Below, piece by piece: positions 1 to 64,000 of a stretch of DNA of 64,000 nt. The stretch covers positions 1,892,001-1,956,000 of the forward strand of contig NZ_CP069128.1 of assembly GCF_029637485.1 (NCBI RefSeq), given 5' to 3'. The notes under the pieces were generated by a model. The model worked only from the letters and a program-made list of their open reading frames with translations, did no database searches and had not been told where the DNA came from. The position numbers were made by a program, and so were the translations under genes. Within the stretch, counting starts at the first letter, position 1, and every line of letters starts with the position of its first letter. This DNA comes from Sphingomonas sp. LHG3406-1. Its GTDB lineage: Bacteria; Pseudomonadota; Alphaproteobacteria; Sphingomonadales; Sphingomonadaceae.

Positions 1-1269
1 GAAGAAGGAGGAAGCCCCGCGGGCGACCGTCTTGCGCAGGACCACGGCCGCGCCGAGCGCGCCGAGGATGCCGGCGAGATAGAGGCCGAACATCACCAGC
101 CCCTGCAGGTGCACGAACGGCGCTACCGGCCGGTTGGGGATGAAGGCAGCGATGATCAGGGTGTAGACGGGAAGGCGGGCCGAACAGGTCATCAGCGGCG
201 CGACCAGGATGGTGGTCAGCCGGTCCTTCTCATTGTCGATGGTGCGCGTCGCCATGATGCCGGGGACGGCGCAGGCGAAGCTCGACAGCAAGGGAATGAA
301 GGCGCGGCCGGACAGGCCGGCGAACCCCATCAGCCGGTCCATCAGAAAGGCCGCCCGGACCATGTAGCCGGTGCCCTCGAGGAGGAGGATGAACAGGAAC
401 AGGATCAGGATCTGTGGCAGGAAGACGACCACCGCGCCGACGCCGCCGATCACGCCGTCGACGATCAGCGAGCGGACCGCGCCTTCGGGGAGGATGTCGG
501 TGACGGCCGTGCCAAGCGCCGCCATCCCGCCTTCGATCCAGCCGATCGGAGTTTCGGACCAGGCGAAGACCGCCTGGAACATGGCGAACATGACCAGGGC
601 GAGGATGACGATCCCCGCGACCGGATGGAGGAGGATGCGATCGAGCCGGTGGGTCCAGCGCCGGACCGGCGTCTCGCTCACCACCGTCGCGGCGGCGATC
701 CGGCGCGCTTCGCGGGCGACGTCGGCGGGGATGGCGACAGGGGCGACGCTCTGGCCGATGACGCCTTCCAGCGCCTCGCGCACGGCTTCAAGACCACGGC
801 GGCGGACCGCGACCGTCTCGACCACCGGCACGCCAAGTGCCTTCGACAGCGCATCGGCCGACAGGGTCAGGCCGTCGCGCGTCGCCATGTCGATCATGTT
901 CAGCGCCAGCACCATTGGCAGGCCAAGGCTTCGGAGTTCGAGCGCGAAGCGGAGGTGATTGTCGAGGTTGGAGGCGTCGACCACCACCAGCAGGGCATCG
1001 GGCTTCCGCTCCCCGGCCTGGGCGCCGGTCAGAACATCGCGGGTGACCGCCTCGTCGGGGCTCGACGGAACAAGGCCGTAGGTGCCGGGAAGGTCGACCA
1101 GCTCGACTGGGCGACTATCGGCCAGCACGGTGCGGCCGCTCTTCCGCTCGACGGTGACGCCGGGATAGTTGCCGACCTTCTGGCGGGCGCCGGTGAGGGC
1201 GTTGAACAGCGCGCTCTTGCCGGCATTGGGGTTGCCGACGACGGCGACCAGGGGCGCGGGCAGGGTCAT
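1..1269 (-). CDS. feoB: Ferrous iron transport protein B, 3' end cut by window edge
   Basis: Inner-membrane Fe(II) transporter with an N-terminal GTPase. The first 423 codons are present; the rest runs off the left edge. Seen: G1 GNPNAGKS near residue 12, DLPG followed by TYG (G3) near 62, NMID (the FeoB form of the G4 motif) near 125, then from about residue 215 long hydrophobic segments typical of the FeoB membrane core, including the CAVPGIMATR stretch. The ATG at 1269 gives MTLPAPLVAVVGNPNAGKS, which matches the normal FeoB N-terminus. It lies 19 bases after the feoA stop, so the two form an operon. Very secure. Confidence 0.97.
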   Translation of the reverse strand, partial: MTLPAPLVAVVGNPNAGKSALFNALTGARQKVGNYPGVTVERKSGRTVLADSRPVELVDLPGTYGLVPSSPDEAVTRDVLTGAQAGERKPDALLVVVDASNLDNHLRFALELRSLGLPMVLALNMIDMATRDGLTLSADALSKALGVPVVETVAVRRRGLEAVREALEGVIGQSVAPVAIPADVAREARRIAAATVVSETPVRRWTHRLDRILLHPVAGIVILALVMFAMFQAVFAWSETPIGWIEGGMAALGTAVTDILPEGAVRSLIVDGVIGGVGAVVVFLPQILILFLFILLLEGTGYMVRAAFLMDRLMGFAGLSGRAFIPLLSSFACAVPGIMATRTIDNEKDRLTTILVAPLMTCSARLPVYTLIIAAFIPNRPVAPFVHLQGLVMFGLYLAGILGALGAAVVLRKTVARGASSFF

Positions 1270-1288
1270 GTCTCGAACAGGTCGCGAA

Positions 1289-1561
1289 TCAGTCGGCGGG
1301 GATGACGCGGATCGCCCGGGCATGCGCGCGGCGGATGGCGACGGTCATCCGGCCCACCTTCACCGCCAGCGGATCGCGCCCGAACGGGCCGTTGTGCAGC
1401 GGCTCGACCGTGACATCCGAGTCGAAACCGAAGTGCCGCAGCCGGGCGGCCTCATGATCGCCGAGCAAGGCCCAGTCGATCTCGGCGATTCGGCCGCGCC
1501 GCCCGAGGGCGAGCTGGTCGAGAGCGAGGGCGAAGTCGGCCGGGATAGGCTGGACGGTCAT
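1289..1561 (-). CDS. feoA: FeoA-type SH3-like iron transport accessory protein
   Basis: Small cytoplasmic partner of FeoB (90 aa). The sequence has the FeoA pattern: L-x-L-G-x-x-G-x-I near residue 17, a short linker, then RLRHFGF and a beta-rich end (DPLAVKVGRMTVAIRR). The gene sits directly upstream of feoB on the same strand, the common feoAB order. No good Shine-Dalgarno is visible before the ATG at 1561; the bases just upstream form a Fur-like palindrome, so iron-controlled transcription is likely. Confidence 0.93.
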   Translation of the reverse strand: MTVQPIPADFALALDQLALGRRGRIAEIDWALLGDHEAARLRHFGFDSDVTVEPLHNGPFGRDPLAVKVGRMTVAIRRAHARAIRVIPAD

Positions 1562-1565
1562 TGCT

Positions 1566-1584
1566 GCAACTGATTATCAATAAC
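1566..1584 (-). promoter_or_regulatory. Fur-box-like operator upstream of feoA
   Basis: On the minus strand the bases read GTTATTGATAATCAGTTGC. The central TGATAATCA equals the core of the classical 19-bp Fur box and about 14 of 19 positions agree overall. It ends 4 bases before the feoA start codon, where a repressor would block transcription or initiation. The role is inferred from position and sequence. Confidence 0.5.
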
Positions 1585-1618
1585 AGGAGCGCCGGTCCAT
1601 AGGGACTAGTGCGTAAAG

Positions 1619-2272
1619 CTAGCGCGGCGGGTAGCGCAGCCGGCCGAGGAAGCGGGTCAGGCTCGGCCGCTCGCGTCCCGTCAGGCCCGCCTTCCACTTC
1701 TCGAATCGCATGACTTCCTCGATACGGCGGCCAAGAAAGGCATCTGTCTCGGCGGCTCCTTCGCTGTCGTCCTGCAGCCAGGCGAGCAGCGTCGATCCAT
1801 AGACGGCGGAGAGGATCGCGCGCTTGGTGTAGTGATTATAGTCGGTCGCCGAGTCGCCGGCCATGCGCCACATGACGTCCGCGCTGCGCCACGATAGGCG
1901 CGCGGCGGTGGCAGCATTCTGCGGCATGGCGAGGATGGCAAGCGCACGGCGGATCGCTTCCTTCGCCGGCTCCTGTATCCGCAGTCGTTCCCACACCAGC
2001 GCCCGGATGCGCTCGCGGATCTTCATCGCTGCCAAGACTTCCGGCGGGAGACGCTTGGCAAGCGCGGCATCGACGCCCTCGCCATAGAGGTCGATCAGGC
2101 CAGCGGCATCGGTCGGCGCCGCAAGCGCGGCGACGGCGGGGTCGATCCCCTCGGACAGCGCGGCCGCCTCCACCGCCGCGGCCGTCCAGCCGTCGAAGGC
2201 GGCATTCTCGCCGATGGCGAGGGCGAGCTCGAGCCGGGCTGCGGCGACGGGCGAGTCTTCTTGTCCGGTCAT
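1619..2272 (-). CDS. COQ9 family protein (ubiquinone biosynthesis accessory)
   Basis: 217 aa, helical. The C-terminal part contains the COQ9 signature SADVMWRMAGD followed by DYNHYTKRAILSAVYGSTLL (roughly residues 135-165). COQ9 binds lipids and assists the hydroxylation steps of ubiquinone synthesis in mitochondria; bacterial members are assumed to do the same. The ATG at 2272 overlaps the stop of the upstream DMT transporter by 4 bases (ATGA), so the two are translationally coupled. A UbiH-type hydroxylase is found at 7.5 kb. In some genomes the family is annotated only as a hypothetical protein. Confidence 0.85.
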   Translation of the reverse strand: MTGQEDSPVAAARLELALAIGENAAFDGWTAAAVEAAALSEGIDPAVAALAAPTDAAGLIDLYGEGVDAALAKRLPPEVLAAMKIRERIRALVWERLRIQEPAKEAIRRALAILAMPQNAATAARLSWRSADVMWRMAGDSATDYNHYTKRAILSAVYGSTLLAWLQDDSEGAAETDAFLGRRIEEVMRFEKWKAGLTGRERPSLTRFLGRLRYPPR

Positions 2273-3156
2273 GCTGGCACCGACTTGGGGCCGGACGCGC
2301 CCCCATGCAAGCGGACCAGGACGAGGGCAGTCCCGATGGCGAAGGCGCCGGCGAAGTCGAGTGACGTCATGACTTCGCCATAGACGATCCAGCCGATGGC
2401 TGCCGATACGGCCGGCTGGGTAAGGAGGGCGAGCCCCACGACCAGCGGCGGGACTTGCCCGAGCGCATAGACGAGGCACCCCTGGCCGACGACCTGGCTG
2501 CCGAGCGCGAGGAGCAGCAGGGCGCTCCATTGCTGCGGCCAGATGGTCTCTCCGGTCACGGCCGCGAACGGCAGCAGCATGGCGGCGCCGAACAGGCTGA
2601 CGAGGATCAGCACGGGCATCGGCTGCAGCGTGCCGCGCACCCGCTCCACCGCGATCAGATAGCCGGCGTAGAGGAGCCCGGCAGCGAGCGCGAGCAGGTC
2701 GCCGTGAAGGTAGCGGGCGCTCAGTTCGGCGCTTCCCGCCATGAGCAGCGCGGAGCCAAGCGCGGCGAGCAGCAGGGCGGCGGACTGAAGCAGGCTCGGC
2801 AGCCTGCGCGCCAGCCACAGGCCGTAGGCGGCGAAGGCGAAGCTCGCGACATTGCCGAACAATGTGGCATTGCCGAGCTTGGTGAGGTGGATGCCCGCAT
2901 GCCAGGCGGCAAGGTCGGCGGCGAAGAAGAAGGCGGCGATCGCGATCACGCCGGCCGAAGCCTTGCCCGGCCAGTGCGCCGGTTGACCCATCGCCTTCCC
3001 GAGCAGGAGGAGGAAGGGAAGCGCAAGCGCCAGCCGCCAGAAGCCGGCCGCGCTCGGGCCGACGTCGCTCAGCCGGACCATCCACGGCCCGAAGGCGAGA
3101 GCGACATTGCCGAGCATGAGCGCGGCGAAGGCGCGGGGCGGGATCCTGTTCGTCAT
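2269..3156 (-). CDS. EamA/DMT-superfamily transporter
   Basis: 295-aa inner-membrane protein of the drug/metabolite transporter superfamily with about ten hydrophobic helices in two EamA repeats (FGPWMVRLSDVGPSAAGFWR in the first, PPLVVGLALLTQPAVSAAIG near the end). The substrate cannot be told from sequence. Its start codon lies inside one arm of a REP-like repeat (3152-3178), so the first residues may be recent additions. It is coupled to the downstream COQ9 gene by a 4-base overlap. Confidence 0.85.
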   Translation of the reverse strand: MTNRIPPRAFAALMLGNVALAFGPWMVRLSDVGPSAAGFWRLALALPFLLLLGKAMGQPAHWPGKASAGVIAIAAFFFAADLAAWHAGIHLTKLGNATLFGNVASFAFAAYGLWLARRLPSLLQSAALLLAALGSALLMAGSAELSARYLHGDLLALAAGLLYAGYLIAVERVRGTLQPMPVLILVSLFGAAMLLPFAAVTGETIWPQQWSALLLLALGSQVVGQGCLVYALGQVPPLVVGLALLTQPAVSAAIGWIVYGEVMTSLDFAGAFAIGTALVLVRLHGGASGPKSVPA

Positions 3157-3237
3157 GCCGGGCTTGTTTCAGCACCCCTCTTCTTGTTGAAGGCCGCGCC
3201 TGTGGCCAAATGGATCCTGAAACAAGTTCAGGATGAC
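3152..3237. repeat. Pair of inverted REP-like elements between divergent genes
   Basis: Two related sequences in opposite orientation fill the spacer. One arm at 3152-3178 reads GTCATGCCGGGCTTGTTTCA. The other at 3212-3237 contains CCTGAA-ACAAG-TTCAGG, a perfect 6-bp stem with a 5-base loop. From memory, similar GTCATCCTGAACTTG-type elements are dispersed in sphingomonad genomes. The DMT-transporter start codon lies within one arm, and a possible early start of the Old Yellow Enzyme lies within the other. Confidence 0.6.
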
Positions 3238-3247
3238 CAAAAACACC

Positions 3248-4339
3248 ATGCCTACTCTGTTCGACCCCATCCGCATCGGCAGCCTCGATTGCCCCAACCG
3301 AATCCTCATGGCCCCGCTGACCCGCGGCCGGGCGACCCGTGACGGCGTTCCGACCGAGATCATGGGCACCTATTATGTCCAGCGCGCCGAAGCGGGCCTG
3401 ATCATCTCCGAAGGTGTCGGCATCAGCCGCGAAGGGCTTGGATGGCCGAGCGCTCCGGGGCTGTGGACCGACGCGCAGGTCGAGGGATGGAAGCCGGTGG
3501 TCGAGGCCGTGCATCGCGCCGGCGGGAGGATCGTCGCCCAGCTGTGGCACATGGGGCGACTGGTTCATCCCGACTATCTCGGCGGCGGTGCGCCCCTCTC
3601 GGCCAGTGCCACGACCGCGCCCTTCAAGGCGCATACCTATGACGGCAAGAAGGTCTACGAGGAGGCGCGCGCCGCGACCCTCGACGACATCGCTCGTACC
3701 GTCGGCGATTATGCGACCGCGGCACGCAACGCGATCCGCGCCGGCTTCGACGGAGTCCAGCTGCACGGCGCGAATGGCTATCTGATCGACCAGTTCCTGC
3801 GCGACGGGACCAACCTTCGCGACGACGATTATGGCGGGCCGGTCGCCAATCGCGTTCGCCTGCTTCGCGAGGTCGTCGCGGCCATGATCGCCGAGGTGGG
3901 AGCCGACCGCACCCACGTCCGGCTTAGCCCGAATGGTGCGGTGCAGGGCTGCGACGACAGCGATGCCCAGGCGCTGTTCACGGCGGCGGGGGCGGTGTGC
4001 GGCGAACTCGGCATCGCAAGCCTCGAGCTGCGCGAGCCGGGCAGCCAGTCGAGCTTCCTCGCCACCGAGGTGCCGCCGGTCAGCCCCGCCATCCGCAAGG
4101 TGTTCGGGGGCACGCTCATCCTCAACAGCGACTATGGCCTGGACAGCGGCAACCAGCGGCTGGCGGAGGGCGTCGCCGATGCGATCAGCTTTGGCCGTCC
4201 GTTCATCGGTAATCCCGACCTGGTCGCTCGGGTTCGCAAGGGCCTGCCACTTGCCGACTATGATCCGAAGAAGGCCTACACGCCGGGTCCCGAGGGCTAC
4301 ACGGATTATCCCGCCGCCACGGAACAGGCCGCAGCCTGA
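3248..4339 (+). CDS. nemA: Alkene reductase, Old Yellow Enzyme family
   Basis: 363-aa FMN-dependent TIM-barrel reductase acting on activated C=C bonds (N-ethylmaleimide reductase / xenobiotic reductase type). Seen: NRILMAPLTRGRA at the N-terminus, AQLWHMGR in the middle, the substrate-binding HGANGYL followed by IDQFL with the His-x-x-Asn pair, and FGRPFIGNPDL near the C-terminus. I prefer the ATG at 3248 (MPTLFDPIRIG), which matches the family; an in-frame ATG at 3233 lies inside a repeat element. Transcribed divergently from the DMT transporter. Confidence 0.92.
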   Translation: MPTLFDPIRIGSLDCPNRILMAPLTRGRATRDGVPTEIMGTYYVQRAEAGLIISEGVGISREGLGWPSAPGLWTDAQVEGWKPVVEAVHRAGGRIVAQLWHMGRLVHPDYLGGGAPLSASATTAPFKAHTYDGKKVYEEARAATLDDIARTVGDYATAARNAIRAGFDGVQLHGANGYLIDQFLRDGTNLRDDDYGGPVANRVRLLREVVAAMIAEVGADRTHVRLSPNGAVQGCDDSDAQALFTAAGAVCGELGIASLELREPGSQSSFLATEVPPVSPAIRKVFGGTLILNSDYGLDSGNQRLAEGVADAISFGRPFIGNPDLVARVRKGLPLADYDPKKAYTPGPEGYTDYPAATEQAAA

Positions 4340-4369
4340 GCCGCTTGGGACGGCATGGAGACAGATACG

Positions 4370-4981
4370 ATGAAGTTGAACTGGAAGGCGACCGGCACCA
4401 TCGCGGCCAGTGCCCTTGTCGGCCTCGGCATTGCCTATGTCCTGCGCGAGAAGGCCGCGCCGCGGCCCAACTGGCGAGTGCTGGTGAGTGACGGCGACCT
4501 CCAGATCAGGTCCTATCCGGCCGTGCGCGTCGCCGAGACGATCATCGCCGGACCGCGCAAGGAAGCACTCAACAACGGCTACCGCCTGCTGTCCTCCTAC
4601 GTGCTGGGCGAGGACCTGCCGATGACGGTGCCGGTCCTGCAGGACGCGGGCAATCCGATGGCCAGCGACCCGCCCCTGTTCGACGACGAGGTCGAGGGAG
4701 CGTGGCGGGTGCGCTTCATCCTGCCGGACGATGCCACCGACCTCGACCCGCCGCCCGAGGGCATCACGCTCGTCGAGATCCCGGCGCGACGGATGGGCGC
4801 TGCCACCTTCCACGGCACGGCGCATGACGACCGGCTGCAGGCGGCGGCGGACCGGCTGCGCGGCTGGCTGTCGCGGCATGGCGAGGAATGCCTTGCCAGC
4901 GAGCCCGAATATGCCTTCTTCAACTCGCCGATGATCCCGCCGCCGCTCCGGCGCAATGAGGTGCTGCTGGCGCTTAAGTAA
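4370..4981 (+). CDS. SOUL-family haem-binding protein
   Basis: 203 aa. One hydrophobic helix at residues 6-24 (signal anchor) is followed by a SOUL domain: DLQIRSYPAVRVAET, then a central TVPVL, FILPDD and a C-terminal ARRMGAATFHG and EYAFFNSPMIPPPLRRNEVL. SOUL proteins bind haem or other hydrophobic ligands; the bacterial role is unclear. The start at 4370 has a Shine-Dalgarno GGAGA at 4357-4361; an in-frame ATG at 4355 lacks one. It follows the Old Yellow Enzyme by 30 bases and is probably co-transcribed. Confidence 0.85.
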   Translation: MKLNWKATGTIAASALVGLGIAYVLREKAAPRPNWRVLVSDGDLQIRSYPAVRVAETIIAGPRKEALNNGYRLLSSYVLGEDLPMTVPVLQDAGNPMASDPPLFDDEVEGAWRVRFILPDDATDLDPPPEGITLVEIPARRMGAATFHGTAHDDRLQAAADRLRGWLSRHGEECLASEPEYAFFNSPMIPPPLRRNEVLLALK

Positions 4982-5096
4982 TCGAAGTCCCCGCCCTCGC
5001 GGGGAGGTACCCAAGGGGGCAGAGGCGCCTTAGGTGGTCTGCAAGGCCCCGTCGCTCCCTTCGCGAGCCGCCCCCCTGATGGGCGGGGCGACGAAG
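4982..5096. terminator. GC-rich hairpins between convergent genes
   Basis: The spacer between the SOUL gene and ftsK, which converge here, has two short stem-loops: CCCCGC-CCTC-GCGGGG near 4989-5004 and CCGCCC...GGGCGG near 5071-5088. No T-run follows either, so these are weak terminator candidates or a decayed intergenic repeat. No gene is seen. Confidence 0.3.
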
Positions 5097-7430
5097 TCAG
5101 AGCGGATGCCCGTCCGTATCCATCAGCACCTCGCGCCTGCCCACATGGTCCGGCTGCCCGACCTTGCCATCCTTTTCCATCCGCTCGATCAGCCGCGCCG
5201 CGCTGTTGTAGCCGACGCGTAGCTGCCGCTGGAGGTAGGAGGTGGAGGCCTTCTGGCTCTCGGCGACGATCTGGATCGCCTTGCGGTAGAGCGCGCTTTC
5301 GGGATCGCCGTCGTCGTCCGGCGCACCGTCGAGGGCGAAGCCGCCATCCTCCGGCTCCTCGGTGACCGCGCTGATATAGTCGGGCGTGCCCTGCCGGCGC
5401 CAATGGTCGGCGACCAGCCGCACTTCCTCGTCGCTGACGAACGGACCGTGGACGCGCAATATCTGCTTGCCGCCGGGCATGTAGAGCATGTCGCCCTTGC
5501 CCAGCAGCTGCTCCGCGCCCTGCTCGCCGAGGATGGTGCGGCTGTCGATCTTGCTGGTGACCTGGAAGCTGATGCGGGTCGGCAGATTGGCCTTGATGAC
5601 GCCGGTGATGACGTCGACGCTCGGCCGCTGCGTCGCCATGATCAGGTGGATCCCGGCCGCGCGCGCCTTCTGCGCCAGCCGCTGGATGAGGAATTCGACC
5701 TCCTTGCCGGCGGTCATCATCAGGTCGGCGAGCTCATCGACCACCACCACGATCTGCGGCAGCACCTCATAGTCCAGCTCCTCCGTCTCGTAGACGGGTT
5801 GGCCGCTGTCGGCGTCATAGCCGACCTGGACCTTGCGGCCGAGCTTGGTGCCCCGAGCCTTGGCCTCGAGCACCTTGTCGTTGAAGCTCTTGAGCGCGCG
5901 GACGCCGAGGCTCGCCATCATGCGATAGCGCTCCTCCATCTGCTCGACCGCCCATTTCAGCGCGCGGATCGCCTTGGGCGGCTCGGTCACCACCGGGGCG
6001 AGCAGATGCGGGATGCCATCGTAGATGCTGAGTTCGAGCATCTTGGGATCGATCATGATCATCCGGCACTGGTCGGGGCCCATGCGATAGAGCAGCGACA
6101 GGATCATGCAGTTGAGGCCGACCGACTTGCCCGAGCCGGTGGTGCCGGCGACGAGCAGGTGCGGCATGGGCGCGAGGTCGGCGATGACCGGATCGCCGGC
6201 GATGTTCTTGCCGAGGATCAGCGGCAGGCTCATCCCCTGGTCGGCGAAGGCCTGGCTTCCGATCAGTTCGCGCAGCGCGACGCTCTCGCGCTTCGGATTG
6301 GGCAGCTCGATGCCGATGACGCTGCGTCCGGGAATGGTTGCCACGCGCGCGCTGAGCGCCGACATGTTGCGGGCAATGTCGTCGGCCAGCTGGATGACCC
6401 GGCTCGCCTTGATGCCGCTGGCTGGTTCCAGCTCGTACATGGTGACGACCGGGCCAGGGCGGACCTCGACGATGTCGCCGCGGACGTGGAAGTCCTCCAG
6501 CACGCTCTCGAGCAGGCGGGCGTTGCGTTCCAGCCCCGCGCGGTCGACCTGATTGCGCCCGGATTCGGGCGGCGGGGTGAGCAGGTCGATCGGCGGCAAG
6601 GCGTAGCTGTCGCCGAGCGCGAGGCTCTGCTGCTGCGCGGCTGCGGCCTTGCGACCGATCTTCTTCGCCTCGGCAGGAACGATGCCGGCACTCGGCTCGC
6701 GCACCTCGACATTGGGTCGCGACTTGGGCGGTGCGGCGACGCGCGGTTCGGCGGCTTCGGCGGCGGTACGGCGCGGGGCCGGAAGACGCTCGCCGGTGCG
6801 GCGGAAGCGGTCGGCGACATAGGCCTTCTCCTCGTCGCGCAGCGCCAGCGAAAGGAGGGCCAACAGCAGCCCGCCGATGCCCAGCAACAGGATCAGCGCG
6901 ATCCGGCTAGGTCCGGCGATGGCAGGCTCGGGAATGAGGCCGAGGAGCGTGTTCCATCCCGCGGCGCCACCCAGTCCGAGGACGCCGCCCCAGCCGGCCG
7001 GGAGCCCCGAAACGGACGAGTTGACCAGCAGGCCAAGTGCCATGCCAACGAGGACAGCGCCGCCGGCGGCGACCAGCAGGGCTCGCCCGAACCGACCCGA
7101 CGGACGTCCGCCGAGCAGCCTGACGCCCGCCATGGCGACGACCGGCAACAGCAGGATACCGCTCAGTCCGAACAACAGAAGCAGCAGGTCGCTGGCATAG
7201 GCGCCGGGCAAGCCAAGCCAATTGGCAGCGGGTCCACCGGCCGCCGTGCTCCAGCTCGGATCGGTCCGCTCATGGGTGAGCAGGGCAACGGTCATCGCGA
7301 CCGCGGCGCCGAGCAGGGCGACGCCGGCCAAGCGGATCGCGAAGGCGCGCACGGCATCGCCGAGCCGGTCCCTCCAGTCGGGCTCGAGGTCGCGCCGGTC
7401 CGCGCGGGTGCGTGCTGCTGCCGTGGCCAT
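5097..7430 (-). CDS. ftsK: DNA translocase FtsK
   Basis: 777-aa septal DNA pump that clears the chromosome terminus before division. Four or five N-terminal membrane helices (about 30-195) are followed by a short linker, the alpha-beta motor with Walker A GTTGSGKS near residue 430 and Walker [13 protein letters not shown] near 565, and the winged-helix gamma domain ([20 protein letters not shown]) that reads polar DNA motifs. The linker is short, as in SpoIIIE/FtsK50-type proteins. Start at ATG 7430. Divergent from the UbiH-type gene, 105 bases away. Confidence 0.97.
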
Positions 7431-7535
7431 TGTCCTATCCCCGCCCTCGCTTCGGCATGTTCACCTATTGTGCCTGCCCATAGAGTCCATGGTCAAGGAT
7501 GACGCCATGCGTCGAAGCGCCTACATGCGACTCTC

Positions 7536-8771
7536 ATGACACAGGCGCATCGATCCTCAGCGGACGTCATCATCCTTGGCGGGGGGCTGGTCGGCCTGTC
7601 CCTCGCCGCCGCACTCGACGGCGCGGGGCTCGCGGTCACCATCGTCGACCCGGCCGATCCGGAGAGTTGGAAGGCGGCGACGTTCGATGGGCGGACGACG
7701 GCCGTCTCCTCGTCCAGCATGCGAATGCTGGAGACCACCGGCGTGCTCGAGCATCTCGCCGCGCCGGGCTGCCCCATCCACGCCATCCGCGTCGCCGACG
7801 GTCTGCAGCCAGGGGGACTGACCTTCGAGCCCGGCCGCGATGGCGAGCCCCTCGGCGTCATGCACGAGAACCGGCACCTCCGCGCCGCCCTCCTGGCGCG
7901 CGCTGAAGCAGGCGCGAACATCGACCTGCGCTGGACGTCGCAGGTGGCGAAAGTCGTGCGAGACGATTTTGCCGGCACGGTGCAGCTAACGGGCGGCGAG
8001 GAGATTCGCGCGCCCCTGATCGTCGCCGCCGAGGGCAGACGCTCGCCGAGCCGCGAGGCTGCAGGAATCCGCATGGCGCGCTGGTCCTACCTGCACACCG
8101 CCATCGTCTCGACCCTCGCCCACGATCAGCCGCACGAGCATATCGCCTACGAGATCTTCTATCCGTCGGGGCCATTCGCGCTTCTGCCGATGAACGACCT
8201 TGAGGATGGCACCCACCGGTCGGCGATCGTCTGGTCGATCAGCGACGACAGGGCGGCCGGACTGCTGGCGCTGGGCGACGCCGCCTTTGCCGCCGAGGCG
8301 CAGGCGGCGATGGGCGGGTTCCTCGGCCACATCCGGCTACTCACCCCGCGCTCCTCCTACCCGCTCGGCTTCCACCATGCGGTCCGGATCACCGACCGGC
8401 GACTCGCGCTGGCGGGCGACGCGGCCCATGCCATCCACCCGATCGCCGGCCAGGGCGTGAACCTCGGCTTCCGCGATGCGGCCGCGCTGGCGGAAGTGCT
8501 GGTCGACGGCGCTCGGCTCGGACTGGATCTCGGCGACCGGCAATTGCTCGACCGCTACCAGCGCTGGCGGGCGCTCGACGCCTTCAGCGTGGCGCTTGCG
8601 ACCGACGGACTGACGCGCCTCTACGGGGTGCCCGGCAAGGCGGCGTCGGCAGTACGGCGGTTCGGCATGGGCATCGTCGACCGACTGGGCCCGCTGAAGG
8701 AAAAGCTCAACGCCGCGGCGCGGGGGAACAGCGGTGACCTGCCGCGGCTGCTGCTGGGTGAGGCGCTCTAG
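7536..8771 (+). CDS. UbiH/UbiF/COQ6-type FAD-dependent monooxygenase
   Basis: 411 aa. N-terminal Rossmann motif GGGLVGLSLAAALDGAG near residue 15 and the conserved flavin-binding LALAGDAAHAIHPIAGQG near 295 define the aromatic-ring hydroxylase family of ubiquinone biosynthesis. It adds a hydroxyl group to the quinone ring; which carbon cannot be assigned, because alphaproteobacterial members (UbiH, UbiF, UbiL, UbiM) differ in regiospecificity. Function agrees with the nearby COQ9. It ends 4 bases from the stop of the convergent Lon-N-domain gene. Confidence 0.9.
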   Translation: MTQAHRSSADVIILGGGLVGLSLAAALDGAGLAVTIVDPADPESWKAATFDGRTTAVSSSSMRMLETTGVLEHLAAPGCPIHAIRVADGLQPGGLTFEPGRDGEPLGVMHENRHLRAALLARAEAGANIDLRWTSQVAKVVRDDFAGTVQLTGGEEIRAPLIVAAEGRRSPSREAAGIRMARWSYLHTAIVSTLAHDQPHEHIAYEIFYPSGPFALLPMNDLEDGTHRSAIVWSISDDRAAGLLALGDAAFAAEAQAAMGGFLGHIRLLTPRSSYPLGFHHAVRITDRRLALAGDAAHAIHPIAGQGVNLGFRDAAALAEVLVDGARLGLDLGDRQLLDRYQRWRALDAFSVALATDGLTRLYGVPGKAASAVRRFGMGIVDRLGPLKEKLNAAARGNSGDLPRLLLGEAL

Positions 8772-8775
8772 GCGC

Positions 8776-9417
8776 CTATTGCATCCGGGGGCTGAGGTCC
8801 CCGCCGCCCTGCGCCATGCGCAGGAATTGCATCAGCTGCACCAGTAGCTCGGCGCGGGAGGGAAGCGCCTCTTCCTCCAGCAGGGCCTGCTTGGCCCCCG
8901 GATCGAAGGGTGCGACCTGGGCGATGGCGTTGACCAGCATCTCGTCGTCGAGCCGTTCCACCGCGTCCCAGTCGACGGTCAGCCCCATGGCGTCACCGAG
9001 CAGCCGCGCCTCCTGCTCGACCGCGGCGCGGAGCACCGAGGCGAGCGCGTCGGAATCGCTGTCGGCATCGTCACCCGGAATGACGTCCGCCTGGCGATAG
9101 GGGGTGCCGACATCGGCTTCGGCGATCAGCCGGAACCGGGTCGTGCCCTGGAGCACGATATTGTAGCGGCCGTCGCCCAGTTCCTCGAGGCCGACGATCT
9201 CGCCGATGCAGCCGATGCGGTAGAGCTCCGGCTGGCCAAGCCCGTCGTCGGGTGCCGCCTTGGGCTGGATCATGCCGATCAGCCCGCCGCCGGCGACGGC
9301 ATCCTCGATCATCTGCCGATAGCGCGGCTCGAAGATGTGGAGCGGCAGGTGGCTGCGCGGAAAGAGGATCGCTCCGCCGAGGGGGAAGAGGGGCAGGCGA
9401 AGCGGGGCGCTGCTCAC
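8776..9417 (-). CDS. Lon substrate-binding (LAN/PUA-like) domain protein
   Basis: 213 aa, a stand-alone version of the N-terminal domain of Lon protease without ATPase or protease. Seen: LPLFPLGGAILFPRSHLPLHIFEPRYRQM at the start and an acidic, helical second half. The start is taken as GTG 9417, which overlaps the cnoX stop by 4 bases (GTGA) and begins right at the conserved domain; longer upstream frames would extend into cnoX. Its biological role is unknown, but the pairing with the thioredoxin-like chaperone suggests protein quality control. Confidence 0.85.
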   Translation of the reverse strand: MSSAPLRLPLFPLGGAILFPRSHLPLHIFEPRYRQMIEDAVAGGGLIGMIQPKAAPDDGLGQPELYRIGCIGEIVGLEELGDGRYNIVLQGTTRFRLIAEADVGTPYRQADVIPGDDADSDSDALASVLRAAVEQEARLLGDAMGLTVDWDAVERLDDEMLVNAIAQVAPFDPGAKQALLEEEALPSRAELLVQLMQFLRMAQGGGDLSPRMQ

Positions 9418-10319
9418 GTGAACAGCAGGGCCGACAGGCGCCGGCGCTGCGCGCGCGCCCACTGGTCCTCGAGGCCCGCCGCTTCCAGCAACTGGAGGAA
9501 GCGGGTGCGGGCCGCGCCCTCGTTCCACGCGCGGTCGCGGCGGACGATCTCGAGCAGCGCGTCGGCAGCCTCGTCGCGGCGGCCCCCGGCCATCAGGGCA
9601 TTGGCAAGCTCGAACCGGGCCTCATGGTCATCGGCATCGGCAGTCAGCCTTTGCTCGAAGGCGGCGGTATCGACTGGCGGCGTGGCGGCAATGTCGAGCG
9701 CGGCGCGGGCACGGGCGATGGCGGGATCGCCAGCAGCCGCATCGGGCAGAGCCTCGATCAGCGCCCTTGCTTCGTCCACCCGGCCGAGCGCGACCATCGA
9801 GCGGACCAGCCCGCCGATCACCTCGGGATGGTCGGGGTCCATGTCGGCGATCTGGCGGAAGATGTTCTCGGCCCGCCCCGCATCGCCCGAGCCAAGCACT
9901 TCCTCGCCCATCGCGATCAGCGGCGCGATTTCCGCCTCCAGCGCCTGCGCCTCGCCCTTGACCGGCAATTGCCCGAGCAGCTGGTCGAGCACGCGCTTGA
10001 TCTGCCCTTCGCTGCGATACTGGGTGAGGTCGGCGACGGGCTGGCCGCCGAAGATCGCATAGACGGTCGGGATCGAGCGGATCTGGAACTGCGCCGCGAT
10101 CACCTTTTCTTCGTCGACGTCGATCTTGACCAGCCTGACGCCCTTGTCGGCGTAGTCGGCCGCAACCTTCTCCAGCACGGGGCCGAGCTGCTTGCACGGC
10201 CCGCACCATTCCGCCCAGAAGTCGAGAATGACGAGATTCTCGAGGCTGGGCTGAAGCACCCGCTCCTGGAAGCTGCGAATCGCTTCCCGTTCGTCCGCGC
10301 TCATTCCGAGAGTGGCCAC
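9414..10319 (-). CDS. cnoX: CnoX-like chaperedoxin (thioredoxin domain plus TPR)
   Basis: 301 aa. A thioredoxin fold (residues 15-115) with active site WCGPC at 38-42 is followed by TPR-like helices (about 120-290). E. coli CnoX (YbbN) has lost the first active-site Cys, whereas this protein keeps both, so a redox-active holdase is expected, as I recall for Caulobacter CnoX. It protects substrates from over-oxidation and passes them to chaperones. Coupled by a 4-base overlap to the downstream Lon-N-domain gene. Confidence 0.88.
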   Translation of the reverse strand: MATLGMSADEREAIRSFQERVLQPSLENLVILDFWAEWCGPCKQLGPVLEKVAADYADKGVRLVKIDVDEEKVIAAQFQIRSIPTVYAIFGGQPVADLTQYRSEGQIKRVLDQLLGQLPVKGEAQALEAEIAPLIAMGEEVLGSGDAGRAENIFRQIADMDPDHPEVIGGLVRSMVALGRVDEARALIEALPDAAAGDPAIARARAALDIAATPPVDTAAFEQRLTADADDHEARFELANALMAGGRRDEAADALLEIVRRDRAWNEGAARTRFLQLLEAAGLEDQWARAQRRRLSALLFT

Positions 10320-10479
10320 TTGTTCTGCTTATCCTTTCGTCGCGCTGCCGTCATATGGGCCAAGGGCACTGCCTCGCCAAGGGAAGCAACACAAGCCGAG
10401 CGAAAGGGTTGCCAGTTGCAAACACCGCCGCTAATGGACCGCCACCCCGACGGCCCCGTTGCCGTCGCTTGGCGCCAGA

Positions 10480-10554
10480 GCGGGCGTAGCTCAGGGGTAG
10501 AGCACAACCTTGCCAAGGTTGGGGTCGAGGGTTCGAATCCCTTCGCCCGCTCCA
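10480..10554 (+). tRNA. tRNA-Gly (anticodon GCC)
   Basis: The acceptor stem GCGGGCG (10480-10486) pairs with CGCCCGC (10544-10550), followed by discriminator T and an encoded CCA (10552-10554). The anticodon stem CAACC/GGTTG encloses TTGCCAA with the anticodon GCC at 10512-10514. The T-loop motif GGTTCGAATCC is present. The flanks (10320-10479 and 10555-10646) hold no other gene that I can see. Confidence 0.97.
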
Positions 10555-10646
10555 GCGGACCAACGGTCTGCGCCAAACTCAAGAACCGAAATCCGCACGC
10601 CGATCGAAGCGCGTGGCCGCTTGGGGCGAACGGGGGCGCAGGCCCT

Positions 10647-11273
10647 TCAGCCGTAGGGCCGTTGCCGATACCAGCGGGTGAGGATGTACTTGGTCCCGCG
10701 CCGGACCTTCATGCCCTGGTGGATGGTCGCCGGATTGGGCCGGCCGTCGTCGAGCAGGTTGTTCCAGGCGAGCAGCTTGCCCGCTTCTGGCTGGATGGTC
10801 TTGCCGATTGCCTTGAAGCGGGTGGCGCCGCCATCCTCGACGTCGTTCAGATAGACCATCGCGGTCCAGGTCCGCTGGCCGTTGTCCGCGCAGTGGACGT
10901 AGTAATCGGCGCCGGTCGGCTCGAACGTGTCGGTATGGGCGCGAAACTCCTGCCCCGGCGCATAGCGCTGCCCCTGAAGCGGCTCGCCAAGCCGGTCGTC
11001 CAGGCCGAGGAGGGTGCTGATCCGCAGATTGACCGCCGCGACGAGCGGTTGATTGCCATCGAGGTCGCAGGTTTCGCTGGTGCGAAAGTTCGCTTCGCCG
11101 CGGTCGTCGGCGATGGTCGACGGCCGCCGATTGGCCTCGATCATCGCGATCAGCGCGGTGCGCTCCGGCTCGCTCAGGAATGCGCGATGGATGAACAGCT
11201 CCAGCTTCGGGCTGGGCACGCGCTGCACGCCGGCGAGGCCGCGCAGCCGCAATGCCACCTCACTGGAAGGCAA
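10647..11273 (-). CDS. 2OG-Fe(II) oxygenase, prolyl 4-hydroxylase-like
   Basis: 208 aa with the double-stranded beta-helix of P4H-type dioxygenases. Iron ligands are visible as H-x-D in FRAHTDTFE and the distal His in TIHQGMKV, followed by the 2-oxoglutarate-binding Lys/Arg region (RRGTKYILTRWYR). The substrate is unknown; bacterial homologues may act on proteins or small molecules. Its start overlaps the 3' end of the beta-lactamase-like gene by 14 bases on the same strand. Confidence 0.88.
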   Translation of the reverse strand: MPSSEVALRLRGLAGVQRVPSPKLELFIHRAFLSEPERTALIAMIEANRRPSTIADDRGEANFRTSETCDLDGNQPLVAAVNLRISTLLGLDDRLGEPLQGQRYAPGQEFRAHTDTFEPTGADYYVHCADNGQRTWTAMVYLNDVEDGGATRFKAIGKTIQPEAGKLLAWNNLLDDGRPNPATIHQGMKVRRGTKYILTRWYRQRPYG

Positions 11274-12315
11274 GGCTCCCTCCCCGCTCCGCCTCGTGCG
11301 CGGCGATGACGCTGCGCACCACCTCGTTCATCAGCGCCATGCGGGTCGGCAGCGGGGTCGAAGTGCGCTTGATCAGCACGGCGACGGCATAGCTGCTGCC
11401 GTCAGGGGCGGTCAGGACGCCAATGTCGTTGTAACCCGCCTGCACGCCGCCGAGGATCTGCCCCGTCCCCGTCTTGTGGGCAAGGGTCCAGCCCGGCTTC
11501 AGCCCGCCGCGGAGGCGGTTCTTGCCGGTGCGGGTGTCACTCATGATGGTCAGCAGTCGCGCGGTGGCGGCGGGCGAAAGCAACTCGCCGCGCTTCAGCC
11601 GCGCGAGGGTCGACGCGATCGCGGCCGGCGAGGCGCCATCATAAGGGTCGGCGATGTAGCGCTCGAACAGGCTCCGGCGCACGCTCATCGGCAGCGCCTC
11701 GCGCGCCCGGTAGAAGGCATTTCCGATCGACAGGTCCTGGCTCCAGCTGAGGCCGGCGATGCGGGACTGGAGCGCGCGCTCGCCTTCGTAGAAACGGATT
11801 GCGCCGAGCCTGCGGTCCTCGATGAAGCGCCGCACTGCCGCGGGCCCGCCCGCCACGCGCATCAGCTTGTCGTTGGCGGTGTTGTCGGACCTGGTCAGTG
11901 CATCGATCATCAGCGTCTCGACCGTGGTCGTGTAGGTGCCGGTCTTGAGCACACGCTGGGCGATCGGCTGGTTGAACAGGGTGAGGTCGCTCCTGGTGAG
12001 CGTCACCGGGCCTGTTAGCGTCAGCCGCCCGCGGTCCACGGCGTCCATCGCAGTCAAGGCGACGAAGAACTTGCTGACGCTCTGCTGCGGGTAAAGCTCG
12101 GTCTCCTTCCAGCCGGTCCGCCAGCCACGGTCGATCGACTGGACGGCGATTCCGACCTGTCCCTTGAAGCCGCTTCCAAGCTGGTCGATCCGCCGCGCCA
12201 GCTCGGCCGGTGTGGCCGGAGCGGCGGTCCGTGTGTGGACCGATGCGGTACCCGGCGTGAGCACGGCTGCAGCGGTCAGCGCGACCGCGCACAGCCTGGT
12301 CCAATGCGACGTCAT
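11260..12315 (-). CDS. Class A beta-lactamase-like serine hydrolase
   Basis: 351 aa with a signal peptide (hydrophobic stretch ending near ASVHT). The class A/PBP fold motifs are all present: S-V-S-K with Ser79 and Lys82, SDN, and HKTGTG. The omega-loop Glu is probably the first Glu of FYEGERAL, 34 residues after the SDN Ser (36 in TEM), but the usual Asn of ExxLN is missing and about 50 extra residues follow. It could be a true beta-lactamase or a diverged peptidoglycan-active hydrolase. The ATG at 12315 gives the complete signal peptide. Confidence 0.8.
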   Translation of the reverse strand: MTSHWTRLCAVALTAAAVLTPGTASVHTRTAAPATPAELARRIDQLGSGFKGQVGIAVQSIDRGWRTGWKETELYPQQSVSKFFVALTAMDAVDRGRLTLTGPVTLTRSDLTLFNQPIAQRVLKTGTYTTTVETLMIDALTRSDNTANDKLMRVAGGPAAVRRFIEDRRLGAIRFYEGERALQSRIAGLSWSQDLSIGNAFYRAREALPMSVRRSLFERYIADPYDGASPAAIASTLARLKRGELLSPAATARLLTIMSDTRTGKNRLRGGLKPGWTLAHKTGTGQILGGVQAGYNDIGVLTAPDGSSYAVAVLIKRTSTPLPTRMALMNEVVRSVIAAHEAERGGSLAFQ

Positions 12316-12406
12316 GGCGTCTCGCCTCCCCTCGGCAAGCTCGTCACGCGCGGACGCGCCGCGCCTTGGCCACTGATTCGCAAAGTGGAGTCGTCGATGC
12401 AAGCCT

Positions 12407-13210
12407 CTAGCGGGCGAGCAGGGCCGCGCCTTCGATCTCGTCGAGCGCACGATGCGCGGCGATATAGGCGCGGGCATTCGCCACCCATTGCGGTGCACCC
12501 GAGATGCCGGGCAACCGCATCGCCTCCGCCAGCGCCTGGTCGACCTGTCCGGACGACAGCCGAGCGGAGGCGCGCTCGTAGGTGGCGACGGGACGCTGGC
12601 TCGGCTGGTCGGCACGACGGATGCTGACGAGACTGCCCATCTCGCGGCGAACATTCTCCCACAGGCTTGCGCTCTCGGGCGCGGCCTTGAGGCGCGGCTC
12701 GAGCGTGTCGAAGTCGGCGATCAGCTGATCCAGCCGGACCGGCCTGCGCGACGCGGTGACGATGGTCGCCACGGCGCGGGCATGGCTCGGCCCGAAGCGC
12801 TCGCTGAGCAATGGCTCGAGATAGCCGAGCGCGACTCCACGATCGATCGCACGACGGGCAGCGAAGGCGACCAGCAGGGCATCCGCGCGCCCGGCCGATC
12901 CTTCGGCCCGCGCGGTGGCAGTCTCGACCCGAGCAAGCCGTGCTTCGAGGGTGGCGACACGGGCCTCGGCTTGGGGGGTCGGCTCGATCGCCGGGACGGC
13001 GGGGCTACCGGGCGCCGGAAGGGTCGCGACCGCAAGCGGCTGGTCGGCTGGCTGCGCCGCAACGGGTTGCGCGAAACCGACGAGACGGGCCGCCTCGGGA
13101 AAGCGCGACAGCGCCCAGATGGCGACGGCGCCGCCCACCAGGACGAGCAGGAGGGCAAGGAGCAGGACCGTACCGAAGCTGGCCCGGCGGCTTGAGACAG
13201 CACTGGTCAT
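12407..13210 (-). CDS. Mitofilin-like membrane protein downstream of hemD
   Basis: 267 aa. One transmembrane helix (about residues 13-35), a Pro/Ala-rich segment, a short coiled coil (VATLEARLARVE) and a helical C-terminal domain. This architecture and position after hemD match the COG4223 proteins found in hem operons of many alphaproteobacteria, distant relatives of mitofilin/Mic60. The exact function is not established. The ATG at 13210 overlaps the hemD stop by 4 bases; an in-frame start at 13228 would cut further into hemD. Confidence 0.75.
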   Translation of the reverse strand: MTSAVSSRRASFGTVLLLALLLVLVGGAVAIWALSRFPEAARLVGFAQPVAAQPADQPLAVATLPAPGSPAVPAIEPTPQAEARVATLEARLARVETATARAEGSAGRADALLVAFAARRAIDRGVALGYLEPLLSERFGPSHARAVATIVTASRRPVRLDQLIADFDTLEPRLKAAPESASLWENVRREMGSLVSIRRADQPSQRPVATYERASARLSSGQVDQALAEAMRLPGISGAPQWVANARAYIAAHRALDEIEGAALLAR

Positions 13211-13854
13211 CGGTTGCCTTCCTCGCACAGCTTGGCGGCGAGGGAAAGCAAGGCCGGATCGCTCGGGCTTGCGGCCGCTTCGCAGACGGCCCAGCCGTCG
13301 CCGCAGGCGGAGGCCGCGGCCGGGCTGATGGCAGCGATCAGGATGCGGTCCTTGCCATCATCCAGCGACGCGATGCGTCGGCCGGCGGCGGGCGAGTGGA
13401 CGAGGATGACGCTGCCCGCCAGCGCCTCGGGCGAGGGCAGCGGAAGCGGCTCGGCACGGTAGACGGTGACCGCCGTGACCCGCTGCGGGGGAGACGCCAG
13501 CTCGATCCGCTCCTCGCCGGCGAGATGAAGCAGTGCGAGATCCGCAGGAAGGGTTTCGAGCAGTGCCTCGACGCCCCCGGTGCCGACACTGGCGACCGTC
13601 AGCCCCGCTTCCCGCGCAGCGCTCGCGGTGGCTTCTCCGACGGCATGGACCGGCAGGTCGGGCAGGCGTCCGGCAAGGCGGACGGCATTGGCGCTGGTCA
13701 GCAGCAAGGCGCCGAACCGACTTTCCGGCATCGTCCAGGCGACCGGCGCCGTGGCAAAGGCGGGGCTGACCCGCACTTCGAGGCCCAAGGCAGCCGCGCG
13801 GGCCGCGGTGGCGCTTGCGCCGGGCTCGGGGCGAAGGATGACGAGCGGTCTCAC
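13207..13854 (-). CDS. hemD: Uroporphyrinogen-III synthase
   Basis: 215 aa. Closes and inverts ring D of hydroxymethylbilane to give uroporphyrinogen III. HemD sequences are poorly conserved, but RPLVILRPEPGASATAARAAALG at the start, LLLTSANAVR, HAVGEATASAAREAG and a C-terminal ISPAAASACGD fit the family. It directly follows hemC and starts at GTG 13854, overlapping the hemC stop by 4 bases (GTGA). Position in the operon supports the assignment as much as sequence. Confidence 0.88.
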   Translation of the reverse strand: MRPLVILRPEPGASATAARAAALGLEVRVSPAFATAPVAWTMPESRFGALLLTSANAVRLAGRLPDLPVHAVGEATASAAREAGLTVASVGTGGVEALLETLPADLALLHLAGEERIELASPPQRVTAVTVYRAEPLPLPSPEALAGSVILVHSPAAGRRIASLDDGKDRILIAAISPAAASACGDGWAVCEAAASPSDPALLSLAAKLCEEGNR

Positions 13855-14774
13855 GCCGCCGCGAACAGCATCCGCACGTTGGCCGGCGCGCGCCCGAGCA
13901 GTTCGGCGGCGAGCGCCAGGCCGGCCTCCTCCTCCTCGCCCTCGGCGGCGTGAAGTTCGCCCCGCACATGTTCGGAGCCGTCGCTGCTGAGCAGTTCGGC
14001 CCGCAGCCACAGCCGGCCGTCCCCCTCGACGATGCCGAGCGCCGCGACGGGCGAGTGGCAGGAGCCGCCTACGCCGCGCGCGAAGGATCGCTCGGCGGTG
14101 ACGGCACGGCGGGTCGGCTTGTGATCGATGGCGTCGAGCAGCGCGCGGGTCGCGGCATCGTCCTTGCGGCATTCGATGGCGATCGCCGCCTGTCCGGGCG
14201 CGGGAAGGAAGTCGGCGACGTCGATGGCGCTGCCCTCGTCGATGCCGAGGCGATCAAGGCCGGCAGCCGCAAGGAAGGTCGCCTCATAATCGCCCGTCAC
14301 GACGCGCTGCAGCCGGGTGGCGACATTGCCGCGCATGATCGAAATGGAAAGGTCCGGCCGGCGGCGAAGCAATTGCGCGGTCCGACGGGGAGACGAGGTG
14401 CCGACCTTCGCGCCCTGGCTCAGCGCCTCGACCGACGGCGCGCCGATCAGCCTGTCGCGCACGTCGGCGCGCGGCAGGAAGGCGGCGATGCAGAGGCTGT
14501 CGGGCCGCTCGCTCTCGACGTCCTTGCAGCTATGGACCGAAGCCTGGGTGCCGCCGCCGAGCAGCACCTGGTCCAGTTCCTTGGTCCACAGGGCCTTGCC
14601 GCCGATCTCCGCCAGCGCCCGGTCCTGCACCTTGTCACCGGTGGTACGCACCTCGAACAGGGAAACGCTGCCGGGATCCCAGCCATGCGCTTTCTCGAGC
14701 TTGGCCGCGGTGGCGCGGGCCTGGGCGAGGGCAAGCGGCGAGGCGCGGGTTCCGAGGGTAAGGCGCGGGTTCAT
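13851..14774 (-). CDS. hemC: Hydroxymethylbilane synthase (porphobilinogen deaminase)
   Basis: 307 aa. Joins four porphobilinogens into hydroxymethylbilane. Seen: LTLGTRASPLALAQA at the N-terminus, HSCKDV, KVGTSSPRRTAQL, NVATRLQRV and the dipyrromethane-cofactor cysteine in GGSCHSPVAALG (Cys239). Start at ATG 14774. First gene of the leftward hemC-hemD-mitofilin-like operon; its promoter must lie in the 51-base spacer shared with the divergent tsaD. Confidence 0.96.
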   Translation of the reverse strand: MNPRLTLGTRASPLALAQARATAAKLEKAHGWDPGSVSLFEVRTTGDKVQDRALAEIGGKALWTKELDQVLLGGGTQASVHSCKDVESERPDSLCIAAFLPRADVRDRLIGAPSVEALSQGAKVGTSSPRRTAQLLRRRPDLSISIMRGNVATRLQRVVTGDYEATFLAAAGLDRLGIDEGSAIDVADFLPAPGQAAIAIECRKDDAATRALLDAIDHKPTRRAVTAERSFARGVGGSCHSPVAALGIVEGDGRLWLRAELLSSDGSEHVRGELHAAEGEEEEAGLALAAELLGRAPANVRMLFAAA

Positions 14775-14825
14775 CGGCACCCCTCTTGCCAGAGCGCCCA
14801 GTAACCGCAAAGGCCCGGCTCCAAG

Positions 14826-15857
14826 ATGGCGCTCATCCTCGGCCTTGAATCCTCCTGCGACGACAGTGCGGCCGCCCTGGTCACCAGCGACCGGCGGATC
14901 GTCGCGCAGCGCGTGATCGGGCAGAACCAGGCCCATGCCCCGTTCGGCGGCGTGGTGCCGGAGATCGCCGCCCGCGCCCATGTCGAGGTGCTGCCCGGAC
15001 TGGTGCGGGAGGTACTGGACGAGGCCGGGATCGGGCCGGGCGACGTCGATGCCATTGCGGCGACCGCCGGGCCGGGGCTGATCGGCGGCGTGATGGTCGG
15101 GCTGCTCACCGCCAAGGCACTGGCGCTCGCAACGGCCAGGCCGCTGATCGCAGTCAACCATCTGGAAGGCCACGCCCTGTCTCCGCGGCTGGTCGATCCG
15201 GACCTCGGCTTTCCCTATTTGCTGCTGCTGGCGAGCGGCGGCCATTGCCAATTGCTCGAGGTGAGGGGCGTCGGCGACTATCGCCGGCTCGCCACCACCA
15301 TCGACGATGCGGCGGGCGAAGCGTTCGACAAGGCGGCGAAGCTGCTCGGGCTTCCCTATCCGGGGGGGCCTGCGATCGAATTGCTGGCGCGGGAAGGCGA
15401 CCCCAGGGCCGTGCCGCTACCGCGTCCGCTGGTCGGCAGCGGCGAGCCGCATTTCTCCTTCGCCGGCCTCAAGAGCGCGGTGCAGCGCGCAGTCGTGGCG
15501 GGCGAGCATCGGCCCGCCGACATCGCCGCCAGCTTCCAGCAGGCGGTGGTCGACTGTTTCGTCGATCGTACGCGGCTTGCCCTGCGCCGGACCGACGCGC
15601 CGGCTTTGGTGGTGGCGGGCGGGGTCGCGGCCAATGCCTCGGTCCGTTCGGCCCTGCAGCAGCTGGCGGCGGCGGAAGGCCGCGCTTTCTCGGTTCCGCC
15701 CGGCTGGCTGTGCACCGACAATGCCGCCATGATCGCCTGGGCCGGGGCCGAACGGTTCGCGGCCGGGCTGGTCGACGGGCTCGACGCACCGGCACGGGCG
15801 CGCTGGCCGCTCGACGAGGGCGCCGAGGCGGTCCGGGGGGCAGGAGTGAAGGCATGA
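14826..15857 (+). CDS. tsaD: tRNA N6-adenosine threonylcarbamoyltransferase
   Basis: 343 aa. Transfers the threonylcarbamoyl group to A37 of ANN-decoding tRNAs with TsaB, TsaE and TsaC. Seen: [16 protein letters not shown] at the N-terminus, NHLEGH metal-binding histidines near residue 112, [10 protein letters not shown], and [10 protein letters not shown] with a C-terminal [10 protein letters not shown]. Divergent from hemC. Its stop overlaps gpsA by 4 bases (ATGA), a common alphaproteobacterial pairing. Confidence 0.97.
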
Positions 15858-16831
15858 AAATAGGGGTGATCGGCGGCGGCGCCTGGGGAACCGCGCTGGC
15901 GCAGGTGGCGGCGCAGGGCGGCGAGACCATGCTCTGGTCGCGCGAGCCGGAGGTGGCGGAAAGCATCGCCTCGGCCAGAGAGAATAAGCTGTTCCTGCCC
16001 GGCGTGCCCTTGTCGAATCGGATCGTTCCGACCACCGACCTTGCCGATCTCGCCAGCTGCGACGCCTGGCTCGCGGTGACGCCAGCGCAGCACATGCGCC
16101 GCGTCCTGCAGGCCGCGCCGCCCTGCCCGGGTGCGCTGATCCTCTGTTCCAAGGGCATCGAGGAAGCGACCGGCCAGCTCCTCCACCAGGTCGCGCGCGA
16201 GGCCTGCCCGGACACGTCCGTGATGGTGCTGTCCGGCCCCACGTTCGCCCATGAGGTGGCGGCCGGGCTGCCGACCGCGCTGACCCTGGCCGCCGAAGTG
16301 GAAGCCGAGGCCGAGGTCGTCCGCAGCCGAATCGCCCGCCCCGCCTTCCGCATCTACCTCAGCGACGACGTCGCCGGGGCGGAGGTTGGCGGCGCGGTCA
16401 AGAACGTGCTCGCCATCGCCTGCGGCGTCGTCGAGGGACGCGGCCTCGGGCAGAACGCCCGCGCGGCGCTGATCGCCCGGGGCTTTGCCGAGATGACCCG
16501 CTTCGGCCTGGCCCGCGGCGCCCGGGCGGAGACGCTCGCCGGCCTGTCGGGCCTTGGCGATCTCGTCCTCACCTGCTCCTCGACCAGCTCGCGGAACTTC
16601 TCGCTCGGCAAGGGGCTGGGTCAGGGCCGGCCCGCCGCCGAACTGCTGGCCGATCGCCGCACCGTTGCCGAAGGCGCCTTCACCGCGCCGGTACTGCGCC
16701 GGCTGGCGGAGGAGGAAGGAATCGAGATGCCGATCGTGGCCGCCGTCGACGATTTGCTTGCTGGACGCGCCGACGTCGACGCGGTGCTGGAACGGCTGCT
16801 CAGTCGTCCGCTACGGCCGGAAAGGGCCTAG
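15854..16831 (+). CDS. gpsA: Glycerol-3-phosphate dehydrogenase [NAD(P)+]
   Basis: 325 aa. Reduces dihydroxyacetone phosphate to sn-glycerol 3-phosphate for phospholipid synthesis. Seen: [14 protein letters not shown] (dinucleotide fold), [16 protein letters not shown], the catalytic Lys in [25 protein letters not shown] and [13 protein letters not shown]. The ATG at 15854 overlaps the tsaD stop. Its 3' end overlaps the convergent DUF1674 gene by 4 bases. Confidence 0.97.
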
Positions 16832-16995
16832 AAATCCCAGGCGATGCCCTTCTTTTCCCAGTCGCCGTATCGGGTGGGCTCGAGGCGTGGCTTGTCGCCG
16901 GAGGGCGGCGGCGCGGGGCTCGCCTCCTCGGGCTTGGGCACCGGCGGCGACTTGCTGAGATAGGCGGGCGGCTGATGATTGGCTGGACGCGGCAT
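16828..16995 (-). CDS. DUF1674 protein, succinate dehydrogenase assembly factor 4-like
   Basis: About 55 aa. The C-terminal [14 protein letters not shown] is the hallmark of DUF1674/SDHAF4, which binds flavinylated SdhA before complex II assembly in eukaryotes; bacterial members probably act likewise. The N-terminal half is Pro-rich and disordered. The start is uncertain: ATG 16995 is used, but in-frame GTG 17025 or TTG 17031 would lengthen it; none has a clear Shine-Dalgarno. It is squeezed between gpsA (convergent) and the rsmB-like gene (divergent, 17 bases away). Confidence 0.75.
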   Translation of the reverse strand: MPRPANHQPPAYLSKSPPVPKPEEASPAPPPSGDKPRLEPTRYGDWEKKGIAWDF

Positions 16996-17012
16996 GCAAA
17001 AGGAGATGGGCG

Positions 17013-18257
17013 TTGAGGCGGCCACAGCCAAGAGGGCCCGAAAGCCGTGAACCGCAGGCCGGGCTGGAGCCGCGCCGCGCCGCGCTTCGCATCCTCGACC
17101 GGGTGGTGCGCAGCGGGCAGACGATGGAATCGGCGGCGCAGGGTGGGTCCAAGCTGGAGCCGGGTGACCAGGCGCTGGCCCTGGCGATCGCCGGCGAGAC
17201 GCTCCGGCGCCTGCCCCTGCTCGACCGGCTGATCGACGGCGCCACCCGCCAGATCCTCCCCGACGATGCCAAGGCGCGGATGGTCCTCCGCCTTGCGCTC
17301 GCCCAGCGGATTGCCCTCAACGTGCCCGACCATGCCCTGGTCGCCACCGCGTTGCCGCTGGTCGACGGCGGGCCGCGCCGGCTGGTGCATGGCGTGCTTG
17401 GCACCCTGCTTCGCGGCGCTCTTCCGGGGGCGGACGAGGGCGCCCTGCCCGACGCCGTGGCGGCGCGCTGGTCGGCCGCCTGGGGCGACGAGGCGGTGGA
17501 GGCGGCGACCAGGGCCATCATCCGCCGACCGCCGCTCGACCTCAGCTTCCGCTCTCACGACGAAGCCCTCGCTTTTGCCGAGGCCGAAGGTGGCACCAGC
17601 CTTGCCGAGCGGCACGTCCGCCTTTCCGACAGCCGTCCGGTGACCGGCCTGCCCGGCTTCGCCGAGGGGCGCTGGTGGGTGCAGGACCTGTCCTCGACCC
17701 TCCCGGCGCGCATGATTCCGGCTGAGGCAAGGAATGTGCTCGACGCCTGCGCCGCACCCGGAGGCAAGACCCTCCAGCTCGCCGCGGTGGGACACTCGGT
17801 CGCCGCCCTCGACCGGTCGGAGAGTCGTCTGGCGCGACTTCGGGCCAATCTCACCCGCACGGGCCTTGCCGCAGAGATCGTGACTGAGGACGTCCTCGCC
17901 TACCTTCCGGCCGAGCCGTTCGATGCGGTCCTGCTCGATGCGCCCTGCTCGGCCACCGGCACCTTCCGCCGCCACCCGGAAGTGCTGCTCCGCGCGTCGG
18001 ACCGGATCATCGCCGAAAGCGCCGAACTGCAGTCCCGACTGCTCGCCGCCGCCGCCAGATGGGTGAAGCCCGGCGGCTCGCTGATCTACGCCGTCTGCAG
18101 CCTCGAACCGCAGGAAGGGGAGGAGCGGATCGCCGCCTTTCTCGCCGCCCGGACTGGCTTCACCCTTGCCGAGCAGCGCCGGGTCCTACCGGGCGAGCTG
18201 GAGGAGCAGGGCGGAATGGACGGCTTCTTCACGGCGCGCCTTGTCGCCGGGGGCTAA
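17013..18257 (+). CDS. rsmB: RsmB/NOP family rRNA (cytosine-5)-methyltransferase
   Basis: 414 aa. Residues 20-145 form a NusB-like RNA-binding domain; residues about 215-410 are the SAM-dependent methyltransferase with DACAAPGGKTLQLAA, LDAPCSATGTFRRHPE (catalytic Cys in the PC motif) and AVCSLEPQEGEE (second Cys). The architecture fits RsmB, which methylates C967 of 16S rRNA. The start is TTG 17013, fixed by a strong Shine-Dalgarno AAAGGAG at 16998-17004 with 8-base spacing. It leads the run rsmB-rpe-heparinase-like. Confidence 0.9.
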   Translation: MRRPQPRGPESREPQAGLEPRRAALRILDRVVRSGQTMESAAQGGSKLEPGDQALALAIAGETLRRLPLLDRLIDGATRQILPDDAKARMVLRLALAQRIALNVPDHALVATALPLVDGGPRRLVHGVLGTLLRGALPGADEGALPDAVAARWSAAWGDEAVEAATRAIIRRPPLDLSFRSHDEALAFAEAEGGTSLAERHVRLSDSRPVTGLPGFAEGRWWVQDLSSTLPARMIPAEARNVLDACAAPGGKTLQLAAVGHSVAALDRSESRLARLRANLTRTGLAAEIVTEDVLAYLPAEPFDAVLLDAPCSATGTFRRHPEVLLRASDRIIAESAELQSRLLAAAARWVKPGGSLIYAVCSLEPQEGEERIAAFLAARTGFTLAEQRRVLPGELEEQGGMDGFFTARLVAGG

Positions 18258-18275
18258 GCCCGTCTAATCGGTCGC

Positions 18276-18938
18276 ATGGCCCAACCGATCATCGCGCCCT
18301 CCATCCTGTCCGCCGATTTTGCCCGCCTGGGCGAGGAAGTGCGGGCGATCGACGCGGCCGGCGCCGACTGGATCCACATCGACGTCATGGACGGCCATTT
18401 CGTGCCCAATCTCACGATCGGGCCGATGGTGGTGAAGGCGCTCCGTCCGCACAGCGCCAAGCCGTTCGACGTCCACCTGATGATCTCGCCGGTCGATCCG
18501 ATGCTCGACGCCTTCGCGGAAGCCGGCGCGGACATCATCACCGTCCACCCGGAGGCCGGCCCCCACCTCCACCGCACCATCCAGCGGGTGAAGGGGCTCG
18601 GCAAGAAGGCAGGCGTCTCCCTGAACCCGGCGACCCCGGCCAAGATGCTCGACTATGTGCTGGAAGAGCTCGACCTCGTCCTGGTGATGAGCGTCAATCC
18701 GGGCTTCGGCGGGCAGAAGTTCATCTCCTCGCAGCTGAAGAAGATCGAGGCGATCGCCAAGCGGATCGCCAAGGAAGGCCTGGACTGCGTGCTCGAGGTC
18801 GACGGCGGGGTCGACGCGGAAACAGCGCGCGCCTGCGTCGATGCCGGCGCAACGGCGCTGGTCGCGGGCACAGCGGCCTTCCGCGGCGGGCCCGACGCCT
18901 ATGCCGCCAACATCGCGGCGCTGAAGGGCAGCGCATGA
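18276..18938 (+). CDS. rpe: Ribulose-phosphate 3-epimerase
   Basis: 220 aa TIM barrel of the pentose phosphate pathway, interconverting ribulose 5-phosphate and xylulose 5-phosphate. Seen: [32 protein letters not shown] with metal-binding His and Asp, [12 protein letters not shown] (phosphate loop) and EVDGGV. Starts 18 bases after the rsmB-like stop and overlaps the next gene by 4 bases. Confidence 0.97.
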
Positions 18939-20572
18939 GCGACAATGGCGCGCTTGCCCGGCTCGCGACCCTTCCGCTGCTCCAGCGGCTGGTCGCGCGC
19001 GGCAAGCCGCCGCTGCGTCTCGTCGGCGTGGCCCGCGATCATGTCACCGGCACCAAAGCCCGTGGGGCGCAACTGCTTGCCCGGCGCTTCCTGGCCGGGG
19101 GCGAGGCGGTCGACCTTGCGGAGTTCGACTGGACCAAGGTCGATCCGGCCAGCCCGCTCGGCGCCGAGCTCCATGGCTTCTCCTGGCTGCGCGACCTCGC
19201 CGCCGCCGCCACCCGCGAGCGCGGCGCGGCGATCGCCGAGGATCTGGTCGGCCGCTGGCTGATCGCTCACGGCGAGAAGGTCGACGCGGCCTGGGCGCCG
19301 GCCCTGCTCGGCGAGCGGCTGCTCTTCTGGCTGGCCTATGCGCCCTACATCCTGTCGCGGCGCGACCCGGCCTATCGCTCGGCCCTGCTCAACACCATGG
19401 CGCGGGGCGCGCGGCACCTCAGCGCCCATGCCGACGAAGCGCCGCCGGGCCTGCCGCGAATCACCGCCTGGGCCGGCCTCACTGCCGCCTGCCTGTTGCT
19501 GTCCTCGGGCACCGGCCGGCTCGCGAAGGCCGAGGGCGGTCTGTCCCGCGCCCTCGCCAGCGCCCAGTTCGACGATGGCGGCCTGATGAGCCGTTCGCCC
19601 GCCGACCAGGCCGCCCTGGTCGACCGGCTCGGCCTCCTCCGCGCCGCCTATGCCGCCGCCCGGCAGGAATATCCGCAAGGCTTCGAGGATGGTGGCGCGG
19701 TCGCGCTGGCGGCGCTTCATGGCGTCACCATGGGCGACGGGTCGCTGTCGAGCTGGCAGGGCGGCAACGAAGGGAGCCGCGCCGGGCTGGCCGCACTGGT
19801 GGAAGGCTGCGGCTTCCGCGCCCGCCCGCTGCGCATTCCGCGCGGCTGGGGCTACCACCGGCTGAGCGCGCTCGGTACCGTGCTGGTGATCGACGCCGCG
19901 CCCCCGCCCGCCCGCAAGCTCACCAAGGCCGCTTCCGCTTCCACGCTCGCCATCGAGATCAGCGACGGGCAGCAGAAGCTGGTGGTCAACTGCGGCGGCC
20001 CCGGTCCGCATGTCGCCAGCCTGCCCCAGGGCCTCGCCGCCGCGCTGCGCACCACCGCCGCCCATTCGACCCTAACGCTGTCCGACACCAACAGCAGCGC
20101 CATCCTGCCCGACGGCTCGCTCGGCCGCGGAGTCGAGGAAGTGTCGGTCAGCCGCAGCGAGGACAATGACGCAAGCCGGATCGAATGCGGACACGACGGC
20201 TATGTCCGTGCCTTCGGCCTGGTCCACAGCCGCGCGCTCAGCCTCGGCAACGACGGCAAGGAAGTGCGCGGGCTCGATCGCCTCGCGCCGCGCGGCCGCA
20301 AGAAGATCCGCGAGGACGTGCCCTTCGCCATCCGCTTCCACCTCGCTGCCGGAGTCGAGGCGGTGCCGACGGCCGACGGGCTCGGTGCGCTGATCCGCTC
20401 GCCCGGTGCCCCGCCCTGGACCTTCCGCTGCCGCGGCGCGCAGCTCGGGCTGGAGGAAAGCGTGGTGGTCGACGGCGCGGGCGCCCTCCGCTCCACCCTC
20501 CAGCTGGTGCTTGTCGGCGAGGTGTCGCACCTCGGCGGCGAAGTCGGCTGGCAGTTCCGCCGATCGAGCTGA
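18935..20572 (+). CDS. Heparinase II/III family protein
   Basis: 545 aa. An all-alpha N-terminal toroid-like region (about 1-280, [25 protein letters not shown]) is followed by a beta-rich C-terminal half (from about 315, [21 protein letters not shown] to the end) as in heparinase II/III polysaccharide lyase-like proteins. No signal peptide is visible, so it may act in the cytoplasm or be exported differently. Catalytic residues cannot be placed with confidence. The ATG at 18935 overlaps the rpe stop (ATGA). This rsmB-rpe-heparinase-purH order is, to my recollection, common in sphingomonads. Confidence 0.78.
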
Positions 20573-20627
20573 TCGCCGCTCCCCCGGGCGGGGTGACGAA
20601 GGGCGGCTGGTTCATTAAAGGGCCGCC

Positions 20628-22220
20628 ATGACCGACCTCGTCCCCGTCCGCCGCGCCCTCATCTCCCTGTCGGACAAATCCGGCCTCGAGGAACTCGCGG
20701 CCGGCCTCGTGCGGCACGGCGTTGAGCTGGTTTCGACCGGCGGTACGGCAGCAAAGCTCCGCGACTTCGGTCATCGGGTGAAGGACGTCAGCGACCTGAC
20801 CGGCTTTCCCGAGATGATGGATGGGCGGGTCAAGACGCTGCACCCCAAGGTTCATGGCGGCCTCCTCGCCGTGCGCGACGAGGCGTCGCATGCCGATGCC
20901 GCGGCGGAGCATGGGATCGGCTTCATCGACCTTCTGGTCGTCAACCTCTACCCGTTCGAGAAGACGGTCGCCGGCGGCGCGGACCGTGACACGGTGATCG
21001 AGAATATCGACATCGGTGGACCCTCGATGGTCCGCTCCTCGGCCAAGAACCACCGCTACGTCGCCTGCGTCACCGATCCGGGCGATTATCCGGCGCTGCT
21101 GGCCGAGCTGCACGAACACGGCGGCATGACGTCACTCGGCCTTCGCAAGCGGCTCGCGGCCAAGGCGTTCGCCCGCACCGCCGCCTATGACAGCGCCATC
21201 GCCTCCTGGTTCGCGTTCGCCGACCAGGGCGAAGCGATGCCGGCGACGCTGCCGCTGGCGCTGACCAAGGCGTCCGAGCTCCGCTACGGCGAGAATCCGC
21301 ACCAGTCGGCGGCGCTCTACCTGCCACAGGCGAGCGGCACAGCCGGGATCGCCGGTGCGCGGCAGGTGCAGGGCAAGGAGCTCAGCTACAACAACCTCAA
21401 CGATGCCGACGCCGCGCTTGAGCTCGTCTCCGAGTTCCGCGGTGGGCAGCCCGCCTGCGTCATCGTCAAGCATGCCAATCCGTGCGGCGTGGCCGAGGGA
21501 ACGACGCTGGAGCAGGCCTATACGGCGGCCTTCCAGTGCGATTCCGTGTCGGCCTTCGGCGGGATCGTCGCGGTCAATCGGCCGCTGGACGGCGCGACGG
21601 CGCGGGCGATCACCGACATCTTCACCGAGGTGGTGATCGCGCCCGACGCCGACAGTGAGGCGCTGGCGGTGTTCGCGGCGAAGAAGAGCCTCCGCCTGCT
21701 GCTGACCGGCGACTTGCCCGATCCGCGCCGGCCCGGCCTCATGCTCAAGAGTATCGCTGGCGGCATGCTGGTGCAGAGCCGTGACAATGGCGTGATTATT
21801 CCCTCGGACCTCAAGGTCGTGACCCGTCGCCAGCCGACCGCACAGGAAGTTTCCGACTGCCGCTTTGCCTGGACCGTCGCCAAGCACGTCAAATCGAATG
21901 CCATCGTCTACGCCAAGGACGGCGTCTCGGCAGGCATCGGCGCGGGGCAGATGAACCGGCGCGATTCGGCGCGGATCGCAGCGGCCAAGGCGCGCGAGGC
22001 GGCGGAGACCTTCGGCTGGGCGCAGCCGCGGACGGCCGGCTCGGCGGTGGCGAGCGACGCCTTCTTCCCCTTCGCCGACGGTCTGCTCGCGGCGGTGGAG
22101 GCCGGTGCGACGGCGGTGATCCAGCCCGGCGGCTCCATGCGTGACGCCGAGGTCATCGCTGCCGCCGACGAGGCGGGTCTGGCCATGCTGTTCACGGGGA
22201 TGCGCCACTTCCGGCACTAG
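20628..22220 (+). CDS. purH: Bifunctional AICAR transformylase / IMP cyclohydrolase
   Basis: 530 aa, last two steps of IMP synthesis. N-terminal cyclohydrolase (MGS-like) domain with [39 protein letters not shown]-terminal transformylase with [23 protein letters not shown], the catalytic Lys-His of [12 protein letters not shown] and FFPFADGL. Starts 55 bases after the heparinase-like gene. Its stop is 6 bases from that of the convergent flippase. Confidence 0.98.
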
Positions 22221-22226
22221 GGCCCG

Positions 22227-23759
22227 TCAGCGCGCCGCATTCCCCGTCGTGCCCGGCGCCGGCAGGTCGACGTTGATGTCCTTCTTCTTCATCTTGAACA
22301 GCAGCCGGTCCTCGGGACCGAATCCCTTCTTCCAGATGACGAAGCCGAAGGACGCGAGGATCAGCGGGATGCCGATGCTGAGCTCGATCCATTCGGGCGC
22401 GAGGATGGCGAGCTGCCCGGCAACCACCGCCGCGCCGGCCGCCCACAGCAGTGGCCAGCGCCAGCCGCTGACCGGCGCTCCGAGCAGGCGGCTCGCAAGC
22501 CGCGCCTTGGTGACGGCGGCGAAGGCGAGCGCCAGGCACAAGGCCACCGCCGGTGCCGTCGCCTGCCATTCGGGCGGCCAGTCCAGGCGGCGGAAGATGA
22601 GGATCAGGGCGACCGTCAGCACCGCTTGAAGCGCCAGCATGGCCAGGCTCAGCATCATGTTGCGGTGGCGCGCGATGTAGATGAGCGCTGCCTCGCTGGT
22701 GGTGGCCGTCGCCGCGATCACCTCGGCGCCGAGCAGGAAGACGAGCGCGGCGGTGCCGGCGACGAAGGCGGGTCCGACCAGGCCCATCACGCCCTCGCCC
22801 GGAATGCCGAGCGAGAGGGCAACGGCGGCCTGCGCCGCGATCACCCAGAAGCCGACCTGCCGGATCTGCCGCGCGACCCCGACCCGGTCCCCCTCCTCCA
22901 GGCTCCGGCTGATCACCGGCCCGAGGATGGGATCGAAGCTGGTCTTGAGCTTGCTCGGCAGCGAGGCGACGTTCTGCGCGACATAATAGATGCCGACCAG
23001 CGCCGGCGTCGCGAACAGGCCGAGGATGGCGAGGTCGATTCGCCGGCTCGCCCATTCGACCGTGTCCGCGGCCGCGATCGGCATGTAGCGCCGCGCGAGC
23101 TGCCAGCTTTCGGTCGGCTGGGGCCGCCAGCCTTCGGCCTTGCCGTAGGTGCGCAGGAACGGAATGGCCGAGGCAACGAGGGCCGCGATCATCGACAGCG
23201 CGTAGGCGAAGATCAGGCCGTCGCGCTTCGAGACGAAGGCGAACACCAGGGCCGCAATGCTGATCGTCCATGGCTCGACGATTGCCCGGGCCCGGACCGT
23301 CGCGCCGACATCGTGGCGATAGGCCAGCGCGGCCAGCATCACGTCGCTCCACGCCAGCGCTAGGACGGCGACCGGAAGAAGCCATTCGAGCCCGTAGATC
23401 GTGGAGTTGGGGAACATCGCCTGGGGGAAGGCGAACAGCAGGGCCATCCCGACCACGCTGGCCATGAAGGCGACCAGCAATGCGTCCCAGGTCACGCAGA
23501 CATGCGGCTTGTCGGTCTTGCTCAATTGCTCGGCGAGCCCGCGCTTGAGGCCAAGAGTGGCGATCTGCGCCACGAACTCGACCACCAGCACGGCATAGGC
23601 GAAGCGGCCCAGCGCCTCGGCGCCGTACATGCGCCCGGCGATGAACAGGAAGGGCAGGCGTGCGGCCAGCCGGAGGAGGAAGCCGAAGAAGTTGATCCGC
23701 CCGCCGCGGGCGAGGGCCGCAAGGTCGTTGCGGCCGGCTTCGGCGCTTTCCGCGCTCAA
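22227..23759 (-). CDS. Oligosaccharide flippase family (Wzx/MATE-like) protein
   Basis: 510-aa integral membrane protein with about 12-14 hydrophobic segments. The N-terminus (FFGFLLRLAARLPFLFIAGRMYGAEALGRFAY) matches polysaccharide-biosynthesis flippases. A soluble, charged C-terminal tail (about 480-510) is present. It presumably moves a lipid-linked glycan across the inner membrane; no glycosyltransferases sit nearby, so the cargo is unknown. The start codon overlaps the polA stop by 4 bases (ATGA), an unusual coupling with a DNA polymerase. Confidence 0.82.
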   Translation of the reverse strand: MSAESAEAGRNDLAALARGGRINFFGFLLRLAARLPFLFIAGRMYGAEALGRFAYAVLVVEFVAQIATLGLKRGLAEQLSKTDKPHVCVTWDALLVAFMASVVGMALLFAFPQAMFPNSTIYGLEWLLPVAVLALAWSDVMLAALAYRHDVGATVRARAIVEPWTISIAALVFAFVSKRDGLIFAYALSMIAALVASAIPFLRTYGKAEGWRPQPTESWQLARRYMPIAAADTVEWASRRIDLAILGLFATPALVGIYYVAQNVASLPSKLKTSFDPILGPVISRSLEEGDRVGVARQIRQVGFWVIAAQAAVALSLGIPGEGVMGLVGPAFVAGTAALVFLLGAEVIAATATTSEAALIYIARHRNMMLSLAMLALQAVLTVALILIFRRLDWPPEWQATAPAVALCLALAFAAVTKARLASRLLGAPVSGWRWPLLWAAGAAVVAGQLAILAPEWIELSIGIPLILASFGFVIWKKGFGPEDRLLFKMKKKDINVDLPAPGTTGNAAR

Positions 23760-26539
23760 TGCGCGACGCCCCAGTTGGCGCCCCAGCCCACTTCCACGCT
23801 CAGCGGTACGGTCAGCGTAACGACTGGTTCGGCGGCCGACGCCATGACGTCACGAATCACCGCCGCGGCGCGTTCTTCGTCGCCCTGCGGCACTTCGAAC
23901 ACCAGTTCGTCGTGGACCTGCAGCAGCATCCGCGTGCGGGTCAGGCCAGCCGCCGCCAGCGCCGCGGGCATCTTCACCATGGCGCGCTTGATGATGTCGG
24001 CGCTGGTGCCCTGAATCGGCGCGTTGATCGCGGCACGCTCGGCCGACTGGCGGAGGTTCATGACGCCCGACCGGATGTTCGGGAAATGCGTCTTGCGACC
24101 GAACAGCGTCTCGCTGAAGCCGCATTCGCGGACTTGGCTGAGGGTGGTCGAGATATAGTCCTTGATGCCGGGGAAGCGCTCGAAATAGCGATCGATCATC
24201 GCCTTCGCCTCGTCCCGGCCGATGCCCATCCGCCCGGCCAGGCCGAAGGCGGAGATGCCGTAGAGGATGGCGAAGTTGATCGTCTTGGCCTTGTTGCGGC
24301 TGTCCTTGCCGTCGTCGCCGAACACTTCGCGCGCGGTGATGGTGTGGATGTCGTCGCCGCGGGCGAAGGCCTCCTTGAGCTGCGGAACGTCGGCGAAATG
24401 GGCGGCGAGCCGAAGCTCGATCTGGCCGTAGTCAGCGCTGAGCAAGCTGAAGCCTTCCTCAGCGATGAAGGCGTTGCGGATCCGCGCGCCGATCTCGGTC
24501 CTGATCGGGATGTTCTGGAGATTGGGGTCGTTGGAGCTGAGTCGCCCCGTCTGCGCCGCCGCCAGCGCATAACGGGTGTGGACCCGGTTGCTCCTAGGGT
24601 CGATCTGCGCCTGCAGCGCATCGGTATAGGTGACTCGAAGCTTGGTCAGCAGCCGCCAGTCGAGCACCAGCCGCGCGACCTCGACGCCCTCGGCCTCCAG
24701 CCGCTCGAGCTCGCTCTGGTCGGTCGAATAGGCGCCTGACTTGCCCTTGCGCCCGCCCTTGAGCCCGAGCCGGTCGTAGAGCACGCCGCCGAGCTGCTGC
24801 GGCGATCCGATGGTGAAGGGGCCGCCGGCCGCCTCGTAGATCTTCTCCTCCAGCCGCGCAGTCTCGGTCGCGAAGGTTTCGGACAGTTCGGCGAGATAGG
24901 CGCGGTCGACCTTGATGCCGTCGCGCTCCATGGCGCCGACCACCGGCACCAGCGGCAGGTCGACGAGGCGATAGACGCGCGTCGCATGCTCGGCCGCGAG
25001 CCGGTGCTCCAGCCGGTGCCACAGCCGCCACACCATGTCGGCATTCTCGGCAGCATATTCGGTGGCGGCAGCGATGGCCGCGTCGCCGAAGCGAATCGCC
25101 TTCTGCCCGGTGCCGCACACCGCCTTGAGCGGCAGGCACTCATGTTCGAAATGGCGCTTCACCAATTCGTCGAGGCCGTGGCCGAAGCGCCCGCTGTCGA
25201 GCGCAAAGCTGGCCAGCATGACGTCCTCGGCCGCCGCGACCCGGATGCCCTGGTCGGACAGGAGCTTCAGCGGCTCCTTGAGATTGTGGCCGATCTTGAG
25301 GACGCTATCGTCCTCCAGCAGCGGCTTCAGCAGCGCCAGTCCCTCGGCGAGCCGGAGCTGCGCCGGCCCCTCGCTCAGCAGGTCGCCGCCGCCATGACCA
25401 AGCGGGACGTAGGCCGCACGGCCGGGAGCCAGCGCAAGGCTCACGCCCGCCAGTCCCTCGGACAGGCCATGGCCGCCGTCGCCTTGAAGGTCGATCGCGA
25501 CCCGGCCCTGCGTCCGCGCCTCGGCGATCCACTGCGCCAGCGTCCCGGCATCGGCGATGGTGACATAGGCGCCGCGATCGACGCTGATCGGCTCCGGATC
25601 GCCTGGTCCAGCCGGAATCGGTGCCAGCGCGGGCCGCTCGCCCTCGGACGGCCGGGCGCCCTGCCCGACCATCCGGTTGAGCAGGGTCTTCCAGCCCTGG
25701 TCCAGGAGGAACTCGCGCAGCGGCTCCTCCGGAATGTTCTTCATCTCCAGCGCGTCGAGCGGCTCGGGCAGGTTCATTTCGCACACCAGCCGCACCAGCT
25801 CGCGGCTGAGGCGGGCATTGTCGGCATGCTCGATGAGATTCTGCCTGAGCTTCGGCTTCTTGATGTCCGGCGCGGCGGCCAGCACCGCTTCCAGGCTGCC
25901 ATGTTCCTGGATGAGCTGGCTGGCGGTCTTCGGCCCGATGCCCGGAACGCCCGGCACGTTGTCGACGCTGTCGCCCATCAGCGCGAGCACGTCGCCGAGT
26001 TGTTCGGGCGGAACACCAAATTTCTCAATCACATAGGAGCGGTCGATTTTTCGGTCGTTCATCGTATCGAGCATGTCGATCGATTTGTCGTCGTCGATCA
26101 GCTGCATCAGGTCCTTGTCGGAGCTGACGACGGTCACCTTCCAGCCGCGCTTGGCCGCTTCGGTGACGTAGCAGGCGATGATGTCGTCGGCTTCCAGCCC
26201 CGCTTCCTCGATGCAGGGAATGGAAAAGGCGCGGGTGGCGACGCGGATCAGCGGCAGCTGGGGGACCAGGTCCTCGGGCGTCGGCGGCCGGTGCGCCTTG
26301 TACTGGTCGTACATCTCGTTGCGGAACGAGGAGGAGCCCTTGTCGAGGATCACCGCCAGGTGGGTCGGACCATCGGCGCGGCTCAGCCCTTCCGCCAGCT
26401 TCCACAGCATCGCCGTATAGCCGTAGACCGCCCCCACGTTCATGCCGTGGCGGTTGGTCAGCGGCGGCAGCCGGTGGTAGGCGCGAAAGATGTAGCTGGA
26501 CCCGTCGACGAGGTAGAGATGGGGCTGGGCATCAGACAT
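23756..26539 (-). CDS. polA: DNA polymerase I with a degenerate proofreading domain
   Basis: 927 aa. The 5'-3' exonuclease (1-290) is intact: LYLVDGSSYIFRAYH, SSDKDLMQL, GDSVDNVPGVPGIGPKTA. The polymerase is intact: motif A DYGQIELRLAAH, motif B AKTINFAILYG, motif C QVHDELVFE. The middle 3'-5' exonuclease domain (about 325-510) has lost most of its DEDDy residues by position: Asp350 is kept, but the expected Glu is Gln352, the NLKYD Asp is Pro423, and the YAAED Asp is Asn499. Proofreading is therefore predicted absent. Start at ATG 26539. Confidence 0.96.
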   Translation of the reverse strand: MSDAQPHLYLVDGSSYIFRAYHRLPPLTNRHGMNVGAVYGYTAMLWKLAEGLSRADGPTHLAVILDKGSSSFRNEMYDQYKAHRPPTPEDLVPQLPLIRVATRAFSIPCIEEAGLEADDIIACYVTEAAKRGWKVTVVSSDKDLMQLIDDDKSIDMLDTMNDRKIDRSYVIEKFGVPPEQLGDVLALMGDSVDNVPGVPGIGPKTASQLIQEHGSLEAVLAAAPDIKKPKLRQNLIEHADNARLSRELVRLVCEMNLPEPLDALEMKNIPEEPLREFLLDQGWKTLLNRMVGQGARPSEGERPALAPIPAGPGDPEPISVDRGAYVTIADAGTLAQWIAEARTQGRVAIDLQGDGGHGLSEGLAGVSLALAPGRAAYVPLGHGGGDLLSEGPAQLRLAEGLALLKPLLEDDSVLKIGHNLKEPLKLLSDQGIRVAAAEDVMLASFALDSGRFGHGLDELVKRHFEHECLPLKAVCGTGQKAIRFGDAAIAAATEYAAENADMVWRLWHRLEHRLAAEHATRVYRLVDLPLVPVVGAMERDGIKVDRAYLAELSETFATETARLEEKIYEAAGGPFTIGSPQQLGGVLYDRLGLKGGRKGKSGAYSTDQSELERLEAEGVEVARLVLDWRLLTKLRVTYTDALQAQIDPRSNRVHTRYALAAAQTGRLSSNDPNLQNIPIRTEIGARIRNAFIAEEGFSLLSADYGQIELRLAAHFADVPQLKEAFARGDDIHTITAREVFGDDGKDSRNKAKTINFAILYGISAFGLAGRMGIGRDEAKAMIDRYFERFPGIKDYISTTLSQVRECGFSETLFGRKTHFPNIRSGVMNLRQSAERAAINAPIQGTSADIIKRAMVKMPAALAAAGLTRTRMLLQVHDELVFEVPQGDEERAAAVIRDVMASAAEPVVTLTVPLSVEVGWGANWGVAH

Positions 26540-26602
26540 GAAGCGGCGGCTTTAGCATGTTCGGCGGGTCTGGGAACGCTTGGCCTTTGCCGAAAACCCC
26601 GA

Positions 26603-26616
26603 TTGATCCAGGTCAA
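26603..26616 (+). promoter_or_regulatory. FNR/FixK-like box
   Basis: The sequence TTGATCCAGGTCAA matches the FNR/FixK/FnrL consensus TTGAT-N4-ATCAA with one mismatch. It sits 55 bases before the start of the small membrane protein at 26672, a suitable distance for an activator site, and 63 bases upstream of polA on the other strand. Oxygen-responsive control is inferred from the motif only. Confidence 0.55.
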
Positions 26617-26671
26617 TGGCTGACGTTCCGACCTGCCTTACTCCTTCGCCCACAAGCCAAGGAGAATCATC

Positions 26672-27112
26672 ATGTCGGACCGTTTCGACAAGGAGCTGCT
26701 GACGGCGCGGGGCGAGGTTGTCGCTGCACCGGAAGTGCTCGCAAAAGAGGCCGCCAGCGGTTGCGAGGACCGCAATTTCGGTCTTCCGCCAGTCATCCTG
26801 CTCGGCTCGTTCGGCCTCTTCCTTGCCTATCTGGCGGTGATGTGGGTGGGCTTTGCCGCGGACGGGCTGGTGCTGCCGATGGCCGTCAACTTCATCTTCG
26901 TCGCCGCCTTCGCCTACGTGCCGGCCAAGTGGGCGACGATGAAGCCCGACCACAAGGACAAGGCGATCCCCATGGCCCGCTTCCGCGCCGCCGGGATCGA
27001 CACGCTGACCGGCCGCACCTCGGCGCGCGAGGCGACGACGCTCGTCCTGCTGCTTCCCGCCTGCACCCTGTTCTGGGGCATCGCCATGACCACCATCGCG
27101 GCGCTGGTCTGA
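26672..27112 (+). CDS. Uncharacterised small membrane protein
   Basis: 146 aa, not recognised. A polar N-terminus (1-40) precedes three hydrophobic segments: residues 47-69, 70-90 and 122-146. The start at 26672 has a clean Shine-Dalgarno AAGGAGA about 7 bases upstream. An FNR/FixK-like box lies 55 bases before the start, so it may belong to a low-oxygen regulon. It is followed by a strong terminator and so is probably monocistronic. Confidence 0.7.
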   Translation: MSDRFDKELLTARGEVVAAPEVLAKEAASGCEDRNFGLPPVILLGSFGLFLAYLAVMWVGFAADGLVLPMAVNFIFVAAFAYVPAKWATMKPDHKDKAIPMARFRAAGIDTLTGRTSAREATTLVLLLPACTLFWGIAMTTIAALV

Positions 27113-27148
27113 CCTCCCTGGCTTGAACGGCAGGCCAGATCCCCAGAC

Positions 27149-27184
27149 GCGCGGCTCCGGAATCAACCCCGGGGCCGCGCTTTT
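27149..27184 (+). terminator. Rho-independent terminator
   Basis: A 12-bp stem, GCGCGGCTCCGG (27149-27160) with CCGGGGCCGCGC (27169-27180) and one G-T wobble, encloses an 8-base loop and is followed directly by TTTT. It lies 36 bases after the stop of the membrane protein at 26672-27112. Confidence 0.85.
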
Positions 27185-27222
27185 CCTTGGCTCGCGGGGT
27201 GAGCGGGACTAGGCTCCGCCGC

Positions 27223-27402
27223 ATGGCCGAGAAGTTCGCCCGACATAAGCAGCCCTGGACTCCGGACGAGAATGCCAAGCTGACCACGCTTGCCGCCAAG
27301 GGCATGGGGTTGAAGGCGATCGCCAAGGCGCTCACCCGCTCGGAAGAAAGCACGCAGGCGCAGGCCAAGGTGCTCAAGATCAAGATCGCCAAGATGCGCT
27401 GA
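27223..27402 (+). CDS. Small SANT/Myb-like hypothetical protein
   Basis: 59 aa, basic. The pattern W-T-P-D-E-N-A-K-L-T-T-L-A-A-K-G followed by a second helix KAIAKALTRSEESTQAQAKVLK resembles a single SANT/Myb-like or homeodomain-like three-helix unit, suggesting nucleic-acid binding, but I do not recognise a named family. Start at ATG 27223. It stands alone between a terminator and the next gene. Confidence 0.6.
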   Translation: MAEKFARHKQPWTPDENAKLTTLAAKGMGLKAIAKALTRSEESTQAQAKVLKIKIAKMR

Positions 27403-27657
27403 CCGGCCGTTCGTCGGTCTTTCCGGGCGTCTTTCGAAGCAGGCGCGACCGCAAGACCGGCCCAAGCTTCCCGTTCAGCGCCTTCGGAATGCTTGGACGG
27501 CTCGCCCGAGGCGTGGCGCGGCGGCAACGGTTGCGGCCTGTTCGCGGCGGAGCGCCCAATCGAGCAACGCGTCGAATCCCGAATCGTTGAGGCCGGGTCG
27601 TCGCCCGGTCCAGCTCGATGGGGGGCAGGCCGGCGGGCGACGGGTGAGGCGGCGAAC

Positions 27658-27945
27658 ATGAACAAGTTGATGGGAATGGCGGCCGGAGTGGCGTTGGTCG
27701 TGACGGCGCTGGGCGGAACGGCACAGCCGGCGGCGGCGCAGGAAGCTCCCGCCCCGGATCCCCGGATCCTCTGCCCATGGATGGTCAGCCAGGGCTACTT
27801 CCGCAATCACGGGGACTGCATGCATGGCTTCCGCGTCGGCGGCGCGGCCTATTGTCATACCTTGCAGCAGAACGTGCTGGAACTGCTCGGCTATCGCAGC
27901 CGCGGCGAATGCGTCGCCGCTGCCCGCCAGGCGGAACGCAATTAG
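27658..27945 (+). CDS. Small secreted four-cysteine protein, unknown
   Basis: 95 aa. Signal peptide of about 28 residues ([15 protein letters not shown], then Ala-rich, cleavage near AAAQ). The mature part is short with four Cys (C39, C54, C66, C85), enough for two disulfides, and aromatic positions ([16 protein letters not shown]). Not recognised. An upstream in-frame start (27493) exists, but the signal peptide marks ATG 27658. Its 3' end overlaps the convergent nadB by 4 bases. Confidence 0.65.
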
Positions 27946-29522
27946 GGCACCAGCACCGTATCGCGCGCCCGTGCGGCAGTCTTCGGCCAGTCGCGATTGA
28001 AGTGGAGGCCGCGGCTTTCCCGCCGGGCCAGCGCCGAACGGATGATGAGGTCGGCGACCTCGACGAGGTTGCGCAGCTCGATCAGGTCGGGTGTCACCCG
28101 GAAGTGGGCGTAATAATCGGTCACCTCCTGGCGCAGCATGTCGATCCGGCGCTTGGCCCGCTCCAGCCGCTTGGTGGTGCGGACGATGCCGACATAGTTC
28201 CACATGAAACGGCGGATCTCGCCCCAGGTCTGGGCGATGACCACCTCCTCGTCACTGTCGGTAACCCGGCTCTCGTCCCACTCGCGTACCCGGGCGACGG
28301 GCGGCAGCTCGTCCCACCGCCGCAGGATGTCGCCGGCGGCCGCCTCGCCGAACACGAGGCATTCGAGCAGCGAGTTGGACGCGAGGCGGTTGGCGCCGTG
28401 GAGCCCGCTTTCCGTCACCTCGCCGGCGGCATAGAGCCCGGGCGCGTCGGTCCGTCCGGCAAGGTCCACCACCACACCGCCGCAGGTGTAGTGCTGGGCG
28501 GGCACCACCGGGATCGGCCCCTCGGTCATGTCGATGCCGAGGCCGATCAGCTTCTCGTAGATGTTCGGGAAGTGCGCGCGGACGAACTCGGGATCGCGGT
28601 GCGAGATGTCGAGGTGGACAAAATCGAGGCCGTCGCGCTTGATCTCATTGTCGATCGCCCGCGCCACCACGTCGCGCGGGGCAAGCTCGCCGCGCTCGTC
28701 ATAGTCGGGCATGAAGCGGTGGCCGGTGAGCGGATGCTTGAGGATGCCGCCCTCGCCGCGCACCGCCTCGGTGATCAGGAAGTTCTTGGTCTCGAGATGG
28801 TAAAGGCAGGTCGGGTGGAACTGCATCATCTCCATGTTGGAGACCCGGCAGCCCGCGCGCCACGCCATGGCGATGCCGTCGCCGGTCGCGCCACGCGGCG
28901 CGGTCGAATAGAGATAGACCCGGCCCGCCCCGCCGGTGGCGAGGATGGTCGCACGGGCGGTCAGCGTCTCCACCTTCCGGCTCTCGCGGTTGTAGGCGTA
29001 GAGGCCGTGGACGCTTCCGGCTGTCGAGAAGCGCTCCTCATGACGCCCGGTGATGAGGTCGACCGCGACCATGTCGGGCAGCAGCACGATGTTGGGATTG
29101 GCGGCGGCGGCCTTCTCCAGTGCCTGCTGCACCGCCCAGCCGGTGGCGTCGGCGACATGGACGATCCGGCGGTGGCTGTGCCCGCCCTCGCGGGTCAGGT
29201 GGAGCGCGCCGCCCTCTTCCGCGAAGGGCACGCCGAGCTCGATCAGCCGCTGGATGGCGGCGGGTGCCGCGCCCACGACATGCTCGACGACATGGCGGTC
29301 GTTGAGGCCGGCACCGGCGACCATCGTGTCCTCGACATGCGCCTCGAAGCTGTCGCCCTCCTCCAGCACCGCGGCGATCCCGCCCTGTGCCCAGCCGGTC
29401 GCCCCTTCGCCCAACGCTCCCTTGGCGATCACCGCGACGCGGCGGTGGGTCGCAAGGTTGAGCGCGGCCGTCAGCCCGGCCGCGCCCGAGCCGATGATGA
29501 GGACGTCGAAGCTGTGATTCAC
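27942..29522 (-). CDS. nadB: L-aspartate oxidase
   Basis: 526 aa FAD enzyme that makes iminoaspartate, first step of NAD synthesis. Seen: [16 protein letters not shown] (FAD), [13 protein letters not shown], the substrate-binding [39 protein letters not shown] and the conserved [15 protein letters not shown]. The C-terminal helical domain is complete. nadA and nadC are not in the window. Coupled to the upstream ABC ATPase gene by a 4-base overlap. Confidence 0.96.
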
Positions 29523-30442
29523 TTCGCCCGCACCAGGCTCAGGAACACATCCTCAAGGTCCGGCTCCTTGGTCACCACGTCGACGATCCCGAGCCCTTCC
29601 CGCTGGAGAGCGGCGATCACCTCGCCTGCGTTCACCTTGTCCTTGGCGAAAGTGATGGCGAGGCTGCGCTCGCCCTGCAGCACCACCTTGTCGAAGCAGA
29701 TATTGGCCGGCACCTCGGCGAGGTCGCGGTCGACCGTCACCACCACATTCTTCTCCTGCGCCCGCGAGAGGAGCGTCGCGGTCGGCTCGTTCGCCACCAC
29801 CTTGCCGTGGTTGATGATGGCGATCCGCTCGCAAAGCTCCTCGGCTTCCTCGAGATAGTGGGTGGTGAGGATGACCGTCGTGCCCGCAGCGTGAAGCTCG
29901 CGCACATATTCCCACAATTGCTGGCGAAGCTCGATGTCGACACCCGCGGTCGGCTCGTCGAGGACCAGGATCGGCGGCGTATGGACCATCGCCTTGGCGA
30001 CCAGCAGCCGCCGCTTCATGCCGCCCGACAGCGTCCGGGCATAGGCATTGGCCTTGTCGGTCAGGCGCATGGCCGCGAGCAGTTCATCGGTCCGCCGTGC
30101 GTTCGTCGGCACGCCGTAGAGCCCGGCCTGGATCTCCAGCGCCTCCTTCGGCGTGAAGAAGGGATCGAACAATATTTCCTGCGGCACGATGCCGATCGAC
30201 AGCTTCGCGTTGCGCGGGTGCCGGTCGATGTCGAAACCCCAGATTGCGACCTTGCCCTCGCTCTTGGAAACGAGGCCGGCAAGAACGTTGATCAGGGTCG
30301 ACTTGCCCGCGCCATTGGGCCCGAGCAGTCCGAAGAACTCGCCCTGCCGGACCTCCAGCGAGACTCCGTCGAGCGCCCGCTTCCCGCCGGCATAGGTCTT
30401 TCCGAGTCCCTCGATTCGGATGGCGGGCTGGTCACTGCTCAT
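29519..30442 (-). CDS. ABC transporter ATP-binding protein (ABC-2 export type)
   Basis: 307 aa single nucleotide-binding domain: Walker [10 protein letters not shown] near residue 41, signature LSGGMKRRL near 138, Walker [11 protein letters not shown] near 157, plus a C-terminal extension (about 230-307) typical of DrrA/NatA-like exporters. It needs a membrane partner, but none is adjacent; the downstream gene is nadB. Transcribed divergently from a DUF4402 gene. Confidence 0.9.
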
Positions 30443-30553
30443 AGTAGGATTCGCTTAGCGAGGGCGGTGACGCGGCGAAAGCCGAAGTGGTGAATTGATC
30501 ATTTACCTTACTTGGCAAAGTGGATTTGACGTTAACCCTCCTAAGGCGTGCCG

Positions 30554-31068
30554 ATGCGTTTCGCGGCCCTCCTTGCCTTTCCCCTGCTGTTCGCCGGCGC
30601 CGCGGCGCACGCGCAGCAGGTCGCGCCGCGCTCTGCCGTTCCGCGCGCGGTCGCCAACGCCGCCCTGGTCTTCCCGCTGACGGTCGTCACCAAGGCCAAC
30701 ATGGATTTCGGCTATGTCGCCGTGACCAACGCCGGGACGGCGGTGATCGACCCCGATACCGGCGCGCTGAGCGTTACCGGCGGCGTGATGCGCCTCGGCG
30801 GGCAGCCGCGCCCGGCGTCCTTCATCGGCGCCGCCCGCAACGCAGCGGTGGTGATCATCCGCCTGCCGCGCAATCCGATCACCATCCGGAGGGTCGGCGG
30901 AACCGAGACGATGACCGTCCGCGACTTCACCCTGCAGGGCCAGAGCAAGCGCACTCTGGCGCGCATGGAAGCCTCGAATTCAACGTCGGCGCGACCCTGA
31001 TGGTGGGCGCCAACCAGGTCGAGGGCGTCTATGCCGGTGAGTTCGACGTCACCGTCCAATATCCCTGA
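30554..31068 (+). pseudogene. DUF4402 secreted protein, apparent frameshift
   Basis: A signal peptide (MRFAALLAFPLLFAGAAAHA) and an N-terminal DUF4402 part (NMDFGYVAVTNAGTAVIDP) read in one frame up to about 30964. The conserved C-terminus GSLEFNVGATLMVGANQVEG then EFDVTVQYP continues in the next frame from 30967 to 31068. Without correction the protein ends at 31000 with a nonsense tail. Adding a single base near 30965 restores the whole domain. Either a recent inactivating deletion or a sequencing error. Start ATG 30554 has AAGG 7 bases upstream. Confidence 0.75.
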
Positions 31069-31188
31069 AGCCCGGCGGCCAATCCTTAAGCAACAGGGTT
31101 AAGCCTGTCTTGAGCAGCCTTGGTGAATGGCTGTTGAGGCGCTTACATCCATTTTGGTTGGGTTCAACGACTGTGGGGAACCCGAACA

Positions 31189-31722
31189 ATGCGCTTTACC
31201 TATGCCCTTGCGGCGCTCGCCGCCACCACCGCCTTCGCCGCTCCGGCGTCGGCGCAAAGCTTCACCGCCGACAGCTCGGCCTCGATCCAGGCTCGTGCCC
31301 TGCTGATCCAGCCGGCCACCATCCAGCGGGTGCGTGACCTCAGCTTCGGCACCATCGTCGCCTCGCCGACCGCCACCGGCGTCGTCAGCGTCGATGCCGA
31401 CACCGGCCTCCGCAGCGTCGATCCGGCGCTGACCGGCTCGACTTCGGACGTCGGCAGCAACGGCCGCTTCATCGGCAACGGCCTGCCCGGCCAGGTCGTC
31501 AACCTGCGCGTCAGCTTCCCGAGCCTGCTCACCAACGTGCAGGACGGCAGCCAGGCGGTCGCGTTCACCGGCTCGCTCGATTCGGCCAGCACCGGCCTTA
31601 CCCGCACCATCGGCCTGACCGGCGTCTTCTACGTCGACGTGGGCGGCTCCATCGCCATCGGCCTCAACCAGATGCCCGGCCAGTATGAGGGCACCGTCAC
31701 CATCGACGCCGACTTTCAATAA
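31189..31722 (+). CDS. DUF4402 domain secreted protein
   Basis: 177 aa. Signal peptide ending near PASAQS, then a beta-rich domain with the DUF4402 pattern: LSFGTIVASPTATGVVSVDADTG in the first half and a C-terminal YEGTVTIDADFQ strand. Such proteins resemble pilin/spore-coat-U-type beta-sandwich subunits and are probably extracellular or periplasmic, but no function is established. It follows the frameshifted paralogue by 120 bases, with no usher or chaperone nearby. Confidence 0.8.
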   Translation: MRFTYALAALAATTAFAAPASAQSFTADSSASIQARALLIQPATIQRVRDLSFGTIVASPTATGVVSVDADTGLRSVDPALTGSTSDVGSNGRFIGNGLPGQVVNLRVSFPSLLTNVQDGSQAVAFTGSLDSASTGLTRTIGLTGVFYVDVGGSIAIGLNQMPGQYEGTVTIDADFQ

Positions 31723-31774
31723 GCACCCCACAGCTTATTGATGCGACGGGAGGCGGTTGCTACCTCGACGGGGT

Positions 31775-31969
31775 ATGCAGCCGCCTCCCGAAGTCATTCT
31801 CGTCACCAGCAACGCCGTCCATTGCGACGGCAGCGGCGACATCAGCCCCGCCCTTGGTCATCCGCGGGTGTTCCTGCGAATCGACGAAAAGGGCTTCGTC
31901 GAATGCGGCTATTGCGACCGCCGCTTCGTCCTGAAGGGCGGCCCGGCCGACGACGGCACCGCCGCCTGA
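31775..31969 (+). CDS. zf-CHCC zinc-finger domain protein
   Basis: 64 aa. The spaced ligands C-x-H-type (VHCDG...[11 protein letters not shown]) and CGYC match the zf-CHCC family (PF10276), related to the NDUFS6 subunit of complex I, which binds one zinc. Role in bacteria is unclear. ATG 31775 begins the conserved region; a TTG at 31757 with GGGAGG close upstream is an alternative. Convergent with the Nudix gene, 3 bases apart. Confidence 0.75.
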
Positions 31970-31972
31970 TTC

Positions 31973-32434
31973 CTACCAGGCGCCGCCGAACGGTCCGCCT
32001 CGCCTGATTTCCTCGATTCGGCGGAGCGTCGCCGGCGATGTCGCCGAGGGGAGCGCATCCATGGCGAAGAAGCGCGCTTCGGCAATCTCGACGGAATCGG
32101 GCATCAGCGGCCCGGCCGTCCATCCGGAATAGAGGCTGATCCGGTCGCGCTTGCCCTCCGCCGCGGACTCGTAGCGGCCGATCAGGGTCAGCTCGACCGC
32201 GTCGATCCCGACTTCCTCGTGCAACTCGCGCTTCGCGGCCGACAACTCGTCCTCACGCAGGCCGGCGCCGCCGCCGGGAAACACCCAGAGCGCGCTGTTG
32301 CCGTAGCTGTTGCGCACCAGCAGCAACGCGCCCGCCTCGTCGAAAAGCGCAATCTTCACCCCCCTCGTGCGCAGGCGGAGAAGGCCGAGCAGGCGGCGGC
32401 GCGCGGACCAGCCGAGCTGAAGCAGGCGGTTCAT
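31973..32434 (-). CDS. Nudix hydrolase
   Basis: 153 aa. The Nudix box fits G-x5-E-x7-REL-x-EE-x-G-I, reading GGAGLRE then DELSAAK then RELHEEVGI (about residues 55-77). It should hydrolyse a nucleoside diphosphate linked to another moiety; the substrate cannot be predicted. The N-terminus is basic and Leu-rich (LLGLLRLRTRGVK). Confidence 0.88.
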   Translation of the reverse strand: MNRLLQLGWSARRRLLGLLRLRTRGVKIALFDEAGALLLVRNSYGNSALWVFPGGGAGLREDELSAAKRELHEEVGIDAVELTLIGRYESAAEGKRDRISLYSGWTAGPLMPDSVEIAEARFFAMDALPSATSPATLRRIEEIRRGGPFGGAW

Positions 32435-32507
32435 TCGGCAAGCCTAGCTGGTCGCGGCGCTCCGCCAAGGGCTGTTTCCGCACGCCGCCCTGCCTATATG
32501 CCATGGC

Positions 32508-33929
32508 ATGACCAGTCCGTCCGATCCCCGCCGCTTCCTCTATTCGGGAGCGCTCGACCCGGACGAGGCCCGCCGCCTCGCCGCCCGTCACTTGTCCGCG
32601 CATGACGATGGCGAGCTTTACCTCCAGTATCGCCGGAGCGAGGCATTCGGCTTCGACGACGGACGACTGAAGACCGCCGACTATCATGTCGGCCAGGGCT
32701 TCGGGCTGCGTGGTGTCAGCGGCGAGGCGACCGCCTTCGCCCACGCCAACGAACTGAGCGCCGCCGCGATCGATCGCGCGGCCGAAACGCTGCGCCTGCT
32801 CACCCCCGGCGGCCGGCTCTCGTCCGCGCCGCCGCGCACCAACCGGGCGCAATATGGCAGCGAGGATCCGTTGGGGCAGCTGCCCTTCGCCGACAAGGTC
32901 GCCCTCTGCCAGAAGATCGACGCCGCCGCCCGGGCCCGCGACCCGCGCGTGGCCCAGGTCAGCGTCGGCCTGCAGGCGAGCTGGAGCGTGGTCGAGATCG
33001 TCCGTGCCGACGGCTTCGTCGCAACCGACATCCGCCCCCTCGTCAGGCTCAACGTGTCGATCGTCGCCGAGCAGGGCGGCAAGCGAGAGATGGGCTTCCA
33101 CGGCCTTGGCGGGCGTTACGACATGGCCCGGCTGTTCGACGAGGCGCAGTGGAACCGCGCCATCGACATCGCGCTCGACCAGGCGCTGGTGAACCTCGAC
33201 TCGGTCGCGGCACCGGCCGGCGAGATGACGGTCGTCTGCGGCCCCGGCTGGCCCGGCGTGCTGCTTCACGAAGCGGTCGGCCATACGCTCGAGGGCGACT
33301 TCAACCGCAAGGGCACCAGCGCCTTTTCCGGCCGCCTCGGGCAGCGGGTGGCGGCGCCGGGCGTCACGGTGGTCGACGACGGGGCGATGCACGAACGTCG
33401 CGGATCGCTGACCATCGACGACGAGGGTACGCCGACCGGCCGCACCACCCTGATCGAGGACGGGATCCTGGTCGGTTATCTCCAGGACCGGCTCAACGCC
33501 CGCCTGATGGGCGTCGCGCCGACCGGCAACGGCCGCCGCGAAAGCTTCGCCCATGCGCCCATGCCGCGCATGACCAACACCTTCATGCTCGGCGGCCGGG
33601 ACGATCCGGACGAACTAGTCGGCCGCGTCAAGGACGGCATCTACGCCAAGAGCTTCGGCGGCGGGCAGGTCGATATCACCAGCGGCAAGTTCGTCTTCTC
33701 CTGCACCGAGGCCTATCGGATCCGCGACGGCAAGCTCGGCGAGCCGCTCAAGGGCGCAACGCTGATCGGCGACGGGCCGACGGTGCTGACAAGGGTCAAG
33801 GGCATCGGCAACGACCTCAAACTCGACGAGGGCGTGGGCATCTGCGGCAAGGCCGGGCAGAGCGTGCCCGCCGGCGTCGGCCAGCCGACCCTGCTGATCG
33901 AAGGGCTGACGGTGGGCGGCACGGCTTGA
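32508..33929 (+). CDS. tldD: Metalloprotease TldD
   Basis: 473 aa. Partner of TldE (PmbA) in a zinc peptidase that trims leader peptides and unfolded peptides. The metal motif HEAVGH begins at His254, followed by TLEGDFNRKGTSAFSG and a C-terminal half with the C-terminal GICGKAGQSVPAGVGQP. TldE is not in the window. Its stop overlaps the TTG start of the DUF2007 gene by 4 bases. Confidence 0.95.
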   Translation: MTSPSDPRRFLYSGALDPDEARRLAARHLSAHDDGELYLQYRRSEAFGFDDGRLKTADYHVGQGFGLRGVSGEATAFAHANELSAAAIDRAAETLRLLTPGGRLSSAPPRTNRAQYGSEDPLGQLPFADKVALCQKIDAAARARDPRVAQVSVGLQASWSVVEIVRADGFVATDIRPLVRLNVSIVAEQGGKREMGFHGLGGRYDMARLFDEAQWNRAIDIALDQALVNLDSVAAPAGEMTVVCGPGWPGVLLHEAVGHTLEGDFNRKGTSAFSGRLGQRVAAPGVTVVDDGAMHERRGSLTIDDEGTPTGRTTLIEDGILVGYLQDRLNARLMGVAPTGNGRRESFAHAPMPRMTNTFMLGGRDDPDELVGRVKDGIYAKSFGGGQVDITSGKFVFSCTEAYRIRDGKLGEPLKGATLIGDGPTVLTRVKGIGNDLKLDEGVGICGKAGQSVPAGVGQPTLLIEGLTVGGTA

Positions 33930-34147
33930 GCCTGGTCGAGATCGCCCGCTTCCACACGCGGGTCGAGGCCGATCTCGCGCGCCTGCTGCTCAACGACAGC
34001 CACATCGAAACCGTGCTGTTCGACACGGAGATGCACAATTATCTCGGCGTCGGCTGGCTCATGCCGGTGCGGCTGATGGGCCTGGAGGAGGATAGCGGAG
34101 ACGCCCTCCGCATCCTCATAGAAGGTGGTCTACTGCCGCCAGGCTGA
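33926..34147 (+). CDS. DUF2007 domain protein
   Basis: 73 aa. Matches the DUF2007 pattern (I-A-R-F-H-T-R-V-E-A-D-L-A-R-L-L-L...V-L-F-D at the start, then G-x-G-W-L-M-P-V-R-L). These small ferredoxin-fold proteins are called putative signal-transducing proteins; no role is known. It starts with TTG at 33926, overlapping the tldD stop (TTGA), since no ATG or GTG lies before the domain. The last 32 bases overlap the convergent TIGR01244 gene. Confidence 0.75.
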   Translation: MSLVEIARFHTRVEADLARLLLNDSHIETVLFDTEMHNYLGVGWLMPVRLMGLEEDSGDALRILIEGGLLPPG

Positions 34148-34529
34148 AGCCTGCCGCGCCGGCGCGCCGCTCCACTTCCTCGCGCGGCACGCCCTGCTCG
34201 CGGCAGGCGACCGCCCAGGCGAGGGTCGAACGCATGCCCGAGCGGCAGAAGGCAAGCATCTTGCCGTCGCCCACCTCGCTCAGCGCCGACACCATTTCCT
34301 CCACCTGCGCCGGGCCCATGCCGCGGGCGATCGGAATGTGCCGATAGTCGATGCCGGCCGCCTCGGCCGCGGCTTCCACCTCGGCGCTGGTCGGCTGCCC
34401 GGGCTCCTCGTCGTCGGGGCGATTGTTGACGATCATGGTGACGCCATGACGCCGCGCCTCTTCCATGTCTTCGGGCCGGATCTGCCCGGATACCAGCACC
34501 TTGTCGTCCAGCGATCGCAGCGCGTTCAT
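34116..34529 (-). CDS. TIGR01244 family phosphatase/sulfurtransferase-like protein
   Basis: 137 aa DSP-PTPase-like domain. The loop FCRSGMRS near residue 95 fits the C-x-x-G-x-R catalytic motif, and the N-terminus (VSGQIRPEDM, TMIVNNRPDDEEPGQP) matches the TIGR01244 family, found alone or fused to beta-lactamase-fold persulfide dioxygenases (Blh). Probable role in sulfide/persulfide handling, inferred from the family. Confidence 0.83.
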   Translation of the reverse strand: MNALRSLDDKVLVSGQIRPEDMEEARRHGVTMIVNNRPDDEEPGQPTSAEVEAAAEAAGIDYRHIPIARGMGPAQVEEMVSALSEVGDGKMLAFCRSGMRSTLAWAVACREQGVPREEVERRAGAAGFSLAAVDHLL

Positions 34530-34619
34530 CGGCCTGTCTCCCCACGTGCGCCGCAGAAGGCGCGGATCGTCTCGAAGCTCTCTTCTAACCCGCCGGGCTG
34601 GGCAAGTCGTGGATATTCC

Positions 34620-36401
34620 CTAGCCCTCGAAGGAAGCTGCACCAGCCGCGACAGCGTCGAGGATGGCCTCGCCATAGCGCTCCAGCTTCGCCGCCCCGAC
34701 CCCCTGCACCCGCCCGAGTTCGGAAAGGCTGGCCGGCCTTGCCGCGGCGATCTCGCGCAGGGTCGAATCATGGAAGATGACGTAGGGCGGCACGCCAGTC
34801 TCCTTCGCCAGCGTGCGGCGGACCTCGCGCAGCGCCTCGAACAGGGGATCGTGCGGATGGTCGGCACCGGCCCCGCCGCCGCGCCGGGCCTTGCGCCGGC
34901 GCGGCGGCGGCAGTGCGACATGCACTTCCTCGCCGCCCTTGAGGATGCCGCGCGCGCCGGGACCGAAGCTGAGCCCGCCATAGGCATCCGCCCGCAGCGC
35001 GTCGCGCGCGATCAGCGCCCGCGCGGTCGGCTGGATCAGCGGCAGCTCGTCGGTGGTGCAGATGCCGAACACGCTCAACTGGTGATGATTGTTGGAGAAG
35101 ACCTTGTCCGTCTCCTTCCCCGCCAGCACGTCGCTGAGGTGCCCGACCCCGAACCGCATCTCGGTGCGGAAGGCCGCAGACAGCAATTTGCGGGCGACCT
35201 CGGTCACGTCGGTCGTCTTCGGCGGCTCGAGGCAATTGTCGCAATTGCCGCACTGCGCAGGCGGATCCTCGCCGAAATGCCGGAGAAGGTGCGCGCGGCG
35301 GCAGCCGGTGGTCTCGACCAGCGCCGCCAGCGCCTGCAGCCGGGCCCGTTCGTCCGCCTGCCGCTCGGCCGGCACCTCGCGCTCGATCCGCTGCCGGGCA
35401 AGGGCGAAGTCGGCTGCCGACCAGAGGAGATGCGCCTCCGCCGGCTCGCCGTCGCGCCCGGCGCGGCCGGTCTCCTGATAATAGGCCTCGATCGACTTGG
35501 GCGTCGCGGCATGGACGACCGTCCGCACGTCCGGCTTGTCGATCCCCATGCCGAAGGCGATGGTCGCGGCCATCACCATCTCTTCCGACGCGACGAAGGT
35601 CGACTGGTTGCCGGCGCGCACCTGCGGGTCGAGCCCGGCATGATAGGGAAGCGCCGGCCGCCCGCTTGCAGCAATCTGCGACGCCAGGCTCTCCGTCTCC
35701 TTCCGGCTTGGCGCATAGACGATGGCAGGGCCCGGCCGCTCCGCCAGCAGCGCCAGCACCTGCCGCCCCGCCTGCTCGCGCGGGCGGATGTGGTAGCGGA
35801 TGTTCGGCCGGTCGAAGCCGGAGATGATCAGCCCGTCTTCCGGGATGCCGAGCTGGACCAGTATGTAGGCGCGGGTGCGCGGGTCAGCGGTGGCGGTCAG
35901 CGCCAGCCGCGGCACTTCCCGGTGGTCGTCGAGCAGCCGGGTCAGCAAGCGATAGTCGGGCCGGAAGTCGTGCCCCCATTCGCTGACGCAATGGGCTTCG
36001 TCGATGGCGATCAGCCCGAGCGGCACCCGGTCGGCCAGCCGGCGGAAGCCGTCGGTCGTCGCCCGTTCCGGCGCCACGTAGAGGAGGTCGAGCTCGCCCG
36101 AGAGGAACCGCCGCACCACCGTGTCGCGGTCGTCCGCGCTGGTCAGCGACGCGGCCTTGATCCCCAGCGCCTCGGCCGACCTTATCTGGTCGTGCATCAG
36201 CGCGATCAGCGGGCTGATCACCAGCGCCGTTCCTTCCAGCGCCAGCGCCGGCAGCTGGTAGCAGAGGCTCTTGCCCGCGCCGGTCGGCATGATCGCCAGC
36301 GTCGGCCGTCCCGCCAGCACCCGGCCTACCACCTCTTCCTGCACGCCGCGGAAGCTGTCGAAGCCGAAGACTGTCTTGAGAAGCTGATGCGGGTCGGTCA
36401 C
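34620..36401 (-). CDS. recQ: ATP-dependent DNA helicase RecQ
   Basis: 593 aa. Helicase core with Walker A PTGAGKSLCYQLPAL near residue 44, DEAHCVSEWGHDFRPDY and QETGRAGRDGEPA; the zinc-binding CxxCxxC (CGNCDNC), winged-helix RQC region and a C-terminal HRDC domain (ELGRVQGVGAAKLERYG) follow. The start is placed at GTG 36401 (AAGG 7 bases upstream); an in-frame TTG at 36464 would add 21 poorly conserved residues. Confidence 0.95.
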   Translation of the reverse strand: MTDPHQLLKTVFGFDSFRGVQEEVVGRVLAGRPTLAIMPTGAGKSLCYQLPALALEGTALVISPLIALMHDQIRSAEALGIKAASLTSADDRDTVVRRFLSGELDLLYVAPERATTDGFRRLADRVPLGLIAIDEAHCVSEWGHDFRPDYRLLTRLLDDHREVPRLALTATADPRTRAYILVQLGIPEDGLIISGFDRPNIRYHIRPREQAGRQVLALLAERPGPAIVYAPSRKETESLASQIAASGRPALPYHAGLDPQVRAGNQSTFVASEEMVMAATIAFGMGIDKPDVRTVVHAATPKSIEAYYQETGRAGRDGEPAEAHLLWSAADFALARQRIEREVPAERQADERARLQALAALVETTGCRRAHLLRHFGEDPPAQCGNCDNCLEPPKTTDVTEVARKLLSAAFRTEMRFGVGHLSDVLAGKETDKVFSNNHHQLSVFGICTTDELPLIQPTARALIARDALRADAYGGLSFGPGARGILKGGEEVHVALPPPRRRKARRGGGAGADHPHDPLFEALREVRRTLAKETGVPPYVIFHDSTLREIAAARPASLSELGRVQGVGAAKLERYGEAILDAVAAGAASFEG

Positions 36402-36474
36402 AGCGCGGCCTTGGCGGTCGGTCCCGAGCCGCGCAACCTTGTATTGAGGATGGGCGCGCGTCAAACGTGCCGGG

Positions 36475-36570
36475 ACGTGCTTCGACTTCGCTCGGCACGA
36501 ACGAACGCCTGGGCACTTCCCTCTCGTTCGTCCTGAGCGGAGCGGCGGAGGCGCGCAGTCGAAGGGCGCT
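36475..36570. repeat. Inverted REP-like pair upstream of the HerA-like gene
   Basis: The left arm GTGCTTCGACTTCGCTCGGC (from 36477) is related in inverse to the right arm CGTTCGTCCTGAGCG (from 36525) through AGTCGAAGGGCGC. The motif TTCGTCCTGAGCGAAGTCGAAG is, from memory, a dispersed repeat in sphingomonads. It lies between the divergent recQ and ATPase genes and gives a misleading upstream extension to the latter frame. Confidence 0.55.
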
Positions 36571-36592
36571 CACCCAAGTTGAACAGAACAGA

Positions 36593-38041
36593 ATGACCGT
36601 CGCCGTCGACATGGGGCTCTCGCCGCAAGGCACCCCCGTCACCATCGATCTTGAGGAACTGCTGGCGACCCGCCTGCTCGTCCAGGGCAACAGCGGATCC
36701 GGCAAATCGCACCTCCTGCGCCGGTTGCTCGAAAAGAGCGCGGGGCAGGTGCAGCAGATCGTCATCGATCCCGAAGGCGACTTCGTCACGCTCGCCGGCC
36801 CCTACGGCCACCTCGCCATCGAGGCGTCGGACCATGACGAGAAGGAGATCGCCCGCGCCGCGCTGCGCATCCGCGAGCATCGCGCTTCGGTCGTGCTCAG
36901 CCTCGAAGGACTGGAAGCCGAAGGGCAGATGCGTTGCGCCGCGGCCTTCCTGTCGGCCCTGTTCGAAGCACCGCGCGACCATTGGTATCCCGCGCTCGTC
37001 GTCGTCGACGAGGCCCAGCTGTTCGCGCCCGCCGGCGGCGGCGAAGTGGCGGAGGAGGTCCGCCGCGCCAGCCTGTCGGCCATGACCAACCTCATGTGCC
37101 GCGGCCGCAAGCGCGGGCTGGCCGGGATCATCGCCACCCAGCGCCTTGCCAAGCTCGCCAAGAATGTCGCGGCGGAAGCCTCCAACTTCCTGATGGGCCG
37201 GACCTTCCTCGACATCGACATGGCCCGCGCCGCCGACCTGCTCGGAATGGAGCGGCGCCAGGCCGAGGCGATCCGCGACCTGCCGCGCGGCACCTTCCTC
37301 GCGCTTGGGCCCGCGATCAGCCGCCGGCCGCTCAGCGTCGCCATCGGCGAGGTCGAGACCCGCGCCCGATCGATGAGCCCGAAGCTGGTGCCGCTTCCGG
37401 AAGCGACGGCCGGCGAGGATCTGCAGCAGCTGCTGTTCCAGCCCGGCTTCGACTTCGACCTGCCGACCGCGCCCGTGTCCCGGCCCGAGCCGAAGCCGGC
37501 GTCCGAAACCCTCCTCGAGCAGCTCGCCGCCAAGCAGGCCGCGCCGGCGCCCTCGCTCCCGACCAAATCCGACGAGGAGCAGGCCGGAGCCGTCGCCGCC
37601 GCGCTGGAGGCGATGGTCGCCGACCCGGACTCCAGTGGCCGCTCCGCCGCGGTCCTCTACCAGGATTTCGCCGTCCGCTGCCGCATGGCCGGGGTCGCGC
37701 CCGCGCCGCTCGACCTGCCCGCCTTCACCCGCCGCCTCGCCATGGCCCGTGCCGGCATCTTCACCGAGGATCCTGACTGGCAGCCGGCGCTGGACGCGGC
37801 GCAGGGCCTGCCGGAGGACATGCTCGGCCCCTTCCTGCTGCTTGCGCGCGCCGCCCGCGACGCAGCCCCGACCCCCAGCGACGAAGCGATCGCCGCCAGC
37901 TACGGCACCGCCAGCCTCGGCCGCGCCCGCCGCCTCCTCAGCTACATCGAGAGCCGGGACCTCATCGTCACCCGGACCGACCTCAGCGGCAAGCGCAGCA
38001 TCGCCATCCCCCGCCTCGGCTGGAGCACCGCGGCGGCCTGA
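36593..38041 (+). CDS. HerA/DUF87-type ATPase
   Basis: 482 aa. FtsK-HerA superfamily: Walker A GNSGSGKSHLLRRLLE near residue 33, Walker B ALVVVDEAQLFAP near 135, a sensor-like GIIATQRLAKLAKNV. A Pro/Ala-rich linker (about 285-340) leads to a helical, possibly winged-helix C-terminus. The target and partner (no NurA is adjacent) are unknown. ATG 36593 begins the conserved region; the longer frame upstream runs through a repeat. Divergent from recQ. Confidence 0.82.
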   Translation: MTVAVDMGLSPQGTPVTIDLEELLATRLLVQGNSGSGKSHLLRRLLEKSAGQVQQIVIDPEGDFVTLAGPYGHLAIEASDHDEKEIARAALRIREHRASVVLSLEGLEAEGQMRCAAAFLSALFEAPRDHWYPALVVVDEAQLFAPAGGGEVAEEVRRASLSAMTNLMCRGRKRGLAGIIATQRLAKLAKNVAAEASNFLMGRTFLDIDMARAADLLGMERRQAEAIRDLPRGTFLALGPAISRRPLSVAIGEVETRARSMSPKLVPLPEATAGEDLQQLLFQPGFDFDLPTAPVSRPEPKPASETLLEQLAAKQAAPAPSLPTKSDEEQAGAVAAALEAMVADPDSSGRSAAVLYQDFAVRCRMAGVAPAPLDLPAFTRRLAMARAGIFTEDPDWQPALDAAQGLPEDMLGPFLLLARAARDAAPTPSDEAIAASYGTASLGRARRLLSYIESRDLIVTRTDLSGKRSIAIPRLGWSTAAA

Positions 38042-38100
38042 TTCGCGGGATGGCGCCGGACGCCACCGGCGCTATGCTCGCTCGGCAGGAGGGCCCTCCA

Positions 38101-39081
38101 TTGCTCTGTCGACGAGATTTGTTAGCGCTAACGCTGTTTGCCGGCCTGTCGCTCGGCACGGCCCTCCCCAACGCGCCGGGAAGCAACCCGATCATCCGCG
38201 ATCGCTTCACCGCCGATCCCGCGCCCCTGGTCGTCGGCAATCGCCTCTATCTCTACGTCGGCCATGACGAGGCGCGCGACGGCGAGATGTTCAACATGCG
38301 CGAATGGCTGGTCTATTCGACCACCGATATGAAGCGCTGGACCCCGCATGGCCCGATCATGCGCGTGGCCGACTTCCGCTGGGCCAAGGCCGACGCCTGG
38401 GCCGCGCAGGCTATCCGCAAGAACGACCGCTACTATTTCTACGCCGCGGTCGAGCATGACGACAGCAATCCGGGCAAGGCGATCGCCGTTGCCGTGTCCG
38501 ACCGCCCGACCGGTCCCTTCGTCGATGCGCGCGGCAGCGCCCTCGTCACCAACAGCATGACGCCCAAGGGCACCCACAGCTGGGAGGATATCGATCCCAC
38601 CGTCTTTACCGACGACGACGGCACCAGCTGGATCGCCTGGGGCAACCGCCAGGCCTATATCGCCCGCCTCAAAGCCAACATGATCGAGCTCGACGGGCCG
38701 ATCACCGAGATCACGCCGCCGCACTTCGAGGAGGGTCCCTGGCTGCACAAGCGCGGCAGTCTCTATTACCTCACCTATGCGTCGCTGGACCGCAGCAGGC
38801 ACAAGGACGAGCGCGTCTCCTACGCGACGGCGCCAACCATCCGCGGCCCCTGGACCTACCGCGGCGAACTGACCGGCTCGGCGCAGAACAGCTTCACCAT
38901 CCACCCCGGAATCGCCCGTTTCCGAGGCCGCTGGTACCTCTTCCTTCACAATGCCGCGCTGACCATCGGCGATCGCAAGGGCGCGCTCGGCCGCCGCTCC
39001 GTTACCGTCGAGCATCTCCGCTACCGCCCGGACGGCACCATGATCCCCGTCGTCCAGACCACCGCCGGCGTGTCCCGCTGA
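38101..39081 (+). CDS. Glycoside hydrolase family 43 protein
   Basis: 326 aa five-bladed beta-propeller glycosidase, likely acting on arabinose- or xylose-containing glycans. Catalytic candidates: Asp in RFTADPAPL, Asp in WEDIDPTVF, Glu in FEEGPWLHKRG. The start is TTG 38101, fixed by AGGAGGG at 38087-38093 with 7-base spacing, better than the ATGs at 38050 and 38074. The N-terminus MLCRRDLLALTLFAGLSLG is a signal peptide with a twin-arginine. The esterase gene follows by 17 bases, suggesting a small glycan-degrading operon. Confidence 0.85.
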   Translation: MLCRRDLLALTLFAGLSLGTALPNAPGSNPIIRDRFTADPAPLVVGNRLYLYVGHDEARDGEMFNMREWLVYSTTDMKRWTPHGPIMRVADFRWAKADAWAAQAIRKNDRYYFYAAVEHDDSNPGKAIAVAVSDRPTGPFVDARGSALVTNSMTPKGTHSWEDIDPTVFTDDDGTSWIAWGNRQAYIARLKANMIELDGPITEITPPHFEEGPWLHKRGSLYYLTYASLDRSRHKDERVSYATAPTIRGPWTYRGELTGSAQNSFTIHPGIARFRGRWYLFLHNAALTIGDRKGALGRRSVTVEHLRYRPDGTMIPVVQTTAGVSR

Positions 39082-39098
39082 TCCAACCGAGGAACCTC

Positions 39099-39992
39099 AT
39101 GCTTCGCACCTTGATCGCCGCCGCCTTGCTGCTGTCGCTTCCGGTCTCCGCCCATGCGCAGGACGACCGCATGACCCCGGTCGCCACGCCCGCCCAGCCG
39201 ACCGCCATCCCGCTCGGCACCGGCAAGCTTTCCGGCGCGGCCAATGCCGAAAGCTGGCACCGCCAATATGGCAGCCTGTTCGCCCGCAACGTGACCGAGG
39301 CGACGCTCACCCCGTTTCTCGCCGACCCAGCGAAGGCGACCGGCGCCGCCGTCATCGTCGCGCCGGGCGGGGGCTTTCGCACCCTCTCCATGTCGAACGA
39401 GGGCTGGGACGTCGCCCGAGCCCTCGCCGACCGCGGCATCTCCGCCTTCGTGCTGAAGTACCGGCTCAACCAGACCCCGGCGGCCATGCCCGACTTCGAG
39501 CGCTCCATGGCGGAGATGTTCTCCGGCGCGGCGCGCGCCGGCGGCCCACCCCGGCCGCTCCAACCGCAGCTCGCCGACGCCCGCGCCGCCTTCGCCCTGA
39601 TCCGCGCCCGCTCGGCCGACTGGCGCGTCGACCCGCGGCGCATCGGCATGGTCGGTTTCTCGGCGGGCGCGATGCTGACCATGGCGACGACCCTGCAGGT
39701 GCCCGACGCACGCCCCGCCTTCATCGCCAACATCTATGGTCCGCTCGGCCCGATGGCAGCGCCCGCGGACGCTCCACCCCTGTTCATCGCGCTCGCCGCC
39801 GACGATCCCCTGTTCGGCTCCGGCGGCTTCGGCCTCGTCGACAGCTGGCGCTCCGCCAGACGACCGGTCGAGCTCCACCTCTACGAGCAGGGCGGCCACG
39901 GCTTCGGCATGTACCCCAAGGAGACCACCAGCACCGGCTGGTTCGAGGCCTTCGTCAGCTGGCTGAGGATGCACGGACAGTTGAAGCGCTGA
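39099..39992 (+). CDS. Secreted alpha/beta hydrolase (esterase)
   Basis: 297 aa with a clear signal peptide (MLRTLIAAALLLSLPVSAHAQ). Nucleophile elbow GFSAGA near residue 185, oxyanion-type APGGGF near 88, candidate acid in ALAADDPLF and His in GGHGFGMY. Similar proteins include carbohydrate esterases that remove acetyl or other groups from plant polysaccharides. Shine-Dalgarno GAGGAA precedes the ATG. Position after a GH43 supports a role in polysaccharide deacylation. Confidence 0.83.
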   Translation: MLRTLIAAALLLSLPVSAHAQDDRMTPVATPAQPTAIPLGTGKLSGAANAESWHRQYGSLFARNVTEATLTPFLADPAKATGAAVIVAPGGGFRTLSMSNEGWDVARALADRGISAFVLKYRLNQTPAAMPDFERSMAEMFSGAARAGGPPRPLQPQLADARAAFALIRARSADWRVDPRRIGMVGFSAGAMLTMATTLQVPDARPAFIANIYGPLGPMAAPADAPPLFIALAADDPLFGSGGFGLVDSWRSARRPVELHLYEQGGHGFGMYPKETTSTGWFEAFVSWLRMHGQLKR

Positions 39993-40125
39993 TACGAAAG
40001 GCTGCTTCCGCTTAGGGCTGTTTCGCCGACACGCCGGCCAGATTCAGTAGGCCAGCCATGGCGCTTCGGACGTGTCGCGTGATCAGGCGCACGGTCAGGT
40101 GCTGCCAATCTTCCTTGAAGGGCTC

Positions 40126-40863
40126 TCAAGCTGAGCGCAGGGGGACCTCGTCGCCGTGCAGGTACAAGGAGTTGAAGTCGCCCTCTTCGATCAGTTCGTC
40201 ACTCAGTTGGTACGTGATCGTTCCACGATTGCGATCGATGAGACCGTTCTTCTCGAAGTCTTTGAACAGCCTGCTCACATGAACCGTGGTCAATCCCAGC
40301 AGATCGCCCATTTGCTCCTGGGTGATCGTAAGGTGATGTTCTACGTCCTGGGACAAGCGGGAAGGCGACCTGGCGGCGAACTCGCACAGGGCATGAGCGA
40401 ACCTGGTTCTTCCATCGCGCCGACCAAGGCTGGTGACTTGTTCTCGAAGCATGGCGCAGTCGATCAGTATGTCCTTGCTGATCGCCTTGGCGACCCCGGG
40501 ACAGCGAGAGGTCAGGTCCCTGAAGGCTGAAACGGGTATCAGGTCGACGGTAGCGTAGGTCAGTGTCTGGATGTTGTGATCGGCATACTCCAGGTAGAGA
40601 CTCTGGAAATCTAGGGCATCGCCGGGCACGCAGAGGGACACGATCTGGCGCCCTCCGTCGCGGACGATCTTGTGCCGAATGGCGCACCCCTCAAGCAGGA
40701 TGGCGCAAAATGTGACCGGTTCGCCTTCGCGAACCAGATAGGTCGCCGGAGCAAGCCTTCTTCTACTGTATGGGAGGTTCCCTAGCTCCTCCAGCTCCTG
40801 CGAGGTGAGGGCTGCGCGTCTCGACAGTCTTTGGGTGAGCAGCGCAGCAGAATCAACCGACAT
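40126..40863 (-). CDS. Crp/Fnr family transcriptional regulator
   Basis: 245 aa. Cyclic-nucleotide-binding-like beta roll (about 30-140) and a C-terminal helix-turn-helix (TITQEQMGDLLGLTTVHVSRLFKDFEKNG, about 178-206). No N-terminal Fe-S cysteine cluster, so not an oxygen-sensing FNR. The recognition helix reads VHVSR rather than the ExxSR of FNR, so its DNA target probably differs from TTGAT-N4-ATCAA. ATG 40863 has GGGAG 5 bases upstream. The ligand is unknown. Confidence 0.9.
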   Translation of the reverse strand: MSVDSAALLTQRLSRRAALTSQELEELGNLPYSRRRLAPATYLVREGEPVTFCAILLEGCAIRHKIVRDGGRQIVSLCVPGDALDFQSLYLEYADHNIQTLTYATVDLIPVSAFRDLTSRCPGVAKAISKDILIDCAMLREQVTSLGRRDGRTRFAHALCEFAARSPSRLSQDVEHHLTITQEQMGDLLGLTTVHVSRLFKDFEKNGLIDRNRGTITYQLSDELIEEGDFNSLYLHGDEVPLRSA

Positions 40864-40953
40864 AAGCACTCCCGCATCGAGGGCGGGAGAGGGTCGCGTT
40901 CTCCGTCGCCGGAGCCCGTTAAAACTGCCAGCTGAACACGCTCCATAACACAG

Positions 40954-41002
40954 TTTGCGCCATGGCTACATGTAAAATGATAACTCATGATCATGGCGCA
41001 AA
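40954..41002. promoter_or_regulatory. 11-bp inverted repeat, possible operator
   Basis: TTTGCGCCATG (40954-40964) is repeated exactly as CATGGCGCAAA (40992-41002), separated by 27 AT-rich bases. It lies 91-139 bases upstream of the Crp/Fnr-type gene, where an autoregulatory site could be. It could also form an RNA hairpin with a large loop. Confidence 0.4.
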
Positions 41003-41419
41003 AGCTGCATCGGAAGATCAGTGTGTCGTGGCGACAATCGATCTTTATGGCGGCCCGCTTCGGACATCATACTCCTCCATCAGCGTGCCGCTGGGGGAGG
41101 CTGTCACACGGGACTGTGGCAGCCTCGTCCTTCTTGCCCACTGGTGGGGCCATCACGCGGTCGGACAGACCCCGCTGAGCAGATGAAATGGGCTTCTCCC
41201 TCAACGGCCCGCCTGAGCGCCCTGCGCCCTGCCTCCGTGCCGCGGGAGGCATCCTCTTTCATGATGGAACGATCGGTCTCCCGACAACCGACCTGTCTGA
41301 AGCAGGCATATCGCTCCTCCCTTGCAATGTAGGACCTCACCTGTTCAACCAACCGCAGCGGTTCGCCGCGGAGCTCTTTTACTTCGTCGATCTTGGTGCC
41401 GCCAGCGCCGCTCGTGCAA

Positions 41420-41444
41420 CGAAGGTCACAGCGTGTGACCTTCG
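41420..41444. repeat. Perfect 11-bp hairpin near the exporter 3' end
   Basis: CGAAGGTCACA (41420-41430), loop GCG, then TGTGACCTTCG (41434-41444). No T-run follows on either strand. The right arm runs into the first copy of a 13-base direct repeat CTTCGTGACCTAC; the second copy (41523-41535) covers the stop codon of the exporter gene. It may end transcription of that gene or bind a protein. Confidence 0.5.
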
Positions 41445-41531
41445 TGACCTACATGGATTTGGCGGAAATCCGCCGCTGACGAGCCGTCAGCCGCTGACGT
41501 TATGACCCCCGTGCTATGGTAACTTCGTGAC

Positions 41532-43349
41532 CTACTCCGCCGCTTGCTCCAGTTCGCGTTCGGCCTGCTGGCGGGCCCACATCTCGGCGTAGAGGCCGTT
41601 CCTGCGAAGAAGCTGCGCGTGGCTGCCCTGTTCCGCCACCTTGCCGCCGTCGAGCACGATGATGCGGTCGGCATCGACCACGGTCGAGAGGCGATGGGCG
41701 ATGGTGATGGTGGTGCGGCCGGTCGAGACCGCGTGCAGGGTCGCCAGGATCGCTTCCTCGGTCCGGCTGTCCAGCGCGCTGGTCGCCTCGTCGAGAATGA
41801 GGATGGGCGGGTTCTTGACCAGGGTGCGAGCGATGGCGACACGCTGCTTCTCGCCGCCCGACAGCTTCAGCCCCCGTTCGCCGACCCTGGCATCGAACCC
41901 GTCGGGCAGCGCGCGGATGAAGGCATCCAGCGCCGCGCCGGTCGCCGCCTCGGCCACCGCCGCGCCGCTCGCATCGTCGCGGCCATAGGCGATGTTGTAG
42001 CCGAGCGTGTCGTTGAACAGCACCGTGTCCTGCGGGACGATGCCGATCGCGGCGCGCAGCGATTCCTGCGTCACGGCAGATATGTCCTGCCCGTCGATGG
42101 TGATGCGCCCGCCCTGCGGATCGTAGAAGCGGAACAGAAGGCGGGCGAGGGTCGACTTGCCCGCGCCGCTCGGGCCGACCACCGCGACCGTCTTGCCGGC
42201 GGGCACCTCGAAGTCGAGGCCCTTCAGTATCTCGCGCCCATCCTCGTAGGAAAAGCGAACGTTCTCGAAGCGGACGGCGCCGCGTTCCACGTGGAGCGGC
42301 GCCGCGCCGGGACGGTCGGTCACTTCCGCCGGCGTGTCGAGCAGGCGGAACATTTCGTCCATGTCGGTCAGGCCCTGCCGGATGGTCCGGTAAACCGTGC
42401 CGAGCATGTCGAGCGGCCGGAAGAGCTGCATGAGAAGGGCGTTCACCACCACCATGTCGCCGGGACTGAACTGACCTCGGCTCCAGCCCCAGGCGGTATA
42501 GGCCATGGCGCCGCCCATCAGCAGGTTGGTGATGAGGCTTTGCCCGACGTTCATCGCCGCCAGGCTGGTCTCGACCTTGACCGTCGATTTCGCCAGCCGC
42601 TCGACCGCCCGGGCATAGAGCGCCTGCTCGCGCCGTTCGGCGTTAAAATACTTCACCGTCTCGAAATTCAGCAGGCTGTCGACGGCCCGCGCGGTGGTGG
42701 CCGTGTCATGCTCGGTCCACTGCTCGCGCAGCTTGACCCGCCAGTCGGTGACCTTCTTGGTCCACCAGACATAGGCGACCACCGCCACACCCGTCGCCGC
42801 CACCAGCCCGGGGCCGAAGCCGGTCCAGAAAAGGATGGCGACGATGCCGAGCTGGAAGACGGTCGGAAGCAGGTTGAACAGCAGGAAATAGAGCATCACG
42901 TCGATGCTCTTCGATCCGCGCTCGATGATCTTGGTGACCGCACCGGTGCGCCGCTCGAGGTGGAAGCGCAGGCTCAGGCCGTGAAGGTGGGCGAAGGTGT
43001 TGACTGACAGCTTGCGGGTCGCCTCCTGCCCGACCGTCTCGAAGATGGCATTGCGCAGATTATCGAGCAGCACGCCGCCGAAGCGGGCGGCGGCATAGGC
43101 GGCGACCAGCGCCATGACGAGGGTCGCGGCGCCCTGCTGCCCGGCCGTCATCCGGTCGACCGCGAGCCCGAGCGCCCGCGGCATGACCAGAGTGGTCAGG
43201 CAGATGGACGCCAGCACCATCAGGAACGAGCCGGCGACACGCAGCTTCAGCCCGGCCTCCCCGGCCGGCCAAAGATAGGGAAGGAAGCGCAGCAGGACCC
43301 TGAAACCGCTTGGCTCGCGGGAGGTCGGCTGATCGGCGGCGGGAGGCAT
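41532..43349 (-). CDS. Atm1-type ABC exporter
   Basis: 605 aa half-transporter: six-helix membrane domain (about 30-330) and a nucleotide-binding domain with Walker A GPSGAGKST, signature LSGGEKQRVAIARTL and Walker B ILILDEATSALD. The membrane part (GVLLDNLRNAIFE, HLHGLSLRFHLERRTGAVTKIIERG, MLYFLLFN) is close to Novosphingobium Atm1 as I remember it, which exports glutathione conjugates and metal-glutathione complexes and is about 608 aa. ATG 43349 gives the matching length; upstream in-frame extension is not supported. Confidence 0.9.
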   Translation of the reverse strand: MPPAADQPTSREPSGFRVLLRFLPYLWPAGEAGLKLRVAGSFLMVLASICLTTLVMPRALGLAVDRMTAGQQGAATLVMALVAAYAAARFGGVLLDNLRNAIFETVGQEATRKLSVNTFAHLHGLSLRFHLERRTGAVTKIIERGSKSIDVMLYFLLFNLLPTVFQLGIVAILFWTGFGPGLVAATGVAVVAYVWWTKKVTDWRVKLREQWTEHDTATTARAVDSLLNFETVKYFNAERREQALYARAVERLAKSTVKVETSLAAMNVGQSLITNLLMGGAMAYTAWGWSRGQFSPGDMVVVNALLMQLFRPLDMLGTVYRTIRQGLTDMDEMFRLLDTPAEVTDRPGAAPLHVERGAVRFENVRFSYEDGREILKGLDFEVPAGKTVAVVGPSGAGKSTLARLLFRFYDPQGGRITIDGQDISAVTQESLRAAIGIVPQDTVLFNDTLGYNIAYGRDDASGAAVAEAATGAALDAFIRALPDGFDARVGERGLKLSGGEKQRVAIARTLVKNPPILILDEATSALDSRTEEAILATLHAVSTGRTTITIAHRLSTVVDADRIIVLDGGKVAEQGSHAQLLRRNGLYAEMWARQQAERELEQAAE

Positions 43350-43405
43350 GTTCCACCAAGGTAGGTGCGCAGTCCTTCCGGCGCAAACGCAGCACCGAAA
43401 CGACC

Positions 43406-43430
43406 GGAACATCGCGATTAATTTGCCGTT
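43406..43430 (+). promoter_or_regulatory. EcfG (general stress) type promoter
   Basis: GGAAC (43406-43410), 16 bases, then CGTT (43427-43430) is an exact match to the alphaproteobacterial EcfG consensus GGAAC-N16-CGTT. Transcription would begin near 43436 and lead into the genes at 43466 and 43717. The spacer includes an AT-rich core (GATTAATTT). Confidence 0.75.
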
Positions 43431-43465
43431 CTCACCACAAGTCACCTTTTCGAAGGTTAAGCATC

Positions 43466-43714
43466 ATGGGTCCTGTTTCTTACGTCATTGCCATCATGGG
43501 CTGCGCCGACGGCGGCGCTTCATGCCAGCAGGTCGCGGTGGCGCCCTCGCGGTACGAGAGCGCCTCCGCCTGCGAGGCCGCCACCGGTGCGGTCCTCGCT
43601 GGCAGCACCGATTTCGATTTCCCGACGATCGTTGCCCGCTGCCGCACGGCGAAGTCGCCCGCCGCGGTCGAACGCGCACCGGTCCGCCGCGACCAGGCCG
43701 TCAAGGAAGGCTGA
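43466..43714 (+). CDS. Small four-cysteine hypothetical protein
   Basis: 82 aa, no recognised family. It starts MGPVSYVIAIMGCADGG and has four Cys (C13, C20, C36, C59) in an N-terminal domain of about 60 residues, then a basic tail. A short hydrophobic start could be a weak membrane or export signal. ATG 43466 has AAGG about 9 bases upstream. It is the first gene behind an EcfG-type promoter, 2 bases before the SDR gene, so it is probably part of the general stress response. Confidence 0.65.
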   Translation: MGPVSYVIAIMGCADGGASCQQVAVAPSRYESASACEAATGAVLAGSTDFDFPTIVARCRTAKSPAAVERAPVRRDQAVKEG

Positions 43715-43716
43715 AC

Positions 43717-44574
43717 GTGTCCGATACCATCGATCCGCCGACCCGCGAGGAGCCGGCGCTGCCGGGCAATGAGCATGAACTGGAGCCCAAGCCCGACTTC
43801 ATGCCGCGCTATCCGGGCTCCGGGCGGCTGAAGGACAAGGTGGCGATCGTCACCGGTAGCGACAGCGGTATCGGCCGGGCAGTCGCGGTCCTGTTCGCCC
43901 GGGAGGGCGCGGACGTCGCCATCCTCTACCTCAACGAGCATGAGGATGCGCAGGACACCAAGAAGGCGGTAGAGGCCGAGGGCCGCCGCGCCATCTGCAT
44001 TCCGGGCGACCTCGGCGACCGCGACTTCTGCTTCAAGGCCACGCAGCAGGTGGTCGATACGTTCGGCCGCCTCGACATCCTGGTCAATAACGCCGGCGAG
44101 CAGCACCCCGACGAGAAGATCGAGGACATCACCGAGCAGCAGCTTCGCCGCACGTTCCAGACCAACATCTTCTCGATGTTCTTCATGGTCCAGGCGGCCA
44201 TGCCGCACCTCAAGGAGGGCGCCGCGATCGTCAATTGCACGTCGGAAACGATGTACAAGGGCGCGCCGATCCTGCTCGACTATTCGGCCACCAAGGGGGC
44301 GATCACCGCCTTCACCCGAAGCCTCGCCAAGAACCTCGTAGAGCAGGGCATCCGCGTGAACGGCGTCGCGCCCGGCCCGATCTGGACCCCGCTCAATCCC
44401 TTCGGTGGCCAGCCGGCGGACAAGATCCCGGAGTTCGGCAAGTCGACGCCGATGAAGCGCCCCGGACAGCCCAACGAAGTAGCGCCGAGCTTCCTGTTCC
44501 TCGCCTGCGAGGATTCGAGCTACATGACCGGACAGGTGCTCCATCCCGACGGCGGCAACACGACGTCGAGCTAG
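43717..44574 (+). CDS. SDR family oxidoreductase (general-stress type)
   Basis: 285 aa classical short-chain dehydrogenase with an N-terminal extension (1-40, PGNEHELEPKPDFMPRYPGSGRL). Cofactor motif TGSDSGIG (about 47-54), NNAG, catalytic Ser in NCTSETMYK, Tyr-x-x-x-Lys in DYSATKGA. The long N-terminus and PGPIWTPLNPFGG resemble B. subtilis YdaD/YhxC general stress proteins. GTG 43717 has AAGGAAGG 7 bases upstream. Behind the EcfG-type promoter. Substrate unknown. Confidence 0.88.
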   Translation: MSDTIDPPTREEPALPGNEHELEPKPDFMPRYPGSGRLKDKVAIVTGSDSGIGRAVAVLFAREGADVAILYLNEHEDAQDTKKAVEAEGRRAICIPGDLGDRDFCFKATQQVVDTFGRLDILVNNAGEQHPDEKIEDITEQQLRRTFQTNIFSMFFMVQAAMPHLKEGAAIVNCTSETMYKGAPILLDYSATKGAITAFTRSLAKNLVEQGIRVNGVAPGPIWTPLNPFGGQPADKIPEFGKSTPMKRPGQPNEVAPSFLFLACEDSSYMTGQVLHPDGGNTTSS

Positions 44575-44578
44575 CGCC

Positions 44579-45085
44579 TCACTGGTAGGCGACCTGGATG
44601 TCGAGGATGCCGGTGTAGAGGCCGTCGGGCATGGTCGACGTGAAAGACAGGCTTCCGCCTACTTCGAACAGGCGACCGGGATTGCCACTGTTGTCGATCG
44701 TCACGCTGGTCGGAAAGCTCGGGGTCATGACGAGCGTCCCGCCAGTGCCGTTGGTGAGCGTCACGGTCGGCGAAACGGAGCTGATCAGCGCCACCTGATT
44801 GTTGCTTCCGGTCACGCGGTATTGGGCCGTGCTGAAGGTGCCCGAGCAGGTCAGGCCGCCGCTTCCGCAGGTCCGGCCCGAGGGCGTGATCGCCACCTGC
44901 TGGGCGCCGGTGAAGCTGCCGACCAGCACCGTTCCGAACTGGAGATTGCGGAGGGCGGTCAGTTGCAGCGGCTTCATCACGTTGACGCTTGCCGTCGGCT
45001 TGGCACCGGTGACGGACACCTGTTGCGCAGCGGATGGCGTGGTCAGCACGCCGAGCGCGAGCGCTGCCATGATCGGACGTTTCAT
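44579..45085 (-). CDS. DUF4402 domain secreted protein
   Basis: 168 aa. Signal peptide (MKRPIMAALALGVLTTPSAAQ), then PLQLTALRNLQFGTVLVGSFTG and a C-terminal GGSLSFTSTMPDGLYTGILD and QVAYQ, the DUF4402 pattern. Two Cys (CGSGGLTC) may form a disulfide. ATG 45085 is chosen because the signal peptide begins there; an in-frame ATG at 45136 is possible. Follows another DUF4402-type gene by 50 bases on the same strand. Confidence 0.8.
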   Translation of the reverse strand: MKRPIMAALALGVLTTPSAAQQVSVTGAKPTASVNVMKPLQLTALRNLQFGTVLVGSFTGAQQVAITPSGRTCGSGGLTCSGTFSTAQYRVTGSNNQVALISSVSPTVTLTNGTGGTLVMTPSFPTSVTIDNSGNPGRLFEVGGSLSFTSTMPDGLYTGILDIQVAYQ

Positions 45086-45135
45086 GCTCTTGAGCCCCAC
45101 GATCAGAGTGGTTGAATTGCGACGATCGGCGCGCA

Positions 45136-45651
45136 TCAGAGATAATCCACCGTGATGGGCACGTCGCCGCGGTAATTGCCTTCGGCATCGCCGGTGACGG
45201 TCAGTTCGCCGCCGAAGCGGATGCGCAGCCGGCCGTCGCCGTCGAGGCGCGGAAAGGCGGGAATGTCGCTGGTCAATGCGGTGATGGCGAGCGATCCGCC
45301 GGCATAGCCATAGAGATCGATCCGGCGCGGTAGCTCCACCCGCACCTGCCGACCCGGCTCGCCCCTGATCACCACCTCCCCAATCATCGCACGTCCCGTC
45401 ATCGGAGCCAGCGCGCCACTGGTCAGGCGCGATCCGTCCGGCCCGATCCGTGCCGTCCCCCCGGAAGGACCGGTCAGGATGACCCGGTCGAAGTCGAGGC
45501 TGGTCTGCACCTCCAGCGCCACCGATTTTGCGGTCTCCGAGGCCGGCGCGGTCAGGCTTTCCCCTTCCTGGCAGAGCCGGCACGGCACGACCTTCGCCGC
45601 TGCAGGGGCAGCGGGCAGGACAAGGGCCAGTGCGGACAGGATCCACCTCAT
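45136..45651 (-). CDS. DUF4402-like secreted protein
   Basis: 171 aa. Signal peptide (MRWILSALALVLPAAPAAA), a CRLC pair just after it, then VQTSLDFDRVILTGPSGGTARIGPDG, equivalent to the FGTV...G core of DUF4402, and a C-terminal GNYRGDVPITVDYL strand. No Shine-Dalgarno precedes ATG 45651; instead CACCTC and GAGGTG form a hairpin with the start codon at the loop edge. First gene of a leftward pair with the DUF4402 gene at 44579. Confidence 0.72.
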   Translation of the reverse strand: MRWILSALALVLPAAPAAAKVVPCRLCQEGESLTAPASETAKSVALEVQTSLDFDRVILTGPSGGTARIGPDGSRLTSGALAPMTGRAMIGEVVIRGEPGRQVRVELPRRIDLYGYAGGSLAITALTSDIPAFPRLDGDGRLRIRFGGELTVTGDAEGNYRGDVPITVDYL

Positions 45652-45756
45652 TTGGAGGTGAATAGCTCCAGAATGGTGTAAGCTTGGTAAAACTGCCGCT
45701 AACCATTGGAGCGCGGCAGGCTGCTCCCCACATGGTCGGTTCGAAGGAGTTCCCCA

Positions 45757-46170
45757 ATGAGCGACGATCAGACTGCGAAGGACATGCCCGCCAACGAGAA
45801 TGAGTGGCGCGAGAAGCTCGGTGAGGAGCGCTACCGAATCCTTCGTCAGGCCGGAACCGAGGCCCCTTGGAGCGGCGCGCTGCTCGGCAACAAGGCGCCG
45901 GGCGAATATGTGTGCGCTGGCTGCGGCACGCCCTTGTTCGAGAGCGACACCAAGTATGAGAGCGGCAGCGGCTGGCCCAGCTTCACCAATCCGGTGGACA
46001 AGGGCGCGGTCGCCGAGATCGCGGATGACAGCCACGGCATGCACCGTGTCGAGGTCCGCTGTGCCAAATGTGCGGGGCATCTCGGCCACGTCTTCCCCGA
46101 CGGGCCGGGGCCCGAGGGCCTGCGCTATTGCATCAATTCGGCGAGCCTCGACTTCAAGCCTGAGGAGTGA
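45757..46170 (+). CDS. msrB: Peptide-methionine (R)-S-oxide reductase
   Basis: 137 aa. Reduces methionine R-sulfoxide in proteins. Zinc-binding CAGC and CAKC pairs, GSGWPSF, GHVFPDG and the catalytic Cys in [11 protein letters not shown] are all present. ATG 45757 has a perfect AAGGAG upstream. A short hairpin (TCTGCG-GA-CGCAGA, about 46178-46191) follows the stop and may help termination. Confidence 0.96.
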
Positions 46171-46305
46171 TGCTCTTCTGCGGACGCAGAGGCCGCAACC
46201 ATCCCGCCGATCGCTGTCGCGAGTCCGGGCGGGAAGCGGGTCCCATCGTCCGCATGGGAACAAAGCCTTGCCGCCCTCTTGGTTAGACCCTAACCCTCTG
46301 CGTCC

Positions 46306-48462
46306 ATGGCAAGGCAGCCCGTCCGACCCCGTCCCGCGCCAGCTGCTGCCGCCGCACCGTCGCTCGGCTTCATCGGCTGGGTGATCCGACTGTTCAAATG
46401 GGGGCTGGTGGCGAGCCTGGTCGGGCTGGTGGTCCTCGGCGTTGCGGTCGCGGTGGCCTACACCCAGCTCCCCTCCTACCAGAGCCTCTCGAATCGCGGC
46501 GACCTCGGCCAAAACATCCGCATCCGCTCGGCCGACGGCAAGCTGCTGGTCCAGCTCGGCCCCAACCTTGGTCAGTGGATTCCGTACGAGGAAATCCCCA
46601 CCACGATGAGAGCCGCGATGATCGCGGTCGAGGACAAGCGTTTCCGCTATCATCCGGGCGTCGACCCGATCGGCATGGCGCGCTCGATCAAGGTGCGCGT
46701 ACAGACCGGGCGGTTCAGCCAGGGCGGCTCGACCATCACCCAGCAGCTCGCCCGCAACATCTTTCTCAACAACAGCCGCACCTTCGCCCGCAAGCTGCGG
46801 GAGGCGGTGCTGGCGCTCGCGCTCGAGGCCAAGTTCAGCAAGAACCAGATTCTCGAGCTTTATCTCAACCGGGTCTATTTCGGCGGAGGTGCCTATGGCA
46901 TCGATGCGGCCAGCCGGACCTTCTTCGGTCATCCCGCGACCCGGCTAAGCCTCGGCGAGGCGACCATCATCGCCGGCCTGGTCAAGGCGCCGAGCAACTA
47001 TTCGCCGACCGCCGACGTCGAAGCGGCACGCGGCCGCGCCGACGTCGTCCTCAAGTCGATGGTCGACAATGGCTTCGTCTCCGCCTCCGCAGCTGCCAAC
47101 GTCGACCCGGCGCGGATCGTCGTCCAGCAGGGCGCCAGCCAGAACAGCGTCCGCTACTTTACCGACTGGGCCCTGCCCCAGCTCGACACGTTGATCGACG
47201 AGACCAGTGAGCCGATCGAGGTCTGGACCACGCTCGACACGACCATGCAGGGCGCGGCGGACCGGGCGGTCAATGCCAATACCCCCCGCGGCGCCCAAGG
47301 CGCACTCGTCGCGCTCGATCGGGACGGGGCGGTTCGCGCCATGATCGGCGGACGCGATTACGTCTCGAGCATCTACAATCGCGCGACGCAGGCGCAGCGG
47401 CAGCCCGGCTCCGCCTTCAAGCTGTTCGTCTATCTCGCTGCGCTCGAGTCCGGGATGAAGCCGACCACCACCCTGGTCGACGAGCCGGTCGACATCGAGG
47501 GCTGGCGCCCGCGCAACAGCACGCGCTCCTACCTGGGCGCAGTCTCGCTCCGCGAGGCTTTCGCGAGGTCGATCAACACGATCAGCGCCAAGATCGGTGC
47601 CGAACTCGGCTTCGGCACCATCGCCGACATGGCGCGCCGGTTCGGGATCACCTCGTCCCTGTCGACTTATCCGTCGATGGTGCTCGGAACCTCGGATGTC
47701 CGCCTGATCGACATGACCCGCGCCTATGCGGCGGTCGCCAACCGCGGTGCGTCGGTCAGCCCTTATGCCATCACCCGCGTCACCAGTGCCGACGGGCGGC
47801 TCCTTTACCGTCATGCGAGCGAGGAGCAGCGCACCCTCGTCGCACCGTGGGTCGCTGCGGGCATGACCGATCTGCTCCAGACGGCCGTGATGAGCGGGAC
47901 CGGACGCGCCGCGCAGATCGGGCGGCCGGTCGCGGGCAAGACCGGCACGACCCAGTCAAACCGTGATGGCTGGTTCATCGGCTTCTCGAGCGGGATCACC
48001 ACCGGCGTGTGGATGGGCCGCGACGATTCCAAGGCGATCGCCGGCCTTCAGGGCGGCACCGCGCCGGCGCGCGCCTTCCACGACTTCATGGTCCGTGCCG
48101 TCGCCAATCGGCCGGTCGAGCAATTCCAGACCGAAGTACCGATGCCCGACTGGCAGCTAGAGCCCGGCGAGGAGACCTACATCGGCAACGAGGAACTGCC
48201 GTTCGAGCCGCTGGTCGACGAGAATGGCAATCCGATCGGCACGCCGCCGGCGGACCCGCTTTCTCCCCCGGAGTTCGGGTCAGAGCAGCCCGCGCTGCCG
48301 GGCGAGCAGACCGAGGTCGATCGCATCTTCGGCGGCGCGCTCCCACCGCCAGAACGCCCCGTACCGCCGCCCCGCCCGCAAGCGGCGCCGAGGCAGGAGC
48401 GCCCGTTGCCCTTAGCCGCGCCCGACGGCGCGCAGCGCCGGACCGAGCCGACGCAATTCTAG
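46306..48462 (+). CDS. Class A penicillin-binding protein (PBP1A family)
   Basis: 718 aa bifunctional peptidoglycan synthase. One membrane helix (about 30-52), glycosyltransferase with catalytic Glu109 in EDKRFRYHPGVDP and GGSTITQQLARN, transpeptidase with Ser369-x-x-Lys (GSAFK), SIN and KTGTT (Lys545), and a Pro-rich C-terminal tail (from about 600). Lacks the long OB insertion of E. coli PBP1a, so closer to the shorter PBP1A/PBP1C-like alphaproteobacterial enzymes. The last 51 bases overlap the convergent metallopeptidase gene. Confidence 0.93.
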   Translation: MARQPVRPRPAPAAAAAPSLGFIGWVIRLFKWGLVASLVGLVVLGVAVAVAYTQLPSYQSLSNRGDLGQNIRIRSADGKLLVQLGPNLGQWIPYEEIPTTMRAAMIAVEDKRFRYHPGVDPIGMARSIKVRVQTGRFSQGGSTITQQLARNIFLNNSRTFARKLREAVLALALEAKFSKNQILELYLNRVYFGGGAYGIDAASRTFFGHPATRLSLGEATIIAGLVKAPSNYSPTADVEAARGRADVVLKSMVDNGFVSASAAANVDPARIVVQQGASQNSVRYFTDWALPQLDTLIDETSEPIEVWTTLDTTMQGAADRAVNANTPRGAQGALVALDRDGAVRAMIGGRDYVSSIYNRATQAQRQPGSAFKLFVYLAALESGMKPTTTLVDEPVDIEGWRPRNSTRSYLGAVSLREAFARSINTISAKIGAELGFGTIADMARRFGITSSLSTYPSMVLGTSDVRLIDMTRAYAAVANRGASVSPYAITRVTSADGRLLYRHASEEQRTLVAPWVAAGMTDLLQTAVMSGTGRAAQIGRPVAGKTGTTQSNRDGWFIGFSSGITTGVWMGRDDSKAIAGLQGGTAPARAFHDFMVRAVANRPVEQFQTEVPMPDWQLEPGEETYIGNEELPFEPLVDENGNPIGTPPADPLSPPEFGSEQPALPGEQTEVDRIFGGALPPPERPVPPPRPQAAPRQERPLPLAAPDGAQRRTEPTQF

Positions 48463-49104
48463 CCGGGCGGGCGCCACCGGACCGCCGAACAGCTGCGCCT
48501 CCGCCACCTTGAAGGCCGCCGAATGGTCCATGTGGAGCCGGTGCGCGACCTCGTGCGCGACGACGAAGCGCAGCACGTCCGGCGGCGCCAGGATCAGCCG
48601 CCAGCTGTAGCGAATGGCCCCTGCCGAGGAGCAGCTGCCCCAGCGGCTTGCCGGATCGCCGATGCTGACCGAGCGTATGGTCACGCCGGCTGCGGCGGCG
48701 ATTCTCGCGGTCTCCTCGCTCAGCCGGTCGCGGGCACGGGCACGAAGCCAGCGCTCTATCGAAGCTGGCACGCTTTCAGCCGGGCCGCCGACCACCAGCG
48801 TCCCGGCATCGATCACGACACCACGCCTCCAGGTCGGCTCGTGGCGGATCAGGAGGTCTCGTCCCTCGACCGGAATGGTCGATCCCGGCGCGAAGGGCTG
48901 GGCCGCCGGCGCCCGTTCGAGCTGACGGTCGATCCACTCCCGCTGCCCCACCACCCAATCGAGCGCCGCCTTCGCCGAATGCCGCCACGGCATGGTCAAC
49001 CGCAGCAGCCGCCGGTCGTGATCGACCCGCAGCCGCAGCCGGCGCGATCGCTTCAGCCGCTGGAGCCGGACGGGTAGGGGGAGCCGCGGATCTTCAGAGA
49101 TCAC
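48412..49104 (-). CDS. YgjP-like (DUF45) zinc metallopeptidase
   Basis: 230 aa. Zinc motif HEVAHRLHMDH near residue 187, preceded by GSCSSAGAIRYSWRLILAP, the DUF45/WLM signature. The N-terminal half is basic (RLQRLKRSRRLRLRVDHDRR). Bacterial YgjP proteins are little studied. Its 3' end overlaps that of the PBP gene by 51 bases in antiparallel, and its start overlaps the YcgN stop by 11 bases. Confidence 0.83.
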   Translation of the reverse strand: MISEDPRLPLPVRLQRLKRSRRLRLRVDHDRRLLRLTMPWRHSAKAALDWVVGQREWIDRQLERAPAAQPFAPGSTIPVEGRDLLIRHEPTWRRGVVIDAGTLVVGGPAESVPASIERWLRARARDRLSEETARIAAAAGVTIRSVSIGDPASRWGSCSSAGAIRYSWRLILAPPDVLRFVVAHEVAHRLHMDHSAAFKVAEAQLFGGPVAPARLELRRLGPALRAVGRG

Positions 49105-49543
49105 GGTCGGTCAGGTGGAATTCGAGCTCGCCCGCATCGACCTCGCTGATCGTCCAGCCACGCGTCGACATGCCGGCCTTGTGCACGCTCTCGCGGTCTC
49201 CGCTCTCGAGATAGTGCCAGTCCGGCAGCGGCTCGTCGAACGCCCGAAGCTTGTAGGCGCAGGTGGTCGGCAGCCATTCCAGCTCCTCCAGCCGGTCCAC
49301 CGACAGCTGGACGCAATCGGTCACCCACTTCTTGCGGTTCGCATAATCCGTGCAGCGGCCGTTCTTGCGGTCGAGCAGCTTGCACGCGACGTTGGTCGGG
49401 AACAGCTCGCCCGTGTCCGCATCCTCAAGCTTGTGCAGGCAGCAGCGGCCGCAGCCGTCGCACAGCGCTTCCCACTGCCCGGCATCGAGCGCGGTCAGGG
49501 GCTTGTCCCACCAGCGGGACTTGTCGGGCGGCGGCTTGTTCAT
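49094..49543 (-). CDS. YcgN family cysteine-cluster protein
   Basis: 149 aa. The N-terminal CDGCGRCC, then C54 in VACKLLD, C64 in GRCTDY and further Cys (DCVQLS, TTCAYKL) match the YcgN/UPF0260 family, related to Fe-S or zinc cluster domains. The C-terminal part (DWHYLESGDRESVHKAG) is also typical. Function unknown. First gene of the leftward pair with the YgjP-like protease. Confidence 0.88.
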   Translation of the reverse strand: MNKPPPDKSRWWDKPLTALDAGQWEALCDGCGRCCLHKLEDADTGELFPTNVACKLLDRKNGRCTDYANRKKWVTDCVQLSVDRLEELEWLPTTCAYKLRAFDEPLPDWHYLESGDRESVHKAGMSTRGWTISEVDAGELEFHLTDRDL

Positions 49544-49618
49544 TGGACCGGCAGACTTGGTCTGCTAGTGGCCCGCGTTCAAGCTTTACGCGACGAAAAC
49601 AGGGACACGGGCGGGATC

Positions 49619-50215
49619 ATGGCAATTCGGAAGCTCATCCTGGCAGCGGCGGCAGCAGCAACTCTTGCCGTTCCGGCCGCCGCCCAGTTCGCCAGCCAGG
49701 GCTATACCTTCATCCAGGCCGTGCGGCAGCGCGAAGGCGACAAGGCGATCGAGCTGCTCAAGCAGCCGGGCTCCAACGTCGTCAACTACCGCGACGATTC
49801 GGGGGAGGCAGCGATTCATGTCGTCACCGGCCGGCGTGATCTGACTTGGCTGCGTTACCTGCTGGCTCAGGGTGCCGACGCCAATCTCAGTAACCGCGGG
49901 GGCGACACGGCGCTGATCATTGCCGCCCGCATCGGCTTCGCGGAAGGGGCCGATGCACTGCTCCGTCGCGGCGCCCAGGTCGACAAGGCGAACCGGCTCG
50001 GGGAAACGCCGCTGATCGTGGCGGTCCAGCAGCGCCAGATGCCGCTCATCCGGCTACTGGTCGACAAGGGCGCCAACCCAGACAAGACCGACAATGCCAC
50101 CGGCCGAAGCGCGCGCGATTATGCCAAGCGCGACGCCCGCGCTGCCGAGATGCTGAGGCTGATGGAAGCGACCAAGCCCGCCCCGGCCCGCCCGGTCGCC
50201 GGCCCGGGGCTCTAG
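49619..50215 (+). CDS. Secreted ankyrin-repeat protein
   Basis: 198 aa. Signal peptide (MAIRKLILAAAAAATLAVPAAAQF), then about four ankyrin repeats (residues 55-165) with canonical GETPLIVAV, LLRRGAQVDKAN and LVDKGANPDKTDN. Probably a periplasmic protein-binding module; the partner is unknown. The C-terminal tail is Ala/Pro-rich. No clear Shine-Dalgarno is seen; ATG 49619 is chosen because it begins the signal peptide. Confidence 0.82.
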   Translation: MAIRKLILAAAAAATLAVPAAAQFASQGYTFIQAVRQREGDKAIELLKQPGSNVVNYRDDSGEAAIHVVTGRRDLTWLRYLLAQGADANLSNRGGDTALIIAARIGFAEGADALLRRGAQVDKANRLGETPLIVAVQQRQMPLIRLLVDKGANPDKTDNATGRSARDYAKRDARAAEMLRLMEATKPAPARPVAGPGL

Positions 50216-50220
50216 GGCGC

Positions 50221-50718
50221 TTACTGTCCCCAACCCAGGGTCGGATCGATCTGCGCGCTGAGGCGGCGCGCGGCGCGACGGGCGAAGCGCAGCAGCTCGG
50301 CCTTTCGCCTCGCCGGTGCCAGCGGCCGATGCGGCGCTTCCCGCACGACCGCCGCATCGTAGCGGTCGGCGACGATCACGCCGGCCGTCTCGGGCAGGAA
50401 GCGCTCTTCCTCCAGCAGCGCCGACAGGTGCGGCGGCACGGCCCAGAAGAAATTGTCGCAATAATCGAGATAGTCGGTCCACTTGGCATCGCCGGTGAGG
50501 TCGGCCTTGCTGACCTTGATCTCGACGATGGTGAGCTGGCCCTTGGGATCGATCCCCATCAGGTCGGCGCGCCGCCCATTCGGCAGCGGGACTTCGCATA
50601 TTGCGAACAGGTCACGCCGGCAGAATAAGCGGGTCACGCCGCGCGCAACCTCCACCGCTTGGAGTGGAAGGTCCTGAAAACAGGAAGAAGCGGAGAGAGA
50701 CTCGGGCGCGCTGGACAC
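50221..50718 (-). CDS. mmcB: MmcB family DNA repair protein
   Basis: 165 aa. Nuclease-like alpha/beta protein with ICEVPLPNGRRADLMGID, TIVEIKVSKADLTGDAKW and DYLDYCDNFFWAVP, matching MmcB, whose loss in Caulobacter gives mitomycin C sensitivity. The D...E-x-K pattern (RADLMG, IVEIKVSK) suggests a PD-(D/E)xK nuclease fold. It starts at GTG 50718, 12 bases after a LexA-box match, so SOS control is likely. Confidence 0.88.
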   Translation of the reverse strand: MSSAPESLSASSCFQDLPLQAVEVARGVTRLFCRRDLFAICEVPLPNGRRADLMGIDPKGQLTIVEIKVSKADLTGDAKWTDYLDYCDNFFWAVPPHLSALLEEERFLPETAGVIVADRYDAAVVREAPHRPLAPARRKAELLRFARRAARRLSAQIDPTLGWGQ

Positions 50719-50730
50719 GCCCGAGCCATA

Positions 50731-50745
50731 GAACAGGACAGGAAC
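50731..50745 (-). promoter_or_regulatory. LexA box upstream of mmcB
   Basis: On the minus strand GTTCCTGTCCTGTTC is an exact match to the alphaproteobacterial LexA consensus GTTC-N7-GTTC. It ends 12 bases before the mmcB start and lies 13 bases upstream of nothing else than the stop of the SleB-type gene, so it should repress mmcB. Confidence 0.72.
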
Positions 50746-50758
50746 GAAGCGCTAGGGC

Positions 50759-51418
50759 CTAGCGGTAGAAGACGTGATTACCGACAGACGCCACGCGAGT
50801 CAGGCGCCAGCCCGGGCGGACGCGGCGGGCGTGGAAGAACATGGCCTTGCCGACATTGCTGTCGTGAATGTCCGCATCGACGATGCGGGCGATGGCAACC
50901 GCATTCTTCCACTGCAGGCTGTTCTTGTTGACCGACGGCCAGCGGCCGCCGCGGACGAAGCTGAACTGGCCGCGCTGCGTCAGCACGCCGCAATAGCTGG
51001 ACGGAAAGCGGCCCCGGCTCTCGGCGCGGTTGGCGATGACGTGGCCGACCGCGAGCTGGCCGGCAAGCGGCTCGCTCTTGCTCTCGAAATAGACGCCGAC
51101 GGCGAGGCATTCGAGTTCGCGGCTGCCGGCATCGGCGCTGCGCAGCTTGGCAACGGTTTCGGACAGGCTGGCACCACGGCGCACGGCCGGTGTGTCGATC
51201 GCGGGCACAACCGCAGCGCCAGGCTCTTCGCTGCCGGCGACTTCGGCCGGAGCAAGCGGTTCGTTCGAAAGCGGGGTAGTCACGAGCGGTTCGCTATTGG
51301 CAACGGCGGCAACGGCCTGTTCGGTGGCGGGCGCCCGGACAATCTGGGCGGGGGCAACGGAACCTGCGGCAAGCGCAGTGGCGGCAACCATCAAGACCAA
51401 GTGACGAACCACGAACAA
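50759..51418 (-). CDS. Secreted SleB-type cell wall hydrolase
   Basis: 219 aa. Signal peptide in the first 25 residues, a low-complexity linker (about 30-90), then a Hydrolase_2 (SleB) domain with CLAVGVYFESKSEP carrying the likely catalytic Glu, VIANRAESRGRFPSSYCGVL, and FHARRVRPGW. Lytic transglycosylase-like activity on peptidoglycan is expected. Same strand as and upstream of mmcB, 40 bases apart. Confidence 0.87.
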   Translation of the reverse strand: MFVVRHLVLMVAATALAAGSVAPAQIVRAPATEQAVAAVANSEPLVTTPLSNEPLAPAEVAGSEEPGAAVVPAIDTPAVRRGASLSETVAKLRSADAGSRELECLAVGVYFESKSEPLAGQLAVGHVIANRAESRGRFPSSYCGVLTQRGQFSFVRGGRWPSVNKNSLQWKNAVAIARIVDADIHDSNVGKAMFFHARRVRPGWRLTRVASVGNHVFYR

Positions 51419-51601
51419 CCTATCAACGTGCGGTGGATTGCCGTCCGCGTGCCGAACCCGGCCGCCAAATGCGGCCTCATCTCACGCTTGGGCTGATCCC
51501 CCGTCTCGCGCGGCTCCCCGGGACGGTCGGACCGGCCCAGGGAGCACCCCGCTCGAAAGCTGTTCCTCGGTTCGTCGCATTGTTTCCCGGGCGCAACCCG
51601 C

Positions 51602-51928
51602 TCAGCTCATTTCAGCGGTGAATCGTTCTGCCGACGGGACGTCCAGTTCCAATATCCACAGATCGGGGTCTCGATCCGCGGCACGCGCAAGATGTTGTTG
51701 CAAGGAGGCCGAATCACGCAAGACGCGCTTTTCCCAGGCGTAGCGCCCATCCTGCTGGAGCAGGCGTTCCATCGTGAAGAGGACCGCTCCGCGCTCTGCC
51801 AGCAGCAGAAGCAGGCTGCCACGTTCGGCGTCGCCGCGGCGCATGACGGCACCGAAGCCGCCCTCTGCCGCGGCCCGGGCCAGCAGCGCGGAAACCTCGA
51901 CGTGGGTGGCGAGCCGCCCCTCGCTCAC
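51602..51928 (-). CDS. DUF1491 family protein
   Basis: 108 aa. RLATHVEVSALLARAAAEGGFGAVMRRGDAERG at the start and DPDLWILELD near the end match DUF1491, a small alphaproteobacterial family of unknown function. GTG 51928 overlaps the thioesterase stop by 4 bases (GTGA). Last gene of the leftward ptsN-thioesterase-DUF1491 run. Confidence 0.8.
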   Translation of the reverse strand: MSEGRLATHVEVSALLARAAAEGGFGAVMRRGDAERGSLLLLLAERGAVLFTMERLLQQDGRYAWEKRVLRDSASLQQHLARAADRDPDLWILELDVPSAERFTAEMS

Positions 51929-52404
51929 CTGGCGCGGTAACCTGACAGCCCCGCCAGAGCGATGTGAGAGCGGAGGAACGTACCTGTTCCGCGCGCGCAT
52001 TCCTCGCCACTCGAATCGACGATCCGCGCCTCGGCAACGAACACCCGCCGCTTGCCCGAAATCCAGCGCCCCTCGGCAAATGCCGGACCTTCGCGCATCG
52101 GTTTGGTGAAGTGCAGGTTGAAGGCCGTCGTCAGCAGGAAGCGGTCGCTGACCAGGCTGTTGGCCGCATAGAAGGCGGCGTCGTCGAGCATCTTGAAATA
52201 GAGCGTCCCGTGCGCTGCCCCGGCGGCATGGAAGTTCTGCGGCTCCACCGTGAAGCGGATGATCGCCTCGCCAGCGTTGGCCAGCGTCAGCTCGGACCGG
52301 AACAGGGCATTGATCGGCGCCGAGGCATAGAGTGCCTCGAGCGCGCGGAAATGCGCTTCGGCGCCGCTGACCGGCGTCTCCCCGTCAGGCAGCGTGCGGC
52401 TCAT
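51925..52404 (-). CDS. PaaI-type hotdog thioesterase
   Basis: 159 aa hotdog-fold protein. AAHGTLYFKMLDDAAFYAANS replaces the usual HGG...LAD core, followed by NLHFTKPMREG and AEGRWISGKRRVFVAEARI. Hydrolyses acyl-CoA thioesters; substrate unknown. ATG 52404 is preferred over TTG 52413. Its start overlaps the ptsN end by 20 bases. Confidence 0.83.
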   Translation of the reverse strand: MSRTLPDGETPVSGAEAHFRALEALYASAPINALFRSELTLANAGEAIIRFTVEPQNFHAAGAAHGTLYFKMLDDAAFYAANSLVSDRFLLTTAFNLHFTKPMREGPAFAEGRWISGKRRVFVAEARIVDSSGEECARGTGTFLRSHIALAGLSGYRAR

Positions 52405-52849
52405 CGACCCCAATCAGCACCGCCGCCAGCGCATCGCGGCTATTGGCCCCGCGAAGCCTCTCCAGGGTCGGCGCATGGCGTACCACTCGGCTGATCGCTG
52501 CCAGCGCCTTAAGATGGTCAGCGCCGGCGTCCGGCGGCGACAACAGGAGGAAGACGAGGTCTACCGGCGCCGCATCGATTGCCTTGTAGTCGATCGGCTC
52601 GGCAAGCTGGGCGACCAGCCCAAAGATCCGCTTCAGCCCCTCGACCTTGCCGTGCGGAATAGCGACACCATTGCCGAATCCGGTCGATCCCAGCCGCTCG
52701 CGCTCGGCGAGCGATGCCATCAGCTCGTTCGTATCCATCTGCAGCCGCTGCCCGGCGATCTGGCCGAGGCTGTGGAACAGGGCGCGCTTGTTCGCGACCG
52801 CAAGCTGTGGACGAATGGCGTCGAAATCGAGAAAGGTGGAAAGCTGCAT
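52385..52849 (-). CDS. ptsN: PTS IIA-like nitrogen regulatory protein
   Basis: 154 aa EIIA-Ntr. Phosphorylatable His66 in GVAIPHGKVEGL, ERERLGSTGFGNG, and LLSPPDAGADHLKALAAISR. Part of the nitrogen PTS, relaying phosphate from NPr and regulating potassium and nitrogen responses. The usual alphaproteobacterial neighbour hpf lies 64 bases upstream. ATG 52849 starts the conserved domain. Confidence 0.95.
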   Translation of the reverse strand: MQLSTFLDFDAIRPQLAVANKRALFHSLGQIAGQRLQMDTNELMASLAERERLGSTGFGNGVAIPHGKVEGLKRIFGLVAQLAEPIDYKAIDAAPVDLVFLLLSPPDAGADHLKALAAISRVVRHAPTLERLRGANSRDALAAVLIGVDEPHAA

Positions 52850-52913
52850 GACAGGATTACTCTGACGCCCGGCGGAAACCCGCGCGGCTGATGCCTCATG
52901 GACGAGGCCGGGT

Positions 52914-53492
52914 CTAGCGATCTTTGGGTTCGACCCAGCCGATGCTTCCGTCGTCCCGTCGATAGACCATGTTGAAGGCACCGGTCTTGCTGTTGCGGAA
53001 CATGAGCGCGTTGGTGTTGCGAAGATCGAGCATCATCACGGCATCGGACACGCTCGCCTCGGGGATGTCGACGCGGGTCTCGGCGATCACCGGCGGATGC
53101 TCGGGCGCGGGCTCCTCCTCGCTCGGCGGAGGCGCGAACACGACATAGGCGGCGGAGGCGTCATAGCCGGCGCCGCCCATCGCCTCGGCCCCCTTGCGAT
53201 CGCGCAACCGCGACTTGTAGCGCTTCAGCTGCCGCTCGATCTTGTCGGCCGCGCCTTCGAATGCCTGGTGGGCATCATAGCCCCTGTTGCTTGCCTTGAG
53301 CACGACTCCGTTCACCACCGGCGCGACGATGTCGCAGGTGAAGCCATTGTCGTGCGGACCCTTGCCGAAGGTGACATTGGCAGCGGTGGCGCGGCTGAAG
53401 TAGCGCCCGGTCAGCGCCTCCAGCCGCTCGGTGACATGGGTTTGAAGCGCCGCCCCGGTCTCGACCTGGTGACCTGCCACCCTGATGTCCAT
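52914..53492 (-). CDS. hpf: Long-form ribosome hibernation promoting factor
   Basis: 192 aa. The N-terminal RaiA-like domain (1-105, MDIRVAGHQVETGAALQ, DIVAPVVNGVVLKASNRGYDAHQAFEGA) binds the 30S decoding site; the C-terminal domain (VSDAVMMLDLRNTNALMFRNSKTGAFNMVYRRDDGSIGWVEP) promotes 100S dimer formation. Good GGAG-type Shine-Dalgarno upstream of ATG 53492. No rpoN is directly upstream, unlike in many proteobacteria. Confidence 0.96.
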   Translation of the reverse strand: MDIRVAGHQVETGAALQTHVTERLEALTGRYFSRATAANVTFGKGPHDNGFTCDIVAPVVNGVVLKASNRGYDAHQAFEGAADKIERQLKRYKSRLRDRKGAEAMGGAGYDASAAYVVFAPPPSEEEPAPEHPPVIAETRVDIPEASVSDAVMMLDLRNTNALMFRNSKTGAFNMVYRRDDGSIGWVEPKDR

Positions 53493-53539
53493 CGCTGCTG
53501 CTCCTTTCCGAGCTTCCCGGCAGCGCTTCCGTTCCCGGC

Positions 53540-54247
53540 CTAGGAAGCCGGGATCGATGCCCAGACCGGGTCCTTGATCCTGCTCATGAACTGGGCATGC
53601 GCCTCAAGCTCGTCAAGCGACGGAGCATGCGGACGCGGCGTGCGGACCGGCCTTGCGGCAGGCCGAGCAATGCTGGTCGCCTGCACCGCGATATCGGCGG
53701 CAGAAGAGGCATCGGCGAGTAGCGAGAAGCCGATCTGCCGGCCGCCGGTCAGCTCGACATAGACCTGCGCCAGCAACTGCGCGTCGAGCAGCGCGCCATG
53801 CTTGACGCGCGCCGTGCGATCGACGCCGAAGCGGGTGCAGAGCGCGTCGAGGCTGTGCTTGGCGCCGGGGTGCTTCGAGCGCGCCAGCACCAAGGTGCAG
53901 ATCATGCGGCTGAGGCAGACGGGATCGCGCCCACACCGCTCCAGCTCGTGGTTGAGGAATCCGAAATCGAAGGTGGCATTGTGCGCGATCAGCGGCGCAT
54001 CGCCGACGAAGTCGAGCAACTCCTCGCACTTGTCACCGAACAGGGGCTTGTCGGACAGGAAGATGGTGCTGAGCCCGTGCACTGCTTCCGCCTCGCTCGG
54101 CATGCTGCGCTCGGGATTGAAATAGGCGTGATATTCGCGGCCGGTCGGGCAGCGATTGACCAGCTCGACGCAGCCGATCTCGACCATCCGGTCGCCCGTC
54201 GTCGGATTGACGCCGGTGGTTTCCGTATCGAACACGATCTCACGCAT
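53540..54247 (-). CDS. dnaQ: DNA polymerase III epsilon subunit (proofreading exonuclease)
   Basis: 235 aa. DEDDh exonuclease motifs: IVFDTETTGVNP (Exo I), HNATFDFGFLNHEL (Exo II) and HGALLDAQLLAQVY (Exo III). The C-terminal tail (about 180-235) should bind the polymerase alpha subunit. Retains every catalytic residue, in contrast with polA in this window. It lies 8 bases after the coaE stop, in the conserved maf-aroE-coaE-dnaQ run beside oriC. Confidence 0.96.
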   Translation of the reverse strand: MREIVFDTETTGVNPTTGDRMVEIGCVELVNRCPTGREYHAYFNPERSMPSEAEAVHGLSTIFLSDKPLFGDKCEELLDFVGDAPLIAHNATFDFGFLNHELERCGRDPVCLSRMICTLVLARSKHPGAKHSLDALCTRFGVDRTARVKHGALLDAQLLAQVYVELTGGRQIGFSLLADASSAADIAVQATSIARPAARPVRTPRPHAPSLDELEAHAQFMSRIKDPVWASIPAS

Positions 54248-54255
54248 GGATGAAT

Positions 54256-54849
54256 CTATGCGCGCTTGGAGAGTCCCAGTCCAGCGAGGATCGCGTCCAC
54301 TTGGGCTTCCGTTTCGGCCAGGCTGATCGAGGTGTCGATCACATGATCCGCCCGCGCACGCTTCTCGGCGTCGGGCGTCTGGCGGGCGAGGATGTGATCC
54401 AGCTTCTCGGCCGTCATGCCTGGCCGGGCGAGCACGCGCTGGCGCTGGATCTCGGCCGGCGCGGATACGACGATGACGTCGTCGAAGACGGCCTCGCCCC
54501 CGGTCTCGAACAACAAGGGAATGTCGAACAGCAGCGCCGGCGCAGCGCCATGCTCGACGATGAAGCGGGTGCGCTCATGGTGGACGGCGGGGTGCACGAT
54601 CGCCTCCAGCGCGGCGAGCTCGTGGGGCTTGCCCAGGACGGCGGCGGCAAGGGCCTCACGATCGACCGCACCCTCGCGGGTCGTGCCGGGAAAGCGCTGC
54701 TCGATCACCGGCACCAGCCGTCCGCCCGGACCCTGCAGCGCACGAACCGTCGCATCGGCGTCGAACACCGGAATGCCCCGCGCGGCGAACATCTTCGCGA
54801 CGGTAGACTTCCCCATGCCGATGGAGCCGGTGAGGGCGAGTGTCTTCAT
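54256..54849 (-). CDS. coaE: Dephospho-CoA kinase
   Basis: 197 aa P-loop kinase for the last step of CoA synthesis. LTGSIGMGKSTVAKMFAARG (P-loop), DADATVRAL, HPAVHHERTRF, LLFDIPLLFETGGE, and RVLARPGMT are conserved. ATG 54849 overlaps the aroE stop by 4 bases. Confidence 0.96.
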   Translation of the reverse strand: MKTLALTGSIGMGKSTVAKMFAARGIPVFDADATVRALQGPGGRLVPVIEQRFPGTTREGAVDREALAAAVLGKPHELAALEAIVHPAVHHERTRFIVEHGAAPALLFDIPLLFETGGEAVFDDVIVVSAPAEIQRQRVLARPGMTAEKLDHILARQTPDAEKRARADHVIDTSISLAETEAQVDAILAGLGLSKRA

Positions 54850-55703
54850 GCGGTAAGAAGCTCCCGGAGTTCGGCATCATGGTCGCGCGGCGCTTCTTCA
54901 CCAAATAGATGCGCGAACGCCGCGGCGGCCTGAGCCACGAGCATCGTGAGGCCGCCCACCGCCACCAGCCCCCGCTCGCGCGCCTGCCGCAGGAGGTCCG
55001 TCTCGAGCGGGTCATAGACCATGTCGAAGACGACCGATCCCGGCGCCATCCCCCCGAGATCGACCTGCAGCGGCGGATGGCCACGCATGCCGAGCGGGGA
55101 GGCATTCACCAGCAGGGATAAGTGCTGCTCCTTCGATCTGGACTGGGCGAGATCGCCGACTTCGACCGACGCATATTCGGCATCGACGGGATCGAACCGA
55201 CGCCGGAAGGCCAGCGCACGCTCTTTGGTCCGCCCGACACTGGTCACGTGAAGCGGCGCAGGGCGGCGCAGGAGGGCGACCATCGCTGCTGCTGCTGCAC
55301 CGCCGGTGCCGATCACCGTCGCCGAGGAGATGCGATCGCCCTCGATCCATGGCCGCAGCGGGTCGGATACGCCGTTCAGGTCCGTATTGTGCCCACTGAG
55401 CCGCCCCTCAGCGCCGACACGCGTGATGGTATTGGCCGCACCGACCAACCCCACCTCGGCAGATTGTTCGTCAAGGTATCGCAATGCCTCGACCTTGAGC
55501 GGCATGGTGACATTGCAGCCGCACCAAAGCGGGTCGCTCCGCCGTTGTTCGAGATAGTGCGGCAGGTCTCCCGCCGTCACGCGGGTCGCGCGATAGTCGT
55601 AGGCGAGGCCCAGCTTGCCCAGCCAGAAGCGATGGATCAGCGGCGACCGGCTGTGGCCGACGGGATCGCCGATCACCTCCGCAAAAGGGACAGCTGATGT
55701 CAT
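54846..55703 (-). CDS. aroE: Shikimate dehydrogenase
   Basis: 285 aa. Reduces 3-dehydroshikimate with NADPH. Seen: GDPVGHSRSPLIHRFW, the catalytic Lys in NVTMPLKVEAL, Asp in GHNTDLNGV, GTGGAAAAAMVAL (dinucleotide fold), NASPLGMRGHPPL. ATG 55703 overlaps the maf stop by 4 bases. Confidence 0.96.
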   Translation of the reverse strand: MTSAVPFAEVIGDPVGHSRSPLIHRFWLGKLGLAYDYRATRVTAGDLPHYLEQRRSDPLWCGCNVTMPLKVEALRYLDEQSAEVGLVGAANTITRVGAEGRLSGHNTDLNGVSDPLRPWIEGDRISSATVIGTGGAAAAAMVALLRRPAPLHVTSVGRTKERALAFRRRFDPVDAEYASVEVGDLAQSRSKEQHLSLLVNASPLGMRGHPPLQVDLGGMAPGSVVFDMVYDPLETDLLRQARERGLVAVGGLTMLVAQAAAAFAHLFGEEAPRDHDAELRELLTA

Positions 55704-56284
55704 GCCGTCAACACGCCTTTCGCACGCAGCGCTCCGAGCAGAGGCAACAAGGGCATGCCGAGGATGGTGAAGTGATCGCCCTCAATTGCCTCGAACAGCT
55801 GGATGCCGGGTCCCTCCAGCCGGAAGACACCGACGCAATAGCTGACCTCGGGCCAGTCGCTTTCCAGATATTGCTCGATGAAGGCGTCGCTGAGCACGCG
55901 CACGCGAAGCCGCGCCTCGCCCGCGTGCCGCCAGATTATCTCGCTTCCTGTGGCGAGGACGACGGCGCTGGTCAGGACCATCGTCTTTCCCGAGAAGAAA
56001 CGCAGATGCTCGGCCGCCGTCTCGCGACCCGCGGGTTTGTCGAACCGGCGACCGTCCACGCTGATCAGGCTGTCGCTGCCGATCACCAGGGCTTGCTGTC
56101 GCCGCACCGCGACCGCCAGCGCTTTCGCTTCCGCCAGCGCAAGCGTCAGTCCGGCATCGTTGCCGTCGAATCCCGCCTTGATCGCAGCCTCGTCCACGCC
56201 AGGCGCCTCGGCCGCATAAGGTACGCCGGCATTGGCCAGCATCGTGCCGCGGATCGGCGAGGTCGAGGCGAGCACCAGTTCCAT
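55700..56284 (-). CDS. maf: Maf-like nucleoside triphosphate pyrophosphatase
   Basis: 194 aa. LVLASTSPIRGTML at the start, ALAEAKALAVA, VIGSDSLISVDGR, RFFSGKTMVLTSAVVL and GDHFTILGMPLLPLLGALR near the end define the Maf/YceF fold. Hydrolyses non-canonical or methylated nucleotides. First gene left of the predicted oriC; the kinase/pyrophosphorylase gene often found between the origin and maf is absent here. Confidence 0.94.
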   Translation of the reverse strand: MELVLASTSPIRGTMLANAGVPYAAEAPGVDEAAIKAGFDGNDAGLTLALAEAKALAVAVRRQQALVIGSDSLISVDGRRFDKPAGRETAAEHLRFFSGKTMVLTSAVVLATGSEIIWRHAGEARLRVRVLSDAFIEQYLESDWPEVSYCVGVFRLEGPGIQLFEAIEGDHFTILGMPLLPLLGALRAKGVLTA

Positions 56285-56578
56285 GTTCGTTCCTGTGGAG
56301 AAAGCCGCCTGTACCCCTAGCGCGGCTGCGGGGATGGACCAACCGGAGCCGATCAGGACCCGTCGGCAAGGATTCGCAAAGCCGCTTATCCACGGTGGAT
56401 GAAGCCATCCACAGGCCTGTGGAAAGCGGGAATTCGGCTGCGCGACTCGCCGGTCTTGCGAGAGCCGCCAATTCCGGCCACCTGTTGGCAACCATGGGAG
56501 GCCGACTTATTCCCCAGCTTCGGCCCGCCAACAGACTCCAACTACCTTTCTAAGAATCTATAAGAGAAAGAGATAAGG
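56285..56578. other. oriC: Probable chromosomal replication origin (oriC)
   Basis: A 294-bp spacer between the divergent maf and hemE. DnaA-box-like sequences: TTATCCACG (56386-56394, one mismatch to TTATCCACA), TGTGGAGAA (56294-56302, one mismatch on the other strand), CCATCCACA (56405-56413) and TGTGGAAAG (56418-56426), the last two forming an inverted pair. Four GANTC sites (56371, 56444, 56534, 56554). An AT-rich stretch (about 56545-56578) could unwind. The gene order on both sides equals, as I recall, the surroundings of the Caulobacter origin, and nearby genes point away from it on both sides. Confidence 0.8.
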
Positions 56579-57628
56579 GTGGCCGACCAGCCTTCGGATC
56601 AGACGACCGACAAGCCGCTCCTGGCCGTGCTCAGGGGCGAACGGCGCGACCCACCGCCCGTCTGGATGATGCGTCAGGCCGGGCGCTATCTTCCCGAATA
56701 TCGTGCGCTGAGGGCCGAAAAAGGCGGCTTCCTCGACATGGTCTATGATCCGCCCGCCGCGGCCGAGATCACGCTTCAGCCACTCCGCCGCTTTGCGCTC
56801 GATGCGGCCATCCTCTTTTCCGATATCCTGATCGTCCCGCATGCGCTGGGGCAGAACCTCAGCTTTGTCGCAGGTGAGGGTCCCCGTCTCGCGCCGCCGC
56901 TGAGCGGAGCCGAGCTGGCCGAGTTCGAGCCCGCACCCGAGCGGTTCGAGCTGATCTACGAGACCGTTCGCCAGGTGAAGGCACAGCTGTCGCCCGAGAC
57001 GACTTTCCTGGGCTTCGCGGGATCGCCCTGGACAGTCGCCACCTACATGGTGGCCGGTGAAGGCAGCCGCGAACAGGCCGAGGCCCGCCAACTCGCCTAT
57101 CGCGATCCGGGAAAGTTCGGCGCCATCATCGCGGCCATTGAGGAATCGACCATCGGCTATCTCGTCGGCCAGGCCGACGCGGGGGTTGATGCGGTGCAGT
57201 TGTTCGACAGCTGGTCGGGCAGCCTCGCCCCAACCGAATTCGAACGCTGGGTCATCGCGCCCACCGCGCGGATCGTCGCGAAGCTGCGCGCGCTCCGGCC
57301 GGACCTGACCATCATCGGCTTCCCCAAGGGGGCGGGCGGCAAGCTCCCCGCGTATGCCCGCGAGACGGGCGTGGACGCGCTCGGGCTCGACGAGACGGTC
57401 GACCCCCTATGGGCACATGCCAGCCTGCCCGACGGCATGCCGGTCCAGGGAAATCTCGATCCGCTGGCACTGATCGCCGGCGGCCCGGCGCTGGAGAAGG
57501 CGGTTCGCGTTATTCTTTCTGCCCTCGAGGAGCGACCGCACGTGTTCAATCTCGGCCATGGCATCCAACAGACGACGCCGATCGAGCACGTCCAGCAGCT
57601 CTTCCGCCTGCTTGGAAAGGCCGTCTGA
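56579..57628 (+). CDS. hemE: Uroporphyrinogen decarboxylase
   Basis: 349 aa. Converts uroporphyrinogen III to coproporphyrinogen III. PPVWMMRQAGRYLPEYR, the catalytic Asp in FSDILIVPHALG, GFAGSPWTVATYM, FDSWSG, FPKGAG and NLGHGIQQTTP are all present. Start is GTG 56579, since no ATG lies in frame before the conserved region. First gene right of the predicted origin; its stop overlaps the hemJ ATG by one base (TGATG). Confidence 0.97.
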   Translation: MADQPSDQTTDKPLLAVLRGERRDPPPVWMMRQAGRYLPEYRALRAEKGGFLDMVYDPPAAAEITLQPLRRFALDAAILFSDILIVPHALGQNLSFVAGEGPRLAPPLSGAELAEFEPAPERFELIYETVRQVKAQLSPETTFLGFAGSPWTVATYMVAGEGSREQAEARQLAYRDPGKFGAIIAAIEESTIGYLVGQADAGVDAVQLFDSWSGSLAPTEFERWVIAPTARIVAKLRALRPDLTIIGFPKGAGGKLPAYARETGVDALGLDETVDPLWAHASLPDGMPVQGNLDPLALIAGGPALEKAVRVILSALEERPHVFNLGHGIQQTTPIEHVQQLFRLLGKAV

Positions 57629-58083
57629 TGCTCGACGCCTACATCGGCATTCTCGGCAATGCCTATCCCTGGGTGAAGGCGGCGCACGTCACCTTCGTCA
57701 TCTTCTGGGTCGCCGGACTGTTTCTGCTGCCGCGCTTCTACGTCTATCATCACGCGACCGCGGCCGGATCGGCCGAGGACCGCGCATGGATCGACCGCGA
57801 GCGCCGCACCCGCTCGATCATCCTCGGGCCCGCCATGGGTATCGTCTGGATCCTCGGCCTCGCGCTTGCCTTCCATCTCGGCGCCTGGACCCAGGGTTGG
57901 TTTCACGGCAAGCTGGCGCTGGTCGTGCTGCTGACCGGCTACCAGGGATGGCTTGGCGCCTACGGCCGCAAGCTCGCGCGCGGCGATCGCCCGCTCGAGA
58001 ACCGCACCCTGCGTATCATGAACGAGGTTCCCGGCATCATGACCGCGCTCATCGTCGTGCTGGTGATCGTCAAACCGTTCTGA
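57628..58083 (+). CDS. hemJ: Protoporphyrinogen oxidase HemJ
   Basis: 151 aa, four transmembrane helices. The signature LPRFYVYH (about residues 34-41), the preceding KAAHVTFVIFWVAGLF, and R-R-T-R-S-I-I-L-G-P plus a C-terminal MNEVPGIM distinguish HemJ from CopD. Oxidises protoporphyrinogen IX at the inner membrane. The coupling to hemE agrees with the function. Confidence 0.92.
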   Translation: MLDAYIGILGNAYPWVKAAHVTFVIFWVAGLFLLPRFYVYHHATAAGSAEDRAWIDRERRTRSIILGPAMGIVWILGLALAFHLGAWTQGWFHGKLALVVLLTGYQGWLGAYGRKLARGDRPLENRTLRIMNEVPGIMTALIVVLVIVKPF

Positions 58084-58257
58084 TCTTGCCGTCTGGCGAG
58101 GCGGTCCCCATGTTGACTTGGACGGCGGCCCGACATAGGCCGTCAGCATACGGCCGCACCGGCCCGTATTCTCCGCTCATGCCGGTGTGACCGCTCGGTT
58201 CTCGACGCGGGTCATCAGTCATCCGACTGCCAAACTCCCCAGACAAAGACATCAGAC

Positions 58258-59514
<1,257 letters not shown>

Positions 59515-59558
59515 GCCGCTCGCGCATTGGCGAGGGGAGCGCCCGATTGCTTTCTTCG

Positions 59559-59636
59559 CGTCATTGCGAGCGTTAGCGAAGCAATCCAGTCCGGGCGCGT
59601 GGATTGCTTCGTCGCCTGCGGCCTATCGCAACGACG
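59559..59636. repeat. Inverted REP-like repeat between rho and terC
   Basis: The left arm begins CGTCATTGCGAGCG and ends GCGAAGCAATCCA; the right arm begins TGGATTGCTTCG and ends TCGCAACGACG (59600-59636). The arms form a long imperfect hairpin with a short loop. The motif TCATTGCGAG-n-GAAGCAATCC is a dispersed element in several alphaproteobacteria, from memory. It may also stop or stabilise the rho mRNA. Confidence 0.65.
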
Positions 59637-59666
59637 AAGGCCTGACCGGACTGACGGAGAGTTCCT

Positions 59667-60389
59667 TTGCTTGAACTGATTACGACGACCCTTGCCGCCG
59701 CTGCCGGCCTCGGTGGCCCTGCCGAAATCTGGGCCTCGATCGTGAAGGATTTCAGCAACATCACCGAGCCGGCCGCATTTGCGGCCTTTCTCCAGGTGCT
59801 CGCAATCGATCTCGTTCTCGCAGGCGACAATGCGATCGTCGTGGGTGCGCTTGCTGCCGGTCTGCCGCCGGAGCAGCGCAAAAAGGTCATCCTGATCGGC
59901 GTCGCCGCCGCTCTGGTCCTGCGAATCCTGTTCGCGCTCATCGTCACGCAGCTGCTGCAGATCGTTGGCCTCATCCTGGTCGGCGGCCTGCTGCTGCTGT
60001 GGGTGGCTTGGAAGATGTGGCGTGAGCTTCGGCACACGGCGGACAATGCCGGCAGCCCGGAGATCGAGGGCGACGAACATAGCGGCCTGCGGCCGGCCAA
60101 GAGCTTCGCGGGAGCCGCCTGGGCCGTAGCCGTCGCCGACGTCAGCATGAGCCTGGACAATGTCCTGGCGGTCGCCGGCGCGGCGCGCGACCACCCGGGA
60201 ATCCTCATCGTCGGCCTGATCTTCGCTGTCGCCCTCATGGGCCTCGCGGCCAACCTCATCGCCCGCTACATCGAGCGCTATCGCTGGATCGCCTATGTCG
60301 GTCTTGCAGTCATCCTCTATGTCGCCGTGAAGATGATCTACGACGGCTGGATCGATCCGCAGGTGGGCCTCGGCCGCCTGTTCGTCTGA
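59667..60389 (+). CDS. TerC family (YjbE-type) membrane protein
   Basis: 240 aa, about seven membrane helices. The two acidic membrane motifs AIDLVLAGDNAIVVGALAAG and ADVSMSLDNVLAVAGAA are conserved; related proteins export manganese or metallate exoproteins. Start is TTG 59667 with GGAGAG 7 bases upstream. A perfect hairpin (ACCCCGGC...GCCGGGGT, 60396-60416) follows the stop. Confidence 0.86.
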   Translation: MLELITTTLAAAAGLGGPAEIWASIVKDFSNITEPAAFAAFLQVLAIDLVLAGDNAIVVGALAAGLPPEQRKKVILIGVAAALVLRILFALIVTQLLQIVGLILVGGLLLLWVAWKMWRELRHTADNAGSPEIEGDEHSGLRPAKSFAGAAWAVAVADVSMSLDNVLAVAGAARDHPGILIVGLIFAVALMGLAANLIARYIERYRWIAYVGLAVILYVAVKMIYDGWIDPQVGLGRLFV

Positions 60390-60395
60390 ACGGGA

Positions 60396-60416
60396 CCCCG
60401 GCCCCAAGCCGGGGTG
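60396..60416. repeat. Perfect 8-bp GC hairpin after terC
   Basis: ACCCCGGC (60396-60403), loop CCCAA, GCCGGGGT (60409-60416). No T-run follows, so a repeat-type element (the ACCCCGG class common in sphingomonads, from memory) is more likely than a classical terminator, though it could shield the mRNA 3' end. Confidence 0.5.
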
Positions 60417-60545
60417 CCGCAACATCGACCTGAGCCATGAGCAGGGTGACGGGCGCACGGGGCACATCGCCTGCCCAGTGCCCGGCGTGGCGGAAGCGCT
60501 GGCCGCCCGCTTGTCACTTCCCTCGCCGCACGGCATCCGGGACGG

Positions 60546-61820
60546 GTGAGCCGACCCACCATCTTCGCCCGTTCCAGCGGCGCCTTGCCGTCTGCCATCG
60601 CCGTGGTGCGGATCAGCGGGCCCGAGGCCGAGAGGGCCGCTGCACGGCTCGCCGGTACTCTCCCGGCACCCAGGACCATGAGCCTCCGCGATCTGAAGGC
60701 CGGGGATGGCGCATTGATCGACCGAGCCCTCGTCGTCCGCTTCCCGGCGCCACACACCGCCACCGGCGAGCCACTGGTCGAGCTTCACTGCCACGGCGGC
60801 CGTGCCGTGGTCGCGCGCCTTCTTGGCCTGCTCGCCGCCATGCCGGGCCTGCGCGAGGCGGAGCCGGGAGAGTTCACCCGCCGCGCGCTCGAGAATGGCC
60901 GCTTCGACCTGACCGAGACCGAGGGCCTAGCAGACTTGCTGTCCGCCGAAACGGAGTGGCAACGCCGTGCCGCCGTGGAGAGCGCCGGAGGAGGGCTCCG
61001 CCGCTCCGTCGAGGAATGGCGCGAGCGGCTCGTCCTCCTTGCCGCCGAGGCGGAGGCGGCGATCGACTATGTCGACGAGGAGGAGACCGAGCTCGAGCTG
61101 GTGCAGCTCTGCAGCGCAGCGGCAGCGCTGGCAGACGAGTGGCGCAGCCAACTCGCTGCGCCGAGGTCGGAGCTGCTGAACGACGGGCTCAAGATTGTCC
61201 TCGGAGGTCCACCAAATAGCGGAAAGTCCAGCCTCTTCAATGCTTTGACCGAATCCAACAAGGCCATAGTGACGTCAATTCCGGGAACCACCCGTGATTT
61301 GTTGGAGGCGCGCCTGGATCTCGACGGACTGCCGGTGGTGCTGATCGACACTGCCGGTCTTCGCGCAACCGATGATGTTGTCGAGCGGATCGGTGTCGCG
61401 CGCGCTGAAGGCGCCCAGGAGACCGCCGATATCCTTCTCTGGCTCGGCGACCCGCAGGAGGCGCCCAATCACCAGCGGATCTTGCTCGTGCACGCGCGTG
61501 CCGACGAGCGTCCCCTGGCACCCGCAGGCACCATTCCAGCCTCCGTGGTGACACCGGGCGGTCTGGAAGCATTGCGTGCCGAAGTCATCGGAGCCGCACG
61601 CAATCTCCTACCGCCGCCCGATCGCGCCGCACTCAACCAGCGCCAGGCGCGTGCCCTGAGGGAAGCAGAGGAGGCACTTCGTGGAGTGCAACCTGACGAC
61701 ATCCTGCTGACCGCCGAGGCCCTCCGGCAGGCCCTGCACGCCCTCGATCGACTAAGCGGCCGCCACGGAACGGAAGACGTGCTCGACGCTCTTTTCGGAC
61801 GATTTTGCCTCGGCAAGTAA
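60546..61820 (+). CDS. mnmE: tRNA modification GTPase MnmE, divergent G domain
   Basis: 424 aa. With MnmG makes the cmnm5 modification at tRNA wobble uridine 34. N-terminal formyl-THF-binding domain (TIFARSSGALPSAIAVVRISGP), helical domain, G domain with GGPPNSGKSS (G1), PGTTRD (G2), DTAG (G3), and the C-terminal FCLGK with the catalytic Cys. The G4 motif NKxD is replaced by ARAD in LLVHARADERP and the G5 SA region is unclear, so guanine recognition should be altered. Start is GTG 60546. Confidence 0.93.
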   Translation: MSRPTIFARSSGALPSAIAVVRISGPEAERAAARLAGTLPAPRTMSLRDLKAGDGALIDRALVVRFPAPHTATGEPLVELHCHGGRAVVARLLGLLAAMPGLREAEPGEFTRRALENGRFDLTETEGLADLLSAETEWQRRAAVESAGGGLRRSVEEWRERLVLLAAEAEAAIDYVDEEETELELVQLCSAAAALADEWRSQLAAPRSELLNDGLKIVLGGPPNSGKSSLFNALTESNKAIVTSIPGTTRDLLEARLDLDGLPVVLIDTAGLRATDDVVERIGVARAEGAQETADILLWLGDPQEAPNHQRILLVHARADERPLAPAGTIPASVVTPGGLEALRAEVIGAARNLLPPPDRAALNQRQARALREAEEALRGVQPDDILLTAEALRQALHALDRLSGRHGTEDVLDALFGRFCLGK

Positions 61821-61821
61821 G

Positions 61822-61837
61822 CGTTCCACGTGGAACA
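61822..61837. other. parS: parS-like ParB binding site
   Basis: CGTTCCACGTGGAACA contains the perfect 14-bp palindrome GTTCCACGTGGAAC (61823-61836) and matches the ParB consensus TGTTNCACGTGNAACA in all but the first base. It is in the 55-base spacer between mnmE and mnmG, about 5.3 kb from the predicted oriC, a normal distance for parS. Confidence 0.75.
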
Positions 61838-61875
61838 ACTCGCAAAACGACTGTTCAGAGGATAAGGGCACGGCG

Positions 61876-63558
61876 ATGTTCGACGTCTTGGTCATCGGTG
61901 CGGGTCACGCGGGCTGCGAGGCGGCCGCCGCCGCCGCGCGCATGGGGGCTAAGGTGGGGCTGCTTAGCTTTCGTCGCGAAGATGCCGGACAGATGAGCTG
62001 CAACCCCTCGATCGGGGGTGTCGGCAAGGGTCATCTCGTCCGTGAGTTGGACGTGTTCGACGGCCTGATGGCGCGGGCGGCGGATCGGGCAGCCATCCAC
62101 CGGCGCATGCTCAACCGGAGCAAGGGTCCTGCGGTCTGGGGTCCACGCATCCAGGCCGATCGTCTGCACTATCGCGCCGCCGTCGAGGCACTGCTGGCCG
62201 AACTGGCTGTCGACCGCATCCATGGCGAAGCCGTTGCTCTCGACATCAAGCAGGGCGCCGTCGTTGGCGTGACGCTTTCCGACGGTGCGCGACTGCCGAC
62301 CCGGTCCGTGGTCATTGCGACGGGTACCTTCCTCGACGCGCGAGTCTTCATCGGCGAGGAGAGTCGCGCGGCGGGCCGCCATGGCGAGCAAGCCAGCGTG
62401 CCGCTCGCGGCGCAACTCCGCCAGGTGGGCCTAGCAGCGCGACGCCTCAAGACGGGCACGCCTCCGCGCCTGGATGGCCGCACCATTGATTGGGCTCGAC
62501 TGGAGAAGCAGCCGAGCGATGCCGATGCTTGGGCCTTCTCGGCGCATCCCGAGGCTGCCAAACGCCTCCCGCAACTCTGCTGTGCCATCACCCGAACGAA
62601 TGAGCGCACGCACGAGATCATCCGTGCGGCGGAGGAGCGCTCGCCACTCTACTCCGGTGTCATCGAGGGCAGGGGCCCGCGCTACTGCCCGTCGATCGAA
62701 GACAAGGTTCGCCGCTTCGGCGATCGCGACGGGCACCAGATCTTCCTGGAGCCCGAAGGACTTGCGGACCCGCTCGTCTATCCGAACGGCATTTCCACAT
62801 CGATGCCGATGGAGGTTCAGGAAGCGTTCGTCCGCTCGATCGCCGGCCTCGAACGTGTCGTCATCGCCCGTCCCGGCTATGCGGTCGAGTATGAGCATGT
62901 CGACCCGCGCCGGCTTGGAAGCGACCTGCGGGTGCGAGACCTTCCTGGCCTGTTCCTGGCTGGGCAGATCAACGGCACGACCGGATATGAGGAAGCGGCA
63001 GCGCAAGGACTTGTGGCGGGCCTGAACGCGGCAGCCGCCGCACTCGGCAAAGAGGCGATCACCTTCGACCGCCGATCGAGCTACATCGGTGTCATGATCG
63101 ATGACCTGACCTTGCAGGGAGTCAGTGAACCCTATCGCATGATGACCGCGCGCGCTGAATATCGTTTGCTCCTCCGAGCCGATAATGCGGTCGCGCGTCT
63201 TGGCGACAAGGCGCTCGGCGTCGGCTGCGTGTCGGACCGCCGAGCGGACGCGATACGCAGTCACCTTAAGTGGCGGCAGCAACCCGCTTTCGCACAGACG
63301 GAAGAGGGCATGGCCGATGCGCTCTATGCGCCTTATGTGCTGCGCCAGCAGCGCGAGTGGGACGCCATTTCACGCAACCGCTCCGTAACCATCTCTGCGG
63401 ACCTCGACATCGCAGCTGTTGCCGGACTGTCCGCGGAGATGGCGGAACGGCTGGCGGCAGCCCGACCCGAAAATCTCGACCAGGCCTCACGCGTGCCCGG
63501 CGTCACGCCCGCAGCGATTACCGCGCTCTACGTCGCTCTTGTCCGGGCCGCCGCGTGA
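61876..63558 (+). CDS. mnmG: tRNA uridine-5-carboxymethylaminomethyl modification enzyme MnmG, short form
   Basis: 560 aa; family members are usually about 610-630 aa. FAD motif VIGAGHAGCEAAAAAARMG, SCNPSIGGVGKGHLV, RMLNRSKGPAVWGPRIQAD, KTGTPPRL, SPLYSG, GQINGTTGYEEAAAQG and GVSEPYRMMTARAEYRLLLRAD are intact, and the C-terminal QASRVPGVTPAAITAL is complete. About 55 residues are missing between the EPYRM region (near 416) and YAPYVLRQQ (near 484), in the helical segment before the C-terminal domain. The reading frame is continuous. Confidence 0.93.
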   Translation: MFDVLVIGAGHAGCEAAAAAARMGAKVGLLSFRREDAGQMSCNPSIGGVGKGHLVRELDVFDGLMARAADRAAIHRRMLNRSKGPAVWGPRIQADRLHYRAAVEALLAELAVDRIHGEAVALDIKQGAVVGVTLSDGARLPTRSVVIATGTFLDARVFIGEESRAAGRHGEQASVPLAAQLRQVGLAARRLKTGTPPRLDGRTIDWARLEKQPSDADAWAFSAHPEAAKRLPQLCCAITRTNERTHEIIRAAEERSPLYSGVIEGRGPRYCPSIEDKVRRFGDRDGHQIFLEPEGLADPLVYPNGISTSMPMEVQEAFVRSIAGLERVVIARPGYAVEYEHVDPRRLGSDLRVRDLPGLFLAGQINGTTGYEEAAAQGLVAGLNAAAAALGKEAITFDRRSSYIGVMIDDLTLQGVSEPYRMMTARAEYRLLLRADNAVARLGDKALGVGCVSDRRADAIRSHLKWRQQPAFAQTEEGMADALYAPYVLRQQREWDAISRNRSVTISADLDIAAVAGLSAEMAERLAAARPENLDQASRVPGVTPAAITALYVALVRAAA

Positions 63559-64000
63559 CACCTCACCGGTTGGATGTTTCACGTGAAACACGAGCTAAGC
63601 TGGAGCACTTCGTCTCCCTGCTCCTTCAAGAGAACGAATGTCAGAATCTGATCAGCCGAGCGAGCGCCGAGCAGGTGTGGGAGCGCCACATCCTCGATTC
63701 GGCACAGCTTCTCGACCATGCTCCTGCCAATGCTGACTGGCTGGACATCGGCAGCGGCCCAGGTCTTCCCGGAATGGTCCTCGCCATCCTTGGCGTTCGC
63801 TGCATCACCATGGCCGAGCCTCGCCGTCTTCGCACGGACTTTCTGGAGCGATCCATGCGCGAACTTGGCGTCGAGAACGCCCGCGTCGTCACCGGAAAGG
63901 TCGAGCAGGTCGATGGACGCTTCGACGTGATTACCGCACGAGCCGTTGCCTCTCTCGACCGCCTGTTTGCCTTGAGTGCCCGCCTTTGTGCGCCCGAGGG
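63555..64000 (+). CDS. rsmG: 16S rRNA (guanine527-N7)-methyltransferase RsmG, 3' end cut by window edge
   Basis: The first 148 codons are present. FVSLLLQENECQNLISRASAEQVWERHILDSAQL, the SAM motif DIGSGPGLPGMVLAIL and TARAVASLDRL match RsmG (GidB), which methylates G527 of 16S rRNA. GTG 63555 overlaps the mnmG stop by 4 bases. A parS palindrome is embedded at codons 7-12. parA and parB are expected just beyond the right edge. Confidence 0.95.
   Translation, partial: MTPHRLDVSRETRAKLEHFVSLLLQENECQNLISRASAEQVWERHILDSAQLLDHAPANADWLDIGSGPGLPGMVLAILGVRCITMAEPRRLRTDFLERSMRELGVENARVVTGKVEQVDGRFDVITARAVASLDRLFALSARLCAPE
63575..63590. other. parS: parS site inside rsmG
   Basis: TGTTTCACGTGAAACA is a perfect 16-bp palindrome that matches the ParB consensus exactly. 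It encodes part of D-V-S-R-E-T near the start of rsmG. With the site at 61822 it forms a parS pair about 7 kb from the predicted oriC. Confidence 0.9.

Follow-up and report, generated by a model that had tools for sequence, protein, structure and literature searches.

A predicted hemE-type chromosomal origin in Sphingomonas sp. LHG3406-1, with one boundary gene absent across its genus sample

The short gap between the genes maf and hemE in Sphingomonas sp. LHG3406-1 raises the question of whether replication of this chromosome starts there, as an earlier note on this DNA had proposed. We analyzed a stretch of 64,000 nucleotides (hereafter the window; bases 1,892,001–1,956,000 of the single-contig genome of 2,845,504 bp) together with other parts of the genome and the corresponding regions of relatives. 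A cluster of DnaA-box-like sites, a three-box core unique in the genome, a parS site, a distant flip in octamer polarity, and conservation all support the proposal, and as far as sequence can indicate, this 2.85-Mb sphingomonad chromosome very probably has its origin (oriC) in the 294 bp that separate maf from hemE. In the portions of the literature drawn on here, hemE-adjacent origins have been reported from Caulobacter, Rickettsia, and relatives (PMC1914354), and DoriC predicts an oriC in this position for most Sphingomonadaceae (PMC4741004). The origin considered here is an ordinary member of the hemE type, already described for sphingomonads, in which one neighboring gene has been lost, and its main notable feature is the absence of that boundary gene across the genus sample.

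DnaA-box-like sites between maf and hemE

The intergenic region occupies positions 56285–56578 of the window (genome 1,948,285–1,948,578) and is bounded on the left by maf (55700–56284, minus strand), encoding a Maf-like nucleotide pyrophosphatase that scores highest against a Maf-like model (185.5 bits) but stays under the cut-off of that model, and on the right by hemE (56579–57628, plus strand), encoding uroporphyrinogen decarboxylase with a GTG start and a TIGR01464 match over the cut-off. The genes dnaQ-coaE-aroE-maf lie on the minus-strand side and hemE-hemJ-rho-TerC-mnmE-mnmG on the plus-strand side (TerC being a TerC-family gene), and the open reading frame after mnmG was taken as rsmG by position only. 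The starts of maf at 56284 and of hemE at 56579 bear out the 294-bp extent, and the gene order and divergent orientation agree with the first description in both coordinates and genes. Like other hemE-type origins, the candidate thus lies in an intergenic region directly beside hemE, and its AT content is over the genome average, with a GC content of 59% compared to 62–73% in 2-kb steps of the window and 60–70% in 20-kb stretches sampled genome-wide.

DnaA-box-like sites were scored against the consensus TTATCCACA, counting sites with up to two mismatches. Five such sites were found inside 133 bp (56294–56426), none of them a perfect box. Two have one mismatch: TTCTCCACA (56294–56302, minus strand), located in a block, cTGTGGA.AA, that is kept in the genus alignment, and TTATCCACG (56386–56394, plus strand), with a conserved TCCAC core. 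The three weak sites, each with two mismatches, are TCATCCACC (56394–56402, minus strand), which overlaps the preceding site by one base, CCATCCACA (56405–56413, plus strand), and CTTTCCACA (56418–56426, minus strand), whose CTGTG core is kept in the genus. The seven genomic copies of TGTGGATAAS are all outside the candidate region.

The earlier note had pointed to DnaA-box-like sequences between the two genes; they are there, and it is their clustering, not their number across the window, that is exceptional. Boxes with at most one mismatch showed no enrichment over the whole window (3 found, 2.36 expected), whereas shuffling the 294 bp 400 times yielded a mean of 0.37 sites with up to two mismatches compared to the five real ones, and any separate place in the window held two sites at most. 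The candidate region was also the densest box cluster in the 1.157 Mb of genome examined, a scan that included 1.562–2.079 Mb continuously; the runner-up place had four sites. In 2.079–2.292 Mb, boxes were counted separately, in divergent intergenic regions only. The pattern of the three central boxes matched once in the whole 2.85-Mb genome, in the candidate region, and not at all in a reversed control. A box cluster beyond chance, as in hemE-type origins, is therefore present, built from boxes one or two mismatches off the consensus.

Conservation was assessed in two sets of regions. The genus set comprised 31 distinct maf–hemE regions of about 271–331 bp: the region under study, those of 29 relatives (with our own, the best 30 of 70 hemE-matching genomes, 71 searched), and locus L070, which was moved into this set given that its gap and alignment indicate membership of the genus, which we take to be Sphingomicrobium in GTDB. 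The second set contained 75 regions from other sphingomonads, each consisting of the 300 bp before hemE, from 80 named loci; also dropped from these were L051 and L052 (identical to genus rows), L101 (no neighbors recognized), and L058 (upstream sequence too short). Among the 31 genus regions, our own included, 29 carried one or more boxes with no more than one mismatch (mean 1.87 per region vs. 0.03 after shuffling), as did 71/75 other sphingomonad regions (mean 2.19 vs. 0.05). In several Erythrobacter and Novosphingobium loci (L061, L078, L085, L116, L122, and L130), a DnaA-box-like site was located ∼39–49 bp before hemE, a position that has no counterpart in the 294-bp region.

Chromosome-scale signals

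A perfect parS site, TGTTTCACGTGAAACA, was located at 63575–63590, 7 kb from the candidate region, and no other site in the genome came within two mismatches of it; a parS close by is another mark of hemE-type origins. Replichore polarity was approached with the octamer GGGCAGGG, the KOPS motif of E. coli, of which the genome carries 168 copies in forward and 182 in reverse orientation. Copies were sorted by hand in position order. Among the first 100 of 168 forward copies, 62 lay before 472 kb, 22 in 472–1948 kb, and 16 in 1948–2289 kb; we infer that the other 68 lie past the last of these, so that 146 fall in the arm outside 472–1948 kb. Of the 182 reverse copies, the first 100 comprised 7 before 472 kb and 93 at 475–1203 kb. 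The flip at 470–475 kb looks like the terminus, judging from sequence polarity, and its antipode is at about 1.895 Mb, with the candidate at 1.948 Mb. Given that no match to an E. coli-like dif core was found with up to three mismatches, this placement of the terminus relies on octamer polarity only.

On the origin side, the octamer was less orderly. In the continuous stretch 1.562–2.292 Mb, there were 8 forward and 12 reverse copies in 1.70–1.948 Mb, 5 forward and 12 reverse copies just right of the candidate (1.948–2.188 Mb), and 11 forward copies and 1 reverse copy from 2.188 Mb on. Polarity is therefore mixed over about 1.70–2.19 Mb, and the candidate falls roughly midway through this zone. 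The octamer thus cannot fix the position of the origin; on its own, it would suggest a flip closer to 2.19 Mb. Over the same ∼0.5 Mb around the origin, GC skew is mixed as well, and inversions may lie behind this pattern.

GC skew, which the earlier note had named as a check that could also favor a site near dnaA, did not single out either location: its minimum was at 1.714 Mb when sampled over the genome and at 1.781 Mb in the continuous 1.562–2.292 Mb, 167 kb from the candidate, and it gave no favor to dnaA either. We dropped it as an origin locator because it was too noisy to pinpoint a site. GC skew was likewise judged insufficient in several alphaproteobacteria in the part of the hemE-type origin study used here (PMC1914354). 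The maf–hemE locus provides this genome, whose origin GC skew alone fails to locate, with a well-supported candidate.

These irregularities bear on the alternative that the 294-bp region is merely a divergent maf/hemE promoter under DnaA and CcrM and that the origin is elsewhere, for example near 1.78 or 2.19 Mb. The skew minimum at 1.781 Mb, the prevalence of reverse octamers until 2.188 Mb within the mixed zone, and the conserved promoter-like elements for both maf and hemE described below would fit such an arrangement. However, no cluster of more than four boxes was found elsewhere in the 1.157 Mb, including the continuous 1.562–2.079 Mb, the three-box core is unique genome-wide, parS is only 7 kb away, and 75 other divergent intergenic regions of this genome had 0.87 boxes per kb (up to two mismatches) and a maximum of two per region, compared to five in 294 bp. 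This control omits the origin itself, probably since its ORF caller takes an upstream maf start. We therefore regard a promoter without an origin as very unlikely, even though this box-rich and GANTC-rich DNA could partly serve hemE and maf regulation. In many other bacteria, the origin is next to dnaA, and this general pattern is what speaks for an origin adjoining dnaA here. However, dnaA, at 1.1517 Mb and 797 kb from the candidate, sits where the sampled skew curve is still descending, away from its minimum, and its surroundings (1.136–1.156 Mb) had no cluster of four or more boxes, which makes this location extremely improbable.

The AT-rich run and promoter-like elements

An AT-rich run adjoining hemE had been noted from the first inspection, and we recovered it at 56530–56577 as a candidate DNA-unwinding element that overlaps the hemE leader and ribosome-binding region. 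Only this place and one other in the window contain 30 or more A/T in 45 bp, a density reached by 92 of the 1,307,008 45-bp segments that make up 1.31 Mb of the genome. Upstream of it, a putative hemE promoter (56485–56513, plus strand) consists of TTGGCA, a 17-bp spacer, and TATTCC. TTGGCA was found in 31/31 distinct genus regions, 70–121 bp before hemE, and was followed exactly 17 bases later by a TA-initial hexamer such as TATTCC or TAAACC in 30 regions and by CTAACC in the 31st; a looser form of TTGGCA plus hexamer was present in 31/75 other sphingomonad regions. The sequence CTGTTGGCAA, with one copy in the 1.157 Mb of genome and exact matches in 28/31 genus regions, could have been a replication motif in its own right, a reading that we set aside given that its fixed distance to the −10-like hexamer makes the hemE promoter a simpler reading. 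On the other side, blocks of CCTAGCGCG and CCAA (56316–56342, minus strand), conserved in the genus, form a putative maf promoter.

The predicted origin could operate as follows. DnaA would bind the moderate and weak boxes at 56386–56426 and the distal box at 56294, then multimerize, and the multimer would melt the AT-rich stretch at 56530–56577 adjoining hemE, where the helicase would be loaded and from which two forks would depart in opposite directions. Transcripts started at the conserved hemE promoter would run across this stretch and may aid its opening, while methylation of GANTC sites by CcrM probably marks newly copied origins, and ParB, acting at the parS site, would move the origin.

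Another reading concerns the place of melting: the region is the origin, but the AT-rich run amounts to no more than a purine-rich leader of hemE with its ribosome-binding region, and opening starts elsewhere in the 294 bp. The overlap with the hemE leader, the presence of AAGGAG-like motifs at the same place in relatives, and the distance of about 100 bp from the end of the closest DnaA-box-like site to the run are consistent with this reading, as is the result that no DnaA-trio-like run of at least three triplets (BUS-type criterion, with the consensus taken from the relevant part of PMC8287927) was found in the region; any such run was present in 3/31 genus regions. Against it, no other part of the region is as rich in A and T as 56530–56577, and the genus alignment retains an AT-rich stretch at this position. 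We consider a leader without an unwinding role unlikely and retain 56530–56577 as the candidate unwinding element.

A lost boundary gene, CtrA and GANTC sites

The earlier note had remarked that the usual kinase/pyrophosphorylase gene is missing next to the origin, and this absence extends to the whole genome. The COG1806/PF03618 gene (PPSR), the second boundary of hemE-type origins, was absent from our genome and from 36/36 other genus genomes sampled, while PF03618 was present in 23/24 genomes from other families of the order. Similarly, PPDK_N (PF01326) was absent from 36 of these 37 genus genomes and present in 21 of the 24 others. Given that PPSR regulates PPDK or PEP synthase, joint loss of a PPDK/PPSR module in the genus is likely, and it is the likely reason for the missing neighbor. 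Among the 80 named relatives, maf was upstream of hemE and in reach in 76; the maf–hemE gap was 286–309 bp in 3 of these and 1.06–1.42 kb in 73, and the larger gaps presumably hold PPSR.

Lack of the COG1806 boundary is not decisive, because the second boundary gene varies in other predicted hemE-type origins, as set out in the part of PMC1914354 considered here. In the predicted origins of Wolbachia, Ehrlichia, and Anaplasma (hemE-COG1253), the hemE boundary is likewise kept and the other boundary is not COG1806; a rearrangement is proposed for these organisms (PMC1914354, same part), whereas here the gene is missing from the whole genome and the order is otherwise unchanged. The locus also resembles the predicted oriC of Sphingopyxis granuli TFA, which in the available portion of its description is beside hemE with conserved DnaA boxes and a putative DNA-unwinding element (PMC4741004). 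In contrast to Sphingopyxis, of which three loci among the 80 named have a maf–hemE gap of 1127–1211 bp, maf is the direct left neighbor here. COG1806/PPSR, a common second boundary marker of alphaproteobacterial origins, can be missing across a genus sample with the origin-like region staying, which makes hemE the safer origin marker.

Caulobacter crescentus Cori is, in the partial accounts compared here, located between hemE and CC_0001/COG1806. Our candidate resembles it in adjoining hemE, in its weak to moderate DnaA boxes and AT-rich run, and in the CcrM/GANTC system of the genome, but it differs in that the COG1806/PF03618 gene is neither at the boundary nor anywhere in the genome, and in that Cori has five CtrA full sites, whereas the 294-bp region has neither a CtrA full site nor an IHF consensus match. 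The first reading had seen no CtrA full site, and the result holds at lower stringency: TTAA-N7-TTAA, the hallmark of a CtrA-controlled, Cori-type origin, was not found in the region with up to two mismatches. Exact sites were absent from all 31 genus and 75 other sphingomonad regions (0/106). With up to one mismatch, sites were present in 2/31 and 4/75 regions, close to what shuffling gave (means per region of 0.03 and 0.04), and with up to two mismatches there was a mild excess over shuffled sequence in both the genus (0.97 vs. 0.50 per region; 19/31 regions) and the others (0.84 vs. 0.62; 43/75), while the loose form TTWW-N7-TTWW was found in 6/31 genus regions (0.19 vs. 0.08 per region). 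Some relatives may thus carry very degenerate CtrA sites. In Sphingomonas melonis, growth does not require CtrA, although it influences replication there, according to the portion of PMC8116508 used here. The IHF consensus matched in 2/31 genus regions, which is chance level, and the Caulobacter G-box TGATCCACA had no match in the 294-bp region and exact matches in 3/31 genus regions.

GANTC sites, in turn, recur. The four sites in under 200 bases reported initially are present, starting at 56371 (GATTC, 56371–56375), 56444 (GACTC, 56444–56448, within the conserved block CGACTCGC), 56534 (GACTC, 56534–56538), and 56554 (GAATC, 56554–56558, within the AT-rich leader, where AAGAATCTA recurs in a number of relatives). 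They span 188 bp, and 0.42 would be predicted from the rate in the 1.157 Mb (P about 9e-4); the 75 divergent intergenic regions of the genome had 2.2 per kb. Given that four GANTC in 205 bp occurred at two further places in the window and that denser clusters exist elsewhere in the 1.157 Mb, GANTC alone is not diagnostic of an origin. Means per region were 5.55 in the genus (1.45 shuffled) and 4.33 in the 75 others (1.27 shuffled), and CGANTCG was present in 28/31 genus regions. Over the window (1–64000), GANTC was about threefold depleted (105 found, 302 expected); such depletion also occurs in other genomes with CcrM. Recurrent GANTC without CtrA full sites makes sphingomonads a testable case for methylation control of the origin. 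We tentatively propose, as a possible though rather doubtful scenario, that the genus has a compact promoter-origin of ∼270–330 bp that arose after PPSR and PPDK loss and takes its timing from CcrM, through methylation of conserved GANTC sites that include one inside the AT-rich opening region, and not from CtrA.

A CcrM homologue of 377 aa, with domains PF01555 and PF18755, is encoded at about 514.6–515.8 kb; its best NCBIfam match is CcrM, with 629.8 bits under a cut-off of 830. Just upstream of this gene, seven GANTC sites lie in 188 bp (L189:2656-2843; G000, the genome under study, about 515,810–515,997), more densely than anywhere else in the 1.157 Mb, which suggests methylation feedback on ccrM.
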